Part shown: positions 1-64,000 of the stretch, in pieces | Position numbering within the stretch: the first letter of the stretch is position 1 | How the letters are laid out: every line of letters starts with the position of its first letter | Assembly (NCBI GenBank): GCA_016182845.1 | Contig: JACPFT010000008.1 | Span: 62,001 to 126,000, forward strand | Length of the DNA: 64,000 nt | DNA from: Gammaproteobacteria bacterium | GTDB taxonomy: Bacteria; Pseudomonadota; Gammaproteobacteria; Enterobacterales; Permianibacteraceae | Direction of reading: 5' to 3' | Made by a program: the position numbers and the translations under genes | Notes under the pieces: generated by a model | What the model saw: the letters and a program-made list of their open reading frames with translations, nothing else | Database searches by the model: none | Told to the model about the DNA's origin: nothing

Positions 1-66
1 CGAGGCCGCCAGCACGATCAGCCCTGCCAGGACCAGGGAGGGCACGCGGGGTGGCTGTAGCGACAT
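1..66 (-). CDS. N-terminus of an exported protein (cut by window edge)
   Basis: Only the first 22 codons are inside the window. They begin at an ATG 10 bases past the stop codon of the TonB-dependent receptor gene. The visible residues are a short polar start followed by VPSLVLAGLIVLAAS, which looks like a signal peptide or first membrane segment. The tight spacing suggests the gene is co-transcribed with the receptor. A periplasmic binding protein or other uptake partner would fit, but that is inference and no function can be assigned from this fragment. Confidence 0.55.
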   Translation of the reverse strand, partial: MSLQPPRVPSLVLAGLIVLAAS

Positions 67-76
67 CGTGGCGCCC

Positions 77-2107
77 TCAGAACTCGTAACGCGCGGTGAG
101 GTAGAGGCTGCGCTCGATGCGGATCTGTCCGCCCAGCACGTCCGGCTCGTCGTTGTCGCTGAGGTTGCGGCCCGAAAGGCCCAGGTGCAGCTGCTCGGCG
201 GCCTGCCAGCCCAGGTTGAGCTCCAGGTCGGTGCGCGAGGGCAGGCTGCGCGTGCTGCTGCTCAGGCCGTCCCGGTGACGCAGGATCAGGGCCAGCTCCC
301 AGTCCTCGGCCAGTTGGAAGCTGTTTTGCAGCCAGGCCTGCTCGCGCGGCGTGCCGCCTTCCAGGCTGGCCTCCTGGCTGGCCTCCTGGCTGGCAGTGGG
401 CAGATCCGCGCGCAGGCTGATGCGCGCATAATTGAGACTCAGCGACCACCAGTCCAGGGGTAACCAATGCAGGGCCAGCTCCAGGCCTTGGGCCGTCGCC
501 TCGCCGGTATTGGTGGGAAAGAAGTCCTGGCGCAGGATACCCTGGGCCGGGTCGACGAACTGGGGCCCCAGGGTCGACACCACCAGGTCCTCGTAGCGGT
601 TCTGGAACAGGGCCAGATCGATGGACAGCTTGTCCGAGGCCAGCCAGCGCAGGCCCAGCTCGCTGGCCTTCATGCGCTCCGGCTCCAGGCCGGGGTTGCC
701 CGTAATATAGAACCCCAGAAGCGCCGGGCTTGGCCGTCCGCTGGGCAGGGACAGGGCCAGGAGGGCCACGTCCAGCTCGGAGCGCGCCGGCGTGCGCACG
801 GCCTTGCCCCACGCCGCCCAGAGGGACCAGTCTTCATTCACGGCCCGATTGACGCGGATATTGGGCTGGACTGTCTCGCCCACCAGCTCGTGATCCTCCC
901 ATTTGACGCCCAGAGTCAGCTGCAGGGCGTCGTCCCAGAAGCTGAGCTGGTCCGAGACGAAGAGGCTCGTCACGTCGAAGGGCTCGTCGCCGCGCACGGT
1001 CGTCAGATTCGGGCCGCTGATCGCGCTCTGGATGCGCCGGTAACCCAGGCCCCAGGTCAGTTCCTGGCCCGGGCTCAGGGCGAGGCGGTGCTGGGCATCC
1101 AGATCGAAGGTGTCGGAATCCACGCCATAGACCAGCTCGCTGTGGTGGGTGGAATCCTGGAAGACCTGGACGGTCCATTCGCCGGCGCCCCGATCCCGGT
1201 GGACCCAGCGGCCCAGCAGGTTCTGGCCGTAGAAATGGGTGGCGTCGTGGCTGGGGATGCGCGCCGGCGGATCGAGCTGGATGCGCAGGCTGCTCTGATC
1301 GGCCTTGAGATCGTAGCTGTCGCCCTGCAGGCTCAGGGTATCGTCGGCGGAAAGCTGCCAGTCCAGGTGGAAGCCGCCGGCCTGCTGCTCCCAATCGTCA
1401 TCGGCCTCGCCGCCGCTCACCCGCTCGGATTCGTCGCGGTTGCGGGCGCGCAGATAGATGCGGCCGAAGGCGTTCTCGCCCAGGGCCATGCCGTGGCGGG
1501 CCGTGGCGAAACCCTTCTCGACCCTGCCCACCCCGGCCCGGACCAGGCCGCCCAGGGTATCGGTGGCCGGCCGGGTGATGATGTTGATCACGCCATTGAC
1601 CGCATTGGCGCCCCAGAGCGCGCCGCCCGGGCCCCGGATCACCTCGATGCGCTCGATCTCGTCCAGGGGCAGGGCCACGGCCTCCCAGTAGACGCCGGAC
1701 AGGGTGTGGTCATAGACCGGCCGGCCGTCGATGAGGACCAAGAGCTTGTTGTTCAATCGGGAGTTGAAGCCGCGGATGGACACGGCCCATTTGCTGGCGT
1801 CGAGCTGCTGGACCTGGACGCCCGGCACCCGGCGCAAGAGCTCGGGGATGCTGGTGGCGCCGGAATCGCGGATCGTCTCCCGGGAGATGACATAGACCGC
1901 CGCCGAGGTCTTGGACAGGGGCTGGGCCTTGCGCGCCGCCGTGGTGACTTGCGCATTGGCCAGCTCGTCCAGGCTCAGTTCGGTGGGATTCTGGTCCAGG
2001 GCCTGGGCGGGGGTCCAAGCGGTGGCCAGGACCAGGGCTGCGCACAGGCATCCGCGACGACACGCTGGCCTAGTCGACGATATAGTCCTTGCTGCGTTGC
2101 CCAACAT
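77..2107 (-). CDS. TonB-dependent outer-membrane receptor
   Basis: A 676-residue TonB-dependent receptor. It begins with a long signal peptide (basic stretch, then CAALVLATAWTPAQA). A conserved segment LSLDELANAQVTTAARK follows, then the plug domain: TSIPELLRRVPGVQV, the RGFNSR motif, LVLIDGRPVYD and EVIRGPGGALWGANAVNGVI. The remainder reads as a beta-barrel with alternating aromatic strands and ends in an aromatic C-terminal strand (LTARYEF), as outer-membrane proteins do. The start at 2107 is preferred over an in-frame ATG at 2122 because GAGG lies just upstream of it. Such receptors import ferric siderophores, cobalamin or other scarce ligands using TonB energy. The ligand cannot be told here, and I saw no B12-box upstream. 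An exported protein gene follows 10 bases later. Confidence 0.93.
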   Translation of the reverse strand: MLGNAARTISSTRPACRRGCLCAALVLATAWTPAQALDQNPTELSLDELANAQVTTAARKAQPLSKTSAAVYVISRETIRDSGATSIPELLRRVPGVQVQQLDASKWAVSIRGFNSRLNNKLLVLIDGRPVYDHTLSGVYWEAVALPLDEIERIEVIRGPGGALWGANAVNGVINIITRPATDTLGGLVRAGVGRVEKGFATARHGMALGENAFGRIYLRARNRDESERVSGGEADDDWEQQAGGFHLDWQLSADDTLSLQGDSYDLKADQSSLRIQLDPPARIPSHDATHFYGQNLLGRWVHRDRGAGEWTVQVFQDSTHHSELVYGVDSDTFDLDAQHRLALSPGQELTWGLGYRRIQSAISGPNLTTVRGDEPFDVTSLFVSDQLSFWDDALQLTLGVKWEDHELVGETVQPNIRVNRAVNEDWSLWAAWGKAVRTPARSELDVALLALSLPSGRPSPALLGFYITGNPGLEPERMKASELGLRWLASDKLSIDLALFQNRYEDLVVSTLGPQFVDPAQGILRQDFFPTNTGEATAQGLELALHWLPLDWWSLSLNYARISLRADLPTASQEASQEASLEGGTPREQAWLQNSFQLAEDWELALILRHRDGLSSSTRSLPSRTDLELNLGWQAAEQLHLGLSGRNLSDNDEPDVLGGQIRIERSLYLTARYEF
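364..395. repeat. 12-bp tandem repeat inside the receptor gene
   Basis: The unit GGCTGGCCTCCT is present twice, followed by a partial third copy. On the coding strand it gives the repeated peptide SQEASQEAS inside a predicted loop of the receptor barrel. A 12-bp unit keeps the reading frame, so copy-number change would alter loop length without switching the gene off. Confidence 0.7.
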
Positions 2108-2378
2108 GGTAGCCTCGCGCATCGGCGGCGCACCGAGTCGTTGGCGGCGCGCACGCTATCTCGCCTCCCCGAAACTGGGGGGCTGGAAACCGGGTCGTAC
2201 GGGTGCGCGGTAGCGACGGAGGGGACGAGTGGGAACGCCGTGGGCGAACGGCATCGGTCTGGACGGAAGACCGATTCGCGGCGCGGGCTCTGTCGTGTTT
2301 GGGGGCGGAGCGATACGAAGCGCCTGATGCGAATGAGTATAGCTCCGTGACGCGGATTCGCTCTGTAGGCGCAATGGC

Positions 2379-2402
2379 GGATTGCCGCGATGCGGCGAAT
2401 CC
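2379..2402 (-). terminator. Hairpin directly after the pentapeptide-cyclase gene
   Basis: An inverted repeat of ten base pairs with a single bulge and a 3-base loop (GGATT/GCCGC arms) starts immediately beyond the stop codon of the minus-strand gene. There is no U-tract, so it may be an mRNA 3'-end stabiliser rather than a classic rho-independent terminator. The remaining intergenic DNA up to 2107 shows no gene. Confidence 0.4.
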
Positions 2403-4112
2403 CTAGCGGCTCACCCCGTAGCAGAGCACGTCGTCGCCGGCGCGCAGCTTGCCCACGTCCTTGTCCAGCCTGAGCTTGAGCGGGGTGAACTGGAACTCGC
2501 CGTGGTGTTTCTCGGTGAAATGCCAGACGCTCTCCGAGACCAGGACCTGGCCCGGCTGGGCCAGGGACTCCAGGCGGGCGGCGAAATTGACCGTGTGCCC
2601 TTCCAGATCGGTTTCCTCGGTGACCTCGTTGTAGCTGGTACGCACCGGGCCCAGATCCAGGCCAATGCGCAGGGCGAAACCGGCGCCGGCCAGGACTTGT
2701 TGCAGCATGCAGGCGCATTCCAGGCCGGTGCGCGCGTTCTGGAAGGTGGCGCGCAGGGAATCGCCTTCCATGTTGGGATGGCCGGCGCCCCATTTCTGCA
2801 GGACCGGCTTGATGAGGCCGCGGAACAGGGCCAGGTTCTCACTGATCTCCCGGTCGTCCCAGTGGGTGAAGTTCTTCAGATCCATGAACAGCACGGTCAG
2901 GTGCCGGGCCTGGGAATCCTTGTGCTCGGCGGCCAGCTCCAGGAGGCGCGGCCAGATCTCGTTCTTGATCTCGGACAGGGATTCCTTGAGGGACAGCTGC
3001 AGGGCCTTGTCCTCGCGCAGGCTGTTCTGGGCATGCAGCAGATCGCCCACTTGGTCGTTGAGCTGCTGGGCCAGGACGCTGGGCGTGTGCGAGCCCACCT
3101 CCTCCACGGCCAGGGTGACCACGGAACCGCCGGCCACTTCCTCGATGGACTTCAGGCGCAGCAAACAGCCCCAGTGGCTGGCTTCCAGATGCTCGATCAA
3201 AAAGGGCAGGGTCGCCAGATCGGTGGCCGAGAGCCGGCGGTCGTAGCGCAGCTCGATCTTGATGGCCTCCGAGTACATGCGCTCGAATTCGCCCTTGCCG
3301 TAATTGGTCTTGCGCTCGCCTTCCTTGTCCCAGAAGGCGTATTTGCAGGTGATGCCCTTGATGGACCAGCCCTGGGTCACCAGCTTGGCCAGGCGCGAGC
3401 CGGTCAGATCGGCCCGGTCCAGCTCAGCGTTCGTGAGGTTGGCGCCGCGCAGATCGCAGGAGGTCAGCTGGGCGCCGCGCAGGCGCGCGCCGGACAGATC
3501 CTGGCCGGAGAGATCGGCGCCATTGAGCATGCTGTCCTGCAGATTGGCCTGGGCCAGGATGGCGCCGGCCAGCTCGGCCTGGTCCAGATTGGCCTTGGAC
3601 AGATTGGCCCTGCCTAAGTTGGCATGACGCAGATCGGCGCCCACCAGGGTCGCGCCGGACAGGTCCTGCTGCTGAAGGTTCTGATCCGCCAGGTTGGCGC
3701 CGGTCAGGTCCGTGCCGCGCAGATCCAGGCTCTGTAGGTCCAGGCCGCGCAGGTCCACGTGGGAGAGATCGACCCGGCGCAGCACGGCGGTGAGCAAGCG
3801 CGTGTCATCCAGCTGGGCATAGCTCAGATCGGTCTCGATCAGGGTCGCGGCGATCAGATTGGCGCGGGCCAGATCGGCATGGGACAGATTGGTGCGCGAC
3901 AGATTCGCGGAGATGAAGGTGGCGCCGCGCAGGGTGGAGCGGGAGAAATTGGCCTCCTGCAACAGGGCGTGGGCGAAGTTGAAATCGGAGAAATCGCGGC
4001 TCGAAAGGTCCGCGCCGCGCAGGTCGATGACCGCGCCGGGGTTCAGTCCCCGCCATTCGTTCCAGGCCGCGCGGCCGTTGAACAAGAGATCCAGTTGTTG
4101 GCTGTCGGCCAT
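2403..4112 (-). CDS. Pentapeptide-repeat protein fused to a class III adenylate/guanylate cyclase domain
   Basis: 569 residues in three parts. Residues 30-245 are about 43 uninterrupted pentapeptides of the A(D/N)LxX type with leucine in strict register, which should form a right-handed quadrilateral beta-helix. Residues 246-400 are a middle region with an acidic, amphipathic stretch and no family I recognise. Residues 405-569 are a class III nucleotide cyclase domain: the metal aspartates are D411 (in FMDLKNFT) and D451 (in MEGDS), and DLEGHTVNFAARLE supplies D502, N509 and R513. The lysine that normally helps select the purine, three residues before the GD, is an asparagine here (N447). There is no signal peptide or membrane segment, so it is cytosolic. 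It probably makes a cyclic nucleotide, but activity and substrate are uncertain. It stands alone, followed by a hairpin. Confidence 0.85.
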   Translation of the reverse strand: MADSQQLDLLFNGRAAWNEWRGLNPGAVIDLRGADLSSRDFSDFNFAHALLQEANFSRSTLRGATFISANLSRTNLSHADLARANLIAATLIETDLSYAQLDDTRLLTAVLRRVDLSHVDLRGLDLQSLDLRGTDLTGANLADQNLQQQDLSGATLVGADLRHANLGRANLSKANLDQAELAGAILAQANLQDSMLNGADLSGQDLSGARLRGAQLTSCDLRGANLTNAELDRADLTGSRLAKLVTQGWSIKGITCKYAFWDKEGERKTNYGKGEFERMYSEAIKIELRYDRRLSATDLATLPFLIEHLEASHWGCLLRLKSIEEVAGGSVVTLAVEEVGSHTPSVLAQQLNDQVGDLLHAQNSLREDKALQLSLKESLSEIKNEIWPRLLELAAEHKDSQARHLTVLFMDLKNFTHWDDREISENLALFRGLIKPVLQKWGAGHPNMEGDSLRATFQNARTGLECACMLQQVLAGAGFALRIGLDLGPVRTSYNEVTEETDLEGHTVNFAARLESLAQPGQVLVSESVWHFTEKHHGEFQFTPLKLRLDKDVGKLRAGDDVLCYGVSR

Positions 4113-4191
4113 GATCGTTCTTCTGATGTGGGCAGAGGGACACTCCGTGCTGCACTGTCGTGCGTAGCGGCCCTCCTTCAGTCAAAACGCT

Positions 4192-4211
4192 GCCCCGCGA
4201 CAGGTCGGGGC
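4192..4211 (-). terminator. Probable terminator of the thioesterase gene
   Basis: A 6-bp GC stem (GCCCCG/CGGGGC) with an 8-base loop lies just after the minus-strand stop at 4220. Four T residues follow a few bases later on the same strand. The spacing of the T-run is not ideal. Confidence 0.45.
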
Positions 4212-4219
4212 GGGAAGTC

Positions 4220-4696
4220 TTAGGCGCGACCCTCGTCGGATTTCTTGCGGCGGGTCACGGCCTGCTGGTGGATCAACTCGGCCAGCTGCTGATCGGTCTT
4301 CTCCTCGTCCGTCTCCACCAGGAGGGGAGGCACGCCCGTGGGCCGGCGATCATCGTCGAAGGCCACCATGGTGAAATGGGCCGAGGTGCAATGGGTGGGC
4401 GCTTCCTCGGCACGGCGGTCGCGGTAGACGTCGACCTTGACGATCATGGAAGTGCGCCCGGTCCAGACGACTTTCGCACAGGTCTGGATACGGTCGCCGA
4501 CCACGATGGGCAGCTTGAATTCCACCGCCTCCACCGCCGCCGTGGACACGGTGCGTCCCGAGTAACGGATGGCCGCGATGGCGGCGATGGTGTCCATGAT
4601 GGCCAGGACCTTGCCGCCGAACATGGCGCCATAGGGGTTGGCGTCGTTGGGGAAGACGAAGGTCCAGTCGGTGATGACTTCGGCTTTCTTGCTCAT
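4220..4696 (-). CDS. Acyl-CoA thioesterase, hotdog fold
   Basis: 158 residues of the single-domain hotdog acyl-CoA hydrolase family (YciA/BACH-like). The diagnostic region is NPYGAMFGGKVLAIMDTIAA, which holds the active-site asparagine/aspartate pattern, followed by the helix-strand pattern VEFKLPIVVGDRI. These enzymes cleave acyl-CoA thioesters to free acid and CoA in the cytosol and are usually hexameric. The start MSKKAEVI at 4696 was chosen because the hotdog alignment begins right after it. The charged C-terminal tail (RRKKSDEG) is beyond the fold. Confidence 0.88.
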   Translation of the reverse strand: MSKKAEVITDWTFVFPNDANPYGAMFGGKVLAIMDTIAAIAAIRYSGRTVSTAAVEAVEFKLPIVVGDRIQTCAKVVWTGRTSMIVKVDVYRDRRAEEAPTHCTSAHFTMVAFDDDRRPTGVPPLLVETDEEKTDQQLAELIHQQAVTRRKKSDEGRA

Positions 4697-4751
4697 GGCG
4701 GGCTCGTCGCGGATTGGGGTCCGGCAGTGTAACACCGCCGGACCACGGGGC

Positions 4752-5291
4752 TTATTTGATGCGCTTGACCTTCACCTTTTTATTCAGCCCCTCGAAGCTC
4801 ATCCAATAGGCGCCGAGCATGCCCTTCTCCAGAGTCACGGCCGGGTTCTCGCCCAGGGGATAAAAGGCGCTACTACCGTCCACGTTCTTCCAGACCTGGC
4901 CATTGTCGAGCACGAACTCGCTGCCCGGACTCCAACCTTTGTGGCTGCCCAACAAGCGGGCGTGCATCAGTTCGCCGGCGCGTTCCCGCTCAGCATCGTT
5001 GCGGGACTCGGGCTTGGGAAGGTCCTCCAGGCCGAACTGCTGGGCGGTGCTGGCGGCCGGGGCTGGTGCCGGTTCCACCGTCGCTTCCGCGTCGGTCTCA
5101 CTGACGGGGCCGACACTGCTAAGCGGCGCAGCGGAGGTTTCCAGGCTCTGCTGGCGGGCCAGGCCATCGTAACAGGCCAGGCGCTCGGCGCCATTGACCA
5201 TGGCGGCACAGGCCTTGAACTGGCCGGCGAAATCCGCCTGGGCGGAGCCGGACAGGCAGAGCAGGGAGGTGGCGAAGAGTAGGCGATTCAT
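4752..5291 (-). CDS. Secreted protein of unknown function (VasI-like N-terminal pattern)
   Basis: 179 residues with a clear signal peptide (MNRLLFATSLLCLSGSAQA). The mature N-terminus has the cysteine-spaced pattern FKACAAMVNGAERLACYDGLA, seen in a broad family of periplasmic proteins related to type VI accessory protein VasI. A proline/alanine-rich linker follows (residues about 75-100). The C-terminal domain contains GSEFVLDNGQVWKNVDG and ends in basic KKVKVKRIK. It lies 34 bases beyond tatC and may be the last gene of the tat transcript. No type VI secretion genes are in the window, so the similarity does not by itself imply that role. Confidence 0.7.
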   Translation of the reverse strand: MNRLLFATSLLCLSGSAQADFAGQFKACAAMVNGAERLACYDGLARQQSLETSAAPLSSVGPVSETDAEATVEPAPAPAASTAQQFGLEDLPKPESRNDAERERAGELMHARLLGSHKGWSPGSEFVLDNGQVWKNVDGSSAFYPLGENPAVTLEKGMLGAYWMSFEGLNKKVKVKRIK

Positions 5292-5325
5292 GGCGGTTCC
5301 TGGGGGCAGCGGCCCCATGCAGTAG

Positions 5326-6105
5326 TTAAATCTTGGTTTCGTCACTGGCCGCGGCGGTCTCGTCATCGGTCTCGGCCTTGGCGCCCGGCCCCAGGCGCGC
5401 GCAGAGCACGCCCAGCTCGAACAGGATCCACATGGGCAGGGAAATCATGATCTGCGACAGGACTTCCGGCGGCGAGAGGATCATGCCGACGACGAAGCAG
5501 CCGACGATGATATACCGGCGCGATTCCACCATGGCCTTGACGCTGACGATACCCGACCAGGCCAGGAGCACGGTGGCGATGGGGATCTCGAACACGAAGC
5601 CGAAGGCCATGAACATGGTGAGCACGAAGTCGAGGTAGCGGCTGATGTCGGTCATCACCTGCACGCCCACCGGCGCGGCCGTGGCGAAGAAGCCGAAGAT
5701 CACCGGGAAGACCAGGTAGTAGCAGAAGGCCACGCCCACATAGAACAGGGCGACGCTGGACACCAGGACGGGGATGGCGAAGCGCTTCTCGTTGCGGTAC
5801 AGGCCCGGGGCGATGAAGGCCCAGATCTGGTAGAGCACATAGGGCAGGGCCAGGAAGAAGGACACCACCAGGGTCAGCTTGAAGGGCGCGAAGAAGGGCG
5901 CGGCCACATCCGTCGCGATCATGGACGAGTTCTGGGGCAGGGCCGCCATCAGCGGCTTGGCCACCACGGCGTAGATCTGGTTGGCGAAATAGAACAGGGC
6001 CAGGAACACCGCGAACACCGCCACCACGGCGCGCAACAGCCGATCGCGCAGCTCGGCCAGATGCGCCAGTAGGGGCATTTCCTTCTCGTCGATCACGCCG
6101 CTCAT
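5326..6105 (-). CDS. tatC: Twin-arginine translocase subunit TatC
   Basis: 259 residues, close to the usual TatC length. The cytosolic N-terminus PLLAHLAELRDRLLRAVVAV contains the conserved HLxELRxR signature that binds the twin-arginine signal. Six membrane segments follow, including FVFEIPIATVLLAW and the conserved proline-rich periplasmic loop. TatC is the receptor for folded substrates carrying RR signal peptides. Its start overlaps the tatB stop codon by four bases (ATGA), which implies translational coupling. Two possible clients are encoded nearby: PhoX and the binding protein at 26023. Confidence 0.96.
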   Translation of the reverse strand: MSGVIDEKEMPLLAHLAELRDRLLRAVVAVFAVFLALFYFANQIYAVVAKPLMAALPQNSSMIATDVAAPFFAPFKLTLVVSFFLALPYVLYQIWAFIAPGLYRNEKRFAIPVLVSSVALFYVGVAFCYYLVFPVIFGFFATAAPVGVQVMTDISRYLDFVLTMFMAFGFVFEIPIATVLLAWSGIVSVKAMVESRRYIIVGCFVVGMILSPPEVLSQIMISLPMWILFELGVLCARLGPGAKAETDDETAAASDETKI

Positions 6106-6434
6106 GGCTTGTCGTTTCCGCTGGCCGGCGCGTCAGCCGGCTTCGGGGTCGCTTCGGCCTCGGCGGCGCTCTGGGCGGCGCGGACTTCCTCGCGGGTGTC
6201 GCGGGCCAGCTCGTTGAGGGCCTCGGCGGGGTTGTGCTTCATGATGTTCTGCTTGAGCTCGTCGATGCGCAGCTCGCGATCCACCTCGGCGCGCACCGCC
6301 GCCATCATGCGCCGGCCCTTACCCAGCCAGAGGCCGACCATGCGCGCGGCATGGGGCAGTTTCTCCGGCCCGAGCACGATCAGCGCCACCAGGGCGGTCA
6401 GGCACAGTTCCCAGAATCCGATTCCAAAATCCAA
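6102..6434 (-). CDS. tatB: Sec-independent translocase protein TatB
   Basis: 110 residues. One N-terminal membrane helix (FWELCLTALVALIVLGPEKLP) carries the TatB-specific E and GPEKLP hinge. A basic amphipathic helix follows (RRMMAAVRAEVDRELRIDELKQ), then a poorly conserved tail. TatB forms the substrate-binding complex with TatC in the inner membrane. It is distinguished from TatA by the GPEKLP hinge and the longer acidic helix. It lies between tatA and tatC in the normal order, and a palindromic repeat separates it from tatA. Confidence 0.94.
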   Translation of the reverse strand: MDFGIGFWELCLTALVALIVLGPEKLPHAARMVGLWLGKGRRMMAAVRAEVDRELRIDELKQNIMKHNPAEALNELARDTREEVRAAQSAAEAEATPKPADAPASGNDKP

Positions 6435-6550
6435 GGGGTCACCTAGGCAAAGTTAGGGTCGGCTTACCGACGGCATCATGCCGCCAGCGACCGTTGAAGT
6501 TCCGTTCGCGGTGCGTATCGAACCATGAGCGGAACGGCGCCGAGGTCAGG

Positions 6551-6594
6551 CCCTTCGATACGAGGCGCATCGCGCCTCTACTCAGGGCGAACGG
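6551..6594. repeat. Dispersed palindromic repeat (GTTCG/CCTGAG family)
   Basis: Conserved arms CCCTTCGATA and CTCAGGGCGAACGG enclose a perfect inner hairpin GAGGCGC-N3-GCGCCTC (6562-6578). Related elements lie at 18713, 45207, 45276, 54412, 54468 and 57825. A partial copy of the arms (CCGTTCGCGGTGCGTATCGA) lies just before it. It sits between tatB and tatA and so is probably transcribed within the tat message. Confidence 0.75.
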
Positions 6595-6607
6595 AGGTTC
6601 CGCGCGC

Positions 6608-6853
6608 TTACACGCGATCCTTGTCGCGCTCCACCTGGCCGTCGATGACGCGGCCGCCGGCCTGCTCGTCCAGGGCCTTGGGGGCTTCCGCCGCATTGTC
6701 CTTGGTGGCGGTCTCGCCGCCTTCCTTGACCGCGCTCTTGAAGCTCTTGATGGCCGAGCCCAGATCGCCGCCCAGGTTGCGCAGCTTCTTGGTGCCGAAC
6801 AGGAGGACGACGATGGCCAGGACGACCAGTAATTCAGTGATGCCGATACCCAT
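6608..6853 (-). CDS. tatA: Sec-independent translocase protein TatA
   Basis: 81 residues with the standard TatA plan. There is a short N-terminal membrane helix ([20 protein letters not shown]) with the FGxKKL hinge, then an amphipathic helix ([21 protein letters not shown]) and a charged, flexible tail. TatA oligomers form the transport-active assembly recruited by TatBC. It is separated from tatB by about 170 bases holding a palindromic repeat, which could uncouple expression of the abundant TatA from TatBC. Confidence 0.95.
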
Positions 6854-6865
6854 GGGGATGTTCTC

Positions 6866-7204
6866 TCAAGCGAAGGGCAGGCGCGCGGGGCCGCCCAGGA
6901 TGTGGTAATGCAGATGGAAGACTTCCTGGCCGCCGCCGGAACCGGTGTTGATGATGGTGCGGAAGCCCTGGGTCAGGCCCAGTTCCTTGGCGATGCGCGG
7001 CAGGGCCAGGGTCACCCGGCCCAGGAGGGCGCCGTCATCCTCGCCGGCCTCGGCCAGGCTGTGGATGTGCTTGCGCGGGATCACCAGCACATGCACCGGC
7101 GCCTTGGGATGGATGTCGTGGAAGGCCACCATGTCCTCGTCCTCGTAGACCCGTTGGGACGGGATCTCGCCGGCGAGGATGCGGCAGAAAATGCAATCGC
7201 TCAT
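6866..7204 (-). CDS. hinT: HIT-family nucleotide hydrolase (HinT-like)
   Basis: 112 residues. It begins CIFCRILAGEIPS, typical of the HinT branch, and ends with the histidine triad HLHYHILGG containing the catalytic histidine. HinT proteins hydrolyse aminoacyl- and lysyl-adenylates and other purine phosphoramidates as cytosolic dimers. The gene is 12 bases upstream of tatA. A hinT-tatABC order is common in betaproteobacteria, usually preceded by hisI/hisE, which are absent here: ubiB is the upstream neighbour. Confidence 0.92.
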   Translation of the reverse strand: MSDCIFCRILAGEIPSQRVYEDEDMVAFHDIHPKAPVHVLVIPRKHIHSLAEAGEDDGALLGRVTLALPRIAKELGLTQGFRTIINTGSGGGQEVFHLHYHILGGPARLPFA

Positions 7205-7313
7205 GGCTGGGCGCTCCGGAAGCTAAAACACCTATTCTCAGCGGGACAGGCCCGGCGGCGCAAGGCCGGGACACATTCTATGACATATCCGTGACCGGCT
7301 TGTTACAGCACAT

Positions 7314-8942
7314 TCAGTCGCGGGACAGATACCAGGCGCCGACAAGCGGCAGGGCCAGGAGTCCGGCCCAGAGCATGGGCAGGGCGCCGCTGCCGGCGGC
7401 AAGCGCCAGGCCCAGGGCGCTGAGCAGGACGCCGCCCTGCCACTGGCGCTGGCGGCGCCGGCCGTCCTGGCGCTGCTCGGCCAGCTGGCGGTCCAGTTTT
7501 TCCTGGCCGGCGCGCAGGCCCTCGATCTCCTTGAGCCGGCCATAGACCAGATCCGGCAGCTCCGGCAGTTTCTCGGCCCAGAACGGCGCGGCCTGGCGGA
7601 TGCGCTTCCACACGCCGCGCGGACCGACGCGCTGATGCATCCAGTCCTTGAGGAAGGGCCGGGCCGTGGCCCAGAGATCCAGTTCGGGATAGAGCTGGCG
7701 GCCCAGGCCCTCCACATAGAGCAGGGTCTTCTGCAGGAGCACGAGCTGGGGCTGGACCTCCATCTCGAAGCGCCGCGCCGTGGCGAACAGGCGGATGAGG
7801 AACTGGGCGAAGGAGATCTGGGCCAGGGGCTTGCCGAAGATCGGTTCACAGACCGTGCGGATCGCCGCCTCGAAGTCCTCGACCCGGGTGCCGGCCGGAA
7901 CCCAGCCGGACTGCACGTGCAACTCGGCGACGCGCCGGTAGTCGCGCTCGAAGAAGGCCAGGAAATTCTCGGCGAGGTAGCGCTGATCGGCCGTGCTCAG
8001 GGAGCCGACGATGCCGCAGTCCAGGCCGATGTAGGTGGGATTCTTCGGGTCCGTGGCATCGACGAAGATGTTCCCGGGATGCATGTCGGCATGGAAGAAG
8101 CTGTCGCGGAACACCTGGGTGAAGAATATCTCCACGCCCCGCTCGGCCAGTTTCTTCAGGTCGACGCCGGCGGCGTTCAGGGCGGCGATGTCGTCCACGG
8201 GGATGCCCGCGACGCGCTCCATGACCATGACCTGCTCGTCGCAGAAGTCCCAATGCACCTCCGGCACATAGAGGATGCCGCCTTCGAACAGCCGGCGCAT
8301 GGTGGCGGCATTGGCCGCCTCGCGCATCAGGTCCAGCTCGTCGTGGATGGTCTTGTCGTAATCGGCCACCAGCTCCCGGGGCTTGAGGCGCTTACCGTCC
8401 GGCAGGAAACGCTCGGCCCATTCGGCGAGCACGGCCAGGAGCTCCATGTCGCGGACGATCCGGGCGGCGATGCCCGGACGCAGGACCTTGACTACGACCT
8501 CCCGGCCGTCGGGCAGGACGGCGGCATGCACCTGGGCCACCGAAGCCGAGGCTAGGGGCTGGGCGTCGAAATGCTTGAACAGCTCGGCGATGGGCTTGCC
8601 CAGGCGGGCCTCCACCAGGGCGAGGGCTTCCTCGCCCGGGAAGGGCTTGACCTGGTCCTGGAGCAGGGCCAGCTCGGCGGCCAGATCGGCGGGCAAGAGG
8701 TCCCGGCGCGTCGAGAGCATCTGGCCGAATTTGACGAACACCGGCCCCAGCTCCTGCAGGGCATGGCGCAGACGTTGGCCGCGCGACAGCTCGGGAAAGC
8801 GGTTGCGCCGCCCCGGCAGGGCCAGGCGCGCCAGCTTCAGGCGCGGGCTCAGCGCCGTGCCGTCCAGGAGCTCGTCCAGGCCGTGATCGAGCAGGGTGGC
8901 GAGGATGCGCCGGGCGTGCAGCAGGGAGCGGATGGAGCGCAT
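7314..8942 (-). CDS. ubiB: UbiB, atypical kinase/ATPase of ubiquinone biosynthesis
   Basis: 542 residues, the usual UbiB length. It carries the family-specific KxGQ motif ([11 protein letters not shown]71-Q74), an alanine-rich nucleotide-binding loop ([11 protein letters not shown]), the catalytic segment [14 protein letters not shown] and the metal-binding LDCGIVG. The C-terminus has two hydrophobic stretches ([16 protein letters not shown] and [17 protein letters not shown]) that anchor it in the membrane. UbiB acts as an ATPase helping the Ubi complex handle its lipid intermediates. MRSIRSLL at 8942 is preferred over a TTG at 8960. It belongs with ubiE and ubiJ just upstream, although two small genes intervene. 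Confidence 0.95.
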
Positions 8943-9070
8943 GGGGAGTGTTCTTGGCAAGCTGGCCGGTATTGTGCCCGGGTGGGGCGAGATCGGGCAA
9001 GCCGCGGCAAGGGATGAAAAAAAGCCAACCCCGGCGGGATTGGCTGAATCGACGGTACTGAAGCCTAGGG

Positions 9071-9469
9071 TCAGTCGAGCAGGCGCCCGCCCACCAGGAT
9101 CACGGGCTCGGCGGAATCGGCGACGGCCGGCGGACTTGCCTCGGTCGAGGACTGGACATCGCGGATCTCCACCTGGCCCCGGACCTTGTAGAAGCGCTGC
9201 AGCAGGCCGGCATTCCGATCGTTACCCGCATTCTTGGCGAATTCGCCGATGGGCGCGCCATTGCAGGTCACCAGATTGGGCAGCGAGCGCAGATTGTAGC
9301 TTGTGCCCGCCAGGTTCATGCGGAAGCGCATGTGCTTGTCGGCGGCGGCGCTGACGCAGAGCATGGATTCCGTGCTGTCGTCGGCGGCCTTGTAGCGGGG
9401 TGATGCCAGAACGGGCATCGCGACGAGCGCGACGCCGGCGAGCGCACACAGAGAGATGATTGGGCGCAT
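9071..9469 (-). CDS. Small secreted protein, DUF3718-like
   Basis: 132 residues with a signal peptide ([22 protein letters not shown]). The mature part carries two cysteines in the setting [11 protein letters not shown] and [13 protein letters not shown], which resembles the DUF3718 family of small periplasmic proteins. The start is well fixed by a strong Shine-Dalgarno GAGGAGGT seven bases upstream. It interrupts the ubi gene run and has its own promoter-like sequence upstream. Function is unknown. Confidence 0.72.
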
Positions 9470-9503
9470 ATAACCTCCTCCATCGCTGGGCTGTGCATTG
9501 AAA

Positions 9504-9532
9504 ACTATAGCAAGCGAGGTGAAGAAACTGCG
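9504..9532 (-). promoter_or_regulatory. Probable promoter of the DUF3718-like gene
   Basis: On the minus strand the sequence TTGCTATAGT gives an extended -10 (TG-N-TATAGT) about 35 bases before the start codon at 9469. The -35 match is poor, as is often tolerated with an extended -10. The surrounding 186-base gap is notably AT-rich for this region. Confidence 0.45.
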
Positions 9533-9617
9533 TCTAAATGTAAGCGGAAATGTGCGCCGAGGCCGAGTTATTAACCCAGCAAATAAATAAGGGTTTTCAT
9601 AGAAATTATCGATAAAT

Positions 9618-9642
9618 TTCCGGGCTGAAAAAGGGCCCGGAA
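9618..9642 (-). terminator. Terminator after the DUF423 gene
   Basis: A perfect 8-bp inverted repeat, TTCCGGGC...GCCCGGAA, lies 14 bases past the minus-strand stop at 9656. An AT-rich tract follows on that strand. It probably ends the ubiE-ubiJ-DUF423 transcript. Confidence 0.6.
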
Positions 9643-9655
9643 AACAGCTGGATCA

Positions 9656-10036
9656 TCAGGCGCGTAACAGCTGCCAGGCCAGAACCGCCCAGGCGGCGAT
9701 GAAGCACAGGCCGCCCAGCGGCGTGAGCATGCCCAGGGGTCGCAGGCCGGTCAGGGCCAGGGCGTAGAGGGAGCCGGAGAAGAGCCCGATGCCGGCCAGC
9801 ATCAGCAGGGCGGCGAGCCTAAGCCCCGGCAGGCCGGGCAGAACCTGGGCGACGAGGCCCAGGAGCAGCAGACCCAGGGCGTGGTAGACCTGGTAATCGA
9901 CGCCGGTCTTCCATACCGCCAGCAACTCGGGGCTCAGGCGGGCCTTGAGGCCATGGGCCCCGAAGGCGCCCAGGGCGACGGCCAAGGCCATGGCCAGACT
10001 GCCGGCCGCCAGGGCGAGGCGGGCCAGCTCGTTCAT
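9656..10036 (-). CDS. DUF423 small integral membrane protein
   Basis: 126 residues with four predicted membrane helices. The N-terminal signature ALGAFGAHGLK followed by WKTGVDYQVYHALGLLLLG is diagnostic of DUF423 (YgdD-like). The function of the family is unknown. Its start overlaps the ubiJ stop codon by four bases (ATGA), so it is translated from the ubi message. Confidence 0.9.
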   Translation of the reverse strand: MNELARLALAAGSLAMALAVALGAFGAHGLKARLSPELLAVWKTGVDYQVYHALGLLLLGLVAQVLPGLPGLRLAALLMLAGIGLFSGSLYALALTGLRPLGMLTPLGGLCFIAAWAVLAWQLLRA

Positions 10037-10641
10037 GCCCGGTCCTGGAGCCGGCGCAGCCTGGCTTCCAGGCGCGCCAGGTCCGATTGCAGCTCGTCCA
10101 CGGCGTCGGCGTAGGCCTCGATCTCGTCGCGCACTGGCAAGAGCCGCGCCTCTTCCTGGAGATATTCCTTGAGGTTCAGGCGCGCCGCCTCAGCACTGCT
10201 CTTCGCGAAGCCGATCAGGGCACGGGCGCCGCGCGCCAGCTGATGCCCCAGGACATCGCCGGTGCGTAGGGCTACTTGCTCCTCCCAGTCGATGTCCAGG
10301 GACTGGAAGAACTGCTGGAAGGCCTGGGCGACGCCGATGTCGCCGGCGAACTGCACGCCGCTGCCCAGTGCCCCGCCCGGCTTCTGAGCCTGGGCGCCAA
10401 GCTTGGCGAGGGCGGCGAGCGTGCCCGAGATGCGCGCGTCCGCCTGACCCTCGAACTGGCCGAGCACGTCGATGCCAGCCTCGTGGAACAGGAAGAAGAC
10501 CTCCTGGCGCCAGTCGCTGATTTCCAGGGCGCAGACCTTGCCGGCCAGGGGTTTCAGGCGCGCCGGCGTCGCCGGATCCAGGGCGATCAGGCGGTTGATG
10601 GCGCCTTCCAGGACGCCGTGCAGCAGCGGCGCCATCGGCAT
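10033..10641 (-). CDS. ubiJ: UbiJ, SCP2-domain lipid-binding factor of ubiquinone synthesis
   Basis: 202 residues. The first 110 or so form an SCP2-like lipid-binding domain (for example EISDWRQEVFFLFHEAGIDV and ADARISGTLAALAKLG). A helical C-terminal part follows, ending in a coiled coil (VDELQSDLARLEARLRRLQDRA). UbiJ binds ubiquinone precursors and organises the soluble Ubi complex. The start at 10641 shares a base with the ubiE stop (TGATG), the standard coupled arrangement. The position between ubiE and ubiB fixes the identity. Confidence 0.9.
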   Translation of the reverse strand: MPMAPLLHGVLEGAINRLIALDPATPARLKPLAGKVCALEISDWRQEVFFLFHEAGIDVLGQFEGQADARISGTLAALAKLGAQAQKPGGALGSGVQFAGDIGVAQAFQQFFQSLDIDWEEQVALRTGDVLGHQLARGARALIGFAKSSAEAARLNLKEYLQEEARLLPVRDEIEAYADAVDELQSDLARLEARLRRLQDRA

Positions 10642-11390
10642 CAGAGCTTGAACCCGCGGTGCAGGGCGACGATGCCGCCGGTCAGGTTGTGATAGTCGCA
10701 TTTCTCGAAGCCGACCGCTTCCATCATGCCCTTGAGGGTCTCTTGATCCGGGTGCATGCGGATGGATTCGGCCAGGTATTTGTAGCTCTCGCTGTCGCCG
10801 GCGACGAGCTGGCCCATGATCGGCAGGGCCGCGAAGGAATAGGCGTCGTAGGCCTTGGACAGGAGCGGCAGCACCGGCTTGGAGAATTCCAGGACCAGGA
10901 GCCGTCCGCCCGGCTTGAGCACGCGGAACATGGAACCCAGGGCCTTGTCCTTGTCGGTGACATTGCGCAGGCCGAAGGCGATGGTGATGGCGTCGAAGTA
11001 GTTGTCCGGGAAGGGCAAGGCCTCGGCATTGGCCTGGACATAGGCGATATTGCCGGCGATGCCCCGGTCGGTGAGCTTGTCGCGGCCGACTTTCAGCATG
11101 GAGTCGTTGATGTCGGCCAGCACGACCTGGCCGGTCGCGCCGACCCGGTGGGCGAACTTATAGGCCAGATCGCCGGTGCCCCCGGCCAGATCCAGGACGC
11201 GCATGCCGCCGCGCACGCCGGAGAGATCCAGGGTGTAGCGCTTCCACAAGCGGTGCACGCCGAAGGACATCAGGTCGTTCATGATGTCGTACTTGGCGGC
11301 CACGGAATGGAAGACATGGGCGACCAGACCGGCCTTCTCGCCGGCGGCCACGGTCTTGTAACCGAAATGCGTCTGTTCGTGCTTGTCCAT
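10641..11390 (-). CDS. ubiE: UbiE, demethylmenaquinone/2-methoxy-benzoquinol C-methyltransferase
   Basis: 249 residues of the UbiE/COQ5 family. The N-terminus holds [20 protein letters not shown] and the conserved [18 protein letters not shown]. The SAM-binding glycine loop is [16 protein letters not shown], with the adenosine-binding acidic segment [10 protein letters not shown]. The conserved [12 protein letters not shown] and LVLEFSKP follow. It methylates carbon in ubiquinone (and menaquinone) head groups using SAM. The ATG at 11390 was chosen because upstream sequence is repeat DNA, not coding. It leads the ubiE-ubiJ-DUF423 run. Confidence 0.96.
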
Positions 11391-11406
11391 GGTGTTCCTT
11401 AATTTC

Positions 11407-11595
11407 CCCTCTCCCTTTACGGGAGAGGGTGGTTTCGCCGCAGGCGGAACCGGGAGGATCTTTTCCCTCTCCCATTTCGGGAGAGGGTGGCCCCGCCGCA
11501 GGCGGGGTCGGGAGAGGGTGTGGACGATGCCAGAACCGCTCTCGAAGCCTATGCCCCCTCTCCCCAACCCTCTCCCGCGAGGGGAGAGGGAGCAA
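11407..11595. repeat. Three CCCTCTCCC/GGGAGAGGG palindromes in a row
   Basis: Three imperfect copies of an element with arms CCCTCTCCC and GGGAGAGGG start at 11407, 11465 and about 11553. The first two are followed by a second hairpin (CGCCGCAGGCG and CCCCGCCGCAGGCGGGG). They fill the 234-base gap between ubiE and the DUF971 gene. The same family occurs at 14221-14260 and 56148-56187. Confidence 0.8.
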
Positions 11596-11624
11596 GAGCG
11601 TGATCCGCTTCCGCTCAGCGAAGC

Positions 11625-12002
11625 TCAAACCGGCCGGTAGCTCACCGGCTCCCGGCTGGCGCCGGCGGCTTCCAGGCGCTGCAAATATGCCTGCCAGTGG
11701 CTGGCCTGGTTTTGGCCCAGATCATACAGGGTTTCGAAGCTGTAGATGCCGCTGTCATGGCCGTCGTCGAAGACCAGCTTCACGGCGTAGTGGCCGACCG
11801 GGAGGATGCGCAGGATGGCGACCTGCTTCTTGCCGGTCTGCAGGACCTCCTGGCCCTTGCCGTGGCCGCGCACCTCCGCCGAGGGGCTGTGGACCCGCAG
11901 GTATTCGGCGCTCAGGGAGAAACGCTGGCCGTCGTCGTAGCGCAGTTCCAAGAGCTTGGAGACGGCGTGGTACTCGATGGCGGTAAGGGAGGGGACGGGC
12001 AT
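11625..12002 (-). CDS. DUF971 domain protein
   Basis: 125 residues, a stand-alone DUF971 domain (the fold also found at the N-terminus of gamma-butyrobetaine hydroxylases). Typical features are LELRYDDGQRFSLSAEYLRV near the N-terminus and GHYAVKLVFDDGHDSGIYSF toward the end. The family often sits next to ubiE in beta- and gammaproteobacteria, as it does here, and has been linked to iron-sulfur or quinone biology only by context. No signal peptide is present. Confidence 0.88.
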   Translation of the reverse strand: MPVPSLTAIEYHAVSKLLELRYDDGQRFSLSAEYLRVHSPSAEVRGHGKGQEVLQTGKKQVAILRILPVGHYAVKLVFDDGHDSGIYSFETLYDLGQNQASHWQAYLQRLEAAGASREPVSYRPV

Positions 12003-12040
12003 GACGGCTCCGGGGCGAGAATCCGGACATTATACCGGCT

Positions 12041-12619
12041 TTAGAAACCCGCACCCGGCTGCGCCAGATAGTCCTGTTCCTCCGGGGTGTTCTCCCGCCC
12101 CAGGGCGGCGTTGCGGTGGGGGAAGCGGCCGAAGCGGCTTATGACGGCGGCATGCTCCTCGGCCCAGCGCAGGAAGCCGCGTGTCTCCGGGTAGCTTTCC
12201 AGTTGGCGAAACAGGCGCAGGGACTGGTCCTGGTCGGCGGCGGCCTCGCCGTGCTCGAAGGGCAGGTAGAGAAAGACCCGCCGCAGGGGCGCGAGCTCGG
12301 CGTCCCAGCCGGCCGCCACGGCGCGGCTCGCCAGGGCGCGTGCCGCCGCGTCGCCGGCGAAGGCGCGGGCCTGGCCCCGGAACAGGTTGCGAGGGAATTG
12401 ATCGAGCAGGATCGCCAGGGCCAGCAAGCCCTCAGGCTCCGCCGCCCACCCATCCAGCTCGCCGGCCAGGGCCGCCTCGACACTGGCGCCGAAGCGGAGT
12501 GCGATTTCGGCGTCGGTGGCCTGGGACTTGGCGAACCAGATCCGGCGCGGCTGGCCCCACTCCGGTTCGCCCGGCGCGCCGAACCAGTAGCGGAGAATCT
12601 CGTCGATGGAGGCATTCAT
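12041..12619 (-). CDS. DUF924 family protein
   Basis: 192 residues matching the DUF924 family. The N-terminus has ILRYWFG and RRIWFAKS, the core has the highly conserved LALAILLDQFPRNLFRG, and the end has FLYLPFEHGEAAADQDQS and FGRFPHRNAALGRENTPEE. The fold is all-helical (TPR-like) and cytosolic; the function is unknown. It stands 76 bases from the terC stop, with terC's terminator between them, so it is likely a separate transcript. Confidence 0.9.
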   Translation of the reverse strand: MNASIDEILRYWFGAPGEPEWGQPRRIWFAKSQATDAEIALRFGASVEAALAGELDGWAAEPEGLLALAILLDQFPRNLFRGQARAFAGDAAARALASRAVAAGWDAELAPLRRVFLYLPFEHGEAAADQDQSLRLFRQLESYPETRGFLRWAEEHAAVISRFGRFPHRNAALGRENTPEEQDYLAQPGAGF

Positions 12620-12650
12620 GGCAAACTCCCGGGCGCAGTGGAGGCGGAAG

Positions 12651-12676
12651 AAAAAACGGGGCCGCCAGGGCCCCGT
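12651..12676 (-). terminator. Rho-independent terminator of terC
   Basis: On the minus strand an 8-bp stem (ACGGGGCC/GGCCCCGT on the plus strand) with a 5-base loop is followed directly by a run of T residues (plus-strand AAAAAA at 12651-12656). It lies 19 bases past the terC stop and fits the classic terminator form. Confidence 0.85.
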
Positions 12677-12694
12677 CTCGCGTTGAGCGCGTGT

Positions 12695-13459
12695 TCAGTA
12701 CTTGTTCTCCGGGTCTTCCAATTCCTTGCGCAGCTGGATTGGCTGTTGGTCCAGCTTCTTGCGCAGGCGGATATTGAGCATCTCCACGACCACGGAGAAA
12801 GCCATGGCGAAGTAGATATAGGCCTTGGGGATGTGCATCTCGAAGCCTTCGCCGATCAGGGCCATGCCCACCATGATCAGGAAGGACAGGGCCAGCATCT
12901 TGATGGTGGGATGGGTGTCGACGAAGTCGCCGATGGGTTTGGCGGCGAACATCATGATGAAGACGGCGATGACGATGGCCAGGACCATGACCGGGATGTA
13001 GCTGGCCATGCCCACGGCGGTGATCACCGAGTCCAGGGAGAAGACGATGTCGATGACCGCGATCTGGATCAGGGTGGAGATGAAGCCGGCGTGCTTCGTT
13101 TCCTTCTGCTCGTACTCGCCGCCGCCTTCCAGGGAGTCGTGGATCTCCATGACCGCCTTGACCAGGAGGAAGAGGCCGCCACCCACCAGGATCAGATCGC
13201 GGCCGGAGATCTCGTGGCCCAGGGCCGTGAACAGCGGGCCGGTGAGGCGCATCATCCAGGCCAGGGACAGGAGCAGGGCGATGCGCGTGAACATGGCGAG
13301 GCCAAGGCCCAGGATGCGGGCGCGCTGGCGCTGGTGCTCCGGCAAACGGCCCACCAGGATGGCAATGAAGATGATGTTGTCGACGCCGAGGACGATTTCC
13401 AGGGCGGTCAGGGTCGCCAGGGAAATCCAGGCCTCCGGCGAGGCAAGCCATTCCATCAT
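12695..13459 (-). CDS. TerC family integral membrane protein
   Basis: 254 residues with about seven membrane helices. It shows the TerC signatures EIVLGVDNIIFIAILVGRLP and DIVFSLDSVITAVGMA, two related halves whose in-membrane aspartates are thought to bind metal. Conserved GGGLFLLVKAVMEIHDSLEG lies between them. TerC-type proteins include manganese exporters that help metallate secreted proteins and tellurite-resistance-linked proteins; which applies here cannot be told. No other ter genes are present. Confidence 0.92.
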   Translation of the reverse strand: MMEWLASPEAWISLATLTALEIVLGVDNIIFIAILVGRLPEHQRQRARILGLGLAMFTRIALLLSLAWMMRLTGPLFTALGHEISGRDLILVGGGLFLLVKAVMEIHDSLEGGGEYEQKETKHAGFISTLIQIAVIDIVFSLDSVITAVGMASYIPVMVLAIVIAVFIMMFAAKPIGDFVDTHPTIKMLALSFLIMVGMALIGEGFEMHIPKAYIYFAMAFSVVVEMLNIRLRKKLDQQPIQLRKELEDPENKY

Positions 13460-13515
13460 GTACTCCTTAAACGCTAATCGCTAAAACCGGCCATTCTAGC
13501 CCGTTTTGCTCGGCA

Positions 13516-14214
13516 TCAGGGCAGTTCCAGGAGCTCATCGAGCCGGGAGAGCTCCAGCTGCGCGCCCAGCCCGGTGGGCGCGGGCAGCCCTCGGGGATTG
13601 AACCAGGCTGCCTGCAGGCCGGCATCGAGGGCGCCGGCCACGTCGTAGCGCAGGTCGTCGCCGACGTGCAGTACCCGTGCGGGTTCCAGGCCAAGCCGTT
13701 GACAGGCCAGGAGAAAGGGCGCGGCATCGGGCTTGGCGGCGCCGGCATCGGCGGGGGCGATCTGGGCGGTGAAATAGGATTCCAGGCCCAGGCGCACCAG
13801 CTCCACATTGCCATTGGTCACCGCCACCAGGGGCCAGCGGGCGGCCAGGCGCTTCAGCAGGGCCGGCAGTTCCGGGTCCAGGGAGATGCGGTGGCGTTCG
13901 GCGTGGAAATGGGCGAAGGCCGGCTGGGCCAGGGCCGGATCGGCGCCCAGACGGCGCAGTGCCGCATTCAGGCACCAGAGCCGCAGGGCGGTCATGTCGT
14001 AGGCACAGCGCGGATCGGCGGCGGCGGCCTCGGGGTAGAGGCCGCGCAGGGCCGCCGGAGGGTAATGCGCCGCCCAGCCGGGCACGCGCGCCGCCAGCCA
14101 GGCGCAGAGCGCGTCCTCGGCGGCCGGCACCACGCCGCTGTTGTCCCAGAGCGTGTCGTCCAGATCCAGGGACAGGGCATGGACGGGGGCGAGGGGGCGG
14201 TGGTGGATCAGCAT
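13516..14214 (-). CDS. HAD-superfamily phosphatase (YigB-like)
   Basis: 232 residues with the four HAD motifs: nucleophile LDLDDTLWD near residue 17, VAVTNGN, the conserved lysine in GAAKPDAAPF, and HVGDDLRYDVAGAL. The C1-type cap sits after motif I. It is the last gene of the dapF-DUF484-xerC-HAD operon, the same position as E. coli yigB, a phosphatase of the flavin precursor 5-amino-6-(5-phosphoribitylamino)uracil. The start overlaps the xerC 3' end by seven bases, so translation is coupled. Substrate assignment is by position only. Confidence 0.88.
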   Translation of the reverse strand: MLIHHRPLAPVHALSLDLDDTLWDNSGVVPAAEDALCAWLAARVPGWAAHYPPAALRGLYPEAAAADPRCAYDMTALRLWCLNAALRRLGADPALAQPAFAHFHAERHRISLDPELPALLKRLAARWPLVAVTNGNVELVRLGLESYFTAQIAPADAGAAKPDAAPFLLACQRLGLEPARVLHVGDDLRYDVAGALDAGLQAAWFNPRGLPAPTGLGAQLELSRLDELLELP

Positions 14215-15176
14215 GCCTCCTCCCCCTCTCCCCGGCCCTCTCCCGCCAGGGGAGAGGGGGATGAACCCCGCCGCCTGGCTCGCGGATGGGCTTGATCGTA
14301 GACCTGGGCCAGGTGCTGGAAATCCAGATGGGTATAGACCTGGGTCGTGCTCAGATCGGCATGGCCCAGCAGTTCCTGCACGGCGCGCAGCTCACCCGAG
14401 GATTCCAGGAGGTGGCTGGCGAAGGAATGGCGCAGCTTGTGGGGATGCAGGCGCTCCGCCAGGCCCAAGCGCTTTTGCCAGTGCACGAGCCGGGCCTGGA
14501 CTTCCCGCTGGGACAGGCGGCTACCCCGGCGCGACAGGAACAGGGCCGGGCCATCATGGCCGGGCAGTTCGCCGCGCCTGGCCAGCCAGGCGCTCAGGGC
14601 GGCGGCGGCCATGCGCCCCACCGGCACTTCCCGGGTCTTGTTGCCCTTGCCGGTGACCCGCACCAGACCCTCGGCCAGGCGCAGGTCGGGCAGATCCAGG
14701 CCGGTCAGCTCGGACAGGCGCAGGCCGGCGCCGTAGAGCAGCTCCAGGATGGCCTTGTCGCGGCAGGACAGGAGGGCGTCGGCGGGCATGGCGTCCAGGA
14801 GGCTGCTGGCGCCGTCCACGTCCAGGACCTCGGGCAGCTTGCGCGGTGACTTGGGGGCGCGTAGGCCCTGTGCGGGGTTGTCCTCGGCGAGCCCCGATTT
14901 AAGCAGGAAGCGGTAGAAGCCGCGCAGGACCGAGAGGCGCAGGGCCAGGGAGCGCCCGGACAGGCCGGTGCGGTGGCCGGCGGCGATGAACTGGCGCAGC
15001 TGGGCGCTGTTCAGGCCGCGCCATTCGATCAGACCCAGTTCCCGGGCATGGGCTTGCGCGGCCTCCAGCTGCCGGCGGTAATTGCTCAGGGTATGGGGGC
15101 TCAGGCGGCGTAGGCTGGCCAGCTCGGCCAGGTAGCGTTCGACCGGCTCGGCCAGGACCGGAAGGTCCATGCTCAT
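14208..15176 (-). CDS. xerC: Tyrosine recombinase XerC
   Basis: 322 residues. The N-terminal SAM-like DNA-binding domain spans residues 10-100. The catalytic domain carries R153 (GAGLRLSEL), K177 (GKGNK), H246 and R249 (HPHKLRH), H272 (GHADLS) and the nucleophile Y281 (TTQVYTHLD). XerC works with XerD at dif to resolve chromosome dimers. The start overlaps the DUF484 stop (ATGA). The last 20 or so residues ([19 protein letters not shown]) are unusual: they are encoded by a CCCTCTCCC-type intergenic repeat that has become coding, so XerC is longer than the usual roughly 300 residues. Confidence 0.94.
   Translation of the reverse strand: MSMDLPVLAEPVERYLAELASLRRLSPHTLSNYRRQLEAAQAHARELGLIEWRGLNSAQLRQFIAAGHRTGLSGRSLALRLSVLRGFYRFLLKSGLAEDNPAQGLRAPKSPRKLPEVLDVDGASSLLDAMPADALLSCRDKAILELLYGAGLRLSELTGLDLPDLRLAEGLVRVTGKGNKTREVPVGRMAAAALSAWLARRGELPGHDGPALFLSRRGSRLSQREVQARLVHWQKRLGLAERLHPHKLRHSFASHLLESSGELRAVQELLGHADLSTTQVYTHLDFQHLAQVYDQAHPRARRRGSSPSPLAGEGRGEGEEAC
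14221..14260. repeat. CCCTCTCCC-type repeat inside the xerC 3' end
   Basis: The sequence CCCCCTCTCCCCGGCCCTCTCCCGCCAGGGGAGAGGGGG (quoted here as a repeat family of short arms: CCCTCTCCC and GGGGAGAGG) lies within the final codons of xerC and just before the HAD gene start. It belongs to the same family as 11407-11595 and 56148-56187. Confidence 0.8.
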
Positions 15177-15853
15177 TCGGCCCGGCGCAAGACCGCCGAC
15201 AGGGCGGCGCCGATGAAGTCCAGGAAGAGCAGGCCCATGCCGGCGCGGAAGCGTTCCGGGTCGGCGCTGCCCAGGGCCAGCAGGCCCAGGCCCCCGTCCG
15301 TTCCCAGGGGCACGCTGCCGGCGGATTGCAGGCTCTCGCTGCCGGCGCCGAACAGGGCTTCCCTTTCCTTAGACGTGGGCGTGCCGCACCAGGGACCGCG
15401 CAGCAGTTCGGGGCCCAGGCAGGCGCTGAGCTCGGCCGGGGTCTTGCCCGGGCGGCCGGGCAGGCCCGGCTCCAGCAGCAGGATGGCAGCGGCCTCCAGG
15501 CCGAAGCCGCGCATCAGCTCGCCTTCCAGGCGTTCCAGTAAGGCGGGCAGCTCCGCAGCGGGGAAATGGGCGGCGTCCAGGAGGCAGAGCACCAGGTGGC
15601 GGCAATGCACGAACAGCTGTTCGTTGCCGGCGGCGGTCTGCAAGAGCTCGATGACCTGGCCCTGCAGATCCCGGTGGCGCTCGCGCTGCAGCGCGATCTG
15701 GCGTTCCAGCAGGGAGCTGGCGCCGGCCTGGACATGGGGCAGCTTGAGCTTGAGCAGGAGCTCGGGGCGCTGGGCGAAGAAATCCGGATGCTCGTCCAGA
15801 TAGGCCGCAATGGTCGATGCGTCCAGCGGGCTCGTGCTCGCATTCATGCTCAT
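15173..15853 (-). CDS. DUF484 protein (GAF-like)
   Basis: 226 residues of the DUF484 family. The N-terminus has the diagnostic [20 protein letters not shown] followed by a short coiled coil ([20 protein letters not shown]). A GAF-like domain ends in [26 protein letters not shown]. The function is unknown, but the gene is very often found between dapF and xerC, as here. ATGA overlaps join it to dapF upstream and to xerC downstream. The start at 15853 was chosen for the overlap with the dapF stop. Confidence 0.93.
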
Positions 15854-16680
15854 AGTTCCCAATGCCCCTCGAAGACCATGACGGCGGGGCCGGTCATGTA
15901 CACCGGCTCGCCCGGGCCGGCCCAGCGTATGGCCAGCTCGCCGCCGGCCAGTTGCACGCGCACCGCTTCCTCCAAGAGGCCTTGGGTCCGCCCGGCCACC
16001 ACGGCGGCGCAGGCGCCGGTGCCGCAGGCCAGGGTCTCGCCCACGCCGCGCTCGAAGACGCGCAGGCGGATGGCTTCCGGCGATTCGATCTCCATGAAGC
16101 CGATATTGGCGCGATTGGGGAAGCGCGGATGGTTTTCCAAGAGCGGGCCCAGTTCGGCCACGGGTGCGGTTTCGACATTGTCCACGCGCAGAACGCCATG
16201 GGGATTGCCCATGGACAGGGCCGCCAGCTCGATGCGCCGATCGGGCAGATCCAGGCTGTAGAGCGGCGCGGCATAGGGCGTCTCGAAGGGCACGGCCGCC
16301 GGCTCCAGGCGCGGCACGCCCATGTTCACGGTGACCTGGCCGTCGTCTTCCAGGCGGAGCTCGATGGGGCCGCCGCGCGTGCCCACCAGCAGCCTGTCCT
16401 TCCAGGTCAGGCCCTTGGCGCGCACGAAGCGGGCGAAGCAACGGGCGCCATTGCCGCACTGCTCCACCTCGCCGCCGTCGGCGTTGTAGATCCGGTAGTA
16501 GAAATCGTGATCCGGCAGCATGGGCGGCTCGACCAGCAGGAGCTGATCGCAGCCTATGCCGTAATGGCGGTCGGCCAGGTGGCGGATCTGGTGTTCATTG
16601 AGCAGGACGTTCTGGGACACCGCGTCGATGACCACGAAGTCGTTCCCGAGGCCCTGCATTTTCGTGAAATTTATCAGCAT
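15850..16680 (-). CDS. dapF: Diaminopimelate epimerase
   Basis: 276 residues, the normal DapF size. The two catalytic cysteines are C75 in QCGNGARC and C219 in [10 protein letters not shown], each in one of the two pseudo-symmetric halves. [14 protein letters not shown] at the N-terminus and SMGNPHGV in the middle are also conserved. It converts LL- to meso-diaminopimelate for lysine and peptidoglycan synthesis in the cytosol. It leads the dapF-DUF484-xerC-HAD operon. The usual upstream partners lysA and lptM are not adjacent: lptM is 3.3 kb away and lysA is not in the window. Confidence 0.97.
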
Positions 16681-16728
16681 CTTGCCAAGATACCCGAGGC
16701 GGCTCGGAAAACGAAGGGGTGAAGAGCA

Positions 16729-17319
16729 CTAGCGTTCGGCCGCCTCCGCCCGCAGCCGGGTTTGCAGGGCTTGCAGCCGCTGCCATTTCTCGCGGGCTTC
16801 GGCCAGGGCGCGCTCGTCCATGCCAAGCCGTTTCATCTCGGCGAGCTGGCGCTGGAGCTTGGCCAGCTCCGGATCGGCGGCCTTGAGGAAGGCGGCCTTC
16901 AGGCGTCGCTCCTGGCGCGCCTCGTAACGGCCATAGGCCTGGGGCTCGGCCAGCTCCTCGGCGCTGGGCAGCTCGACCGGGGTTTCGTCGCGGACGATGG
17001 GTGGCGTGCGCGGGTCGCCGTGCACCCGCGCCGCGCGCAGGCTGGCGATGGCGGCCGGCTTGAGCACCGGAGCCGCGCTGGTTTCCGCCGCCGGGGCGGG
17101 ATTCGCCGGCGCATCGGCCGCTAGGGTGGGAGCGGCCGCGACCGGCTTGGCGTCGGGGGTCGAGATGGGCGTCGTTAGCTTCCCGGCCGGGCGCGATACC
17201 GTTGCCGCCGGCTCTGACGCCATCGGCGGATGCGCTGCGCTATCGGGCCAGAGCAGCCAGGTTCCGAGCACCACCAGGGCCAGGGCCGCGCCGGCCCCGT
17301 GCTTCCCGCCCGGCTTCAT
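16729..17319 (-). CDS. Membrane-anchored periplasmic protein, unknown function
   Basis: 196 residues. A single N-terminal membrane helix (GAGAALALVVLGTWLLWP) is followed by a long alanine/proline/threonine-rich linker (residues about 30-95). The C-terminal part is strongly charged and helical (ERRLKAAFLKAADPELAKLQ and on to the end), probably a coiled coil. The start overlaps the stop of the PPIase gene by four bases, so it is likely a partner of that protein in the periplasm. I do not recognise the family; a role resembling a lipase chaperone or scaffold is possible but unsupported. Confidence 0.65.
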   Translation of the reverse strand: MKPGGKHGAGAALALVVLGTWLLWPDSAAHPPMASEPAATVSRPAGKLTTPISTPDAKPVAAAPTLAADAPANPAPAAETSAAPVLKPAAIASLRAARVHGDPRTPPIVRDETPVELPSAEELAEPQAYGRYEARQERRLKAAFLKAADPELAKLQRQLAEMKRLGMDERALAEAREKWQRLQALQTRLRAEAAER

Positions 17320-18665
17320 GGCGCCGCCTCGCCATAAACGCCACGGCCCAGGACGGCGGGGTTCAGGCTCAGCCGGGCCCCGGCCAAGAGGCTGGCATGG
17401 CGGTGGTGGAAGCGCTCGGCCACGGCGCGGCGCGCCAGGATCTGGCTGGCGAGATAGCGCACGCCCTCACTGTCGGCCGCCTGGTAGTCGTCGATGCGCT
17501 CATCGACGCGCACGATCTCCCAGCCGCCCTGGCCCGGCGCCTTGAGGGGCCTGGAGACCTGGCCCACCGGCAGGACCAGGAGCAGGGTGTCGCGCCAGCT
17601 CAGCGCCTGGCCGTCGTTGACCACCCAGCCCAGGGCACCGGGCGTTTTCGCGTCCTTGTCCTCGGCCTGGGAATGGCGGCGCACGGCCGCGTCGAAGTCC
17701 AGGCCGGCCTGGAGCTCGGCATGGGCCCGCTCGGCCTGGGCCTGGTCGGTCAGCTGGATATGCCGGCCCCGAGCCCGGGCCACGCGTTTGAATTCCTCGC
17801 GGTGGGCGAGGTAATAGGCGCGGATGGCGGCCGGTGGGATCGTCGCGGCCACCGCTCTCAGGTGGGCATTGTCGTCGTGCACATCGGCCTGCAGGCCGAT
17901 ATGGGCCAGGTAGCGATCCTTGAGATGGCGCTCCCACAGGGTTCGTTCCAGCTCGGCGCGCACCCGGGCCGGCAGGCCCGACCGGCGTTCCAGCCAGTGC
18001 CGGACGAACAGGCCGCCCAGCCGGGCTCGCGCCTGCTGGGCCAGGAAGTCCACGTCGCCCTCGTGCAGGCGGATGCGGCCCTGGACGTTTTGGCGCCGGT
18101 ACAGCTCGGCCAAGCTGAGCGGGGTTTCGGTGCTATCGAGAAAGCGGTAGACGAGCACGGGCTCCGCCTCGAGCCGGGCCAGTTCGGCGGGCTCCAGGCG
18201 GAATTCCTGGCGTTTGCCCAGACTGAGGCGCTCGCGCAGCCGCGCGGGCGTCCAGGCCGGGTGTTCCGTGATCAGCCCGTCCAGGCCGCCCTCGGGCAGG
18301 GCCTTGGCCGCCGCTTCCAGCTCGGCGGGGAACAGGCTCTGCACCGTGGCGATCAGCTGTTCTTCCAGGAAGACCGCGCCCGGGAAGCCCACCCGGTCGT
18401 CGGCGCCCAGCAGCTCGGCCTCCGGCACTTCGCCCAGGGCATGGCCGGCCAGCAGATGGTTGTCGATGACCAGGCGCGCCGTGTCGACCAGGCTGAACTC
18501 CGGTCGCTCGCGTATGGCGGCGCGCTGCAACAGGCGCAGGGTCTCGGCGGCATAGGCCGCATCGCCGATGCGCAAGGCCTCCTCGCCGGACAGGGTGTAG
18601 TCGACGGCGGCCTGGGTCGTTCCGGACAGGATCAGGGTCAGGCTAAACAGCAGGGTCTTCATCAT
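17316..18665 (-). CDS. Periplasmic parvulin-type peptidyl-prolyl isomerase
   Basis: 449 residues with a signal peptide (MMKTLLFSLTLILSGTTQAA). An N-terminal helical region of about 270 residues resembles SurA/PpiD-type chaperone arms. The parvulin domain starts near residue 290: ARGRHIQLTDQAQAERAHAE, GLDFDAAVRRHSQ, the GALGWV turn, LPVGQVSRPLKAPGQGGWEI and VRVDERID. The family assists folding of secreted proteins around proline bonds. The gene sits between a phospholipase C-like secreted enzyme upstream and an anchored helical protein downstream, so a dedicated folding role for the secreted enzyme is a reasonable inference. Confidence 0.82.
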   Translation of the reverse strand: MMKTLLFSLTLILSGTTQAAVDYTLSGEEALRIGDAAYAAETLRLLQRAAIRERPEFSLVDTARLVIDNHLLAGHALGEVPEAELLGADDRVGFPGAVFLEEQLIATVQSLFPAELEAAAKALPEGGLDGLITEHPAWTPARLRERLSLGKRQEFRLEPAELARLEAEPVLVYRFLDSTETPLSLAELYRRQNVQGRIRLHEGDVDFLAQQARARLGGLFVRHWLERRSGLPARVRAELERTLWERHLKDRYLAHIGLQADVHDDNAHLRAVAATIPPAAIRAYYLAHREEFKRVARARGRHIQLTDQAQAERAHAELQAGLDFDAAVRRHSQAEDKDAKTPGALGWVVNDGQALSWRDTLLLVLPVGQVSRPLKAPGQGGWEIVRVDERIDDYQAADSEGVRYLASQILARRAVAERFHHRHASLLAGARLSLNPAVLGRGVYGEAAP

Positions 18666-18712
18666 GGATGGGTCTCGCGGAACGGAAACGGGGCCTTCTA
18701 TCGCCGGGAGTC

Positions 18713-18747
18713 CCCGTTCGTCCTTCGACGGGCTCAGGACGAACGGG
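18713..18747. repeat. Dispersed palindrome (GTTCG/CCTGAG family)
   Basis: CCCGTTCGTCC and GGACGAACGGG form perfect 11-base arms around TTCGACGGGCTCA. It lies between the isomerase gene and the phospholipase C-like gene, inside a probable transcript. Confidence 0.75.
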
Positions 18748-18774
18748 TGTGCGCTAGGTCAGGGCTGTCCGCCC

Positions 18775-19803
18775 TTAGAAACGCATGGCCGCATGATCCA
18801 GCAGGCGCACCACCATGGCGATGGCATGGGGCACGACCTGGCGCGCGACGCCCACGCGATCGGCATGGGCCGTGCTGTTCAGCACGATGCCGCCGTGAGC
18901 ATAGGAGAACGCGCCGCCCTGGGTCAGCAGGGGGCGGATCTCGCTGCTGGCCGGGTTGAGCGGGGCGAAGTCCGCCAGGGCCGTGGTCACCAGGGTCGGG
19001 TCGTTGAGGCGTTCGCCGTCGTAATAGTCCCGGACCCAGGACTCCCAGCCGCTGTGGTTGAGATCCGAGGTGGTCCAGGTGTGGTGGGGCTGGAGCAGGT
19101 CGGTGGTGTGCAGGACGAAGCCCAGGGTCTGGGCGGTGGGGCGTGCCCAAAACTGGTTGTACCAGTATTGACCCAGGTTATCGATGGGCTGCCAGGGGAT
19201 GTTCTGGAAGTCGGCGTACTGGCCCTTGGTGGAATAGCCGCCGTGGCGGTAATTGGCCTCGGTGACGCCGTAGCAGTTGTACTTGCTGGATTCGCCGTAC
19301 AGCCAGCTCATGGAGCCCTTCATGCCACCCGGGCCGTCGTCCAGGTGGTCGTTGACCAGCCAGGTGGCCGCCATGTTGTCGATGTCGCCCCAGACGGTGA
19401 GCTGGCTGTAGTTATAGCCGCCGATGTCGTTGCCATGGGCATCGCCGCCGCGGGTATGGTTCTGGAAATGCCAGTAGGAGGTGTATTTGACGAGGCTGGC
19501 GCCGGCGCCCCAGACCGGGGCCTGCTGGCAGTCGCCGGTCACGGCGCCGCAGAGATAGGTGTCGGCGAAATCGTCCACGTCGTAGGCGCCCTGGCCGAGC
19601 ACTTGGGCGAATTGTTCGATGGTATAACCGGCGCGGCTGGCGGCGGCGGCCAGGCGGGCATACTGGGTGGTGGCCGGGTTGGCCTTCATGTAATTGACGG
19701 CATCGATGGCGATGCGCTTATGGGTTTCCTGGGTGAAAGCCTGGGCGGCGTGGCTGGAGGCCAGGGCGGCGAGCGCCAGCAGGGCCTTGTGCGTCGAGTT
19801 CAT
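18775..19803 (-). CDS. Secreted zinc-dependent phospholipase C / P1-nuclease-like protein
   Basis: 342 residues with a signal peptide cleaved after SSHAAQA. The mature protein begins FTQETHKRIAIDAV and has histidine/aspartate clusters in the order expected for the all-helical, three-zinc phospholipase C/S1-P1 nuclease fold: YWHFQNH, LGFVLHTTDLLQPHHTW, then LNHSGWESWVRDYY. Substrates of the fold are phospholipids or single-stranded nucleic acids; which applies here cannot be said. A good Shine-Dalgarno (GGAGGG) precedes the start. It is followed by the parvulin-type isomerase gene, a plausible folding helper. Together with its two downstream neighbours it separates lptM from dapF. Confidence 0.78.
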   Translation of the reverse strand: MNSTHKALLALAALASSHAAQAFTQETHKRIAIDAVNYMKANPATTQYARLAAAASRAGYTIEQFAQVLGQGAYDVDDFADTYLCGAVTGDCQQAPVWGAGASLVKYTSYWHFQNHTRGGDAHGNDIGGYNYSQLTVWGDIDNMAATWLVNDHLDDGPGGMKGSMSWLYGESSKYNCYGVTEANYRHGGYSTKGQYADFQNIPWQPIDNLGQYWYNQFWARPTAQTLGFVLHTTDLLQPHHTWTTSDLNHSGWESWVRDYYDGERLNDPTLVTTALADFAPLNPASSEIRPLLTQGGAFSYAHGGIVLNSTAHADRVGVARQVVPHAIAMVVRLLDHAAMRF

Positions 19804-19994
19804 CTATCCCTCCAGAGGAGCATCGTTGTTATGAATGCTTCCCCAGAGGGTGACGACTCCCTGGTGTACCGCTCCCGATGGATGACTCCGGGGAAAGCCG
19901 GTTCAGACTAGTCGGACCAGATTGCAGGTCAATGACGGTGGAATGAATATTGTTTTTTTGTGGACGGGTTCTTAGTGGCTAGGGGGAGCGGCGC

Positions 19995-20114
19995 TCATTG
20001 CTTGGGCTGTTGCTGGGCTGGCGGCTCGTCCTTGGGGATGTACAGCGGGCCTTTCTGGCCGCAGGCGGCGAGCAGGAGGACGGCGGCGGTGAGCAGGGCG
20101 ATGCGGGTCTTCAT
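19995..20114 (-). CDS. lptM: LptM-like small lipoprotein (YifL family)
   Basis: A 39-residue lipoprotein. A short basic start and hydrophobic core end in the lipobox LLAAC, followed by the family signature CGQKGPLYIP and a proline/glutamine tail. LptM helps oxidative maturation of the LptD-LptE lipopolysaccharide translocon by mimicking LPS. It is transcribed divergently from cyaY, the classic arrangement, but here dapF is not the next gene. A run of T residues on the minus strand (plus AAAA-type tract near 19950) lies beyond a weak hairpin. Confidence 0.9.
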   Translation of the reverse strand: MKTRIALLTAAVLLLAACGQKGPLYIPKDEPPAQQQPKQ

Positions 20115-20201
20115 GGCGGAAACTCGTCGGGAATGGGATGGCCGGCAGTATAGCCCATGCGCCTGTGGCAGAATGCGCGTCTCTAATTGCGGAGACGAGC
20201 C

Positions 20202-20531
20202 ATGAACCCTGCCCTGAGCGAAAGCGAGTTCCACAGCCTGGTTGACCGGACCCTGGCGGCCCTGGAGAAGGCCATCGACGCCTCGGGCGCCGACATCGAT
20301 TACGATAGCGCCGGCGGCGTCCTGACCTTGGAATTCGGAAACCGCAGCAAGCTGATCCTGTCGCGCCAGCCGCCCCTGCGCCAGCTCTGGGTGGCGGCCC
20401 GTTCCGGCGGCTTCCATTACGACTGGGACGGCGCGGCCTGGGTGCACGACCAGGGCGGCGAGGCCTTGGCGGCGATGCTGGCCCGGTTTATCCGCGAGCA
20501 AAGCGGCGAAACCGTGAACATCGAGTGGTAA
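20202..20531 (+). CDS. cyaY: CyaY, bacterial frataxin
   Basis: 109 residues matching frataxin. An acidic first helix (LSESEFHSLVDRTLAALEKAID) precedes the beta-sheet with DIDYDSAGGVLTLEFGNRSKLILSRQPPLRQLWVA and the conserved GGFHYDW. Frataxin binds iron on its acidic ridge and tunes iron-sulfur cluster assembly on IscS. The ATG at 20202 was chosen over an upstream TTG because the helix begins there. It is divergent from lptM and 26 bases upstream of an esterase gene. Confidence 0.95.
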   Translation: MNPALSESEFHSLVDRTLAALEKAIDASGADIDYDSAGGVLTLEFGNRSKLILSRQPPLRQLWVAARSGGFHYDWDGAAWVHDQGGEALAAMLARFIREQSGETVNIEW

Positions 20532-20557
20532 AAAACCTGGGAAACCCGAGAACGACC

Positions 20558-21232
20558 ATGAACGACACTCTCCTGCCCTGCGTCGAGCTGGAAACCGGCG
20601 CGAACCCGACGGCCGCCGTGATCTGGCTGCACGGCCTGGGCGCCGACGGCCATGACTTCGAGGCCATCGTGCCCGAGCTGGGCCTGCCCGCCAGCCTGCC
20701 CCTGCGCTTCATCTTCCCCCATGCGCCGGTGCGGCCCATCACCCTGAACGGCGGCTATCCCATGCGCGCCTGGTACGACATCGCCGAGCTGAATTTCCTC
20801 AACCGCAAGGAAGACGAGAAGGGCATCCGGGATTCGGAAGCCGAGGTGCACAAGCTGATCCGTCGGGAGAATGCCCGGGGCATTCCGGCCTCGCGCATCG
20901 TCCTCGCCGGCTTCTCCCAGGGCGGCGCCGTCACCCTGCACACGGGCCTGCGCTATCCCGAGCGCCTGGCCGGGCTGATGGCCCTCAGTACCTACCTGCC
21001 CCTGGCGGAGAAAGCCGAAGGCGAGCGCCATGCCGCCAATGCCGAGACGCCCATCTTCATGGCCCATGGCACGGCCGACAATATCGTGCCCTTCATGGCC
21101 GGCGAGGTCTCCAAGCAGCGCCTGGAGGCCCTGGGCTACGGCCTGGAATTCCACAGCTACCCCATGCAACACGCCGTGCACCCGCGCGAGATCGCGGATA
21201 TCGCCGGCTGGCTGAAGCGGGTGCTGGCCTGA
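20558..21232 (+). CDS. Carboxylesterase / phospholipase-type alpha/beta hydrolase
   Basis: 224 residues of the carboxylesterase 2 family (EstB/YpfH-like). It has the oxyanion segment VIWLHGLGADGHDFE, the catalytic serine in LAGFSQGGAVTLH, the aspartate in MAHGTADNIVPF and the histidine in YPMQHAVHP. FPHAPVRPITLNGGYPMRAWYD is the conserved lid region. There is no signal peptide, so it is cytosolic. These enzymes cleave short acyl esters and lysophospholipids. The ATG at 20558 was preferred over one at 20525 that overlaps cyaY, because the homology begins there. Confidence 0.92.
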   Translation: MNDTLLPCVELETGANPTAAVIWLHGLGADGHDFEAIVPELGLPASLPLRFIFPHAPVRPITLNGGYPMRAWYDIAELNFLNRKEDEKGIRDSEAEVHKLIRRENARGIPASRIVLAGFSQGGAVTLHTGLRYPERLAGLMALSTYLPLAEKAEGERHAANAETPIFMAHGTADNIVPFMAGEVSKQRLEALGYGLEFHSYPMQHAVHPREIADIAGWLKRVLA

Positions 21233-21282
21233 GTCATTGGCGCGTGGTCTAGGGCGGATTCGTTGGCGCGAAACGGCCGGGC

Positions 21283-21660
21283 TCAGGCCGCCGCCTCCTG
21301 CCGCTCTTCCATCAGGGCATGGGTATTGCCGTGGGGGTCCTTGAAGAAGGCCAGCCAGAGCTCGTAGCCGGGGGCGCGGTGCTCGATGGCCGGCTCGCCC
21401 TGGAAGGCCACGCCGGCGGCGCTGAGCCGGCTGTAGTCGGCGTCGATGTCTTCGCTGTCGAAATAAAGGATGGAGGCATAGTGCTCGCCGGGTTCCATGG
21501 GCGTGGTGAGCATCAGGCGCTGCCCCTCCAGCTGGAGGAACACCATGCCGCCGGCCTCGAACAGCAGCGGCAGCTCCAGGACATCGCGGTAAAACGCGGT
21601 CGCGGCCGGCAGATCGTCCACGGTCAGGGCCAGCTGGCCGATACGGTTCAATGCGGGCAT
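21283..21660 (-). CDS. Glyoxalase/VOC family protein
   Basis: 125 residues of the vicinal oxygen chelate fold. The first half starts IGQLALTVDDLPAATAFYRDVLELPL, and the second repeat has SILYFDSEDIDADYSRLSAAGVAF and ends AFFKDPHGNTHALMEE, with the usual glutamate metal ligand near the end. The reaction is unknown. The start MPALNRIG at 21660 has GGAGA eight bases upstream; a GTG at 21672 is an alternative. It is divergent from the RND pump genes. Confidence 0.88.
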   Translation of the reverse strand: MPALNRIGQLALTVDDLPAATAFYRDVLELPLLFEAGGMVFLQLEGQRLMLTTPMEPGEHYASILYFDSEDIDADYSRLSAAGVAFQGEPAIEHRAPGYELWLAFFKDPHGNTHALMEERQEAAA

Positions 21661-21688
21661 GTCATTCTCCACGTTGCGGTTTTTACTC

Positions 21689-21723
21689 GTGCTGGGCTAG
21701 GCTCTGAGGGTCTTTCCCAGCAC
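21689..21723. promoter_or_regulatory. Inverted repeat in the VOC/RND divergent region
   Basis: Perfect 8-base arms GTGCTGGG (21689-21696) and CCCAGCAC (21716-21723) lie between the divergent VOC gene and the RND pump. A second, imperfect pair (CAGCACGGCGC and GCGGCGTGCTG) overlaps its right arm. It could be a regulator site or an mRNA hairpin. The rest of the gap to 21860 shows no gene. Confidence 0.35.
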
Positions 21724-21860
21724 GGCGCTCAGCTTTCGCGGCGTGCTGTAACGTGAACCCTGGCCCCTGGGTCCGTCAAGCTTCCGCATGCCCGTATTCG
21801 TCGGCAGTCGCGTCGCTCCGGCCCGATCCGCCCGGTGAGCGCATCTTCATGGAGCCGATC

Positions 21861-22919
21861 ATGCTGCATTCCCTTCCCGCCCTGCTCTTGCTGGCCGCAC
21901 CAGGCCTGGCCTTGGCCGGCGAGGCGCCCGGCCCCGCGCCGGCCATGCCCGTGGAGGCGGTGACCGTCCAGGCCGAGACCCTGAGCCAGCGTCTCAAGGC
22001 CGTGGGCAGCCTGCGCGCCGACGAGGCCGTGGTGGTCCGTCCGGAGATCGCCGGGCGCCTGGCCACCATCCATTTCCGCGAGGGCGAGGCGGTCAAGGCC
22101 GGTAGGCTCTTGTTCGAGCTGGATGCCGAGGTGCTCACGGCCGAGGCGCAGCGCGCCGAGGCCGAGCGCCGCCTGGCCCAGCTGGAGTTCGAGCGCATGA
22201 GCCAGCTCTTGAAGCGCAAGGCCGGTAGCCGCACCGACTATGACAAGGCCCAGGCCGCCCTGCGCGCCGCCGAGGCCGAGCTGGCCCTGGCTTCGGCCCA
22301 GCTCAAGAAAACGCGCATCAGCGCGCCTTTCGACGGGACCCTGGGCCTGCGCCAGGTCAGCGCCGGGGACTATCTGGCCCCGGGCCAGGACCTGGTGAGC
22401 CTGACGGCCAGCCAGTCGCTCAAGCTGGACTTCCGCCTGCCCGAGACCGAGCTGGCTCGGGTCCGCCCCGGTCAGAGTCTGAGCCTGCGCGTCGATGCCT
22501 ACCCGGACCGGGAGTTCGCCGGCGAGCTTTATGCCGTGGAGCCGCAGATCGAGGCCGGCGGCCGCGCCCTGGTGCTGCGCGCCCGTCTGGCCAATCCGGA
22601 GGGTCTGCTCAAGCCCGGCCTCTTCGCCCGCGTCGAGCTGGAGGTGGCGCGCCGGGAGGGCGCCCTGCGCGTGCCCGAGGAGGCCCTGCTGCCGGGCGCC
22701 GACGGGTCTTTAAGCGTATTCAAGATCGTGGACGGCAAGATCGTCGCCGCGCCGGTCAAGACCGGGCGCCGGGAGGATGCCCGGGTCGAGATCACCGAGG
22801 GCATCAGCGCCGGCGACAGCGTGGTGACCGCCGGGCAGATGAAGGTGGGGCCGGGCTCGCCGGTGAGCGTGATGCCCTCGACCCCCGCCAGCCCGAGCTC
22901 GCCCAAGCAGGAGTCCTGA
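21861..22919 (+). CDS. RND efflux periplasmic adaptor (membrane fusion) subunit
   Basis: 352 residues. Signal peptide MLHSLPALLLLAAPGLALAGEA, then the barrel-sandwich and hairpin layout of AcrA-like adaptors: GSLRADEAVVVRPEIAGRLA, FREGEAVKAGRLLFELD, a coiled-coil hairpin (AEAQRAEAERRLAQLEFERM and on), KTRISAPFDGTLGLRQVSAG and KPGLFARVELEV. It links the inner-membrane pump to an outer-membrane channel. The ATG at 21861 has GGAG six bases upstream, better than the ATG at 21849. The permease gene follows after three bases. No outer-membrane factor lies next to the pair. Confidence 0.92.
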   Translation: MLHSLPALLLLAAPGLALAGEAPGPAPAMPVEAVTVQAETLSQRLKAVGSLRADEAVVVRPEIAGRLATIHFREGEAVKAGRLLFELDAEVLTAEAQRAEAERRLAQLEFERMSQLLKRKAGSRTDYDKAQAALRAAEAELALASAQLKKTRISAPFDGTLGLRQVSAGDYLAPGQDLVSLTASQSLKLDFRLPETELARVRPGQSLSLRVDAYPDREFAGELYAVEPQIEAGGRALVLRARLANPEGLLKPGLFARVELEVARREGALRVPEEALLPGADGSLSVFKIVDGKIVAAPVKTGRREDARVEITEGISAGDSVVTAGQMKVGPGSPVSVMPSTPASPSSPKQES

Positions 22920-22922
22920 GCC

Positions 22923-25900
22923 ATGATCCTCTCGGATCTCTCCATCCGCCGGCCGGTCCTGGCCACGGTGATGAGCCTGGTGATCCTGCTCCTGGGCTTC
23001 GTCGCCTACGAGCGGCTGACGGTCCGCGAGTACCCGAACATCGACGAGCCGGTGGTGAACGTCAACACGGTCTACGCCGGGGCCAATGCCCGGATCATCG
23101 AGACCCAGGTGACCAAGCCCCTGGAGGACTCGCTGTCGGGCATCGAGGGCATCGACTTCATCACCTCCATCAACCGCGCCGAGTCCTCCCAGATCACCGT
23201 GCGCTTCAAGCTGGGCCGCGACGTCGATGCCGCCGCCTCGGACGTACGCGACCGCGTGGCCCGGGCCAGGGGCAATCTGCCGCGCGAGATCGAGGAGCCC
23301 ATCGTCGCCAAGACCGAGGCCGATGCCCAGCCCATCATCTGGATCGCCTTCATGTCGGATCGGCACGATCTCCTGCAGATCACCGACTATGCCGACAATA
23401 CGGTCAAGGATCGCCTGCAAACCCTACCCGGCGTCGCCGACGTCCTGGTCTTCGGGCGGCGCTATGCCATGCGCGTCTGGCTGGATCCGGATCGCCTGGC
23501 GGCTTACGGCCTCACCCCGGTGGACGTGGAGGATGCATTGCGCGCCCAGAACGTGGAAGTTCCGGCCGGGCGTATCGAATCCGCCGAGCGGGAGTTCACC
23601 GTCCTGGCCCAGACCGACGTCAACCGTGCCGAGGAATTCGCCGCCCTGGTGGTCAAGGAGGTTGGCGGTTTCCCGGTGCGCCTGGGCGATGTGGCGAAGG
23701 TCGAGTTGGGCGCCGAGGCCGAGCGTTCCTACACCCGCTACAAGGGCAACAACGCCGTGGCCCTGGGCGTCATCAAGCAGTCCACCGCCAATCCCCTGGA
23801 TGTCTCGGCGGCGGTCTACGGCGTCCTGCCCCTGATCGAGAAGAACCTGCCGACCGGCATGCGCGCCGACGTGGCCTACGACTCCTCGGTGTTCATCAAA
23901 CGCTCCATCGACGCCGTGTACGAGACCATCGCCGAGGCCACGGCCCTGGTGATCCTGGTGATCTTCGTGTTCCTGCGCTCCCTGCGCTCCACCCTGATCC
24001 CCCTCGTCACCATCCCGGTGTCCATCGTCGGCGCCTTCGCCCTGATGGCGGTATTCGGCTTCACCATCAACACCTTGACCCTCTTGGCCATGGTCCTGGC
24101 CATCGGCCTGGTGGTGGACGACGCCATCGTCGTCCTGGAGAACATCCACCGTCACATCGAGGCGGGGATGCAACCCCGGGCCGCCGCCTTCCTGGGCGCC
24201 AAGGAGATCGGCTTCGCGGTCGTGGCCATGACCCTGACCCTGGCGGCGGTGTTCACGCCCATCGCCTTCTCCACCGGCCGCACCGGCAAGCTGTTCACCG
24301 AGTTCGCCCTGACCCTGGCCGGCGCGGTCCTGGTGTCCGGCTTCGTGGCCCTGACCCTGTCGCCCATGATGTGCTCGGTCCTGCTCAAGCCGCACGAGCG
24401 CCACGGCCGGTTCTACCAGGTCTTCGAGGACGGCCTGCATGCCCTGACCCGGGGTTATAAGCGCCTTCTGGGCGGGGCGCTGCGCCTGCGCTATCTGGTC
24501 CTGCTCCTGGCCCTGGGCCTGGGCGGCGTGAGCTACGGCCTGTTCCGCTCCCTGCCCTCGGAGCTGGCGCCCGGCGAGGATCGGGGTCTCATCATCGGCT
24601 TCGGCATGGGCCCGGAAGGTGCGACCCCGGCCTACGTCGACAAGTACGCACGCAAGATGGAGGCGGTATTCAAGGGCGTGCCCGAGGTGGAGCGCTATTT
24701 CGCCGTGGTCGGCTTTCCCACCTCCACCCAGACCATCCAGTTCGTGCGCCTGCAGGACTGGGAGGATCGGACGCGCAAGCCCCAGGAGATTGCCCAGAGC
24801 ATCGGCGGCCAGCTCTTCGCCGGCATCCCCGGCATCATGGCCTTTCCGGTGATCCCGCCCTCCCTGGGCCAGGGACCCATCTCCAAGCCCCTGGAAGTCG
24901 TGGTGCAGACCAGCGGCAGCTTCGAGGAGCTGCAGAAAACCGTCGATGCCCTCATGGCCAAGGCCCGGTCCAACCCCGGCCTGTCCAACCTGGACTCGGA
25001 CCTGCATCTGAACAAGCCGGAGCTCAAGCTCAGCGTGAACCGCGACAAGGCCCAGAGCCTGGGGATCGACGTCGCCGACATCGGCCGCAGCCTGGAGAGC
25101 ATGCTGGGCGGCCGCCAGGTGACCCGTTTCAAGATCGGCGCCGAGCAATACGACGTCTGGGTGCAGACCGGGTTATCGGACCGGCGCAATCCCGAGGACC
25201 TGGCGCGCATCCAGCTGCGTGCCGGCGACGGCGGCATGGTGCCGCTGGCCAACCTGGTGGCGGTCAGGGAGAGCGTGGCGCCGCGCGAGCTGAACCACTT
25301 CAACAAGCTGCGTTCGGCGACGGTCAGCGCCACCCTGGCGCCCGGCTACCCCTTGAGCGAGGGCCTGGCCTATTTCGAAAACGCCGTGCGCGAGCTCAAC
25401 GATGTACGCACCCAGCTGGACTATGCCGGCAACACCCGCGAGTTCAAGATTTCCTCGGGCGCCATCTACACGACCTTCGTCCTGGCCCTGGTGTTCATCT
25501 ACCTGGTTCTGGCCGCCCAGTTCGAGAGCTTCATCGACCCCTTCGTGATCCTGTTCTCCGTGCCGCTGGCCATTTGCGGCGCCCTGGCCACCCTCAAGTT
25601 GGCCGGCGGCTCCCTGAACATCTATTCCCAGATCGGCCTCATCACCCTGGTGGGCCTGATCAGCAAGCACGGCATCCTCATCGTCGAGTTCGCCAACCAG
25701 CTGCGCGAGCAGGGTCGGGCGCTTCAGGACGCCGTGCGCGAGGCCAGCAGCCTGCGTCTGCGCCCCATCCTGATGACCACCGGCGCCATGGTCCTGGGCG
25801 CCGTGCCGCTCGCCCTGGCCAGCGGCGCCGGCGCCGAGGCGCGCCAGCAGATCGGGTGGGTGATCGTGGGCGGCATGAGTTTCGGCACCCTGTTCACCCT

Positions 25901-25979
25901 GTTCGTGGTGCCCGTGGTCTATGTGCTGATGGCGCGACGGCGCCGGGAAGTGATCGAGGGCACGGTCGTCAGCGCCTGA
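22923..25979 (+). CDS. RND multidrug efflux permease (AcrB-like, HAE1 group)
   Basis: 1018 residues, the standard size. It begins LSDLSIRRPVLATVMSLVILLLGFVAYERL with REYPNIDEPVVNV, and keeps the duplicated layout with twelve membrane helices and two large periplasmic domains. The proton-relay helix contains GLVVDDAIVVLENIHRHIEAG with the paired aspartates. VLVSGFVALTLSPMMCSVLL and LITLVGLISKHGILIVEFANQ are typical of the HAE1 drug-efflux group, not the metal group. It is translated from the same message as the adaptor. Substrates are unknown. Confidence 0.95.
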   Translation: MILSDLSIRRPVLATVMSLVILLLGFVAYERLTVREYPNIDEPVVNVNTVYAGANARIIETQVTKPLEDSLSGIEGIDFITSINRAESSQITVRFKLGRDVDAAASDVRDRVARARGNLPREIEEPIVAKTEADAQPIIWIAFMSDRHDLLQITDYADNTVKDRLQTLPGVADVLVFGRRYAMRVWLDPDRLAAYGLTPVDVEDALRAQNVEVPAGRIESAEREFTVLAQTDVNRAEEFAALVVKEVGGFPVRLGDVAKVELGAEAERSYTRYKGNNAVALGVIKQSTANPLDVSAAVYGVLPLIEKNLPTGMRADVAYDSSVFIKRSIDAVYETIAEATALVILVIFVFLRSLRSTLIPLVTIPVSIVGAFALMAVFGFTINTLTLLAMVLAIGLVVDDAIVVLENIHRHIEAGMQPRAAAFLGAKEIGFAVVAMTLTLAAVFTPIAFSTGRTGKLFTEFALTLAGAVLVSGFVALTLSPMMCSVLLKPHERHGRFYQVFEDGLHALTRGYKRLLGGALRLRYLVLLLALGLGGVSYGLFRSLPSELAPGEDRGLIIGFGMGPEGATPAYVDKYARKMEAVFKGVPEVERYFAVVGFPTSTQTIQFVRLQDWEDRTRKPQEIAQSIGGQLFAGIPGIMAFPVIPPSLGQGPISKPLEVVVQTSGSFEELQKTVDALMAKARSNPGLSNLDSDLHLNKPELKLSVNRDKAQSLGIDVADIGRSLESMLGGRQVTRFKIGAEQYDVWVQTGLSDRRNPEDLARIQLRAGDGGMVPLANLVAVRESVAPRELNHFNKLRSATVSATLAPGYPLSEGLAYFENAVRELNDVRTQLDYAGNTREFKISSGAIYTTFVLALVFIYLVLAAQFESFIDPFVILFSVPLAICGALATLKLAGGSLNIYSQIGLITLVGLISKHGILIVEFANQLREQGRALQDAVREASSLRLRPILMTTGAMVLGAVPLALASGAGAEARQQIGWVIVGGMSFGTLFTLFVVPVVYVLMARRRREVIEGTVVSA

Positions 25980-26022
25980 CTGGCTATACTGCGATCAAAC
26001 GGGCGCGCAAAAGGTGGGGGCG

Positions 26023-26826
26023 GTGGACTGGGATCGACGCGGTTTCCTGGAAGCGGTCGCCCTCGCCGCCTGCCTGCCCCGGCTGGCCCTGGCCGGCGAG
26101 GCCGCGCCGCTGCGCATGGTCTATTTCGACACCTATCCCCCGTTCAGCTACAACGAGGCCGGGCAATGGCGCGGCATCCTCGTCGATCTGGTGCGCGAGG
26201 CCCTGGAAGGCGGCCTGGGTCTTAAGGTGGAGCACCTGGGCTATCCCTGGCGCCGCGCCCAGATCATGGTCCAGGGCGGCCAGGCCGACGGCTTCCTTAC
26301 CGTGCCCACTCCGGAGCGGCGCATCTACGCCGAGTTCAGTGCGGCGCCGCTCTACCAGGCCCGCGCCGCCATCGCTTATTCCAAGCGCAGCCGCCTTGCC
26401 GAACGCCTGGACAAGGTGCGCATCCTGGCGGATCTGCTGGAAGTGCCGCACGGCAATTATTTCGGCAATGGCTGGGCGGCCCAGAACCTCAAGGCCTATG
26501 ACGTGGAATGGTCGCCGACCCTGGAGATCGTGTTGCGCAAGCTGGTCCAGCAGCGCCGCGAGGTCTGCGTGGACAACTTTCCCTCCCTATACCACGCCGT
26601 GCATTCCACGAAGCTGCGCCGCGAGCTGGTGGTCAAACCCCTGCCCGACATGGGCTTCCCCTTCCCCATGCACATCGGCCTGCGCCGGCGCCTGCCCGGC
26701 ATCGAGGAACTGATTACGCGGCTCGATGCCTGGAATGCCGGGCAGGACGCCAAGGCCCGCGCCCAGCGCCTGCACGACCGCTATCTGCCGGATCTGGCGC
26801 CGGAGCTGGCCAAACTGTTGTATTGA
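26023..26826 (+). CDS. Periplasmic solute-binding protein (SBP_bac_3-like) with a twin-arginine-type leader
   Basis: About 267 residues. The leader is DWDRRGFLEAVALAACLPRLALA, whose RRGFLE core fits a Tat signal; the mature protein then reads LRMVYFDTYPPFSYNEAGQW, typical of the amino-acid-binding SBP family 3. ADGFLTVPTPERRIYAEFS matches the ligand-pocket region. No permease or ATPase gene is adjacent, so it may serve a distant transporter or act as a sensor or enzyme. A GTG at 26014 is also possible; the one at 26023 has the better-placed AGGTGGGGG upstream. Confidence 0.78.
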   Translation: MDWDRRGFLEAVALAACLPRLALAGEAAPLRMVYFDTYPPFSYNEAGQWRGILVDLVREALEGGLGLKVEHLGYPWRRAQIMVQGGQADGFLTVPTPERRIYAEFSAAPLYQARAAIAYSKRSRLAERLDKVRILADLLEVPHGNYFGNGWAAQNLKAYDVEWSPTLEIVLRKLVQQRREVCVDNFPSLYHAVHSTKLRRELVVKPLPDMGFPFPMHIGLRRRLPGIEELITRLDAWNAGQDAKARAQRLHDRYLPDLAPELAKLLY

Positions 26827-26842
26827 AGGTCGCGGGTCGGGC

Positions 26843-26898
26843 GTAGGTCCGACTTCCGTCGGACAGCTTCGGAGTAGTCCCGCTGACGCGGGACCTAC
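26843..26898. repeat. Paired palindromes (REP/BIME-like)
   Basis: Two perfect hairpins, GTCCGAC-N4-GTCGGAC (26847-26864) and GTCCCGC-N4-GCGGGAC (26877-26894), sit inside outer inverted arms GTAGGTCC (26843-26850) and GGACCTAC (26891-26898). They lie between the convergent binding-protein and racemase genes and may act as a two-way mRNA end signal. Confidence 0.7.
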
Positions 26899-26909
26899 AA
26901 CGGACTCGC

Positions 26910-27602
26910 CTAGCCCAGGGCGAATTCCACCGCCGCCGCCGCGTGCAAGGCGCAGGTGTCGAACAGCGGCAGCTCCGTGTCGCCGGGCTTCAGCAAGAGG
27001 CCGATCTCGGTGCAGCCCAGGATCAGGGCCTCGGCGCCCCGCTGCCTCAGGCCCTCGGCGATGGCCAGATAGGCCTGGCGCGAGCCCGGCTCGATCCGCC
27101 CCCGGCAGAGCTCCTCGTAGACGATCCGGTGCACTTCCCCGCGCTCTTCCGCCTCCGGCACCAGGACCTCCAGGCCGTGCTCGCGCTCCAGATGGGCGCG
27201 GTAGAAGTCCTGTTCCATGGTGAAGCGGGTGGCCAAGAGGGCGACGCGGCGGTGGCCGGCGGCGCGCAGGGCGGCGCCGGTGGGATCGGCGATATGGATC
27301 AGGGGAATGCTCACCGCCTCGGCGATGAGGTCGGCGAGCTTGTGCATGGTGTTGGTGCACAGAACCAACGCCTCCGCGCCGGCCGCCTCCAGGCGCCGCG
27401 CCCGGCGCGCCAGATCGGCGCCGGCCAGATCCCAACGGCCTTGAGCCTGGCGCTCGGCGAGCGGTGCGAAGTCCATGGAGTCCAGCAGCAGCTCGGCGCT
27501 GTGCAAGCCGCCCAGGCGCTCCCGCACGCCCTCGTTGATCAGCTGGTAATAGATCCGCGTCGATTCCCAGCTCATGCCGCCCAAGAGGCCCAGGGTTTTC
27601 AT
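26910..27602 (-). CDS. Aspartate/glutamate racemase family protein
   Basis: 230 residues of the PLP-independent amino-acid racemase family. It begins LGLLGGMSWESTRIYYQLIN and carries two catalytic-cysteine segments in the two similar halves: ALVLCTNTMHK and ALILGCTEIGLLL. The DSMDFAPL segment is typical of the YgeA/aspartate racemase branch, which interconverts L- and D-amino acids in the cytosol. The broad-spectrum YgeA type is as likely as strict aspartate racemase. It stands alone between repeats. Confidence 0.9.
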   Translation of the reverse strand: MKTLGLLGGMSWESTRIYYQLINEGVRERLGGLHSAELLLDSMDFAPLAERQAQGRWDLAGADLARRARRLEAAGAEALVLCTNTMHKLADLIAEAVSIPLIHIADPTGAALRAAGHRRVALLATRFTMEQDFYRAHLEREHGLEVLVPEAEERGEVHRIVYEELCRGRIEPGSRQAYLAIAEGLRQRGAEALILGCTEIGLLLKPGDTELPLFDTCALHAAAAVEFALG

Positions 27603-27630
27603 GCTGCCGTCCTTTTCGTCGAAGTAGAAT

Positions 27631-27730
27631 TAACCGCCAAGGCGCGAAGACGCCAAGGGGAAGAAATTCAGAGTCGGGCGGTGTTATCGAGTCGGCTCAT
27701 TCTTGGCGCCTTTGCGCCTTGGCGGCCAAG
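27631..27730. repeat. GCCAAGG-type inverted repeat, copy 1
   Basis: Left arm TAACCGCCAAGGCGCGAAGACGCC (27631-27654) and right arm TCTTGGCGCCTTTGCGCCTTGGCGG (27700-27725) face each other across 45 bases. Related pairs lie at 45151, 46617, 48985 and 52441. It lies in the gap between the racemase and EamA transporter genes. Confidence 0.75.
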
Positions 27731-27735
27731 CCCGC

Positions 27736-28653
27736 TCACGCCGCCTGTTTCTGGGCCAGCGGTTCCAGCGGCAGCTCCAGTTTCGGCGCCTTCTTGCGCA
27801 CGATCAGCAGATTGCCCGCGAGCCCCAGGGCCACGCCGACGTAGGTGCTGGCGTGCCATTCGAAGCCCTCGAAGAGCGTGGACAGCATCAGCGCCAGGAT
27901 CGGCGTCAAGACTGCCATGTACGAGGCCTTGGAGGAGCCGATGCGGCCCAGGAGGGTCAGATAGGCGCCGAAGGCGATGATGGAGCCGAAGACCGCCAGA
28001 TAGGTGAGCGAGAGCACGTAGCCGGGCGTCCACTCGAAGCTGAAGGCCTTGCCCTGGCTCAGGGCATAGACCGCCACGGCCGCCGCGCACCAGAGCATCC
28101 ACAAGGCGTTGACCGGCAGGACGGGCAGACCGGCGTGGCCGTTGCGCGTGGCGATCATATTGGCCACCGAGGCGCCCAAGGCGGCCAGGATCGGCCAGGA
28201 CAGGATCCAGGGAGACTCGCCGCTGGCGGCGAAGGCCCGGAGTTCCGGCCAGAACACCAGGACGATGCCCGCCACGCCCAGTGCCGCGCCGGCCAGCATC
28301 TCGCGGCTGGGGCGGGTACCGAAGCAGATCAGGGCCAGGGCGATGTTCATGAACAGCATCGAGGAGCAGGCCACGGCCACCAGGCCGGAGCTGATATGGG
28401 CCTCGGCGTGGTAGACGAAGGCATAGTTCAGGCCGTAGGACAGGCCCAGGAGGGCGATCCAGGCATGATCTTTCAGGCTGTAGGCGAGGCGCATGCCCCT
28501 GAAGGCGCAAAAGGCCAGCATGAGCAGACCAGCCAGGCTGAAGCGGTAGACCACCGAGACTTCCGGCGCCACCGTGCCCAGCTGGAAGGTGATGGCCAGC
28601 CAGGTGGAACCCCAGATCAGGGTGGCCAGGGCGTATAGCTGGAGATTGCTCAT
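27736..28653 (-). CDS. EamA/DMT-family transporter
   Basis: 305 residues with ten predicted membrane helices made of two EamA repeats. The first has LATLIWGSTWLAITFQLG and SVVYRFSLAGLLML; the second ends GSIIAFGAYLTLLGRIGSSKASYMAVLTPI. The family exports metabolites such as amino acids. It is transcribed divergently from a MocR-type regulator with an AAT-I domain, so its substrate may be an amine or amino acid sensed by that regulator (inference). MSNLQLYA at 28653 was taken as the start because the first helix follows it. Confidence 0.9.
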   Translation of the reverse strand: MSNLQLYALATLIWGSTWLAITFQLGTVAPEVSVVYRFSLAGLLMLAFCAFRGMRLAYSLKDHAWIALLGLSYGLNYAFVYHAEAHISSGLVAVACSSMLFMNIALALICFGTRPSREMLAGAALGVAGIVLVFWPELRAFAASGESPWILSWPILAALGASVANMIATRNGHAGLPVLPVNALWMLWCAAAVAVYALSQGKAFSFEWTPGYVLSLTYLAVFGSIIAFGAYLTLLGRIGSSKASYMAVLTPILALMLSTLFEGFEWHASTYVGVALGLAGNLLIVRKKAPKLELPLEPLAQKQAA

Positions 28654-28760
28654 GCTCGAGGGTCCTCGAAGAATGGGCCGCGCCCCGCCGGGGGAAGAGT
28701 CCGGCGAGGGAAGCGGCCAGGGCTTGCAGACCCTGGCCATTCTAGGCGAGCGCCGTCGAG

Positions 28761-28821
28761 CGATACAGATGCAGAAAACTTGTCATTGCACCGATACAGT
28801 TTTATTGTCGGGAAAACTGTA
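28761..28821. promoter_or_regulatory. Operator candidate between the EamA and MocR genes
   Basis: A 27-bp perfect inverted repeat TACAGTTTT-N9-AAAACTGTA spans 28795-28821. CGATACAG also occurs twice in direct orientation (28761-28768 and 28792-28799), about three helical turns apart. MocR regulators commonly bind repeated sites in such divergent regions, so this is the likely site of self- and transporter regulation. Confidence 0.6.
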
Positions 28822-28879
28822 CTGCTCGGACCTGCGACAATCTGATCCACCCTGCCGCCCGCGCCCCGGAGCCACCGCC

Positions 28880-30325
28880 ATGCTTTACGAAAACATCGCC
28901 GACAACCTGCGGAATCAATTGGACAAGGGCGTGTACCGGCCCGGTGATCGCCTGAGCTCGGTGCGCGCCCTGTCGCGGCAGCTGGGCGTGTCCATCTCCA
29001 CGGTGATCCAGGCCTACCAGCTCTTGGAAGATCAAGGACTTATCGAGGCCCGGCCCCAGTCCGGCTATTACGTCCGGCCTCAGAGCCAACGGCGCTGCCC
29101 GGAGACGCGCCTGCCCAAGCCCCGCTCCAAGCCCATGACCGTGGACAAGGGCGAGCTGATCATGGAAGTGCTGGAAACCCTCAAGGACCCCTCCCTGGTA
29201 CAGCTGGGCACGGCCAGCCCTTCGGCGGATCTCTTGCCCATCAAGGAGCTGAACCGAATCATGACCGGCCTGCTCAAGGACGATCCCCTGGCCGTGGTGC
29301 GCTACGAGGCCACGCCCGGCAACCTGGAGCTGCGCACCCAGATCGCCCGCCTCCTGCCCGGAGCCGGCGTGGAGCTTTCGCCCGAGGAGCTGGTCATCAC
29401 CAACGGCTGCCAGGAGGCCGTGGTCCTGGCCCTGCGCGCCGTGGCCGGCGCCGGCGACATCATCGCCGTGCAGTCGCCCACCTATTACGGCGGCCTCCAG
29501 GCCATCCAGTCCTTAGGCATGAAGGCCCTGGAAATCCCCTCGGATCCGCGCGAGGGCATCAGCCTGGACGCCCTGGGCCTGGCCCTGGAGCAATGGCCCA
29601 TCAAGGCCGTCTTGGTCATGCCCACCTGCTCCAATCCCCTGGGCTGTTCCATGCCCGAGGCGCGCAAGGAGGCCCTGGTCAACCTCTGCGCCGAAGCCGG
29701 CGTGCCCATCATCGAGAACGACGCCCATGCCGAGTTCGTCACCGACCCGGGCCTGACCGGCCACGCCAACCGGCCCAAGGCCGCCAAGCATTACGACAAG
29801 ACCGGCAATGTCCTGCTCTGCTCGTCCTTCTCCAAGACCCTGGCACCCGGTTACCGCATCGGCTGGATCGCCGCCGGCGCCTACCAGGCCAAGCTCAATT
29901 ACCTGAAATACGTCAGCAACCTGGCCTCGCCGGCCCTGGTGCAGCAGACCCTGGCCCAGTTCCTGGCCAAGGGCGGCTACGAGCGCCATGTGCGTAAGAT
30001 GCGTCAGCTGTATTGCCGCCAGCGCGAACAGATGGCCGAGGCCATACACCGCTATTTCCCGGAAGGCACGAAATCCGCCCACGGCGGCATGGTGGCCTGG
30101 GTGGAACTGCCCGGGCGCATCTCCGGCTTCGAACTCTACCGGCGCGCCCTGGAGCGCAAGATCTCCATCGTGCCCGGCGCCCTGTTCTCCGCCCAGAAGA
30201 AATACGAGCACTACGTCCGCCTGTCCTGCGGCGGCCTGTGGACCCCGACCATCGAGCGCGCCATGGCCGTCTTGGGGGAGAGCGCCGGACAGCTGGTTGT
30301 GGAGAACAGCAAGGCCGCCGCCTGA
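28880..30325 (+). CDS. MocR/PdxR-type transcriptional regulator (GntR HTH plus aminotransferase domain)
   Basis: 481 residues. An N-terminal GntR winged helix (IADNLRNQLDKGVYRPGDRL, SVRALSRQLGVSISTVIQAY, QSGYYV) is joined by a linker to a fold-type I aminotransferase domain. The PLP lysine is in SSFSKTLAPGYRIGW, with NPLG and the aspartate of ENDAHAEF also conserved. MocR proteins bind PLP and an amine or amino acid as effector and usually control a divergent gene, here the EamA transporter. The ATG at 28880 is the start of the HTH; ORF extension upstream would run through the operator region. Neighbouring codon use is normal. Confidence 0.92.
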   Translation: MLYENIADNLRNQLDKGVYRPGDRLSSVRALSRQLGVSISTVIQAYQLLEDQGLIEARPQSGYYVRPQSQRRCPETRLPKPRSKPMTVDKGELIMEVLETLKDPSLVQLGTASPSADLLPIKELNRIMTGLLKDDPLAVVRYEATPGNLELRTQIARLLPGAGVELSPEELVITNGCQEAVVLALRAVAGAGDIIAVQSPTYYGGLQAIQSLGMKALEIPSDPREGISLDALGLALEQWPIKAVLVMPTCSNPLGCSMPEARKEALVNLCAEAGVPIIENDAHAEFVTDPGLTGHANRPKAAKHYDKTGNVLLCSSFSKTLAPGYRIGWIAAGAYQAKLNYLKYVSNLASPALVQQTLAQFLAKGGYERHVRKMRQLYCRQREQMAEAIHRYFPEGTKSAHGGMVAWVELPGRISGFELYRRALERKISIVPGALFSAQKKYEHYVRLSCGGLWTPTIERAMAVLGESAGQLVVENSKAAA

Positions 30326-30386
30326 TGCGCGGACCGCGGACAGGCAGTAGAATCGGCTCATCCCGCCGCACAACAAGGAGTAGGCC

Positions 30387-30545
30387 ATGGATTCCATCAG
30401 CCAATTGATCACCGCCAACCCGAATATCATCTGGGCCGCCGTGGCCATCGCCGGCATCGCCTTCGCGGGCATGAAGGCCTGGTTCCGCCACGTGGAGCGC
30501 ATCGAGAAGATCCGCGCGGGGCAGGATCCGGACCAGGCGGCTTAA
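30387..30545 (+). CDS. Small membrane protein, 52 residues
   Basis: A 52-codon gene with a strong Shine-Dalgarno (AAGGAG) before its ATG. The product has one membrane helix (IIWAAVAIAGIAFAGMKAWF) followed by a basic/acidic tail (RHVERIEKIRAGQ). I do not recognise the family. Good translation signals, codon use like its neighbours and a following terminator support it as real. It may be co-transcribed with the MocR gene 61 bases upstream. Confidence 0.6.
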   Translation: MDSISQLITANPNIIWAAVAIAGIAFAGMKAWFRHVERIEKIRAGQDPDQAA

Positions 30546-30559
30546 GACGTGTTCCGTAG

Positions 30560-30590
30560 GGCGGGCGTAGGCCGAAGGCCGTAACCCGCC
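30560..30590. repeat. GGCGGG...CCCGCC palindromic repeat
   Basis: Outer arms GGCGGG and CCCGCC enclose a smaller hairpin GGCC-GAA-GGCC. It sits right after the small membrane protein gene. Confidence 0.6.
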
Positions 30591-30627
30591 ATCCCCTGGA
30601 CGGGGACTAGGGCGGGTCAGAAATAAC

Positions 30628-30649
30628 AAAGGGGCCATACGGCCCCTTT
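30628..30649. terminator. Bidirectional terminator
   Basis: A perfect 9-bp stem AAAGGGGCC-ATAC-GGCCCCTTT with T-rich flanks on both strands lies between the plus-strand small gene and the minus-strand M3 peptidase gene, and probably ends both transcripts. Confidence 0.85.
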
Positions 30650-30673
30650 GTCTTGCGCGAAATCCGCCGGAGC

Positions 30674-32806
30674 TTACTGCCCGGCGGTCTTCTCGGCCTC
30701 GACGAAGCCGCGCTTGCGCATCAGGGCCTGGGTGTCCACATCGCGGCCGCGGAAGTTGCGGAAGGCCTGGGCCTGGTCCACGGTGTTGCCCACCGAGAGG
30801 ATGTTCTTGCGGAAGCGTAAGGCCACGTTCTCGTCCCAGGCGCCCTTGCCTTCCTCGAAGGCTTCCCAGACGTCGGCGGTCAGGGAATCGGCCCAGAGGT
30901 AGGCGTAGTAGCCGGCGGAATAGCCATCGCCGGAGAACACGTGGTTGAACTGCGGCGTGCGGTGGCGCATGACGATTTCCTCGGGCATGCCCAGCTTCTT
31001 CAGCTCCTCGCGCTCGAACTTGTCCGGATCGATGGGGCCGGCGCCGGCCAGGTGCAGCTTCATGTCGATGACCGCCGAGCCCAGGTATTCCATGGTGCGG
31101 AAGCCCTCGTTGAAGGTGGCGGCCTTCTCGATCTTGTCCACCAGGGCGGCGGGGATGGGCTTGCCGGTCTGGTAGTGCAGGGCGAACTTGTTGAGCACTT
31201 CCGGCGTGGCCAGCCAATGCTCGTGGATCTGCGAGGGGAATTCCACGAAGTCGCGGGACACCGAGGTGCCGGACAGGGTCGGGTAGTTCACGTCGGAGAG
31301 CAGGCCGTGCAGGGCATGGCCGAATTCGTGGAACAGGGTCTCGGCATCGTCCCAGGAGATCAGGACCGGCGCGCCGTCCTTGCCCTTCACGAAGTTGGCG
31401 TTGTTGGAGACGATGGTGGTGATCTCGCCGTTGAAACGCTCCTGGTTGCGGTAGGCGTTCATCCAGGCGCCGGAGCGCTTGCCGTCGCGGGCATAGGGGT
31501 CGAAGTACCACAGGCCCACGTGTTGGCCCTTGCCGTTCTTCACCTCGTAGACGGTGACGTCCGGGTGGTAGACGGCGACATTGCTCAGCTGGCTGAAATG
31601 CAGGTCATAGAGCTTGGCGGCCATCCAGAACATGCCTTCGCGCAGGCGGTCGAGCTGCAGGTAGTTGCTGACCTCGGTCATGTCCAGGTCGTACTTGGCC
31701 TTGCGCAGCTTCTCGCTGATATAGCGGTAATCCCAGGCGGCCAGCTTGTACTTGCCGCCCTCGGCGTCGATGAGCTTCTGCATTTCCGCCACGTCGCGGG
31801 CCACGGCGGCGGCGCCCGGCTTCCACACGGCTTCCATCAGGGCCACGGCGCGTTCCGGGGTCTGGGCCATTTCCTGTTCCAGGCGCCAATGGGCGTGGCT
31901 CTTGTAGCCCAGGAGCTGGGCACGTTCGTAGCGCAGCTCGAGGATCTCGGTGATCAGCTTGTTGTTGTCGTGTTCGCCGCCCATGTCGCCGCGGCCGATG
32001 AAGGCACGCCAGACTTTCTCGCGGGCCGCGCGGTCCTCGCTCAGGGTCAGGAAGGGATCGGCGGCGGAGCGGGTGTTGGCGATCAGGTACTTGCCCTTGA
32101 GCTTCTTGGCCTCGGCGGCGCGCTGGGCGGCGTCCTTGATATCGGCCGGCAGGCCCTTCATGCTCGCCTCGTCCAGGACGGTGTAGCCGTTCTGCTCGTC
32201 GAACAGGACGTTCTGGCCGAAGCTGGTGTACAGGCTGGCCAGGCGCTGGTTCAGCTCGGACAAGCGGGCCTTCTGTTTCGCGTCCAGCTTGGCGCCGGAG
32301 CGCACGAAATTGGTGTAGTACAGCCAGGTGAGGCGCTGCTGCTCAGGCGTCAGCTTGGCCTTCTCCGGGGCGTTGTAGACGGCCTCGATGCGGGCGAAGA
32401 GCTTGGCGTTCTGGGTCACTTCATCGCCATAGGCCGCCTGCTTGGGCGCCAGCGCCGATTCGATCTTGGGCATGTCGCCGACGTTCAGGGTCGAGCTGTG
32501 GATGCCGAAATAGGTGTAGAAGCGGTTCAGTGCGCCGCCAGCCTTTTCCAGGGCGGCGATGGTGTTGTCGAAGTCCGGCGCCGCCGTGTTATCGGCGATG
32601 GCCTTCAGCTCGGCGCGGTTCTCGGTGATGGCCGCCTGGAAGGCCGCCTCGAACTCGGACACCTTGACCTTGTCCCAGGCCGGCACGCCGCCGAAGGGGC
32701 CGGTCCACTTGTCGAGCATGGCCGGCTTGCCGGCGGCGAAGGCCGGGCTCAGGGCCAGGCCGAGGGCGACGCACAGGGCGGCGCGCGGGAAGAGGGCGGT
32801 GCGCAT
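30674..32806 (-). CDS. M3-family zinc metallopeptidase (peptidyl-dipeptidase Dcp / oligopeptidase-like), exported
   Basis: 710 residues. A signal peptide (FPRAALCVALGLALSPAFA) directs it to the periplasm. The zinc motif HEFGH is at residues 493-497, with the third ligand in the following helix region (FVEFPSQIHEHW). GKRSGAWMNAYR and FSGDGYSAGYYAYLWAD are conserved M3 features at the substrate cleft. M3 enzymes degrade short peptides; Dcp removes C-terminal dipeptides. MRTALFPR at 32806 has AAGGAG upstream and is preferred over an ATG at 32845. It stands alone, with a terminator on the downstream side. Confidence 0.92.
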   Translation of the reverse strand: MRTALFPRAALCVALGLALSPAFAAGKPAMLDKWTGPFGGVPAWDKVKVSEFEAAFQAAITENRAELKAIADNTAAPDFDNTIAALEKAGGALNRFYTYFGIHSSTLNVGDMPKIESALAPKQAAYGDEVTQNAKLFARIEAVYNAPEKAKLTPEQQRLTWLYYTNFVRSGAKLDAKQKARLSELNQRLASLYTSFGQNVLFDEQNGYTVLDEASMKGLPADIKDAAQRAAEAKKLKGKYLIANTRSAADPFLTLSEDRAAREKVWRAFIGRGDMGGEHDNNKLITEILELRYERAQLLGYKSHAHWRLEQEMAQTPERAVALMEAVWKPGAAAVARDVAEMQKLIDAEGGKYKLAAWDYRYISEKLRKAKYDLDMTEVSNYLQLDRLREGMFWMAAKLYDLHFSQLSNVAVYHPDVTVYEVKNGKGQHVGLWYFDPYARDGKRSGAWMNAYRNQERFNGEITTIVSNNANFVKGKDGAPVLISWDDAETLFHEFGHALHGLLSDVNYPTLSGTSVSRDFVEFPSQIHEHWLATPEVLNKFALHYQTGKPIPAALVDKIEKAATFNEGFRTMEYLGSAVIDMKLHLAGAGPIDPDKFEREELKKLGMPEEIVMRHRTPQFNHVFSGDGYSAGYYAYLWADSLTADVWEAFEEGKGAWDENVALRFRKNILSVGNTVDQAQAFRNFRGRDVDTQALMRKRGFVEAEKTAGQ

Positions 32807-32976
32807 GAAGGAACTCCTTGTTGGTGGGCCGTGTTGATTGGCCATGCTGGCGGACTACGGGTAGGGACCGGCCAGCTTAGGGCTGCATGCTAAACCAAAC
32901 TTGAACGCTGTACTGCATCCGGGCGTTACAAGATGTGTCGGAGGAGGGAGCTCCTGGCTTCGTCGCATGATCCCAG

Positions 32977-33015
32977 AAGCCTCGTCGCCCCGCACGAGTG
33001 GGGACGACGAGGCTT
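32977..33015. terminator. Long GC hairpin after phoX
   Basis: Perfect 11-base arms AAGCCTCGTCG (32977-32987) and CGACGAGGCTT (33005-33015) are extended by CCCC/GGGG with one bulged base. It begins 34 bases past the phoX stop. There is no clear T-run, so it may block 3' exonucleases or act with Rho. The rest of the gap to 32806 shows no gene. Confidence 0.65.
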
Positions 33016-33048
33016 AGCTAAAGACGGCCTTTCCCGTAAGCGCGCCGC

Positions 33049-35028
33049 TCAGGCCCCCACTTCCCCGCCGTCGTCGCGGGTGATGACCACGGTCGCCGAG
33101 CGCGGACGGCCGCCGCTGGGGCCGTCCGGCCAGCTGGAGAACTTCATGGGATTGGCCGGATCGTTGTCCTCGGCGCCCGCCAGGGGTTCGCCCGGGTGCT
33201 GGATATTGACGAACAGGGTCTTGCGATCCGGGGTCATCATCCAGCCGGTCAGCTCGCAGCCCACCGGGCCGGTCAGGAAACGCTTGATCTCGCCGGTACG
33301 CGGATCGGCCACCAACATCTGGTTATTGCCGAAGTTCTTGTAATCGGTACGGCTGGCGGCATGTTCCGGGTGGTACATGGCCGAAGTGGACATGTCGGTC
33401 TGGATCCACAGACGGCCGGCGGTGTCGAAGGCCAGGCCGTCCGGCGCCGAGAAGATGTCGCCCTGGATATTGCCCTGGAGATTGGCCTTGGAGGACTTGG
33501 GATCGCCCGCCAGGACGAACAGGTTCCAGGTGAAACTCGTCGCCGCCGCATCGGAACCGGCTTCGCGCCAATGGATGATATGGCCATGGCTGTTGGAGGC
33601 ACGCGGGTTGGCGGCATCCACGGCCGGGGCGCCGCTGGCGCCGCGCTTGGAATTATTGGTCAGGGTCAGGTAGACGTCCTTGGTTTCCGGGTGCACGGCC
33701 ACCCATTCCGGACGGTCCATCTTGGTGGCGCCGACGGCATCGGCGGCGGCACGCGCATTCACCAGGACTTCCGCCTGATCGTTGAAGGCCGGGGCCACCA
33801 GAGCGCCCTGGCCGAACACCAGGGGCAGCCACTCGCCGCTGCCATCGCTCTTGAACTTGGCGACGTAGAGCGTGCCCTCGTCCAGGAGGTTCATGTTGGC
33901 GGCGCGGTTGGCGGCGTTGTAACTGCCCTTGGACACGAACTTATAGGCATATTCGTTGCGTTCGTCGTCGCCCATATAGACCACGACCTGGCCGCCGGGG
34001 GCGAGGGTCACCGTGGCGCCTTCGTGCTTGAAGCGGCCCAGGGCGGTGCGCTTGACCGGCTTGGACGCGGCGTCATAGGGGTCGATTTCCACGACCCAAC
34101 CGAACTTCTGAGCCTCGTTGGGATGCATGTCCAGATTGAAGCGATCGTCGATCTGGGTCCAGTCGGCGCCATACACCGCATTGGTGATGCCATAGCGCTT
34201 TTCCATGGCGCCCGGGACGGCCTTCTTGAAGAAACCGTTGAAGTTCTCTTCGCAGGTCAGGTAGGTGCCCCAGGGGGTCTTGCCGCCGGCGCAGTTGTTA
34301 AGCGTGCCATAGGCCTTGAGGCCGCCGCCGTCGTTCTTGGACTGCACCAGGCGATGGCCCTTGGCCGGACCGCCGATGCTCATTTCCGTGGCGCCGGTGA
34401 TGCGGCGGGCGTAGTTGGAGCCGGTCACCACGGTCCAGTTGCCGTCGACACGCTTGGCCTCGTACACGGACACGCCGTGGGCGGCGATCTGCTTGGCCAC
34501 GTGCTCCGGGTTGTTCTTGTCGAAGGCGGCGCCGTGCAGCAGGCCGCTGTCCACGTATTCGTGATTCACGCAGACCAGAAAATGGCCGTTGGCGTCGGCG
34601 CCCTGGATCGGGAACATTTCCATGCAGTCATGGTGCATGCCGAACTGCAGTTCCTGCTCGACGGCGGAGTTCGTGGCGTCCTTCTTGAAGACCGGGGCAC
34701 CGGCCTTGGCGCCGATGGGATCGCCCCAGCGCACGAAGACCTTGGCGCTATAGCCTTCCGGCACGCGCACCTTGTCCTCGAAGGAGGCGCCGATGGGCTT
34801 GAAGCTGGATTTCGCGGCCGGCGGCACGAAACCGTCGGCGCCGCTCTTGCTGCCGCCGCCACCACCGCAGGCGCTCAGGGCCGTGGCGCCGAACAGGCCG
34901 GTGGACATGGCCCCCAAGCCCCCCTTGAGGAAGCTGCGACGGGCGAAGCGGGTGTCGATGATCTGTTCAAAATGGGGATTTTCGGAAGGATTGGACAGGC
35001 CCAGATCCTCGATGTCGTGCTGGCTCAT
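33049..35028 (-). CDS. phoX: PhoX-type alkaline phosphatase (DUF839), Tat-exported
   Basis: 659 residues of the PhoX/DUF839 family. A Tat leader carries R30-R31 in FARRSFLKGGLGA and runs to a lipobox-like ATALSACGGGGGS. The six-bladed propeller shows the family's conserved blocks YVDSG, MSIGGPAKGH, NNCAGGKTPWGTYLTCEENF, GWVVEIDPYD and MDRPEWVAVHP. PhoX enzymes bind calcium and iron and strip phosphate from organic esters in the periplasm. A Pho-box-like array lies 82 bases upstream, so induction by phosphate starvation through PhoB is likely. The leader fits the tatABC genes encoded earlier in the window. Confidence 0.93.
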   Translation of the reverse strand: MSQHDIEDLGLSNPSENPHFEQIIDTRFARRSFLKGGLGAMSTGLFGATALSACGGGGGSKSGADGFVPPAAKSSFKPIGASFEDKVRVPEGYSAKVFVRWGDPIGAKAGAPVFKKDATNSAVEQELQFGMHHDCMEMFPIQGADANGHFLVCVNHEYVDSGLLHGAAFDKNNPEHVAKQIAAHGVSVYEAKRVDGNWTVVTGSNYARRITGATEMSIGGPAKGHRLVQSKNDGGGLKAYGTLNNCAGGKTPWGTYLTCEENFNGFFKKAVPGAMEKRYGITNAVYGADWTQIDDRFNLDMHPNEAQKFGWVVEIDPYDAASKPVKRTALGRFKHEGATVTLAPGGQVVVYMGDDERNEYAYKFVSKGSYNAANRAANMNLLDEGTLYVAKFKSDGSGEWLPLVFGQGALVAPAFNDQAEVLVNARAAADAVGATKMDRPEWVAVHPETKDVYLTLTNNSKRGASGAPAVDAANPRASNSHGHIIHWREAGSDAAATSFTWNLFVLAGDPKSSKANLQGNIQGDIFSAPDGLAFDTAGRLWIQTDMSTSAMYHPEHAASRTDYKNFGNNQMLVADPRTGEIKRFLTGPVGCELTGWMMTPDRKTLFVNIQHPGEPLAGAEDNDPANPMKFSSWPDGPSGGRPRSATVVITRDDGGEVGA

Positions 35029-35109
35029 GATTCACTGCCTTGGCTAAATGGCTGACAACGCCGGCCCGCTCGGGGCGGACCGGAAACGCGCCCAGGCTAG
35101 TGGTCTGAT

Positions 35110-35160
35110 GTGACAAGGAGGTTAGCGTCGTGTGACGCCGCCGTTAACAATGTGTGACAA
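35110..35160 (-). promoter_or_regulatory. Pho-box-like array upstream of phoX
   Basis: Five 7-base units start exactly 11 bases apart at 35110, 35121, 35132, 35143 and 35154. Read on the phoX strand they are TTGTCAC, TGTTAAC, GCGTCAC, CGCTAAC and TTGTCAC, all ending T(C/A)AC. The 11-bp direct-repeat phase and TGTCAC core match PhoB binding sites. A possible -10 (TAGCCT) lies about 10 bases beyond the last unit, where a PhoB-activated promoter would place it. Confidence 0.75.
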
Positions 35161-35161
35161 G

Positions 35162-35326
35162 CCTAGTGGTCCATGCGGGGTGTGGCTAACGTCAGTTCGG
35201 ATGCATGAAGCCCTGAGACAAGGCGCCGCGACGAGTCATAGCAGGGCTATGGCGAGGAGCGGCAACGCTGTATCAGGGTTTCAGGCGCCGAAATCATGTA
35301 ACCGACACCCCGCATGGACCACTAGG
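35162..35326. mobile_element. 165-bp element with perfect 22-bp terminal inverted repeats (MITE-like)
   Basis: The ends CCTAGTGGTCCATGCGGGGTGT (22 bases; here cited by position 35162-35183 and 35305-35326) are exact reverse complements. Internally CATAGC/GCTATG and CCCTGA/TCAGGG pairs continue the symmetry, so most of the element can fold as one hairpin. It encodes no protein. The right end supplies the TAG stop codon of the GGDEF gene and the left end touches the Pho-box-like array. No transposase is present, so it would be non-autonomous. Confidence 0.6.
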
Positions 35327-36380
35327 GCTCGGGCGGGGAACACCATTCGCACAAGCGGTCGCCGCCCTTGGCCTGGGCCTCGTGCAGGGCGCGGGCGGCG
35401 CAATCGATCAAGGCCTCGGGGTTCAGGCCGGCATCGGGCTTGAGCGTGGCGAGTCCCAGGCTCGCGGTCAGGAAGGGCTTGCCCCCGCCATGGGGCAGGC
35501 GTCGAGCGCGCAGGGCCCCCAGCAGCCGCCGCGCCGCCGCCTCGGCCCGCTCCGGCGCCACCAGGGGCAGGAGCACGGCGAAGCAGTCGCCGTCGAAGCG
35601 CGCCACGGTCTCCCCGGCGCGCTCGAAGGCCTCGGCCAGGGCGGCGGCCACCTGTTGCAGGCAGTAATCGCCCAGGTCGCGGCTGTGCAACCGGTTGTAC
35701 TCCGAGAAGCCGTCCACGTCCGCCAGGATCAGGGAAATGGGCAGGGCCTCGCGCTGGGCCCGGCCGCATTCCTGGGACAGGAGCGGTTCCAGATGAGCCC
35801 GGCTGTACACGCCGGTCAGGGCATCGCAGGGGTCCAGGGCTTCCAGCTGGGCGCGCAGGGACTGAAGCTCGGCGCCGGTCTTCAGCACGCGGCCGCGCCA
35901 GTCCTCGGCCCTTAAACCCTGATCCACCGCCAGGGCCAGGAGCTCCAGGGCCGCCCCCAGGGCCGGCCGCCAGGCCTGGCGCGTAGCCGCCAGGAGGCCG
36001 TGGCCCGGGTGTCCGGGCACGGGAGCCACGGCCAGGGTCGACAGGCCCGCGCCCCGCCAGAAGTCCGGCTCGGCCTCGGCCGGCAAGCGCGCCAGGGTCC
36101 AGCGGCCGGCCTCGCCCCGGACCAGCCGGGCGGCGAGCCAGGGGAAGCGGGCATGCTGGACCTGTAGGCCGGACCAGAGCGGTTCGTCCTCGCCCTGGGC
36201 CAGGAGCCGCCAGCGGCCGTCCATGGCATCGGCGCCGTCCGAACGCAACAAGCCCAGGACATCGAAGCCGGCCAGACGCCGCGCCTGGCGCAGCAGCGTG
36301 CACAAGCCGGAAGCGTCCTGTGCGGACGCCGTGGGCTGGGAGGGCGCCCCGGGACAGGGCGCGGACGGTTTGTTAGCCAT
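35322..36380 (-). CDS. GGDEF-domain protein with degenerate active site
   Basis: 352 residues. The first 165 or so form a GAF-like region without a signal peptide; a short coiled coil (VLKTGAELQSLRAQLEAL) leads to the GGDEF domain, which starts DPCDALTGVYSRAHLE and has ILADVDGFSEYNRLHS. The active-site loop reads RFDGDCFAVLLP, so GGDEF has become DGDCF: the first glycine and the catalytic glutamate are lost. It is probably not an active diguanylate cyclase and may instead bind GTP or signal by contact. The stop codon TAG belongs to the terminal repeat of the adjacent 165-bp element. Confidence 0.88.
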   Translation of the reverse strand: MANKPSAPCPGAPSQPTASAQDASGLCTLLRQARRLAGFDVLGLLRSDGADAMDGRWRLLAQGEDEPLWSGLQVQHARFPWLAARLVRGEAGRWTLARLPAEAEPDFWRGAGLSTLAVAPVPGHPGHGLLAATRQAWRPALGAALELLALAVDQGLRAEDWRGRVLKTGAELQSLRAQLEALDPCDALTGVYSRAHLEPLLSQECGRAQREALPISLILADVDGFSEYNRLHSRDLGDYCLQQVAAALAEAFERAGETVARFDGDCFAVLLPLVAPERAEAAARRLLGALRARRLPHGGGKPFLTASLGLATLKPDAGLNPEALIDCAARALHEAQAKGGDRLCEWCSPPEP

Positions 36381-36426
36381 AAGCCCTCCGCAGGGTCATG
36401 GCCGATGGGCGGAACCCCGTCTGGCG

Positions 36427-37185
36427 CTAGCGCCAGTCCTTGAGCCCGTACTTGTCGAGTATGGCCTTCAGCTCGCCCGAGGCGCGCAGCTGGCGCACGC
36501 CCTCGCCGAGCAGGCGGGCGTACTCCTTGGAGCTGGCCTTGGCCGGCGAGCAGGCGATGTACATGGGCACCGGGTCCGTCAGCGTCCCCGCCGACCGGAT
36601 CTGATCGGACATGCCCATGTCGGCCAGCTTGGCCTTCATCACCGACTCCGACTCCACCACGACGTTCACCCGTCCGGCCTGCAGTTTCTTGATGTTCTGC
36701 TCCAGGCCGTTATCGGCGTTGATGGTTTGGACCTGGACGCCGTTGCCGGCGTTCTCGACGAATTTCTGGAAGGCCTCGTCATAGGCATAGCCGCCGATCA
36801 GGCCGACGCTACGCCCCTTGAGCGAATCCAAGCCATTGAATTTCCAGGCGTCGTCGGTCTTTACCCAGAGGAAGCTCTGGTCCATGCCCTGGGGCTCTTC
36901 GGGAAAGACGAAATCCGGCGCATCCTCCTTGTAAGCCCCGATGGCGCAATCGAACTGGCCCTGGCGCACCGACATGAGCGTGCGCTCCCAGGGCATGGTG
37001 GCATAGTCCACCGTATGGCCACCGGCCTTGAGGGCCGCCGTGGCGATCTCCACCATGAAGCCGGGCCGGGCCGAGCCCGGCTCGCCGTTCATGGGAAACC
37101 AGACATCGGCGCGCAAGCTCACCGTGGCCGCCGAGGCCGTGGCGCAGAGGCCGAAACCCAGAACCAAGCTCCCCCAGATGCGCAT
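36427..37185 (-). CDS. Periplasmic amino-acid-type substrate-binding protein
   Basis: 252 residues of SBP family 3. Signal peptide MRIWGSLVLGFGLCATASA; the mature protein has the two-lobe pattern with ADVWFPMNGEPG at the N-terminus, PWERTLMSVRQGQFDCAIGAY at the hinge region and a C-terminal lobe ending LKAILDKYGLKDW. It lies just upstream of the degenerate GGDEF gene (46 bases) in the same direction, so the pair may form a ligand-sensing unit, but no transporter genes are adjacent. Confidence 0.88.
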   Translation of the reverse strand: MRIWGSLVLGFGLCATASAATVSLRADVWFPMNGEPGSARPGFMVEIATAALKAGGHTVDYATMPWERTLMSVRQGQFDCAIGAYKEDAPDFVFPEEPQGMDQSFLWVKTDDAWKFNGLDSLKGRSVGLIGGYAYDEAFQKFVENAGNGVQVQTINADNGLEQNIKKLQAGRVNVVVESESVMKAKLADMGMSDQIRSAGTLTDPVPMYIACSPAKASSKEYARLLGEGVRQLRASGELKAILDKYGLKDWR

Positions 37186-37236
37186 GCTCTTCTCCGCCGG
37201 TTGTTGTTCCTACAACTGTAGCAGTTGAACCGCCTT

Positions 37237-37722
37237 TCAGCGGTCGTCGCCCTTGTCCTTGCCCTTGCTCTTACCTTCGTGCTTGTCCTTGCCAGGCTTG
37301 CCGTGAGACTTGTCCCGCTCCTCGCGGTAGCGGTCATGCTCGCGGTCGTGGTGTTCGCGGTCGTGGTGTTCACGGCCCCGATCCGGGTAACGGCGGTAGA
37401 GATGGCGGGGTACGCGGTCGATTTCGACGACCCGCCAGGGACTGTAGAGATCCACCGACCAATGCCAGTGACCGTCGATGAGCCGCCAGTAATGGTCGTC
37501 CCACCAGTAATAGCCGGGCCGGCCGATCACCAGGTAGACGCCCAGACCGCCGTCGTACTCCATGTCGTGGCCGCGATGCTGGCGGCGGTAGCCGTGGGCC
37601 GGGGCATGGGCCGGCGGCCCGTAGCCGTAGCCATGGCCGCGTCGGGGACCGTCGTCGAGCACGACGCAGCCGGGCAGCAGGGCGGCCGCCAGGAGCGGCA
37701 GAAGCAGGGATTTCTTGAACAT
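37237..37722 (-). CDS. Putative lipoprotein with His/aromatic-rich core and Lys-rich tail
   Basis: 161 residues. Signal peptide with lipobox LLPGC, a histidine/glycine/tyrosine-rich start, then a compact aromatic segment (PGYYWWDDHYWRLIDGHWHW). The C-terminal third is low-complexity: tandem EHHDR units encoded by a 15-bp DNA repeat (37337-37370) and a lysine/glycine/aspartate tail. The histidines could bind metal, and the gene is divergent from the heavy-metal efflux operon, but no function is established. Confidence 0.7.
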   Translation of the reverse strand: MFKKSLLLPLLAAALLPGCVVLDDGPRRGHGYGYGPPAHAPAHGYRRQHRGHDMEYDGGLGVYLVIGRPGYYWWDDHYWRLIDGHWHWSVDLYSPWRVVEIDRVPRHLYRRYPDRGREHHDREHHDREHDRYREERDKSHGKPGKDKHEGKSKGKDKGDDR

Positions 37723-37809
37723 CCTAAGGACCTCGACGGGGGGTGTTTTCCAGCATAGCCCAAGCGCGGTGCCGGGCCTGCGCTCTGGCGCACAAAGCCC
37801 AAGGCGGGA

Positions 37810-37838
37810 TTGCCAGAACCGCCTGGGCGCACAATAAT
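37810..37838 (+). promoter_or_regulatory. Promoter of the metal-efflux operon
   Basis: TTGCCA (37810-37815), a 17-base spacer and AATAAT (37833-37838) give a good sigma-70-type promoter. Transcription would begin near 37845, at the ATG of the first gene, so that gene may be leaderless. An imperfect inverted repeat (GCCCAAGGCGG/CCGCCTGGGC) overlaps the promoter and could be an operator. Confidence 0.6.
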
Positions 37839-37844
37839 GTCGCC

Positions 37845-38219
37845 ATGCTGAACCGTCTGCGCCGCCATCTGCTGTTGATGCTCGCCCTCCTGCTGCCCGT
37901 CCAGGGCATGGCCGGCGTGCTGATGCTCGGCTGCGAGCACGAGTCCATGGCGGCCCCGGCCCAGGTGGCCAGCCATGACAGCCACCACGAGCACGGCGCC
38001 GCCAAGCCCAAAACCCATGCCGGGCATGAGGCCCAGAGCGGCGGGCTGCAGTGCGACGACTGCAACCTCTGCGATCTCTGCGCCAGCCCGGGCATCAGCT
38101 CGGCGCTGGCTCATGCCCCGCTCTCTCCCCTATCCGCCAGCCCGGCGGGCGAGGCCCCGCGCCTCGCTTCCCTGGCCCCCGATCAAATCCCCCGCCCACC
38201 TCGCTTTGCCGGCGTATAA
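37845..38219 (+). CDS. His/Cys-rich exported protein (DUF2946-like)
   Basis: 124 residues. A membrane/signal segment (HLLLMLALLLPVQGMAGVLM) precedes a histidine-rich stretch (ASHDSHHEHGAAKPKTHAGHE) and a cysteine cluster CDDCNLCDLC, a likely metal-binding site facing the periplasm. Small proteins of this kind often precede Czc/Cus operons and are annotated DUF2946. It is 74 bases upstream of the outer-membrane factor gene. There is no evident Shine-Dalgarno, consistent with leaderless translation. Confidence 0.72.
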   Translation: MLNRLRRHLLLMLALLLPVQGMAGVLMLGCEHESMAAPAQVASHDSHHEHGAAKPKTHAGHEAQSGGLQCDDCNLCDLCASPGISSALAHAPLSPLSASPAGEAPRLASLAPDQIPRPPRFAGV

Positions 38220-38293
38220 CGCCGGCGGCCGTCACTCCAAGACCACTCTGTACGCGCCGACCGGGACGATGAACTCGTAACCCGTGAGGACTT

Positions 38294-39496
38294 ATGCACC
38301 CTGTTTTTTCGATCCGGGCCTTGTGCCTGGGTCTTGGCCTGGCGCTCGCCGGCCCGGCCTGGGCCGGCCCCTGGAGCGCCGCCCTGGAAGCCGCCTGGCG
38401 GCGCGATCCCCAGGCACTCGCCCTGGAGGCCGGTGACCGCCTGGATCTGGCCCGCCATGATCAGGCCCGCCGCCTCCTGGCCGAGCCTCCCGAGCTGGAG
38501 GCCCGCCAGTGGCGCGACCGCGAGGGCCGTGGCGGCGCCGAGGAGACCGAGCTGGACCTGAGCTTAAGCCTGCGCTGGCCGGGCGAGCGCCGCGCCGCCC
38601 TGAGCCTGGCCGAGGCCGAGGCCTACGCCCGCGCCGCCCAGTTGCAGGCCCGGCGCCTAGAGCTGGCCGGCGAGTTGCGCGAAGCCGCCGCCGAGCTCCT
38701 GGCCGCCCGCGCCGAGGAGGGCCTGGCCGTTCAGCGTCGCGCCCTGGCCGATGCCCTGGCCGCCGACATCGCGGCCCAGGTCAAGGCCGGCGAGAAGCCC
38801 GAGACGGAGCGCATGCTGGCCTTGGGCGAGGCCCTGGCCGCCCGCCGTGCCGCCCTCGATGCGGCCAGCCGCCGTCGGCGGGCGGAGGGCGAATGGGCCG
38901 CGCGCATCGGCGCCGAGCTGGCCGTGCCCGAGGCGGCGGAAACGCCGGCCGAGGCCGCCGAAGCGGATGCCCATCCGGCCTGGCGGGCCCTGGCCGCCGA
39001 GCGCCAGCGCCTCCTGGCCGAGCGCCAGGCCGCCCAGGCCGATGCCCGGGAGGCGCCAAGCCTGGCCCTGGGTGCCCGCCGCGAGCGGGCCGAGGCCGGG
39101 GGACCCAGCGACACCGCCCTGAGCCTGGGTTTCAGCATCCCCTTAAGCGAACGGGTGGAGCAGGGCAGCCGCCGCGCCGAACTGGACCAGGGCCTGGCCG
39201 AGGTCGAGGCGCGCCTGGCGCAGACGCGCATCCGCCTTCAGACCGAGCGCCACCAGGCCGAGAGCGATCTGGACACGGCCCGCGCCCTGCTACCCCTGGC
39301 CGCCGAACAGGCCGAGCTCGCCCGCCGCCAGCGCGCCGAGGCGCGCCGCGCCCTGGATCTGGGCGAGTTGTCCCTGCTCGATTACACGCGCCTGGACGCC
39401 CAGGCCGCCGAGGCCGAGCGCGGCGCCGTCCTGGCCCGCCTGGCCGAAGCCCGCGCCGTCGCGCGCCTGAACCAGTCTTACGGGATTCTTCCATGA
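38294..39496 (+). CDS. Outer-membrane efflux factor (TolC/CzcC-like)
   Basis: 400 residues. Signal peptide ending GPAWAG, then two TolC-type repeats of long helices rich in alanine, glutamate and arginine (for example RRLELAGELREAAAELLAARAEEG and its counterpart near residue 320) with short beta segments such as LDLSLSLRWPGERRAA and TALSLGFSIPLSERV. It would form the channel of the metal-efflux complex. Its stop overlaps the start of the adaptor gene (ATGA). Codon use is extreme in GC, like its neighbours. Confidence 0.9.
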   Translation: MHPVFSIRALCLGLGLALAGPAWAGPWSAALEAAWRRDPQALALEAGDRLDLARHDQARRLLAEPPELEARQWRDREGRGGAEETELDLSLSLRWPGERRAALSLAEAEAYARAAQLQARRLELAGELREAAAELLAARAEEGLAVQRRALADALAADIAAQVKAGEKPETERMLALGEALAARRAALDAASRRRRAEGEWAARIGAELAVPEAAETPAEAAEADAHPAWRALAAERQRLLAERQAAQADAREAPSLALGARRERAEAGGPSDTALSLGFSIPLSERVEQGSRRAELDQGLAEVEARLAQTRIRLQTERHQAESDLDTARALLPLAAEQAELARRQRAEARRALDLGELSLLDYTRLDAQAAEAERGAVLARLAEARAVARLNQSYGILP

Positions 39497-41136
39497 AACA
39501 GCCTGTCCTGAATTTTCTCGCCGGGGCGGCAGCCCTGGTCCTGCCCCTCGCGGTCCTGGCCCATGGCGGCGAGGACCACGATCTCACCGAGCCGGCGGCC
39601 GGCGGCGGCCTGAAGCCGCGCGTCGAGCTGCACAGCGAGGCCCTGGAGGTCCTGGGCGTCCTGGTCCGCCCGGACGAGCTGCGCCTCTATGTGGACGAAT
39701 TCGCCAGCAATGCGCCGGTGGAAAAGGCCGGCATCGAGGCCGAGATCGGCGGCGCCCTGCGCCAGGCCGAGGCCCTGGCCCCCGGCGAGTACCGGGTGAA
39801 GCTGCCGGCCCTGAAGGCGCCGGGCAAGCATCCCCTGGTCCTGACCGTCACCACCGCATCGGGCCTGGAGCTCCTGGACGGCAGCCTGGTCCTGCCGGCG
39901 CCCGAGGCCGAGGAGGCCGAGCACGAGCACGCCGCCGGCCTGCCTCGCCTGGCCTGGGTCGGCCTCGCCGCCCTGCTGGCCCTGGTCCTGGGCCTGGCCT
40001 TCAGGCGCTGGCGCGGCGCGACGGCCCTGGGCCTGGCCCTCACCCTGGGACTGTTTCTGGGCGGGGCGCCGCGCCCCGGTCTCGCCCATGGCGGCGAGGA
40101 GCATGCCGAGGAGACCGCGAAGGCGAGCGCGGAGCTGGTCGAGGGCCAGCCCAAGCGCCTGGCCGACGGCACGGTCTACCTGCCCAAGCCCACCCAGCAC
40201 CTCCTGGGCCTGCGCACGGAAGTGGTCAGGCTGGGGCCGGTGCGCCAGGGCCTGAACCTGAACGGCCGCATCATCGCCGACGCCAATGCCGGCGGCCTGG
40301 TGGCCGCGCCCCAAGCCGGGCGGGTCCGCCCCGGGCCGGCGGGTTTCCCGGTCCTGGGGGCCAAGGTAGCGGCCGGCCAGGTCCTGGCCTATTTGGAACC
40401 GGCCCTCAGCGCCCCGGAGCGGGCGGCCCTAGCCGGCGAGCTGGCGCAAGCCCAGGCCGAGCTGGCCCAGGCCCAGGCGCGGGTGGCGCGCCAGGCCCAG
40501 CTCACCGCCTCCATCGCCGCCAAGGACCGGGCGGCGGCCAAGGGCGAGGCGGCGGCGCTCCAGCAACGGGTCGCGGCCCTGAAGGCCGCCCTGATCGAGG
40601 CCGAGCCGGTGCGCGCCCCGGTGGCCGGCGTGGTGGCCAGCCGCGCGGTCCTGGCCGGCCAGGTGGTGGCGGCCGGGGAGACCCTGTTCAGCCTGCACGA
40701 TCCGGCTCGTCACTGGGTCGAGGCCCTGGCCTACGAGCCCGCCCTGGCGGCGCGCATCCAGAGCGCGGAGCTGGTGCTCAAGGACAGGCGCCTGCCGCTG
40801 AAGCTGCTGGGCGCGGGCCGGGAGCTCCGGGATCAGGCCCTGCCCGTTCAGTTTTCCGTCGAAGCGCCGGCGGCCGAACTGGCCGTGGACCAGCCGGTGC
40901 GCGTGCAGGTCTCCCTGGACGGCGAGCGCCAGGCCCTGAGCCTGCCGGAGGCCGCCGTCGTGCGCGGCGGCGACGGCCTGCCCGTGGTCTTCGTGCACCA
41001 GAGCGCCGAGCGCTTCGAGCCGCACCGCGTGGAGGTGGAGCCGGTGGCCGGCGGCCGCCTGGCGGTGCGCCGGGGCCTGCACGAGGGCGACCGGGTGGTG
41101 AGCGAAGGCGCCAGCCTGCTGGTGCAGGTGCGTTGA
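39493..41136 (+). CDS. Metal RND adaptor (CzcB/CusB-like) with extra N-terminal membrane-anchored domain
   Basis: 547 residues, longer than the usual 380-420. Signal peptide, then AHGGEDHD and a domain of about 120 residues ending in a membrane helix (LAWVGLAALLALVLGLAFRRW). A second hydrophobic stretch (ALGLALTLGLFLGGAPRPG) leads to a second AHGGEEHAEE. From residue about 215 the normal adaptor follows: VYLPKPTQHLLGLRTEVV, GRVRPGPAGFPVLGAKV, a coiled-coil hairpin, RAPVAGVVASRAVLAGQVV and RGLHEGDRVVSEGA. The repeated His-rich start looks like a fusion of a periplasmic metal-binding module to the adaptor. Confidence 0.88.
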   Translation: MKQPVLNFLAGAAALVLPLAVLAHGGEDHDLTEPAAGGGLKPRVELHSEALEVLGVLVRPDELRLYVDEFASNAPVEKAGIEAEIGGALRQAEALAPGEYRVKLPALKAPGKHPLVLTVTTASGLELLDGSLVLPAPEAEEAEHEHAAGLPRLAWVGLAALLALVLGLAFRRWRGATALGLALTLGLFLGGAPRPGLAHGGEEHAEETAKASAELVEGQPKRLADGTVYLPKPTQHLLGLRTEVVRLGPVRQGLNLNGRIIADANAGGLVAAPQAGRVRPGPAGFPVLGAKVAAGQVLAYLEPALSAPERAALAGELAQAQAELAQAQARVARQAQLTASIAAKDRAAAKGEAAALQQRVAALKAALIEAEPVRAPVAGVVASRAVLAGQVVAAGETLFSLHDPARHWVEALAYEPALAARIQSAELVLKDRRLPLKLLGAGRELRDQALPVQFSVEAPAAELAVDQPVRVQVSLDGERQALSLPEAAVVRGGDGLPVVFVHQSAERFEPHRVEVEPVAGGRLAVRRGLHEGDRVVSEGASLLVQVR

Positions 41137-44100
41137 TGTTTACCGCCATTGTTAGAACCAGCCTGCGCCAGCGCCTCATGGTCCTGGTGCTGTCCGGCCT
41201 GCTGATGGCCCTGGGGCTGCTGTCCCTGGCCCAGCTGCCGGTGGATGTCTTCCCGGACTTGAACCGGCCCATGGTCACCCTGATGACCGAGGCCGGGGGC
41301 ATGGCTCCCGAGGAAGTGGAGCTGCAGATCACCCAGCCCCTGGAGGCGGCCATGAACGGCATGCCCGGCGTGAACCGGGTGCGCTCGGTGTCCGGCGTGG
41401 GCCTGTCGGTGGTCTATGTGGAGTTCGACTGGGGCACGGAGGTGTTCCGCAACCGCCAGCTGACCAACGAGCGCCTGTCCCTGGTGCGCGAGCAGCTGCC
41501 GCCCGGCGTCCTGCCGCAGATGGGCCCCATCGCCTCCATCATGGGCGAGATCATGCTGGTGGCCCTGTCGCCCACGGCGGAGGGCACACCCATGGCGGTG
41601 CGCGAGTACGCCGACTGGAGCCTGCGACCCCGCCTCCTGACCATCCCGGGCGTGGCCCAGGTCATTCCCATCGGCGGCGAGGTGCGCGAGTACCGCATCG
41701 TGCCCGACCCGGCGCGCCTGTCCGCCCTGGACGTGGATCTGGCGGATCTGGAGGAAGCGCTGCGCGACTTCGGCGCCAATACCAGCGGCGGTTTCCTGGA
41801 GAGCGCCGGGCGCGAATACCTGATCCGCCACCTGGGCCGCACCACGGCCCTGGAGGATCTGCGCAACCTGGTGGTGCGCCACGAGAAAGGCGATGCCCAC
41901 CCGGTCCTGCTGCGCCAGCTGGCCGAGGTGGATTTCGCCGCCCGGCCCAAGCGCGGCGATGCCGGTTTCATGGGCAAGCCCGCCGTGGTCCTGTCCATCC
42001 AGAAACAGCCGGACGCCGACACCGTGCGCCTGACCGCCGCCATCGAGGCGGCCCTGGCCGAGCTCAAGCAGGGCCGTCCGGCCACGGTGGCCGAGCCGGC
42101 CATCCTGTTCCGCCAGGCGGATTTCATCAGCCGGGCCATCGCCAATGTGGAGGAAGCCCTGCGCGACGGCGCCCTGATGGTGGCCCTGGTGCTCTTCCTG
42201 TTCCTGGCCAATGCCCGCACCACGGCCATTTCGCTCATCGCCATCCCCGTGTCCCTGTTGGTCAGCTTCCTGGTGTTCCGGGCCCTGGGGCTGTCCCTCA
42301 ACACCATGACCCTGGGGGGCCTGGCCATCGCCATCGGCGAGCTGGTGGACGATGCCGTGGTGGACGTGGAGAACATCCTGCGCCGGCTCAAGGAGAACCG
42401 GGCACTGCCTACGCCCAGACCGGTGCTGGACGTGGTCCTGGCGGCCTCGGTGGAAGTGCGCTCCGGGATCGTCTATGCCACGGCCATCGTGGTCCTGGTC
42501 TTCGTGCCCCTGTTCGCCCTGCCGGGCATCGAGGGGCGGCTGTTCGTACCCTTGGGGCTAGCCTATATCGTCGCCATCCTGGCCAGCCTCCTGGTGTCCA
42601 TCAGCCTCACCCCGGTCCTGGCGTCCTGGTGGCTGCCGGGCATGCGTCAGCTGGCCCACGGCGATTCACGCCTGGTGGCCTGGCTGAAGGCGCGCGATGA
42701 GCGGCTGCTGCTGTGGTCCTTCCGCCACGTCGGGGCCCTGAGCCTGGCGGCCTTGGCCGCCGTGGCCGGCGCCGCCCTGCTGGCCACGACCCTGCCGCGC
42801 GCCTTCCTCCCGGACTTCAACGAGGGCACGCTCACCGTCAACCTGCAGCTCAACCCGGGCACGGCCCTGTCCGAGTCCAATAAGCTGGGCCTGCTCGCCG
42901 AGAGGCTCGTGTTGGAGGTACCCGAGGTGATCGCCGTGGGCCGGCGCACCGGCCGCGCCGAGCTGGACGAGCATGCCGAGGGCGTGCACTACGGCGAGCT
43001 GGACGTGGACCTGACGCCCTCGGAACGGCCCCGCGAGGCGGTCGTCGCCGAGATCCGCGCCAAGCTCAAGCAGCTGCCGGCCACGGTGGCCATAGGCCAG
43101 CCCATCTCCCACCGCCTGGACCACCTGCTGTCCGGCGTGCGCGCGCAAGTCGCCCTCAAGCTCTTCGGCGAGGACCTGGACGCCCTGCGCGGCCTGGCCG
43201 AGGACCTGCGCGGACGCTTGAGCAAGGTGCCCGGCCTGGTCGATCTCCAGGTGGAAAAGCAGGTCCTCATCCCCCAGAGCCAGGTGCGCATCGACTATGC
43301 CCAGGCGGCGGCCCATGGCGTCACCCCCGGCGAGGTGCTGCGCGCCCTGGAGACCCTGGTGGGGGGCCAGCGCATCGGCGAGGTCCTGGACGGCAACCGC
43401 CGCTTCGAGATCAACCTGCGCCTGGCCGATGCCGACCGCCGCCTGGAGGCCCTGAACCAGCTGCTTATAGAGACCCCCAAGGGCCGCGTGCCGCTCGCCG
43501 CCATCGCCCGCATCGAGGACAGCCTGGGCCCCAACCAGGTGAGCCGCGACAACGGCAAGCGGCGCATCGTGATCCAGGCCAATACCGAAGGCCGGGACAT
43601 GGCCGCCGTGGTGGCGGACATCCGCGCCGTCCTGGCCGGAACGCCCCTGCCGGAGGGCTATTTCACCCGCCTGGAAGGCCAGTTCCAGGCCCAGGAAGAA
43701 GCCGCCCTGCGCATCGCCCTGCTCAGCCTGGTGTCCTTCGGACTCATCTTCCTGGTGCTCTACAGCCGCTACCGCTCCCTGACCTTAAGCGCCCTGATCA
43801 TGGCCAATATCCCCCTGGCCCTGGTGGGCGCCGTCCTGGCCTTGTGGCTGGCGGAAGGCCAGCTGTCGGTGGCCAGCCTGGTGGGCTTCATCACCCTGGC
43901 CGGCATCGCCACCCGCAACGGCATCCTCAAGGTAAGCCATTACCTGAACCTGGGCCGGGAGGGCATGGCCTTCGGCGAAGGCCTGGTCGTGCGCGGCAGC
44001 CTGGAGCGCCTGACCCCGGTCCTGATGACCGCCCTGGTGGCGGCCTTCGCCCTCACCCCCCTGATCCTGGCCCACGACCAGCCGGGCAAGGAGATCCTGC

Positions 44101-44240
44101 ACCCGGTGGCCGTGGTGATCTTCGGCGGCCTGGTCAGCTCCACCCTGCTGGACAGCCTGTTAACCCCCGTCCTGTTCCTGCGCTTCGGCGCCAAGGCCTT
44201 CGCCGCGCGCCTGGCCGATGCTTCCCACGACAGCTTCTAA
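41136..44240 (+). CDS. Heavy-metal RND efflux permease (CzcA/CusA-like)
   Basis: 1034 residues of the HME group of RND pumps. It has the HME-type N-terminus (RLMVLVLSGLLMALGLLSLAQLPVDVFPDLNRP), the proton-relay helix GELVDDAVVDVENILRRLKE with D405, D406 and E412, and the C-terminal GKEILHPVAVVIFGGLVSSTLL. It pumps metal cations from cytosol or periplasm through the CBA complex using the proton gradient. The helix-4 motif does not settle whether it handles monovalent (Cu/Ag) or divalent (Zn/Co/Cd/Ni) ions. It starts at the base overlapping the adaptor stop (TGATG). Confidence 0.93.
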   Translation: MFTAIVRTSLRQRLMVLVLSGLLMALGLLSLAQLPVDVFPDLNRPMVTLMTEAGGMAPEEVELQITQPLEAAMNGMPGVNRVRSVSGVGLSVVYVEFDWGTEVFRNRQLTNERLSLVREQLPPGVLPQMGPIASIMGEIMLVALSPTAEGTPMAVREYADWSLRPRLLTIPGVAQVIPIGGEVREYRIVPDPARLSALDVDLADLEEALRDFGANTSGGFLESAGREYLIRHLGRTTALEDLRNLVVRHEKGDAHPVLLRQLAEVDFAARPKRGDAGFMGKPAVVLSIQKQPDADTVRLTAAIEAALAELKQGRPATVAEPAILFRQADFISRAIANVEEALRDGALMVALVLFLFLANARTTAISLIAIPVSLLVSFLVFRALGLSLNTMTLGGLAIAIGELVDDAVVDVENILRRLKENRALPTPRPVLDVVLAASVEVRSGIVYATAIVVLVFVPLFALPGIEGRLFVPLGLAYIVAILASLLVSISLTPVLASWWLPGMRQLAHGDSRLVAWLKARDERLLLWSFRHVGALSLAALAAVAGAALLATTLPRAFLPDFNEGTLTVNLQLNPGTALSESNKLGLLAERLVLEVPEVIAVGRRTGRAELDEHAEGVHYGELDVDLTPSERPREAVVAEIRAKLKQLPATVAIGQPISHRLDHLLSGVRAQVALKLFGEDLDALRGLAEDLRGRLSKVPGLVDLQVEKQVLIPQSQVRIDYAQAAAHGVTPGEVLRALETLVGGQRIGEVLDGNRRFEINLRLADADRRLEALNQLLIETPKGRVPLAAIARIEDSLGPNQVSRDNGKRRIVIQANTEGRDMAAVVADIRAVLAGTPLPEGYFTRLEGQFQAQEEAALRIALLSLVSFGLIFLVLYSRYRSLTLSALIMANIPLALVGAVLALWLAEGQLSVASLVGFITLAGIATRNGILKVSHYLNLGREGMAFGEGLVVRGSLERLTPVLMTALVAAFALTPLILAHDQPGKEILHPVAVVIFGGLVSSTLLDSLLTPVLFLRFGAKAFAARLADASHDSF

Positions 44241-44257
44241 CCCCAAGGAGACAACCC

Positions 44258-44701
44258 ATGAAGCTTCCCATCAAATCCCTGTTCGCCCTCACCCTGTCCC
44301 TGAGCCTGAGTGGCACCGCCCTCGCCCATACCGACGAGATCCTCGACCAGCAAAAGACCCCCCACGGCGGGCAGCTGCGCATGGCCGGGCCCTACCACAT
44401 CGAGCTGGTGCTCAAGGCCGACGGCCTGGATGCCTATCTGACCGACCATGCCGGCACGGCCAAGCCGGCCGCCGGGACCAGCGCCGCCGCCACCGTGGTC
44501 AATGGCAAGGCCGTGCAGCGCCTGGTCCTGAAACCGGCCGAGGGTAACCGCCTGCACGCCGCCGCCAGCCTGGACGCCGCCGCGCCCAGCCAGATCGTGC
44601 TCAAGCTGGACCTTCCGGACGGCACTAGCCAATCGGCGCGCTTCGATCTGAACAAGCCCAAGCAGGCCCATCACGATCACGAGCACGGCCACGGCCATTG
44701 A
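44258..44701 (+). CDS. Small periplasmic His-rich protein of the metal-efflux operon
   Basis: 147 residues with a signal peptide (LFALTLSLSLSGTALA). The mature start is HTDEILDQQKTPHGGQLRMA, echoing the HGG motifs of the adaptor's extra domain, and the C-terminus is KQAHHDHEHGHGH. AAGGAG precedes the ATG. It is the last gene of the operon and probably buffers metal ions in the periplasm or passes them to the pump (inference). Confidence 0.75.
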   Translation: MKLPIKSLFALTLSLSLSGTALAHTDEILDQQKTPHGGQLRMAGPYHIELVLKADGLDAYLTDHAGTAKPAAGTSAAATVVNGKAVQRLVLKPAEGNRLHAAASLDAAAPSQIVLKLDLPDGTSQSARFDLNKPKQAHHDHEHGHGH

Positions 44702-44777
44702 GAACAGTAGGCAGGGCTTGGGATATGGGAGTCCGTTCGCTACACTGCGCGCCATTCTCCCTACCCGAGCGCCTTCC

Positions 44778-45137
44778 ATGAAACCCGGCAAGACCGGCCT
44801 CACACGGATCATCCACGCCACCGGCTATTCCTGGGCCGGCCTCAAGGCCGGCTACCGCCACGAGGCCGCCATCCGCCAAGAGACCTGGGCCCTGGCGGCA
44901 TCCCTGCCCCTGGCCTTCTGGCTGGGCGAGGACGCCCTGGACTATGCCCTGCTCATCGGCTCGGTGCTGTTCCTGATGCTGGTGGAACTCCTGAACTCCG
45001 CCATCGAGGCCATCGTGGACCTGGCGAGCCCCGAGAAGCACGAGCTGGCCGGCCGCGCCAAGGACATGGGCTCCGCCGCCGTGCTCTTCGCCGTGCTCCT
45101 GACCCTGACCACCTGGGCCCTGGTGCTCTGGGGCTAA
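44778..45137 (+). CDS. dgkA: Diacylglycerol kinase, small membrane type
   Basis: 119 residues with three membrane helices. It shows the DgkA signatures GYSWAGLKAGYRHEAAIRQE near the N-terminus and LLNSAIEAIVDLASPEKHELAGRAKDMGSAAV, including the catalytic glutamate region. It phosphorylates diacylglycerol, mainly recycling what is released by membrane-derived oligosaccharide synthesis. The start at 44778 is the ATG of the conserved N-terminus. Confidence 0.95.
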   Translation: MKPGKTGLTRIIHATGYSWAGLKAGYRHEAAIRQETWALAASLPLAFWLGEDALDYALLIGSVLFLMLVELLNSAIEAIVDLASPEKHELAGRAKDMGSAAVLFAVLLTLTTWALVLWG

Positions 45138-45150
45138 AGGCCAAGAGGAC

Positions 45151-45370
45151 TAACCGCCAAGGCGCCAAGAACGCCAAGGAAAGCCATGACCGCAGCTTGG
45201 GAAAGAGTGCTTCGATACGCGTCTGCTGCGCTACTCGGCACGAACGGGTGGTGATTCACGATCGATGGTGGAAAACCGTTCGCCCTGAGTAACCCGCGCA
45301 GCGGGTGTATCGAAGGGCTCTTGGCATCGTCTCCGGGCTTTCCTTGGCGTTCTTGGCGCCTTGGCGGTTA
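45151..45370. repeat. GCCAAGG-type inverted repeat, copy 2, enclosing two palindromes
   Basis: Outer arms TAACCGCCAAGGCGCCAAGA (45151-45170, continuing to 45180) and their reverse complement (45342-45370) enclose two members of the GTTCG/CCTGAG family in opposite orientation: 45207-45248 and 45276-45318 (inner hairpin ACCCGC-N3-GCGGGT). The whole fills the 271-base gap between dgkA and the rlmI-like gene. Confidence 0.8.
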
Positions 45371-45408
45371 AACTTCTTCTCTTTCCCTCCGACCCCATAA
45401 GGCCCCCC

Positions 45409-46602
45409 ATGTCCTACGCCCGCCTGCGCCTCAAGAAAAACGAAGAACGCCGGATCAAATCCGGCCATCTCTGGGTCTATTCCAACGAGATCGACGTGGC
45501 GGCCACGCCGCTCACCGGCTTCGAGCCGGGCCAGCCGGTCATCGTCGAGGAGCAGAACGGCCGGGCACTGGGCCTGGGCTATGTGAACCCCCATTCGCTC
45601 ATCGCCGCGCGCCTAGTGTCCCGCTCCACCGACTACGAGCTGAACCGCTCCCTGCTGGTGCACCGCCTGCAAGTGGCCCTGGCGGCCCGCGAGGCGCGCT
45701 TCGACCAGCCCTATTACCGCCTGGTCTACGGCGAGTCGGACCTGCTGCCCGGCCTGGTCATCGACCGCTTCGGCAGCCACTTCGTCGTGCAGATCGCGAC
45801 CGCCGGCATGGAGCGCCTCAAGGACGAGCTCATCGACGCCCTGAAGAAGGTCTGCAAGCCCGAGTCCATCCTGTTGCGCGCCGACTCCTCCATGCGCAGC
45901 CTGGAAGGCCTGGACTCCTATGTGGCCCAGGCTTGGGGCGAGACCCCCGAACGGGTCGAGCTGGTGGAAAACGGCGTGCGCTTCCTGGCGCCGGTGCACG
46001 AGGGCCAGAAGACCGGCTGGTTCTACGATCACCGCCTGAACCGCGCCAGCCTGCGTCCCTGGGTCAAGGGCAAGCGCGTGCTCGACGTGTTCTCCTATAT
46101 CGGCGCCTTTGGCGTCCAGGCCGCCGCCTTCGGCGCCTCGGAAGTCTGGTGCGTGGAGAGCTCGGCCAAGGCCCTGGACTGGCTGCATGAGAATGCCGCC
46201 CTGAACGGCGTGGACGAGGCCATCACCTCGGTGGAAGGCGATGCCTTCGAGGCCCTGAAGCAGTTAAAGGATTCGGGCGAGACTTTCGACGTGATCACCG
46301 TCGATCCGCCGGCCTTTATCAAGCGCAAGAAGGATGCGAAAGAAGGGATGAACGCCTATCGGCGCATCAACGAGGCGGCCATGCGCCTGCTCGGCAAGGA
46401 CGGCATCCTGCTCTCCGCCTCCTGTTCCATGCACCTATCCCGCGACGAGCTCCTGGACACCCTGCGCGGCGCCGGCCGCCACCTGGATCGCCACGTCGTC
46501 GTCCTGGAGCAAGGCCACCAGGGCCCGGATCACCCGGTGCACCCGGCGATCCCCGAGACCGAATACCTGAAGTCCTTCACAGCGCGGGTGGTCCTGCCGT
46601 AA
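45409..46602 (+). CDS. rlmI: RlmI-like class I SAM-dependent rRNA methyltransferase
   Basis: 397 residues. The N-terminal PUA-like domain contains RLKKNEERRIKSGHLWVYSNEI; the catalytic Rossmann domain has TGWFYDHRLNRASL, RVLDVFSYIGAFGVQAAAFG, VESSAKALDWLHENAALNG and the IV motif TVDPPAFIKRKKD, followed by the catalytic cysteine segment LSASCSMHLSRDE. This matches RlmI, which makes 5-methylcytosine at position 1962 of 23S rRNA. The start MSYARLRL at 45409 follows a repeat element. Confidence 0.92.
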   Translation: MSYARLRLKKNEERRIKSGHLWVYSNEIDVAATPLTGFEPGQPVIVEEQNGRALGLGYVNPHSLIAARLVSRSTDYELNRSLLVHRLQVALAAREARFDQPYYRLVYGESDLLPGLVIDRFGSHFVVQIATAGMERLKDELIDALKKVCKPESILLRADSSMRSLEGLDSYVAQAWGETPERVELVENGVRFLAPVHEGQKTGWFYDHRLNRASLRPWVKGKRVLDVFSYIGAFGVQAAAFGASEVWCVESSAKALDWLHENAALNGVDEAITSVEGDAFEALKQLKDSGETFDVITVDPPAFIKRKKDAKEGMNAYRRINEAAMRLLGKDGILLSASCSMHLSRDELLDTLRGAGRHLDRHVVVLEQGHQGPDHPVHPAIPETEYLKSFTARVVLP

Positions 46603-46616
46603 ATCCGAAGAGGACA

Positions 46617-46803
46617 ACCGCCAAGGCGCCAAGAACGCCGAGGGGGGGAGATAAATCCGATAAACCGCGAAGGCCGCCAAGGCCGCAAAGGGGGAGGACG
46701 GTTCGCTACCCGGTGCCGGTAGCCCGTTTTAAACTCGGCGGCCTTGGCGGCCTTCGCGGTTAATTCTTCTGATTCCCCTGGGCGTTCTTGGCGCCTTGGC
46801 GGC
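46617..46803. repeat. GCCAAGG-type inverted repeat, copy 3, three nested levels
   Basis: Outer arms at 46617-46643 and 46778-46803, middle arms AACCGCGAAGGCCGCCAAGG (46662-46686) and their complement (46738-46763), and an innermost hairpin GCTACC...GGTAGC (46705-46722). It fills the gap between the rlmI-like gene and ppk, which converge here. Confidence 0.82.
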
Positions 46804-46819
46804 GAATCCCAGGTTCCTC

Positions 46820-48955
46820 CTAGCCCGCCGCCAGGCGCTCCAGCAGGTAGCGCTGCGCCGACAGCTCCGGCTGGCCGTCCGGCGCGCACTTCACATAGCT
46901 GCCGTCGCTCTTGAGTTCCCAGCTCTGGCAGTTATCGTCCAGATACAGCTGCAGGCCTTCCTTCTTGATGCGCTCGAACAATTTCTTGTCGTCCACCGGG
47001 AAGGCCACCTCGATACGCCGGTTGAGGTTTCTGTCCATCCAGTCGGCGCTGGCACAGACCAGTTTTTCCTCGCCGTCGTTGAAGAAATAATAAATGCGCG
47101 GATGTTCCAGGAAGCGGCCCACCACCGAGCGCACGCGGATATGGTCCGAGACGCCGGGCACGCCCGGGCGCAGGGCGCAGATGCCGCGCACGATCAGATC
47201 GATCTGCACACCGGCCTGGGAGGCCTTGTACAGGGCGCGGATCACATGCTCCTCGGTGAGCGCGTTCATGCGCGCGATGATGCGCCCGGGCCGGCCGGCG
47301 GCGGCGTGCTCGGTCTCCTTCTGGATATGGGTGAGCAGGTTCTTGTGCAGGGTGAAGGGCGACTGCCAGAGCTTCTTCAGTTTCAGGGTCTTGCAGGTCC
47401 CGGTCAGCTGCTGGAAGACCTTGTGCACGTCCTCGCCGATATCCGGATCGCAGGTGAGCAGGCCGAAATCGGTGTAGAGCTTGGCGGTGGAGGCATGGTA
47501 ATTGCCCGTGCCCAGGTGCACATAGCGGCGCAGGCCCTCGGCCTCGCGGCGCACCACCAGGATCATTTTCGCGTGGGTCTTGTAGCCCACCACGCCATAA
47601 ACCACCAGGGCGCCGGCCTCCTGCAGCTGGGAGGCCAGTTCCAGATTCGCCTGCTCGTCGAAACGGGCGCGCAGTTCCACCACGGCGGTGACTTCCTTGC
47701 CGGCGCGGGCCGCGTCGATCAAGGCCTGGACCAGCTCGGAATCGGCGCCGGTGCGGTACAGGGTCTGCTTGATGGCCAGGACATGGGGATCGGCGGCGGC
47801 CTTACGCACGAAATCGATGATCGGCGTGAAGCCCTCGAAGGGATGATTGAGCAAGACATCGCCCTGGCGGACCACGTCGAAAATATCCGCCTTGACGCGC
47901 AGGCGCTTGGGCAGGCCCGGCGTAAACGGCGGAAATTTCAGCTCCGGGCGGTCGATCAGCTGGGTGATGGCCATCAATCGGGTCAGATTCACCGGGCCGT
48001 TCACCGCGTACAGATGGCGCTCGTCCAGATCGAATTGCTGCAATAAATACTCGCTGACATGGGCCGGGCAGGCATCGGACACCTCCAGGCGCACGGCATT
48101 GCCGAAGGGCCGCGACAACAGCTGCTTCTTTAACGCCGTGGCGATGTCCTCGGTACGCTCCTCGTCGATCCACACATCGGAATCGCGGGTCAGGCGGAAC
48201 TGATAACAGCCGTTGATCTTCATGCCCGGAAACAGCTCCTGGGTATGGGCATGGATGATCGAGGACAGGAAGACGAAATGGTGGCCGTCGTCGCTGCAGC
48301 TTTCGCACAGCGCCTTGGGCAGGCGGATGATGCGCGGCAGGGAGCGGGGCACGTGCACGATGCCGTAGCCGGGTTGACGCCCGAAGGCATCCTTGCCGTC
48401 CAGCTCGACGATGAAATGCAGGGATTTATTCACCAGGCGCGGGAAGGGATGGGCCGGATCCAAGGCCACGGGCGAGACCACGGGCAGGACCTCGCGCAGA
48501 AACAGCTCCTCGATCCAGGCGGTGATTTCCGGCGTCCAGTTGCGCCGGCGCACGAAGCGGACGCGCTCGGCCTCCAGTCGAGGAAACATCACCTCGTTGA
48601 GGATGCGGTACTGCTCGTCGACGATGTGGTGGGCCGCCTTGGCGATCTCCGCCAGGGCCTCGGCCGGCGTCAGGCCGTCGGGGCCGCGGTTGTCGGCCTC
48701 GTAAATAGTCTGCTCCACCAGGTCGGCGACGCGTACCTCGAAGAATTCGTCCAGATTGGACGCGGAGATGAACAGGAACTTCAGGCGTTCGAACAGCGGC
48801 AGGCTCTCGTCCAGGGCCTGGTTGAGCACGCGCCAATTGAACTGGATCAGGGACAGTTCGCGGTTGATGTACAGCGCCGGATTATCCAGAGCCAACAACT
48901 CCGCCACGCCGGGGGCGTGCTCCAGAGATTCCGGTTTGTTCATCGCATTACCCAT
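46820..48955 (-). CDS. ppk1: Polyphosphate kinase 1
   Basis: About 711 residues, the normal size. The N-domain has YINRELSLIQFNWRVL, the head domain SNLDEFFEVRVADLVEQ, and the phospholipase D-like C-domains carry TYKTHAKMILVVRREAEG with the phosphorylated histidine, TGNYHASTAKLYTD, and NRRIEVAFPVDDKKLF. It reversibly makes polyphosphate from ATP. The ATG at 48955 or 48943 could be the start; longer reading through the upstream repeat is rejected. It lies next to hemB, as in pseudomonads. Confidence 0.96.
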   Translation of the reverse strand: MGNAMNKPESLEHAPGVAELLALDNPALYINRELSLIQFNWRVLNQALDESLPLFERLKFLFISASNLDEFFEVRVADLVEQTIYEADNRGPDGLTPAEALAEIAKAAHHIVDEQYRILNEVMFPRLEAERVRFVRRRNWTPEITAWIEELFLREVLPVVSPVALDPAHPFPRLVNKSLHFIVELDGKDAFGRQPGYGIVHVPRSLPRIIRLPKALCESCSDDGHHFVFLSSIIHAHTQELFPGMKINGCYQFRLTRDSDVWIDEERTEDIATALKKQLLSRPFGNAVRLEVSDACPAHVSEYLLQQFDLDERHLYAVNGPVNLTRLMAITQLIDRPELKFPPFTPGLPKRLRVKADIFDVVRQGDVLLNHPFEGFTPIIDFVRKAAADPHVLAIKQTLYRTGADSELVQALIDAARAGKEVTAVVELRARFDEQANLELASQLQEAGALVVYGVVGYKTHAKMILVVRREAEGLRRYVHLGTGNYHASTAKLYTDFGLLTCDPDIGEDVHKVFQQLTGTCKTLKLKKLWQSPFTLHKNLLTHIQKETEHAAAGRPGRIIARMNALTEEHVIRALYKASQAGVQIDLIVRGICALRPGVPGVSDHIRVRSVVGRFLEHPRIYYFFNDGEEKLVCASADWMDRNLNRRIEVAFPVDDKKLFERIKKEGLQLYLDDNCQSWELKSDGSYVKCAPDGQPELSAQRYLLERLAAG

Positions 48956-48984
48956 GTCGTCTACCGCTGAAAACCAAGAATTAT

Positions 48985-49138
48985 TAACCGCTAAGGCGCC
49001 AAGAACGCCAAGGATGGAGAAGTCCACAAAACGCAAAGGTCACTGGCCATGGGTTCCGTCCCACCCGCACGCTTGGCGGAACCGCGTAAAGCTAATGGCC
49101 CTTTCTTCCCTTGGCGGTCTTGGCGTCTTGGCGGTTAA
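48985..49138. repeat. GCCAAGG-type inverted repeat, copy 4
   Basis: Left arm TTAACCGCTAAGGCGCCAAG (48984-49013) and right arm (49110-49138) flank a shorter inner pair GGTTCC/GGAACC. It fills the gap between hemB and ppk, so it lies in a probable hemB-ppk transcript. Confidence 0.8.
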
Positions 49139-49148
49139 TCCCGATCCT

Positions 49149-50195
<1,047 letters not shown>

Positions 50196-50316
50196 CTAGC
50201 GACGGACGACCGGCTTGGGTGCGTAAATCCCTCAGGATAGGCAGGGGATATGACGCCAGGATGAATCACGCCGCCGGTGATAGACTGAAATTATTGCCGT
50301 CCACCAGGTCCCCGCC

Positions 50317-51126
50317 ATGCCGCGTCCGGAGTATGCGCCGTGCTTCGCCCTCTGGCTGGCCATGGCAGCGCCGAGCTTCGCGGGCGAAGAGCCCTTGAGC
50401 CTGCTGTATTTCGAACGGCCGCCTTTTTATCTGACCGATGCGCAAGGCCAGGCCAGCGGTAGCCTGGTCGCGCGGACCCGCGCCGCCGCCCGGCGCGCCG
50501 GGCTGGAGCTGGCCTTCGAGTCCGTGCCGCCGGGACGCATTCTCGCCGAGCTGCGCGGCAATACCCGGGCCTTCTGCACCCCCGGCTGGTTCTACACCCC
50601 GGAGCGGGGCGCCTATGCCCGTTTCAGCGCCCCCCTGATCCGGGATCTGCCCTTCCTGATCCTGCTGCGCAAGGAACTGGCCGAGCGGCGACAATGGAGC
50701 CTGCAGACGCTCATGGACGCTCCCCAGCTCAAGCTGGGCGTGGTGGCCGGCTTCTCCTACGGCACGGCCCTGGACGAGCGCATCGCCAACCGGCGCGGCC
50801 TGGTAGACCGTTTCATTAGCGTGGAGAAGGCCCTGCGCCTGGAACAGAACCTGGAAAAGCTGCGCCAGGGCCGCATCGACTTCGTCTTCGTCAACCGCGA
50901 GGAATGGCTGGGCCGACACCAGGCCCTGGAGCAGGACGATCTGGTCCACCTGGCCCCCTCGGACATGCCCCCCGGCGAATTCCGCTACCTGCAATGCTCC
51001 TACAAGGTCAGCCCGTCCCGTGTGGCCCGGCTCAGCGCCGCCCTGGAACAGGAACAGCCCGAGCTGGCGCGCCAGGAACGGGAGGCCGGCAGCCTGCGGC
51101 TCGCCGCCGAAGCCGCCAAGCCGTAA
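50317..51126 (+). CDS. Periplasmic SBP family 3-like protein
   Basis: 269 residues with a signal peptide (YAPCFALWLAMAAPSFAG). LSLLYFERPPFYLTDAQGQA matches the start of amino-acid-type binding proteins, GNTRAFCTPGWFYTPERGAY the hinge region, and LRQGRIDFVFVNREEW the second lobe. The usual ligand-binding arginine-aspartate pair is not obvious. There are no transport genes nearby; the next gene is a DUF2288 protein. It is the third such orphan binding protein in the window. Confidence 0.75.
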   Translation: MPRPEYAPCFALWLAMAAPSFAGEEPLSLLYFERPPFYLTDAQGQASGSLVARTRAAARRAGLELAFESVPPGRILAELRGNTRAFCTPGWFYTPERGAYARFSAPLIRDLPFLILLRKELAERRQWSLQTLMDAPQLKLGVVAGFSYGTALDERIANRRGLVDRFISVEKALRLEQNLEKLRQGRIDFVFVNREEWLGRHQALEQDDLVHLAPSDMPPGEFRYLQCSYKVSPSRVARLSAALEQEQPELARQEREAGSLRLAAEAAKP

Positions 51127-51154
51127 AATCGGGCTTTTTCCCGGGAGACCCGCG

Positions 51155-51451
51155 ATGGAACACGAACTGCCGCTGCGCGCGCGGCTGAATGCCGAGACCG
51201 CCCGCCTGGCCTGGCGCGAGCTGGAAACCTTCTTTGCCCGGGGCGTGGTGATCCGCGTCGCGGCGGAGCTGGATCTGGTGGAGGCGGCGGCGCGCATCGT
51301 CGAAGACGACAAGGCCGCCATCGAGGCCTGGCTGCTGGCCGGCCAGATCGGCAAGCCGGACGCGGACCAGGCCCGGGATTGGCACGCGCGCGGCGCCCAG
51401 CTCTGGGCCGTGGTGGCCGCGCCCTGGGTCCTGGTGCAGGAACGCCCTTAA
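51155..51451 (+). CDS. DUF2288 protein
   Basis: 98 residues matching DUF2288: RARLNAETARLAWRELETFFARGVVIRVAAELDLVEAA, then EDDKAAIEAWLLAGQIGKPDADQARDW (given in parts) and a hydrophobic end QLWAVVAAPWVLVQERP. The function is unknown. CCCGGGAGA upstream serves as the ribosome site. Its stop overlaps the stop of the convergent rarD gene by three bases. Confidence 0.88.
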   Translation: MEHELPLRARLNAETARLAWRELETFFARGVVIRVAAELDLVEAAARIVEDDKAAIEAWLLAGQIGKPDADQARDWHARGAQLWAVVAAPWVLVQERP

Positions 51452-52341
51452 ACCGCGCCCTGGCGCATCCGCAATGCGTCCCAGCTGAACAGTCCCAGCC
51501 CAGCCCAGATGAAGCCGAAAGTGACGGCGCGGGCATGATCGAAATGCTCGCCGTAGAAGCTCACCGCCAGGATCATGGACAGGGACGGGCCGATGTATTG
51601 CAGGAAGCCCACCGTCGTGAAGCTGAGCTGGCGGGCGCCGGCGGCGTACAGCGCCAGGGGCACGGTGGTGACCACACCGGCGGCTGCCAGGAGGGCGTCC
51701 AGCTGCCAGCTCACATGGCCGAAGCGGGCCGCCCCGTCCTGCCAGAGGCTGGCGAAATAGAGCAGGGCGAGCGGTGCCATCAAGGCGGTCTCCACGCCCA
51801 GGCCGTTCAGGGCATCCAGGTTCACGCGCTTGCGCAGCAGGCCGTAGAAACCGAAGCTGAAGGCCAGGACCAGGGAGATCCAGGGCAGGCGCCCCAGTTC
51901 CCAGACTTGGTAGGCGACCCCCAGGCAGGCCAGGAGCACCGCCATGAGTTGCAGCGGCCGCAGACGCTCGCCCAGGAAGAGCACGGCCAGCAGCACGTTG
52001 ATCAGGGGATTGATGTAATAGCCCAGGCTGGCGTCCAGCATATGCCCGCTGTTCACCGCATAGACGAAGGTCAGCCAGTTGCCGGTGATCAGGGCCGAGC
52101 TCAGTGCCATGGTCGCCAGGATGCGCGGATTGTCGCGCAAGAAGCCAAAGCCCACGAAGCGCTTGCTCAAACCCAAGACCAGCACCATGACCAGACAGGA
52201 CCAGAGCACGCGGTGGGCGATGATCTCGGTGGGCGGCACGCTCTGGATCAGCTTGAAATAGGCCGGCGCGATGCCCCAGAGCACGAAGGCGCTGACGGCG
52301 TAGATAAGGCCCTGGCGGGTGGTCTGGCTCAAGCGGGTCAT
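51448..52341 (-). CDS. rarD: RarD-type EamA permease
   Basis: 297 residues with ten membrane helices, the usual RarD length. Diagnostic segments are GLIYAVSAFVLWGIAPAYFK, EIIAHRVLWSCLVMV, TGNWLTFVYAVNSGHMLDAS, LGYYINPLINVLLAVLFLGE and QYIGPSLSMILAVSFYGE. RarD proteins were linked to chloramphenicol sensitivity; the natural substrate is unknown. MTRLSQTT at 52341 was chosen over an ATG at 52398 because the homology starts there. Confidence 0.93.
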   Translation of the reverse strand: MTRLSQTTRQGLIYAVSAFVLWGIAPAYFKLIQSVPPTEIIAHRVLWSCLVMVLVLGLSKRFVGFGFLRDNPRILATMALSSALITGNWLTFVYAVNSGHMLDASLGYYINPLINVLLAVLFLGERLRPLQLMAVLLACLGVAYQVWELGRLPWISLVLAFSFGFYGLLRKRVNLDALNGLGVETALMAPLALLYFASLWQDGAARFGHVSWQLDALLAAAGVVTTVPLALYAAGARQLSFTTVGFLQYIGPSLSMILAVSFYGEHFDHARAVTFGFIWAGLGLFSWDALRMRQGAV

Positions 52342-52439
52342 CCGATCGAAATGGGCGGCCAGGCAGTGTAGCGGCGGCCTCGCCAGCGATACAGTCACAC
52401 TAAACGGCGATTTTGAGCGGTACAGTTGCTGGGAAGATC

Positions 52440-52623
52440 ATTAACCGCCAAGGCGCCAAGAACGCCAAGTGAAGATCTGGAAGAATTAACCGCAAAGGCC
52501 GCTAAGGCCACAAAGCTGAGATAAGCCATTTGGACTGAGCCATGAACGCTTCGCGGCCTTGGCGGCCTTTGCGGTTTATTGGATTTGTCTTCCCTTGGCG
52601 TTCTTGGCGCCTTGGCGGTTAAT
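52440..52623. repeat. GCCAAGG-type inverted repeat, copy 5, two nested levels
   Basis: Outer arms TTAACCGCCAAGGCGCCAAG (52441-52470) and complement (52593-52622); inner arms TTAACCGCAAAGGCCGCTAA (52486-52515) and complement (52553-52580). It fills the gap between the divergent rarD and thioesterase genes on the minus strand. Confidence 0.82.
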
Positions 52624-52629
52624 CCCTCT

Positions 52630-53097
52630 TCACCCCACCAGGTAGGTCCCCGTGCCCACCGCGATAAGCACGCCCTCGCCGTTCATCATCTCCATGCGCG
52701 TCACAGCCACCTTGTTGCCCGCGCGCAGAACCGTGGCGCGGCTGATGAAGCGCTCGCCGCGTCCGGGGCGCAGGTAGTCGATGCGCAGGTCGATGGTGCC
52801 CAGCTTGGCGAAGCGCTTGGCAATCTCCTCCAGGCTATGCTCCTCGGCATAGCGCTCCATGAGGCAGGCGGCGGCGAGGGTGCCGCCGGCCACGTCCAGG
52901 ACGGTGGCGATCACCCCGCCGTGCAGGATGCCCTGCATGAAATTGCCCACCAGCTCCGGCTTCATCTCGAAGCTGATCATCACCTCCTCGACGCTGACCT
53001 TGTCGATGGACAGGCCCACCAGCTTGTTGAAGGGGATCTGATCGCCAAAGGTCTGGGCCAGGCCGGCCAGGAGCTCGTTGAGGGTCTCGGATTTCAT
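52630..53097 (-). CDS. PaaI/YiiD-type hotdog thioesterase
   Basis: 155 residues. The hotdog motif is GNFMQGILHGGVIATVLDVAGG, with the HGG-x(n)-D pattern of the PaaI/4HBT group, followed by LGTIDLRIDYLRPGRGE and ISRATVLRAGNKVAVTRMEM. These enzymes hydrolyse aryl- or acyl-CoA thioesters. It stands alone upstream of, and divergent from, kbl. Confidence 0.88.
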   Translation of the reverse strand: MKSETLNELLAGLAQTFGDQIPFNKLVGLSIDKVSVEEVMISFEMKPELVGNFMQGILHGGVIATVLDVAGGTLAAACLMERYAEEHSLEEIAKRFAKLGTIDLRIDYLRPGRGERFISRATVLRAGNKVAVTRMEMMNGEGVLIAVGTGTYLVG

Positions 53098-53203
53098 GCG
53101 GCGCTCTTAGTGGTCGGATGTCTATCTAGCATAGGCGAACTTGGGCCGGCACGGGAATCGGCGTAAACTTGCCGTTTTGGCCGCGCATTTGTCAGGAAAG
53201 CCC

Positions 53204-54400
53204 ATGAAAGCCGATTATTTTGCCCATCTCGCCCGCGAACTCGATGCCATCCGCGCCGCCGGCCTGTACAAGGACGAGCGCGTCATCACCTCCCAGCAGT
53301 CGGCCGACATCACGGTGAGCGGCGGCGAGCATGTGCTCAATTTTTGCGCCAATAACTATCTCGGCCTCGCCAACCACCCGGAGTTGATCAAAGCCGGCCA
53401 GGACGGCCTGGCGAAATACGGCTATGGCATGGCCTCGGTGCGTTTCATCTGCGGCACCCAGGATGTGCACAAGACCCTGGAATCGCGTATCTCCGGCTTC
53501 TTAGGGCTGGAAGACACCATCCTCTATTCCTCCTGCTTCGACGCCAACGGCGGCCTGTTCGAAACCCTCTTGGGCGAAGAGGACGCGGTGATCTCCGACA
53601 GCCTGAATCATGCCTCCATCATCGACGGCGTGCGCCTGTGCAAGGCCAAGCGCTTCCGTTATGCCAATAACGATATGGCCGATCTGGAGGCCAAGCTGCA
53701 GGAGGCGAATGCCGCCGGCGCCCGCTTCAAGCTCATCGCCACCGACGGCGTGTTCTCCATGGACGGCTTTATCGCCAATCTCAAGGCCGTCTGCGATCTG
53801 GCCGACAAGTACGATGCCCTGGTCATGGTGGACGACTCCCATGCCGTGGGCTTTATCGGCGAAAAAGGCAAGGGAACCCACGAGTACTGCGGCGTCATGG
53901 GCCGGGTCGACATCATCACCGGCACCTTAGGAAAAGCCCTGGGCGGCGCCTCCGGCGGCTATACCAGCGCGAAAAAGGAAATCATCGACATCCTGCGCCA
54001 GCGTTCCCGCCCCTATCTGTTCTCCAACACCCTCTGCCCGTCCATCGCGGCAGCGACGATCCGTTGCCTGGACATGCTGGAATCCGGCGATTCGCTGCGC
54101 AAGAAGCTGCGCGAGAATGCAGCCCATTTCCGCGCCGAGATGGGCAAGCTCGGCTTCAGCCTGCAACCCGGCGAACATCCCATCATCCCGGTGATGCTGG
54201 GCGACGCCGCCCTGGCCAAGCGCTTCGCGGACCTGATGCTCAAGGAAGGCATCTACGTGGTCGGCTTCAGCTTCCCGGTGGTGCCCAAGGGCGCCGCGCG
54301 CATCCGCACCCAGATGTCGGCGGCCCATGACAAGGCCCATATCGACCGCGCCGTGGCGGCGTTCGCCAAGGTGGGGCGGGAGCTGGGGGTGATTCGTTAA
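53204..54400 (+). CDS. kbl: 2-amino-3-ketobutyrate CoA ligase (glycine C-acetyltransferase)
   Basis: 398 residues of the alpha-oxoamine synthase family. The PLP lysine is K244 in [40 protein letters not shown] and [15 protein letters not shown] are conserved. It converts 2-amino-3-ketobutyrate and CoA to glycine and acetyl-CoA. It is followed by tdh, which makes its substrate, so the pair carries out threonine breakdown. The ATG at 53204 begins the conserved N-terminus. Confidence 0.97.
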
Positions 54401-54411
54401 GTTTTGCAAGA

Positions 54412-54499
54412 CCCGTTCGCCCTTCGACAGGCTCAGGGCGAACGGAGGATACGACGGTTGGTGCAACCACCGTTCGTGCTGAGCCTGTCGAAGCACGAA
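54412..54499. repeat. Two GTTCG/CCTGAG palindromes between kbl and tdh
   Basis: Element A (54412-54445) has arms CCGTTCGCCCT and AGGGCGAACGG around TCGACAGGCTC. Element B (54468-54499) has TTCGTGCT and AGCACGAA around GAGCCTGTCGA. They lie between two genes of one operon and would be transcribed as hairpins. Confidence 0.8.
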
Positions 54500-54524
54500 T
54501 CTTGCCGTCGACGGAGCAGAACCC

Positions 54525-55553
<1,029 letters not shown>

Positions 55554-55586
55554 GAACTTTTTGCGTCTGCCCATCGTCCAATGCGA

Positions 55587-55611
55587 GGCGGGCCGCCCGG
55601 TCCGCCTTTTT
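55587..55611 (+). terminator. Rho-independent terminator of kbl-tdh
   Basis: An 8-bp stem (GGCGGGCC/GGTCCGCC with one G-T pair), a 4-base loop and TTTTT directly after it lie 34 bases past the tdh stop. Confidence 0.85.
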
Positions 55612-55631
55612 CATGTCCCGGAGTTGATAGC

Positions 55632-56105
55632 ATGAGTCCCCAGCATCCCGATCTCGCCTGGCACTGGAAAAGCTTCGCCGAACTCTCCACCCGCGAGCTC
55701 TATGCGCTCTTGCAGCTGCGCGCCGAGATCTTCGTGGTGGAACAGGCCTGCGCCTACCAGGACCTGGACGGCCGCGACCCGGCCTGCATGCACCTGCTGG
55801 GCTGGGCCGGCGAGCGCCTGGTGGCTTACTTGCGCGTGGTGCCGCCCGAGGCTTCCGCCTTCGGCCTGCCCAGCTTCGGCCGGGTGGTCTCGGCCGGCGA
55901 CTGCCGGGGCTTGGGCCTGGGCCGGGCGGCGGTGCGCCTGGCCGTGGATTATCTGCAGCAGGCCTACCCGGGCCAGACCCTGCATATCAGCGCCCAAGCC
56001 TATCTCAGGGATTTCTATGCCGGCTTCGGTTTCGTGGAGGTGGGGGAAGCCTATCTGGAAGACGGCATTCCCCATCGGGGCATGGAGCTGGCGGCGGCGC
56101 CATAA
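55632..56105 (+). CDS. elaA: ElaA-like GNAT acetyltransferase
   Basis: 157 residues. It begins WHWKSFAELSTRELYALLQLRAEIFVVEQ, typical of ElaA, and has the acetyl-CoA loop segment VVSAGDCRGLGLGRAAVRLA and the end FYAGFGFVEVGEAYLEDGIPHRGMEL. The substrate is unknown. The start at 55632 follows a terminator, so it has its own promoter or is read through from tdh. Confidence 0.92.
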   Translation: MSPQHPDLAWHWKSFAELSTRELYALLQLRAEIFVVEQACAYQDLDGRDPACMHLLGWAGERLVAYLRVVPPEASAFGLPSFGRVVSAGDCRGLGLGRAAVRLAVDYLQQAYPGQTLHISAQAYLRDFYAGFGFVEVGEAYLEDGIPHRGMELAAAP

Positions 56106-56147
56106 GAGAACGGCGGATCCGTCTGCGCGGATGCGCACCGATCCAGT

Positions 56148-56187
56148 CCCCTCTCCCTTGATGGGAGAGGGTTAGGGAGAGGGTGAG
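56148..56187. repeat. CCCTCTCCC-type repeat
   Basis: CCCCTCTCCC-TTGAT-GGGAGAGGGT followed by a second GGGAGAGGGT. It lies between two convergent genes (elaA-like and the secreted protein), the typical place for such an element. Confidence 0.8.
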
Positions 56188-56194
56188 AACCGCC

Positions 56195-56770
56195 TCAGAT
56201 CTTGCCCAGCTTGTCCAGGTCCACGGCCTTGGCATAGGCCTGGACGTCCTCCAGGCTGGCGCCCATGGCTTCCACCTTGATCAGGGTCTTGCCGCCCACC
56301 ACCAGGCTCAGCTTGGGATTGTCCTGGGGGTTTTCCACGATGGCCTGCTGGCCATTGATCTGCACCAGCTTGCCGCCGCTCATGGTGGCGAAGGCCGGGT
56401 TGGCGATCAGGCCCATCATGCCCTGCAAGAGCGGAGAATCGGTGATGATTTCCAGCTTCACCGAGGCCTCGCCCTTGTTGTAATTGCGCGAGGCGGTGAT
56501 GCCGCCGCCGAACAGGGCGCCGGCTGCCGCCGAGCTTTCCGCTTCGCCGGCTTCCCAACCGGACAGGGCATCGGGCAGCACGGTCTTGAAGGCCTCGGCC
56601 TTCTTCTGGCGGATCAGGCTGGCGGCATAGTCCAGCTGGCTGGCGGCCTTGGACATATCGCCCTTCTCGTAGGCGCTCTGGGCTTCGTCGATGGCGGCCT
56701 CCACCTCGTCGGCGGCATGGACGGGCAGGGCGCTCAGGGTAAGCAGGGCGAGGGTGGCCAGGGTCTTCAT
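56195..56770 (-). CDS. Secreted protein, unknown function
   Basis: 191 residues with a signal peptide (MKTLATLALLTLSALPVHA). The mature start (DEVEAAIDEAQSAYEKGDMSKAASQLDYAASLIRQKK, given in parts) is a helical pair like a short TPR. The second half is a beta-rich domain with GGGITASRNYNKGEASVKLEI and ends in a helix. It resembles uncharacterised periplasmic proteins found singly in many proteobacteria. No operon partner is evident. Confidence 0.7.
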   Translation of the reverse strand: MKTLATLALLTLSALPVHAADEVEAAIDEAQSAYEKGDMSKAASQLDYAASLIRQKKAEAFKTVLPDALSGWEAGEAESSAAAGALFGGGITASRNYNKGEASVKLEIITDSPLLQGMMGLIANPAFATMSGGKLVQINGQQAIVENPQDNPKLSLVVGGKTLIKVEAMGASLEDVQAYAKAVDLDKLGKI

Positions 56771-56865
56771 GGGAGAATCCTTGTGTGTCCTTACGCGGGC
56801 GGGATGCCCGCGTTCACCATAGCAGAAGCGACCGGAAATGCCGTGATCCCGAGCACAAGCCGCGC

Positions 56866-57786
56866 TTACTCCGGCACGACCTCCGCCCGCTCGTTGGCGA
56901 TGCCCGAGAGCACATGCCCGGTAGGACCCACGGCGGCGGCGGAATCGCAATGTCCGGTCTGGTCGTCGAAGAAGAAATCCGGCTCGAATTCGCGCAAAAA
57001 GGGCGCCTTCTCCAAGCCGCCCAGGAACATGGCCTCGTCGATCTCGATGTTCCAGTCCATGAGGGTGCGGATGGCGCGCTCGTGGGCGGGGGCGCTGCGC
57101 GCCGTCACCAGGGCGGTGCGTATGCGCATGGGCGAATCCTCGCCGGCCTGTTGCAGGGCGCGCAGTGCCTCCAGCAGGGGCTTGAACGGCCCGGGCGGCA
57201 GGGGCCGCGCCTTGTGCTTGCGCTCGTGCTGCTGGAAGCTCTCCAGGCCCGAGGCCTGAAAAATCCGCTCCGCCTCGTCGCTGAACAGGACGGCATCGCC
57301 GTCGAAGGCGATGCGGATCTCGCCCGGATGCTGGCTGGCGTTGACCATGGACTGGGCATAGACCCGCGCCGCCGGATAGCCGGCCTTCAGGGCCTCGCGC
57401 ACGTCGCTCTCGTTGGCGGAGAGGAAGAGATTGGCGTTCAGGGCATTGAGGTAGCGGTAGGGCGAACGGCCACGGGTGAACACCCCGCGCTCCAGCTTGA
57501 GCCTGGCCTTCTCCGCCGAGCGGAACACGCGCAGCCCCGAGACCGGATCGTTGCGCGACAGGATCACCACCTCGACGCGGTGCGCGGCCTCGGTGTTGAA
57601 GGCCAGGAGCTTCTTGACCAGGGGATAGGCCACGCCGGTATTGGCCGGCTGCTCCAGGCGCTCCAGTTGCAGGCGCTTATAGGCCTGGTCGCAGTCGGTC
57701 TCGAACACCCGGTTCTCCTCCTCGAAGTCGAAGAGGGCGCGGGAGGAGATGGCGACCACCAGTTTTCCATCCAGGGTAACGGGCAT
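56866..57786 (-). CDS. 5'-nucleotidase, cytosolic type I family
   Basis: 306 residues matching the 5'-nucleotidase (NT5C1-like, PF06189) family. LVVAISSRALFDFEEENRVF is the N-terminal signature; RIAFDGDAVLFSDEAE carries the catalytic aspartates (HAD-like DxD), TALVTARSAPAHERAIRTL and LGGLEKAPFLREFEPDFFFDDQ the remaining motifs. These enzymes dephosphorylate nucleoside monophosphates in the cytosol. The start MPVTLDGK at 57786 is set by homology. Confidence 0.92.
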   Translation of the reverse strand: MPVTLDGKLVVAISSRALFDFEEENRVFETDCDQAYKRLQLERLEQPANTGVAYPLVKKLLAFNTEAAHRVEVVILSRNDPVSGLRVFRSAEKARLKLERGVFTRGRSPYRYLNALNANLFLSANESDVREALKAGYPAARVYAQSMVNASQHPGEIRIAFDGDAVLFSDEAERIFQASGLESFQQHERKHKARPLPPGPFKPLLEALRALQQAGEDSPMRIRTALVTARSAPAHERAIRTLMDWNIEIDEAMFLGGLEKAPFLREFEPDFFFDDQTGHCDSAAAVGPTGHVLSGIANERAEVVPE

Positions 57787-57824
57787 GGGCTTTCCTTTAT
57801 CCGTTGCGGCTTGGCGCGACAAAA

Positions 57825-57870
57825 GCCCGTTCGTCCTGAGTAGCCGACCTGGGTCGGCGTATCGAAGGGC
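57825..57870. repeat. GTTCG/CCTGAG palindrome
   Basis: GCCCGTTCGTCCTGAGTA and TATCGAAGGGC flank a perfect inner hairpin GCCGACC-N2-GGTCGGC (57843-57858). It lies upstream of the nucleotidase gene, after the DUF808 stop. Confidence 0.75.
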
Positions 57871-57897
57871 GGAGGGGCGAACCCTTCAAGCCTAGGC

Positions 57898-58827
<930 letters not shown>

Positions 58828-59276
58828 GGGGTGTCCTTGTGTGGGCTCAGAAACGAAAAAGGCCTAGCGTAACGTTAAGCCTTTTCTCGTCAACTATGGC
58901 CCCGGCGTCACCGAAATCAATCGCTGAAAGCCGCGTCAAATCTCGACAGAGGCAATTTGGAAGCCAATTTATGCCCCCAAATATGCCCCCAGATTGTTGA
59001 CGCTACCCCGCCGGGGCGACAAAACTTAGGGCTGCCATTCTATCTGCCTATGTGGCTAGTGCGCCAACATAGTGCCGCTCACACTTGATACCCAGCGAGG
59101 CGCGGTTATCGCGTCATTGCCTGACCGCTCCGCCGGCATTACAGTGGCGCCTCGGGCCCCCTCGCCCCCTGCCTGCCGGCCCCAACCCCGCCCGGCTCGC
59201 CCGCCGCCGCTATGCCATCCGCACAGACCAGCCGCCTCCGGTCGGTCGAACAGTAACCACGAACACCGTAGTACCC
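58828..59276. other. Gene-free boundary region before the hsd operon
   Basis: This 449-base stretch holds no convincing gene. It begins with a hairpin AAAAGGC...GCCTTTT (58857-58885) that looks like a terminator with T-runs on both strands although no gene reads into it. Two direct copies of TATGCCCCCA follow (58970-58979 and 58982-58991), and then TTGACG with a possible -10 at 59021-59026. The sequence after 59072 reads VPLTLDTQR in one frame, faintly like the start of a P4-type integrase (MPLTDTxxR). It may be the scar of an integration event at the module's left edge. Confidence 0.45.
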
Positions 59277-61108
<1,832 letters not shown>

Positions 61109-61112
<4 letters not shown>

Positions 61113-62449
61113 GCTTGCCGAGATATCCGGAGTACAAGGACAGCGGCGTGGAGTGGCTGGGGGAAATTCCTAGTCACTGGGAGGTACGCAAATTCCGGCA
61201 CGCGTTCACAGAGAGTATTGAGAAAATTGGCTCAGATGTGGTCGGTGTCATGCTCTCCGTGTCCGGTTACCGTGGCATCGAGGTAAAGGAATACGACGAC
61301 GAAAATCGCAGACGTCTCGATGATGAGTTGGTGGGTTACCGAATTGTCCGCCCCGGACAGCTTGTCGTGAACACGATGTGGCTGAACTACGCGGGCCTAG
61401 GCGTCTCTGACCATGAGGGCCACGTCAGCCCGGCCTACCGGAGCTACTGGATTGAACCAGCGTTCAACAAACGCTTTGTACATCATATGATGAGGTGCGA
61501 GAGCTTCGTGCGGGGATATACCAAGTTCCTCACAGGCATACGTCCAAATTCGCTGCAGATGAGTCGCGAGGATTTGATGGCGTTCCAGCTTCTTAGTCCT
61601 CCAGTTGATGAACAAACCGCCATCGCCGCCTTCCTCGACCGCGAGACCGCCAAGATCGATGGTCTGATCGCCGAGCAGGAAACGCTGCTCGCGCTCCTGG
61701 CCGAGAAACGCCAGGCCACCATCTCCCACGCCGTCACCCGCGGCCTAGACCCCGACGCCCCCCTCAAGGACTCCGGCGTGCCCTGGCTGGGCCAGGTGCC
61801 GGCGCATTGGGATATCATCCCGCTCAAATACCTGGTCAATTTGAAAAGCGGTGGAACTCCTAGTAAGGAAAATCCAGACTATTGGAATGGGGAAATCCCT
61901 TGGGCCTCCGCAAAGGATCTGAAATCGGAAGTTCTTGAGGATACTCAGGACCATATAACGGAATATGCAGTTAGTTCCGGTGCGGCCTCGCTAGTTCCTG
62001 CCGGAGCGGTATTGGTTGTTGTACGCGGCATGATTCTGGCACGTATGTTCCCGGTGACCGAATTGCGTGTACCGATGGCAATCAACCAGGATCTGAAAGC
62101 AGTACTACCGTTGGATCGAATCCACGGCTCCTATTTGGCATGGCTATTGAGAGGTAGCGCGTCGGAATCACTAAACCGCTTGGATGAAGCCGGCCATGGC
62201 ACCAAGGCGCTGCGTATGGATTCTTGGACCTCAATGCAGCTTCCAATCCCTCCCATTCTGGAGCAAAAAGCCATCGCAAGCTTTATCCTGCGCGAGACAA
62301 GTCGGCTAGACGTCTTGGTATCCGAAACGAACAAAGCTATCACCCTACTGAAAGAACGCCGCTCCGCCCTGATCGCCGCCGCCGTCACCGGCCAGATCGA
62401 TGTGCGCGGCGCCATGGCCGACAGTCACCCCGAGGCGTTGGCGCCATGA
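61109..62449 (+). CDS. hsdS: Type I restriction-modification specificity subunit HsdS
   Basis: 446 residues with two target-recognition domains. Each half opens with the same motif: [17 protein letters not shown] and [21 protein letters not shown]1 spans about residues 26-165 and TRD2 about 235-390; between and after them lie the conserved helical spacers ([20 protein letters not shown] and [20 protein letters not shown]). The TRD DNA is visibly less GC-rich than the spacer-coding and neighbouring DNA, as expected for exchanged domains. Starts and stops overlap with hsdM and with the next gene. Confidence 0.94.
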
Positions 62450-63378
62450 GCGATATCCAGTTGTTCCGTTTGCAGAACGGCAAGGCCACGGAGCTGTCCG
62501 GCCAGGCCGTGGCCCTGGAGCGGCAGTTGCAGACCCTGATCGAGGGCCAGATGGAGACGCTCCTGGGCGTGCGCTTCCTAGCCAGCGAATACGCCACCGG
62601 CAAGACTCACCGAGGCCGTATCGATTCCCTGGGCCTGGACGAGAACGGCTGCCCGGTAATCGTCGAGTACAAGCGCGACAAGAAAGAGAACGTCATCAAC
62701 CAGGGCCTGTTCTACCTGGACTGGCTCCTGGATCACCAGGCAGAATTCCGCTGGCTGGTCATGGACAAGCTCGGCCGCGAGGCGGCCGACGCCATCGACT
62801 GGAGCGGCACCCGCCTACTCTGCATCGCCGCCGACTACACTCGTTACGATCAGCACGCCGTGCAGCAAATCGCGCGCAATATCGAGCTGCTGCGCTACAA
62901 GCTGTTCGGCGAGGAACTCTTGCTCCTGGAGCTGGTCAGCAGCCATAGCGTGCCCGACGCCACGGCCGTGCGCGCCGAAACTCCGGATGCTGCGGCGAGC
63001 ATGGCGAAGCCCAAGGCGGCCAGCAAGGACAAGAGCCTGACCGATCAGCTGGAACAGGCCAGCCCCGACATCCGCCGGCTCTACCAGGAAACCGCCGGCT
63101 TCCTGCTCGCCCTCGGCGAGGACGTCCAGGAAAAGCCCCTCAAGCTCTACACCGCCTTCCGCCGCCTGAAGAATTTCGCCTCGGTGATCCTCCAGGCCAA
63201 CCGCCTGCTCGTCATGCTCAAGCTCGACCCGGCCAGCGCCACCCTGGAGGAAGGCTTCAGCCGCGACGTCACCCACATCGGCCACTGGGGCACCGGCGAT
63301 CTGGAACTGACCCTGCGCAGCCTAGCCGACCTGGAACGCGCCAAGCCGCTTCTGGAGCGCAGCTATGCCGAGAATTGA
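62446..63378 (+). CDS. NucS-like PD-(D/E)xK nuclease domain fused to DUF5655
   Basis: 310 residues. The N-terminal domain (about 20-150) is NucS/DUF91-like: LLGVRFLASEYATGKTHRG, D60 in RGRIDSLGLDENG and the E74-x-K76 pair in PVIVEYKRD form a PD-(D/E)xK active site. An alanine/lysine linker (about 180-200) leads to a C-terminal DUF5655 domain (KLYTAFRRLKNFASVIL, DVTHIGHWGTGDLELTL, ending LERSYAEN). The start overlaps the hsdS stop (ATGA), so it is made with the methylase subunits. The domain pair is known near type I systems; its role there is not established. A DNA-targeting accessory nuclease is inferred. Confidence 0.85.
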   Translation: MSDIQLFRLQNGKATELSGQAVALERQLQTLIEGQMETLLGVRFLASEYATGKTHRGRIDSLGLDENGCPVIVEYKRDKKENVINQGLFYLDWLLDHQAEFRWLVMDKLGREAADAIDWSGTRLLCIAADYTRYDQHAVQQIARNIELLRYKLFGEELLLLELVSSHSVPDATAVRAETPDAAASMAKPKAASKDKSLTDQLEQASPDIRRLYQETAGFLLALGEDVQEKPLKLYTAFRRLKNFASVILQANRLLVMLKLDPASATLEEGFSRDVTHIGHWGTGDLELTLRSLADLERAKPLLERSYAEN

Positions 63379-63444
63379 TCGGAAAAAGGTCGCTGGCGCG
63401 GCCTTCCCGATTCGCATGGCCAAAAAGCCCGTGGAGGCGAAAAC

Positions 63445-63750
63445 ATGAACGGCTTGCCCGCCTACCAGTTCCTGGAACGCCTCCAGGCCTTGCCCTTCGT
63501 CGAGGCCATCTGGCTGTACGGCTCCCGGGCGCGCGGCGACCACCGGCCGCGCTCGGACATCGATCTGGCCATCGTCTGCCCGGCGGCCAGCGACCGCCAG
63601 TGGCAGGAGGTCCTGGACATCGTGGAGAATGCCGATACCCTGCTGGAGATCGACTGCCTGCGCCTGGACCGGGAGGCGCCGGGCAGCGCCTTGCGGCAGA
63701 ATGTCGAGAAGGACAAGCGTGTCATCTACCAACGGAAGACCAGCCTATGA
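63445..63750 (+). CDS. MNT-type minimal nucleotidyltransferase
   Basis: 101 residues. The nucleotidyltransferase motif is GSRARGD at 26-32 with the metal aspartates D38 and D40 in RSDIDLAIV and a third, D70, in LEIDCLRLD. Size and motifs match MntA/MNT antitoxins that modify (AMPylate) a HEPN partner. GGAGG lies seven bases upstream. Its stop overlaps the start of the next gene (ATGA), the usual MNT-HEPN coupling. It lies 66 bases after the nuclease gene. Confidence 0.9.
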   Translation: MNGLPAYQFLERLQALPFVEAIWLYGSRARGDHRPRSDIDLAIVCPAASDRQWQEVLDIVENADTLLEIDCLRLDREAPGSALRQNVEKDKRVIYQRKTSL

Positions 63751-64000
63751 CGCCCCCCGCCGCCAGCGAACGCCTGCGCCTCGCCCTGACCGAATGGTCC
63801 CGCGCCCTGACGCGCCTGGAGGAGGCCCTGGCCCTGCCGCCGGGCAATGAACTGCTCGTCGACGGCACGATCCAGCGCTTCGAGTTCTGCTTCGAGCTGT
63901 GCTGGAAGGCGCTCAAGTTCGCCCTGCTGGAGGCCGAGGGTTTCGAGGTGGCCTCGCCGCGCCAGGCCTTGCAGAAGGCTTATGCGGTGCAGTGGTTGGC
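63747..64000 (+). CDS. HEPN-like nucleotidyltransferase partner (HI0074 family), cut by window edge
   Basis: The first 84 residues are present. RLRLALTEWSRALTRLEEAL opens a four-helix bundle, and the diagnostic HI0074-type segment is QRFEFCFELCWKALKFALLE followed by the SPRQALQKAY element. Such proteins pair with MNT enzymes; in proven systems the HEPN partner is an RNase toxin neutralised by adenylylation. The catalytic R-x4-6-H motif would lie beyond the window, so toxicity cannot be judged. Confidence 0.85.
   Translation, partial: MTPPAASERLRLALTEWSRALTRLEEALALPPGNELLVDGTIQRFEFCFELCWKALKFALLEAEGFEVASPRQALQKAYAVQWL

Follow-up and report, generated by a model that had tools for sequence, protein, structure and literature searches.

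Five short repeats in 11-bp steps precede phoX in a gammaproteobacterial draft genome (3.82 Mb, 26 contigs), and they raise the question of whether they form an operator of the phosphate regulator PhoB and whether, as a preliminary description claimed, five units in perfect phase imply strong cooperative control. The window, by which we mean the whole stretch of DNA analysed, is 64 kb long (G000:C14:62001-126000). Within it, phoX (33049..35028, minus strand; 659 aa) is predicted to encode a PhoX alkaline phosphatase whose domain spans most of the protein: Pfam PF05787 (594 bits) covers residues 75-613 with profile positions 2-515 of 515, and the PDB PhoX chains 4amf and 3zwu match residues 76-659 (E about 1e-157). 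By eye, the N-terminus is twin-arginine-like. The next gene upstream, in the same direction, is a GGDEF gene (35322..36380, minus strand; Pfam GGDEF, 101 bits). An Rfam search of 34900-35500 returned nothing at E up to 1, and no phoX was found at E <= 1e-80 in two other genomes of the family.

Register and scores of the array

Read directly from the sequence, the phoX strand carries five T(C/A)AC cores in 11-bp steps; their plus-strand counterparts GTGA, GTTA, GTGA, GTTA and GTGA start at 35110, 35121, 35132, 35143 and 35154, and the array on the phoX strand is TTGTCACACAT TGTTAACGGCG GCGTCACACGA CGCTAACCTCC TTGTCACATCA. We searched both strands of the window for five T[CA]AC at a fixed period, which gave one match at period 11, the phoX array itself, and none at any other period from 8 to 30. 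The exact phasing given in the preliminary description is thus confirmed, and it is unique in 64 kb.

We scored the half-sites as 7-mers with two matrices, one built from 12 half-sites in five promoters of the same genome (pstC, porin, pstS, TonB-receptor, and a GGDEF gene on contig C22; phoX excluded), and one fitted iteratively across species, with the window excluded, on the 77 of 108 training promoters that had a good pair. All five half-sites lie on the minus strand. Half-site 1, the farthest from phoX (TTGTCAC; 35154..35160), and half-site 5, the promoter-proximal one (TTGTCAC; 35110..35116), each score 9.5 bits with the cross-species matrix and 10.5 bits with the own-genome matrix. Half-site 3 (GCGTCAC; 35132..35138) scores 5.8 and 5.3 bits, half-site 2 (TGTTAAC; 35143..35149) is weak (3.9 and -2.8 bits), and half-site 4 (CGCTAAC; 35121..35127) is degenerate (-3.1 and -1.7 bits). 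A predicted -10 element, TAGCCT (35094..35099, minus strand), follows 10 nt past half-site 5, a spacing comparable to that of E. coli promoter layouts, and 88 nt separate half-site 5 from the phoX ATG. Counted back from the -10 element, registers 0, 2 and 4 are good, register 3 is weak, and register 1 is degenerate. Four of the five half-sites exceed 0 bits with the cross-species matrix, and three, spaced 22 bp apart, are good by both matrices. Only at the level of the 4-bp core does the phrase "five units" hold: neither matrix supports unit 4, one of the two rejects unit 2, and no neighbouring units are both near consensus.

With the own-genome matrix, the five-unit sum of the array is 21.9, against 13.2 for the best of 40 simulated first-order Markov 64-kb windows; with the cross-species matrix, trained on phoX promoters from elsewhere, it is 25.6, against 7.2 at the next-best place in the window. 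None of 2000 dinucleotide shuffles of the promoter reached the five-unit sum (best shuffle: 17.0), and the best two-, three-, four- and five-unit sums were reached by 16, 0, 0 and 0 of the shuffles, respectively. The same sums rank 55th, 23rd, 46th and 6th among 108 phoX promoters. The best adjacent pair (13.3 bits) is outside the top eight pairs of the window by the own-genome matrix, and each of the pstC, porin, pstS, TonB-receptor and C22 GGDEF promoters in this genome has a higher-scoring one; the strict in-phase run of the array is three. Matrix scoring upholds the array as a whole, its five-unit sum exceeding all the nulls applied, but not unit 4, and unit 2 by one matrix only. The claim that five perfect units mean strong cooperative control is not supported, as only the three units at 22-bp distances are good by both matrices and the best pair is of middling rank (55th of 108); unusually strong control of phoX was rejected in view of the weak units 2 and 4.

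Over its 55 bp, the array has a self-identity of 20/33 (0.61) at lag 22 and of 15/44 (0.34), near background, at lag 11. Because self-identity is higher at lag 22 than at lag 11, the array is most aptly viewed as a 22-bp repeat in 2.5 copies; this period is one PhoB-dimer length and suggests that the array may have grown by duplication of one Pho box.

We consider the array to be the PhoB operator of phoX, with a probability of about 0.9, for which we infer binding, activation and a response to phosphate. It lies on the right strand, in the right place and at the right -10 distance for a PhoB promoter. That Pho boxes stand upstream of phoX, as proposed earlier, agrees with two matrices, with the same register in other phoX promoters, with the -10 spacing, and with the likeness to the pst, phoB and porin sites. 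Judged from the sequence, what counts against PhoB is the poor score of units 2 and 4 by the own-genome matrix, and of unit 4 by both, and that adjacent pairs are off consensus, unlike those in the other Pho promoters of this genome. In low phosphate, PhoR would phosphorylate PhoB, which would then bind the tandem half-sites head to tail and replace the -35 element, and the TTGTCAC half-site 10 nt before the TAGCCT element would be placed to recruit sigma-70 RNA polymerase to phoX. Each 22-bp turn would offer one GTCAC half-site and one weaker TAAC half-site, so that the dimers would be expected to be held mainly by one strong half-site each, and the distal units would contribute modest cooperativity rather than an exceptionally strong switch. 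The array thus appears ordinary and functional-looking, an operator of a known kind that is longer in register and weaker per unit than first thought, and its strong sites every 22 bases rather than every 11 make it a little unusual. This makes phoX a confident predicted member of the phosphate regulon of this genome, and the array a natural variant for how PhoB uses alternating strong and weak half-sites.

Comparison with known Pho operators and other phoX promoters

A Pho box, in the available excerpt of PMC4415409, consists of two 11-nt direct-repeat units, each with seven conserved and four less conserved nucleotides, and Pho operators differ in the number and conservation of their units. 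Excerpts of two further papers describe a TGTCA tract in each half-site, with 6 bp between the tracts of a full site (PMC6194859), and a strict spacing to core promoter elements that is backed by structural models (PMC10294691). As far as these excerpts go, the array shares with the PhoB Pho box of Escherichia coli and its relatives the 11-nt direct repeats, the TGTCA tracts and the strict promoter spacing, and it differs in having five registers, with strong units at 22-bp steps and TAAC-type half-sites between them. The PhoP operator of Streptomyces pitH2, as outlined in part of PMC7866108, has four units, two of consensus type and two less conserved beside them, with distinct affinity, and so mixes consensus and less conserved units as the phoX array does; however, Streptomyces belongs to another phylum, its consensus in the excerpt of PMC4415409 is GTTCACC, and it is in the phoX array that strong and weak units alternate.

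We compared the array with phoX promoters at 80 named GTDB loci (the top 80 of at least 582 confirmed), mostly proteobacterial but also from cyanobacteria, Nitrospira and others, to which 29 relatives from the same order were added (94 of 295 genomes matched, of which the best 30 places, this genome included, were taken). Upstream regions comprised 300 bp before the start codon, script-chosen in the relatives, and were at least 250 bp long in 107 of 109 cases. The sample includes kin: four are Polaromonas, and six within L153-L160 share one genus. Pairs scoring at least 14 bits with the own-genome matrix were found in 12 of the 80 named phoX upstream regions (the best 80 of at least 582) vs. 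three of 160 control segments. The cross-species matrix admits A at position 5 (28%); half-sites of the TAAC type are therefore part of the phoX half-site family.

At a threshold of 0 bits (n = 107), the longest in-phase run was one unit in 19 promoters, two in 33, three in 19, four in 31, five in three, six in one, and eight in one, so that runs of two to four occurred in 83 of the 107 other phoX promoters and runs of five or more in five; four or more in-phase units were found in 1% of shuffled promoters. In 75 other promoters, A occupies column 12 past the last 7-mer in 83% and T occupies column 16 in 81%, these being the second and sixth of the bases 11-16 nt after that 7-mer (hexamer [TC]AnnnT). 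The phoX promoter fits these -10 columns if they are counted from half-site 5; the script that located the last unit stopped at unit 3 of phoX because unit 4 fails, and there is no -10 element behind unit 3.

We then anchored promoters on a -10-like hexamer, by a rule learned on the same promoters, which retained 75 of 108 including phoX and dropped the 33 that did not fit. In the 74 others, occupancy of successive registers at 0 bits was 100% and 85% (both used for anchoring), 55%, 42%, 9% and 12%, compared with 6.4% of all positions. Since 9% is close to 6.4%, the fifth register is near background and the phoX operator typically has up to four half-sites. The earlier statement that two to four units are usual and five long is fair in this light, and the general picture is of up to four half-sites back from the -10 element and rarely a fifth. 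Register 1 was absent with register 2 present in three of the 75 anchored promoters, phoX included; register 0 is weak in the two others, which may be spurious. The phoX promoters of Polaromonas (L028-L030, L034), Amphritea (L107) and an order relative (L166) likewise carry tandem units at 11-bp steps on the strand of phoX, the last with a run of six units, and many phoX promoters have a -10-like hexamer at the same distance, whereas the array described here reaches the fifth register with register 1 degenerate.

Alternative readings and the adjacent palindromic element

The repeat could instead serve another regulator of the OmpR/PhoB type, a reading for which the peak of self-identity at lag 22 and the near-background value at lag 11 speak. 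The genome does encode 13 further full-length matches to the PhoB model, all below its cut-off, any of which could bind a like site. The compound GTCAC-TAAC motif, however, is found three times in the whole genome (two in the array and one elsewhere) vs. two for the reversed control, so that no genome-wide 22-bp GTCAC/TAAC regulon was seen, and the GTCAC half-sites and -10 spacing match those of phosphate genes, with phoX itself as the gene downstream; we regard another regulator as very improbable. A chance resemblance, or a neutral tandem duplication with no regulatory function, would account for two of five units being weak, duplication alone could give the 22-bp period, and 16 of 2000 shuffles do reach the best adjacent pair. 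It is nevertheless extremely improbable given the three-, four- and five-unit scores, which no shuffle attained, and given an array that is unique in the window and correct in strand, place and -10 distance.

A neighbour of the operator, which is not part of the array, deserves separate consideration. It is an imperfect palindrome of 157 bp (35166..35322) with inverted ends and a flanking TA on either side (35164-35165 and 35323-35324), and the TAG stop codon of the upstream GGDEF gene sits at its edge. The genome holds 13 other near-full copies (86-98% identical) and six more over 109-143 bases, while no match was found in 58 relatives at E <= 1e-6. TA is present on both sides in 13 of the 14 near-full copies and missing on one side in the other; TA being constant and the bases beyond it variable, a TA target duplication is favoured. 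Short, with many copies, inverted ends and a target duplication, the element is MITE-like. A search of the draft genome with PF13358 for a DDE_3 transposase, which would point to an IS630/Tc1-mariner parent, turned up nothing at E <= 0.001. Folded as RNA with its TA flanks, the element reaches -93.3 kcal/mol against a shuffle mean of -51.4 (z = -9.2).

In three of the 14 near-full copies (those at phoX, L006 and L010), a frame of at least 100 codons runs into the element and stops at the boundary TAG; in three more, a frame of that length continues for 16-28 bases beyond the boundary. Four solo element ends were found on three contigs (L144, L145, and two in L146), two of them coinciding with the TAG of a gene (L145, L146); the stretches around the four showed no inverted partner end, and the L147 stretch has no match to the element end pattern. 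By eye, the GGDEF stop before insertion would have been two nt from half-site 1. On the plus strand, CTAGTGGTC at 35097-35105, beside the predicted -10 element, equals nine bases of the element edge (flanking TA included), likely by chance or as a relic.

The element could have brought the half-sites with it, or could shape the operator by insulating phoX from the GGDEF gene. Five bases, the flanking TA and three more, separate it from half-site 1, and it would form a very stable hairpin between two genes in the same direction. Against its having carried the operator, 55 matches in this genome besides the locus itself all start at or after query base 69 (window 35158), which means that the array is absent from every other copy of the element, and the next register, inside the element edge, scores -16.6. 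An origin of the array in the mobile element is thereby rejected. We consider a formative role of the element quite improbable overall; such a role would be compatible with the other readings, and putative insulation of phoX from GGDEF transcription may still occur. Returning to PhoB, a fuller account would combine a 22-bp-period operator, in which a consensus half-site and a TAAC half-site together hold each dimer, with a further strong half-site in the fifth register, rare elsewhere; the operator would perhaps have arisen by Pho box duplication, and a mobile hairpin, inserted where the upstream gene stops, would seal it off. This combination has a small chance of being right in full; if it is, graded and late induction of phoX is predicted rather than a strong early switch.

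Other Pho-like sites in the genome

The genome encodes PhoB (TIGR02154, 346.6 bits), PhoR (domain PF11808, 77 bits), PstB (416 bits) and PstS (283 bits), all over the respective cut-off, as well as PstC slightly under its family cut-off (190 vs. 196 bits) and, divergent at the pst locus, a homologue of the OprO/P-type (phosphate-selective) porins. Two adjacent TGTCAY with one mismatch occur at 15 places in the genome vs. seven for the reversed control, and about half of the 15 may therefore be chance matches. Five are on contig C22, three of them at the pst locus (before pstC, before the divergent porin, and between phoR and pstS, with PhoB and PstB nearby) and two in the gap separating a TonB-dependent receptor from a second GGDEF gene. 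A frame of phoU size lies between pstB and phoB. Gene starts in this genome were taken from the longest frame, which for pstC, the TonB receptor and the C22 GGDEF gene contains the Pho site, and a shorter start was assumed there.

The hexamers 10 nt past the last 7-mer are TAGCAT in pstC, TATCCT in the porin, TACAAT in pstS and TAGGGT in the TonB-receptor promoter, compared with TAGCCT in phoX; the C22 GGDEF promoter has TTAGCT at the -10 position and does not fit the usual spacing. Like sites with the same -10 spacing stand before pstC, porin and pstS, with better adjacent pairs than in the array. Five other matched places were checked for the -10 spacing, which is present at L139 and L143 and not at L133, L135 and L137. 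At L139:2941-3010, a CTGTAAC/TTGTCAT pair with TAGACT 10 nt on precedes a 317-aa protein with no family match. At L134:4168-4524, Pho-like sites stand in divergent orientation with a TonB-dependent receptor (TIGR01782, 595 bits) on one side and a GGDEF gene on the other, and the usual -10 spacing is seen on the receptor side only. In the window, three in-phase Pho-like units (CTGTAAC, CGGTCAC and ATGTCAT; 7280-7308, minus strand) are found upstream of a HIT-domain gene, with no -10-like hexamer at the usual distance.

A second Pho operator in the window (19921..19949, minus strand) has the units TATTCAT, CCGTCAT and CTGCAAT in 11-bp register, with a -10-like TAGTCT 10 nt on, and its last unit is 124 nt before the ATG of an uncharacterised 342-aa protein (18775..19803, minus strand). 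This protein belongs to no Pfam or NCBIfam family, its N-terminus is signal-peptide-like by eye, and 10 of 294 other genomes contain relatives at E <= 1e-15. In four of the 10, all in one genus, there are units with a TAG-type hexamer that fits at the same spacing; this is not so in the remaining six. Searches of the PDB by sequence gave no matches, or only unrelated ones at E of 0.38 or worse. The structural model (mean pLDDT 65.8) has a weakly phospholipase-C-like fold: each of the twelve best PDB fold matches is a phospholipase C or an alpha-toxin of that family, at weak E-values of 0.064 to 0.44 (none at E <= 0.001) and with TM-scores of 0.26-0.40 by query. Those phospholipases C are zinc-dependent, and the invariant His, Asp and Glu residues in the alignment of the protein would, by eye, fit a zinc enzyme. 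A Pho-controlled, secreted phospholipase-like enzyme is a plausible prediction for 18775-19803, and the cross-species matrix points to its gene as another likely member of the regulon.
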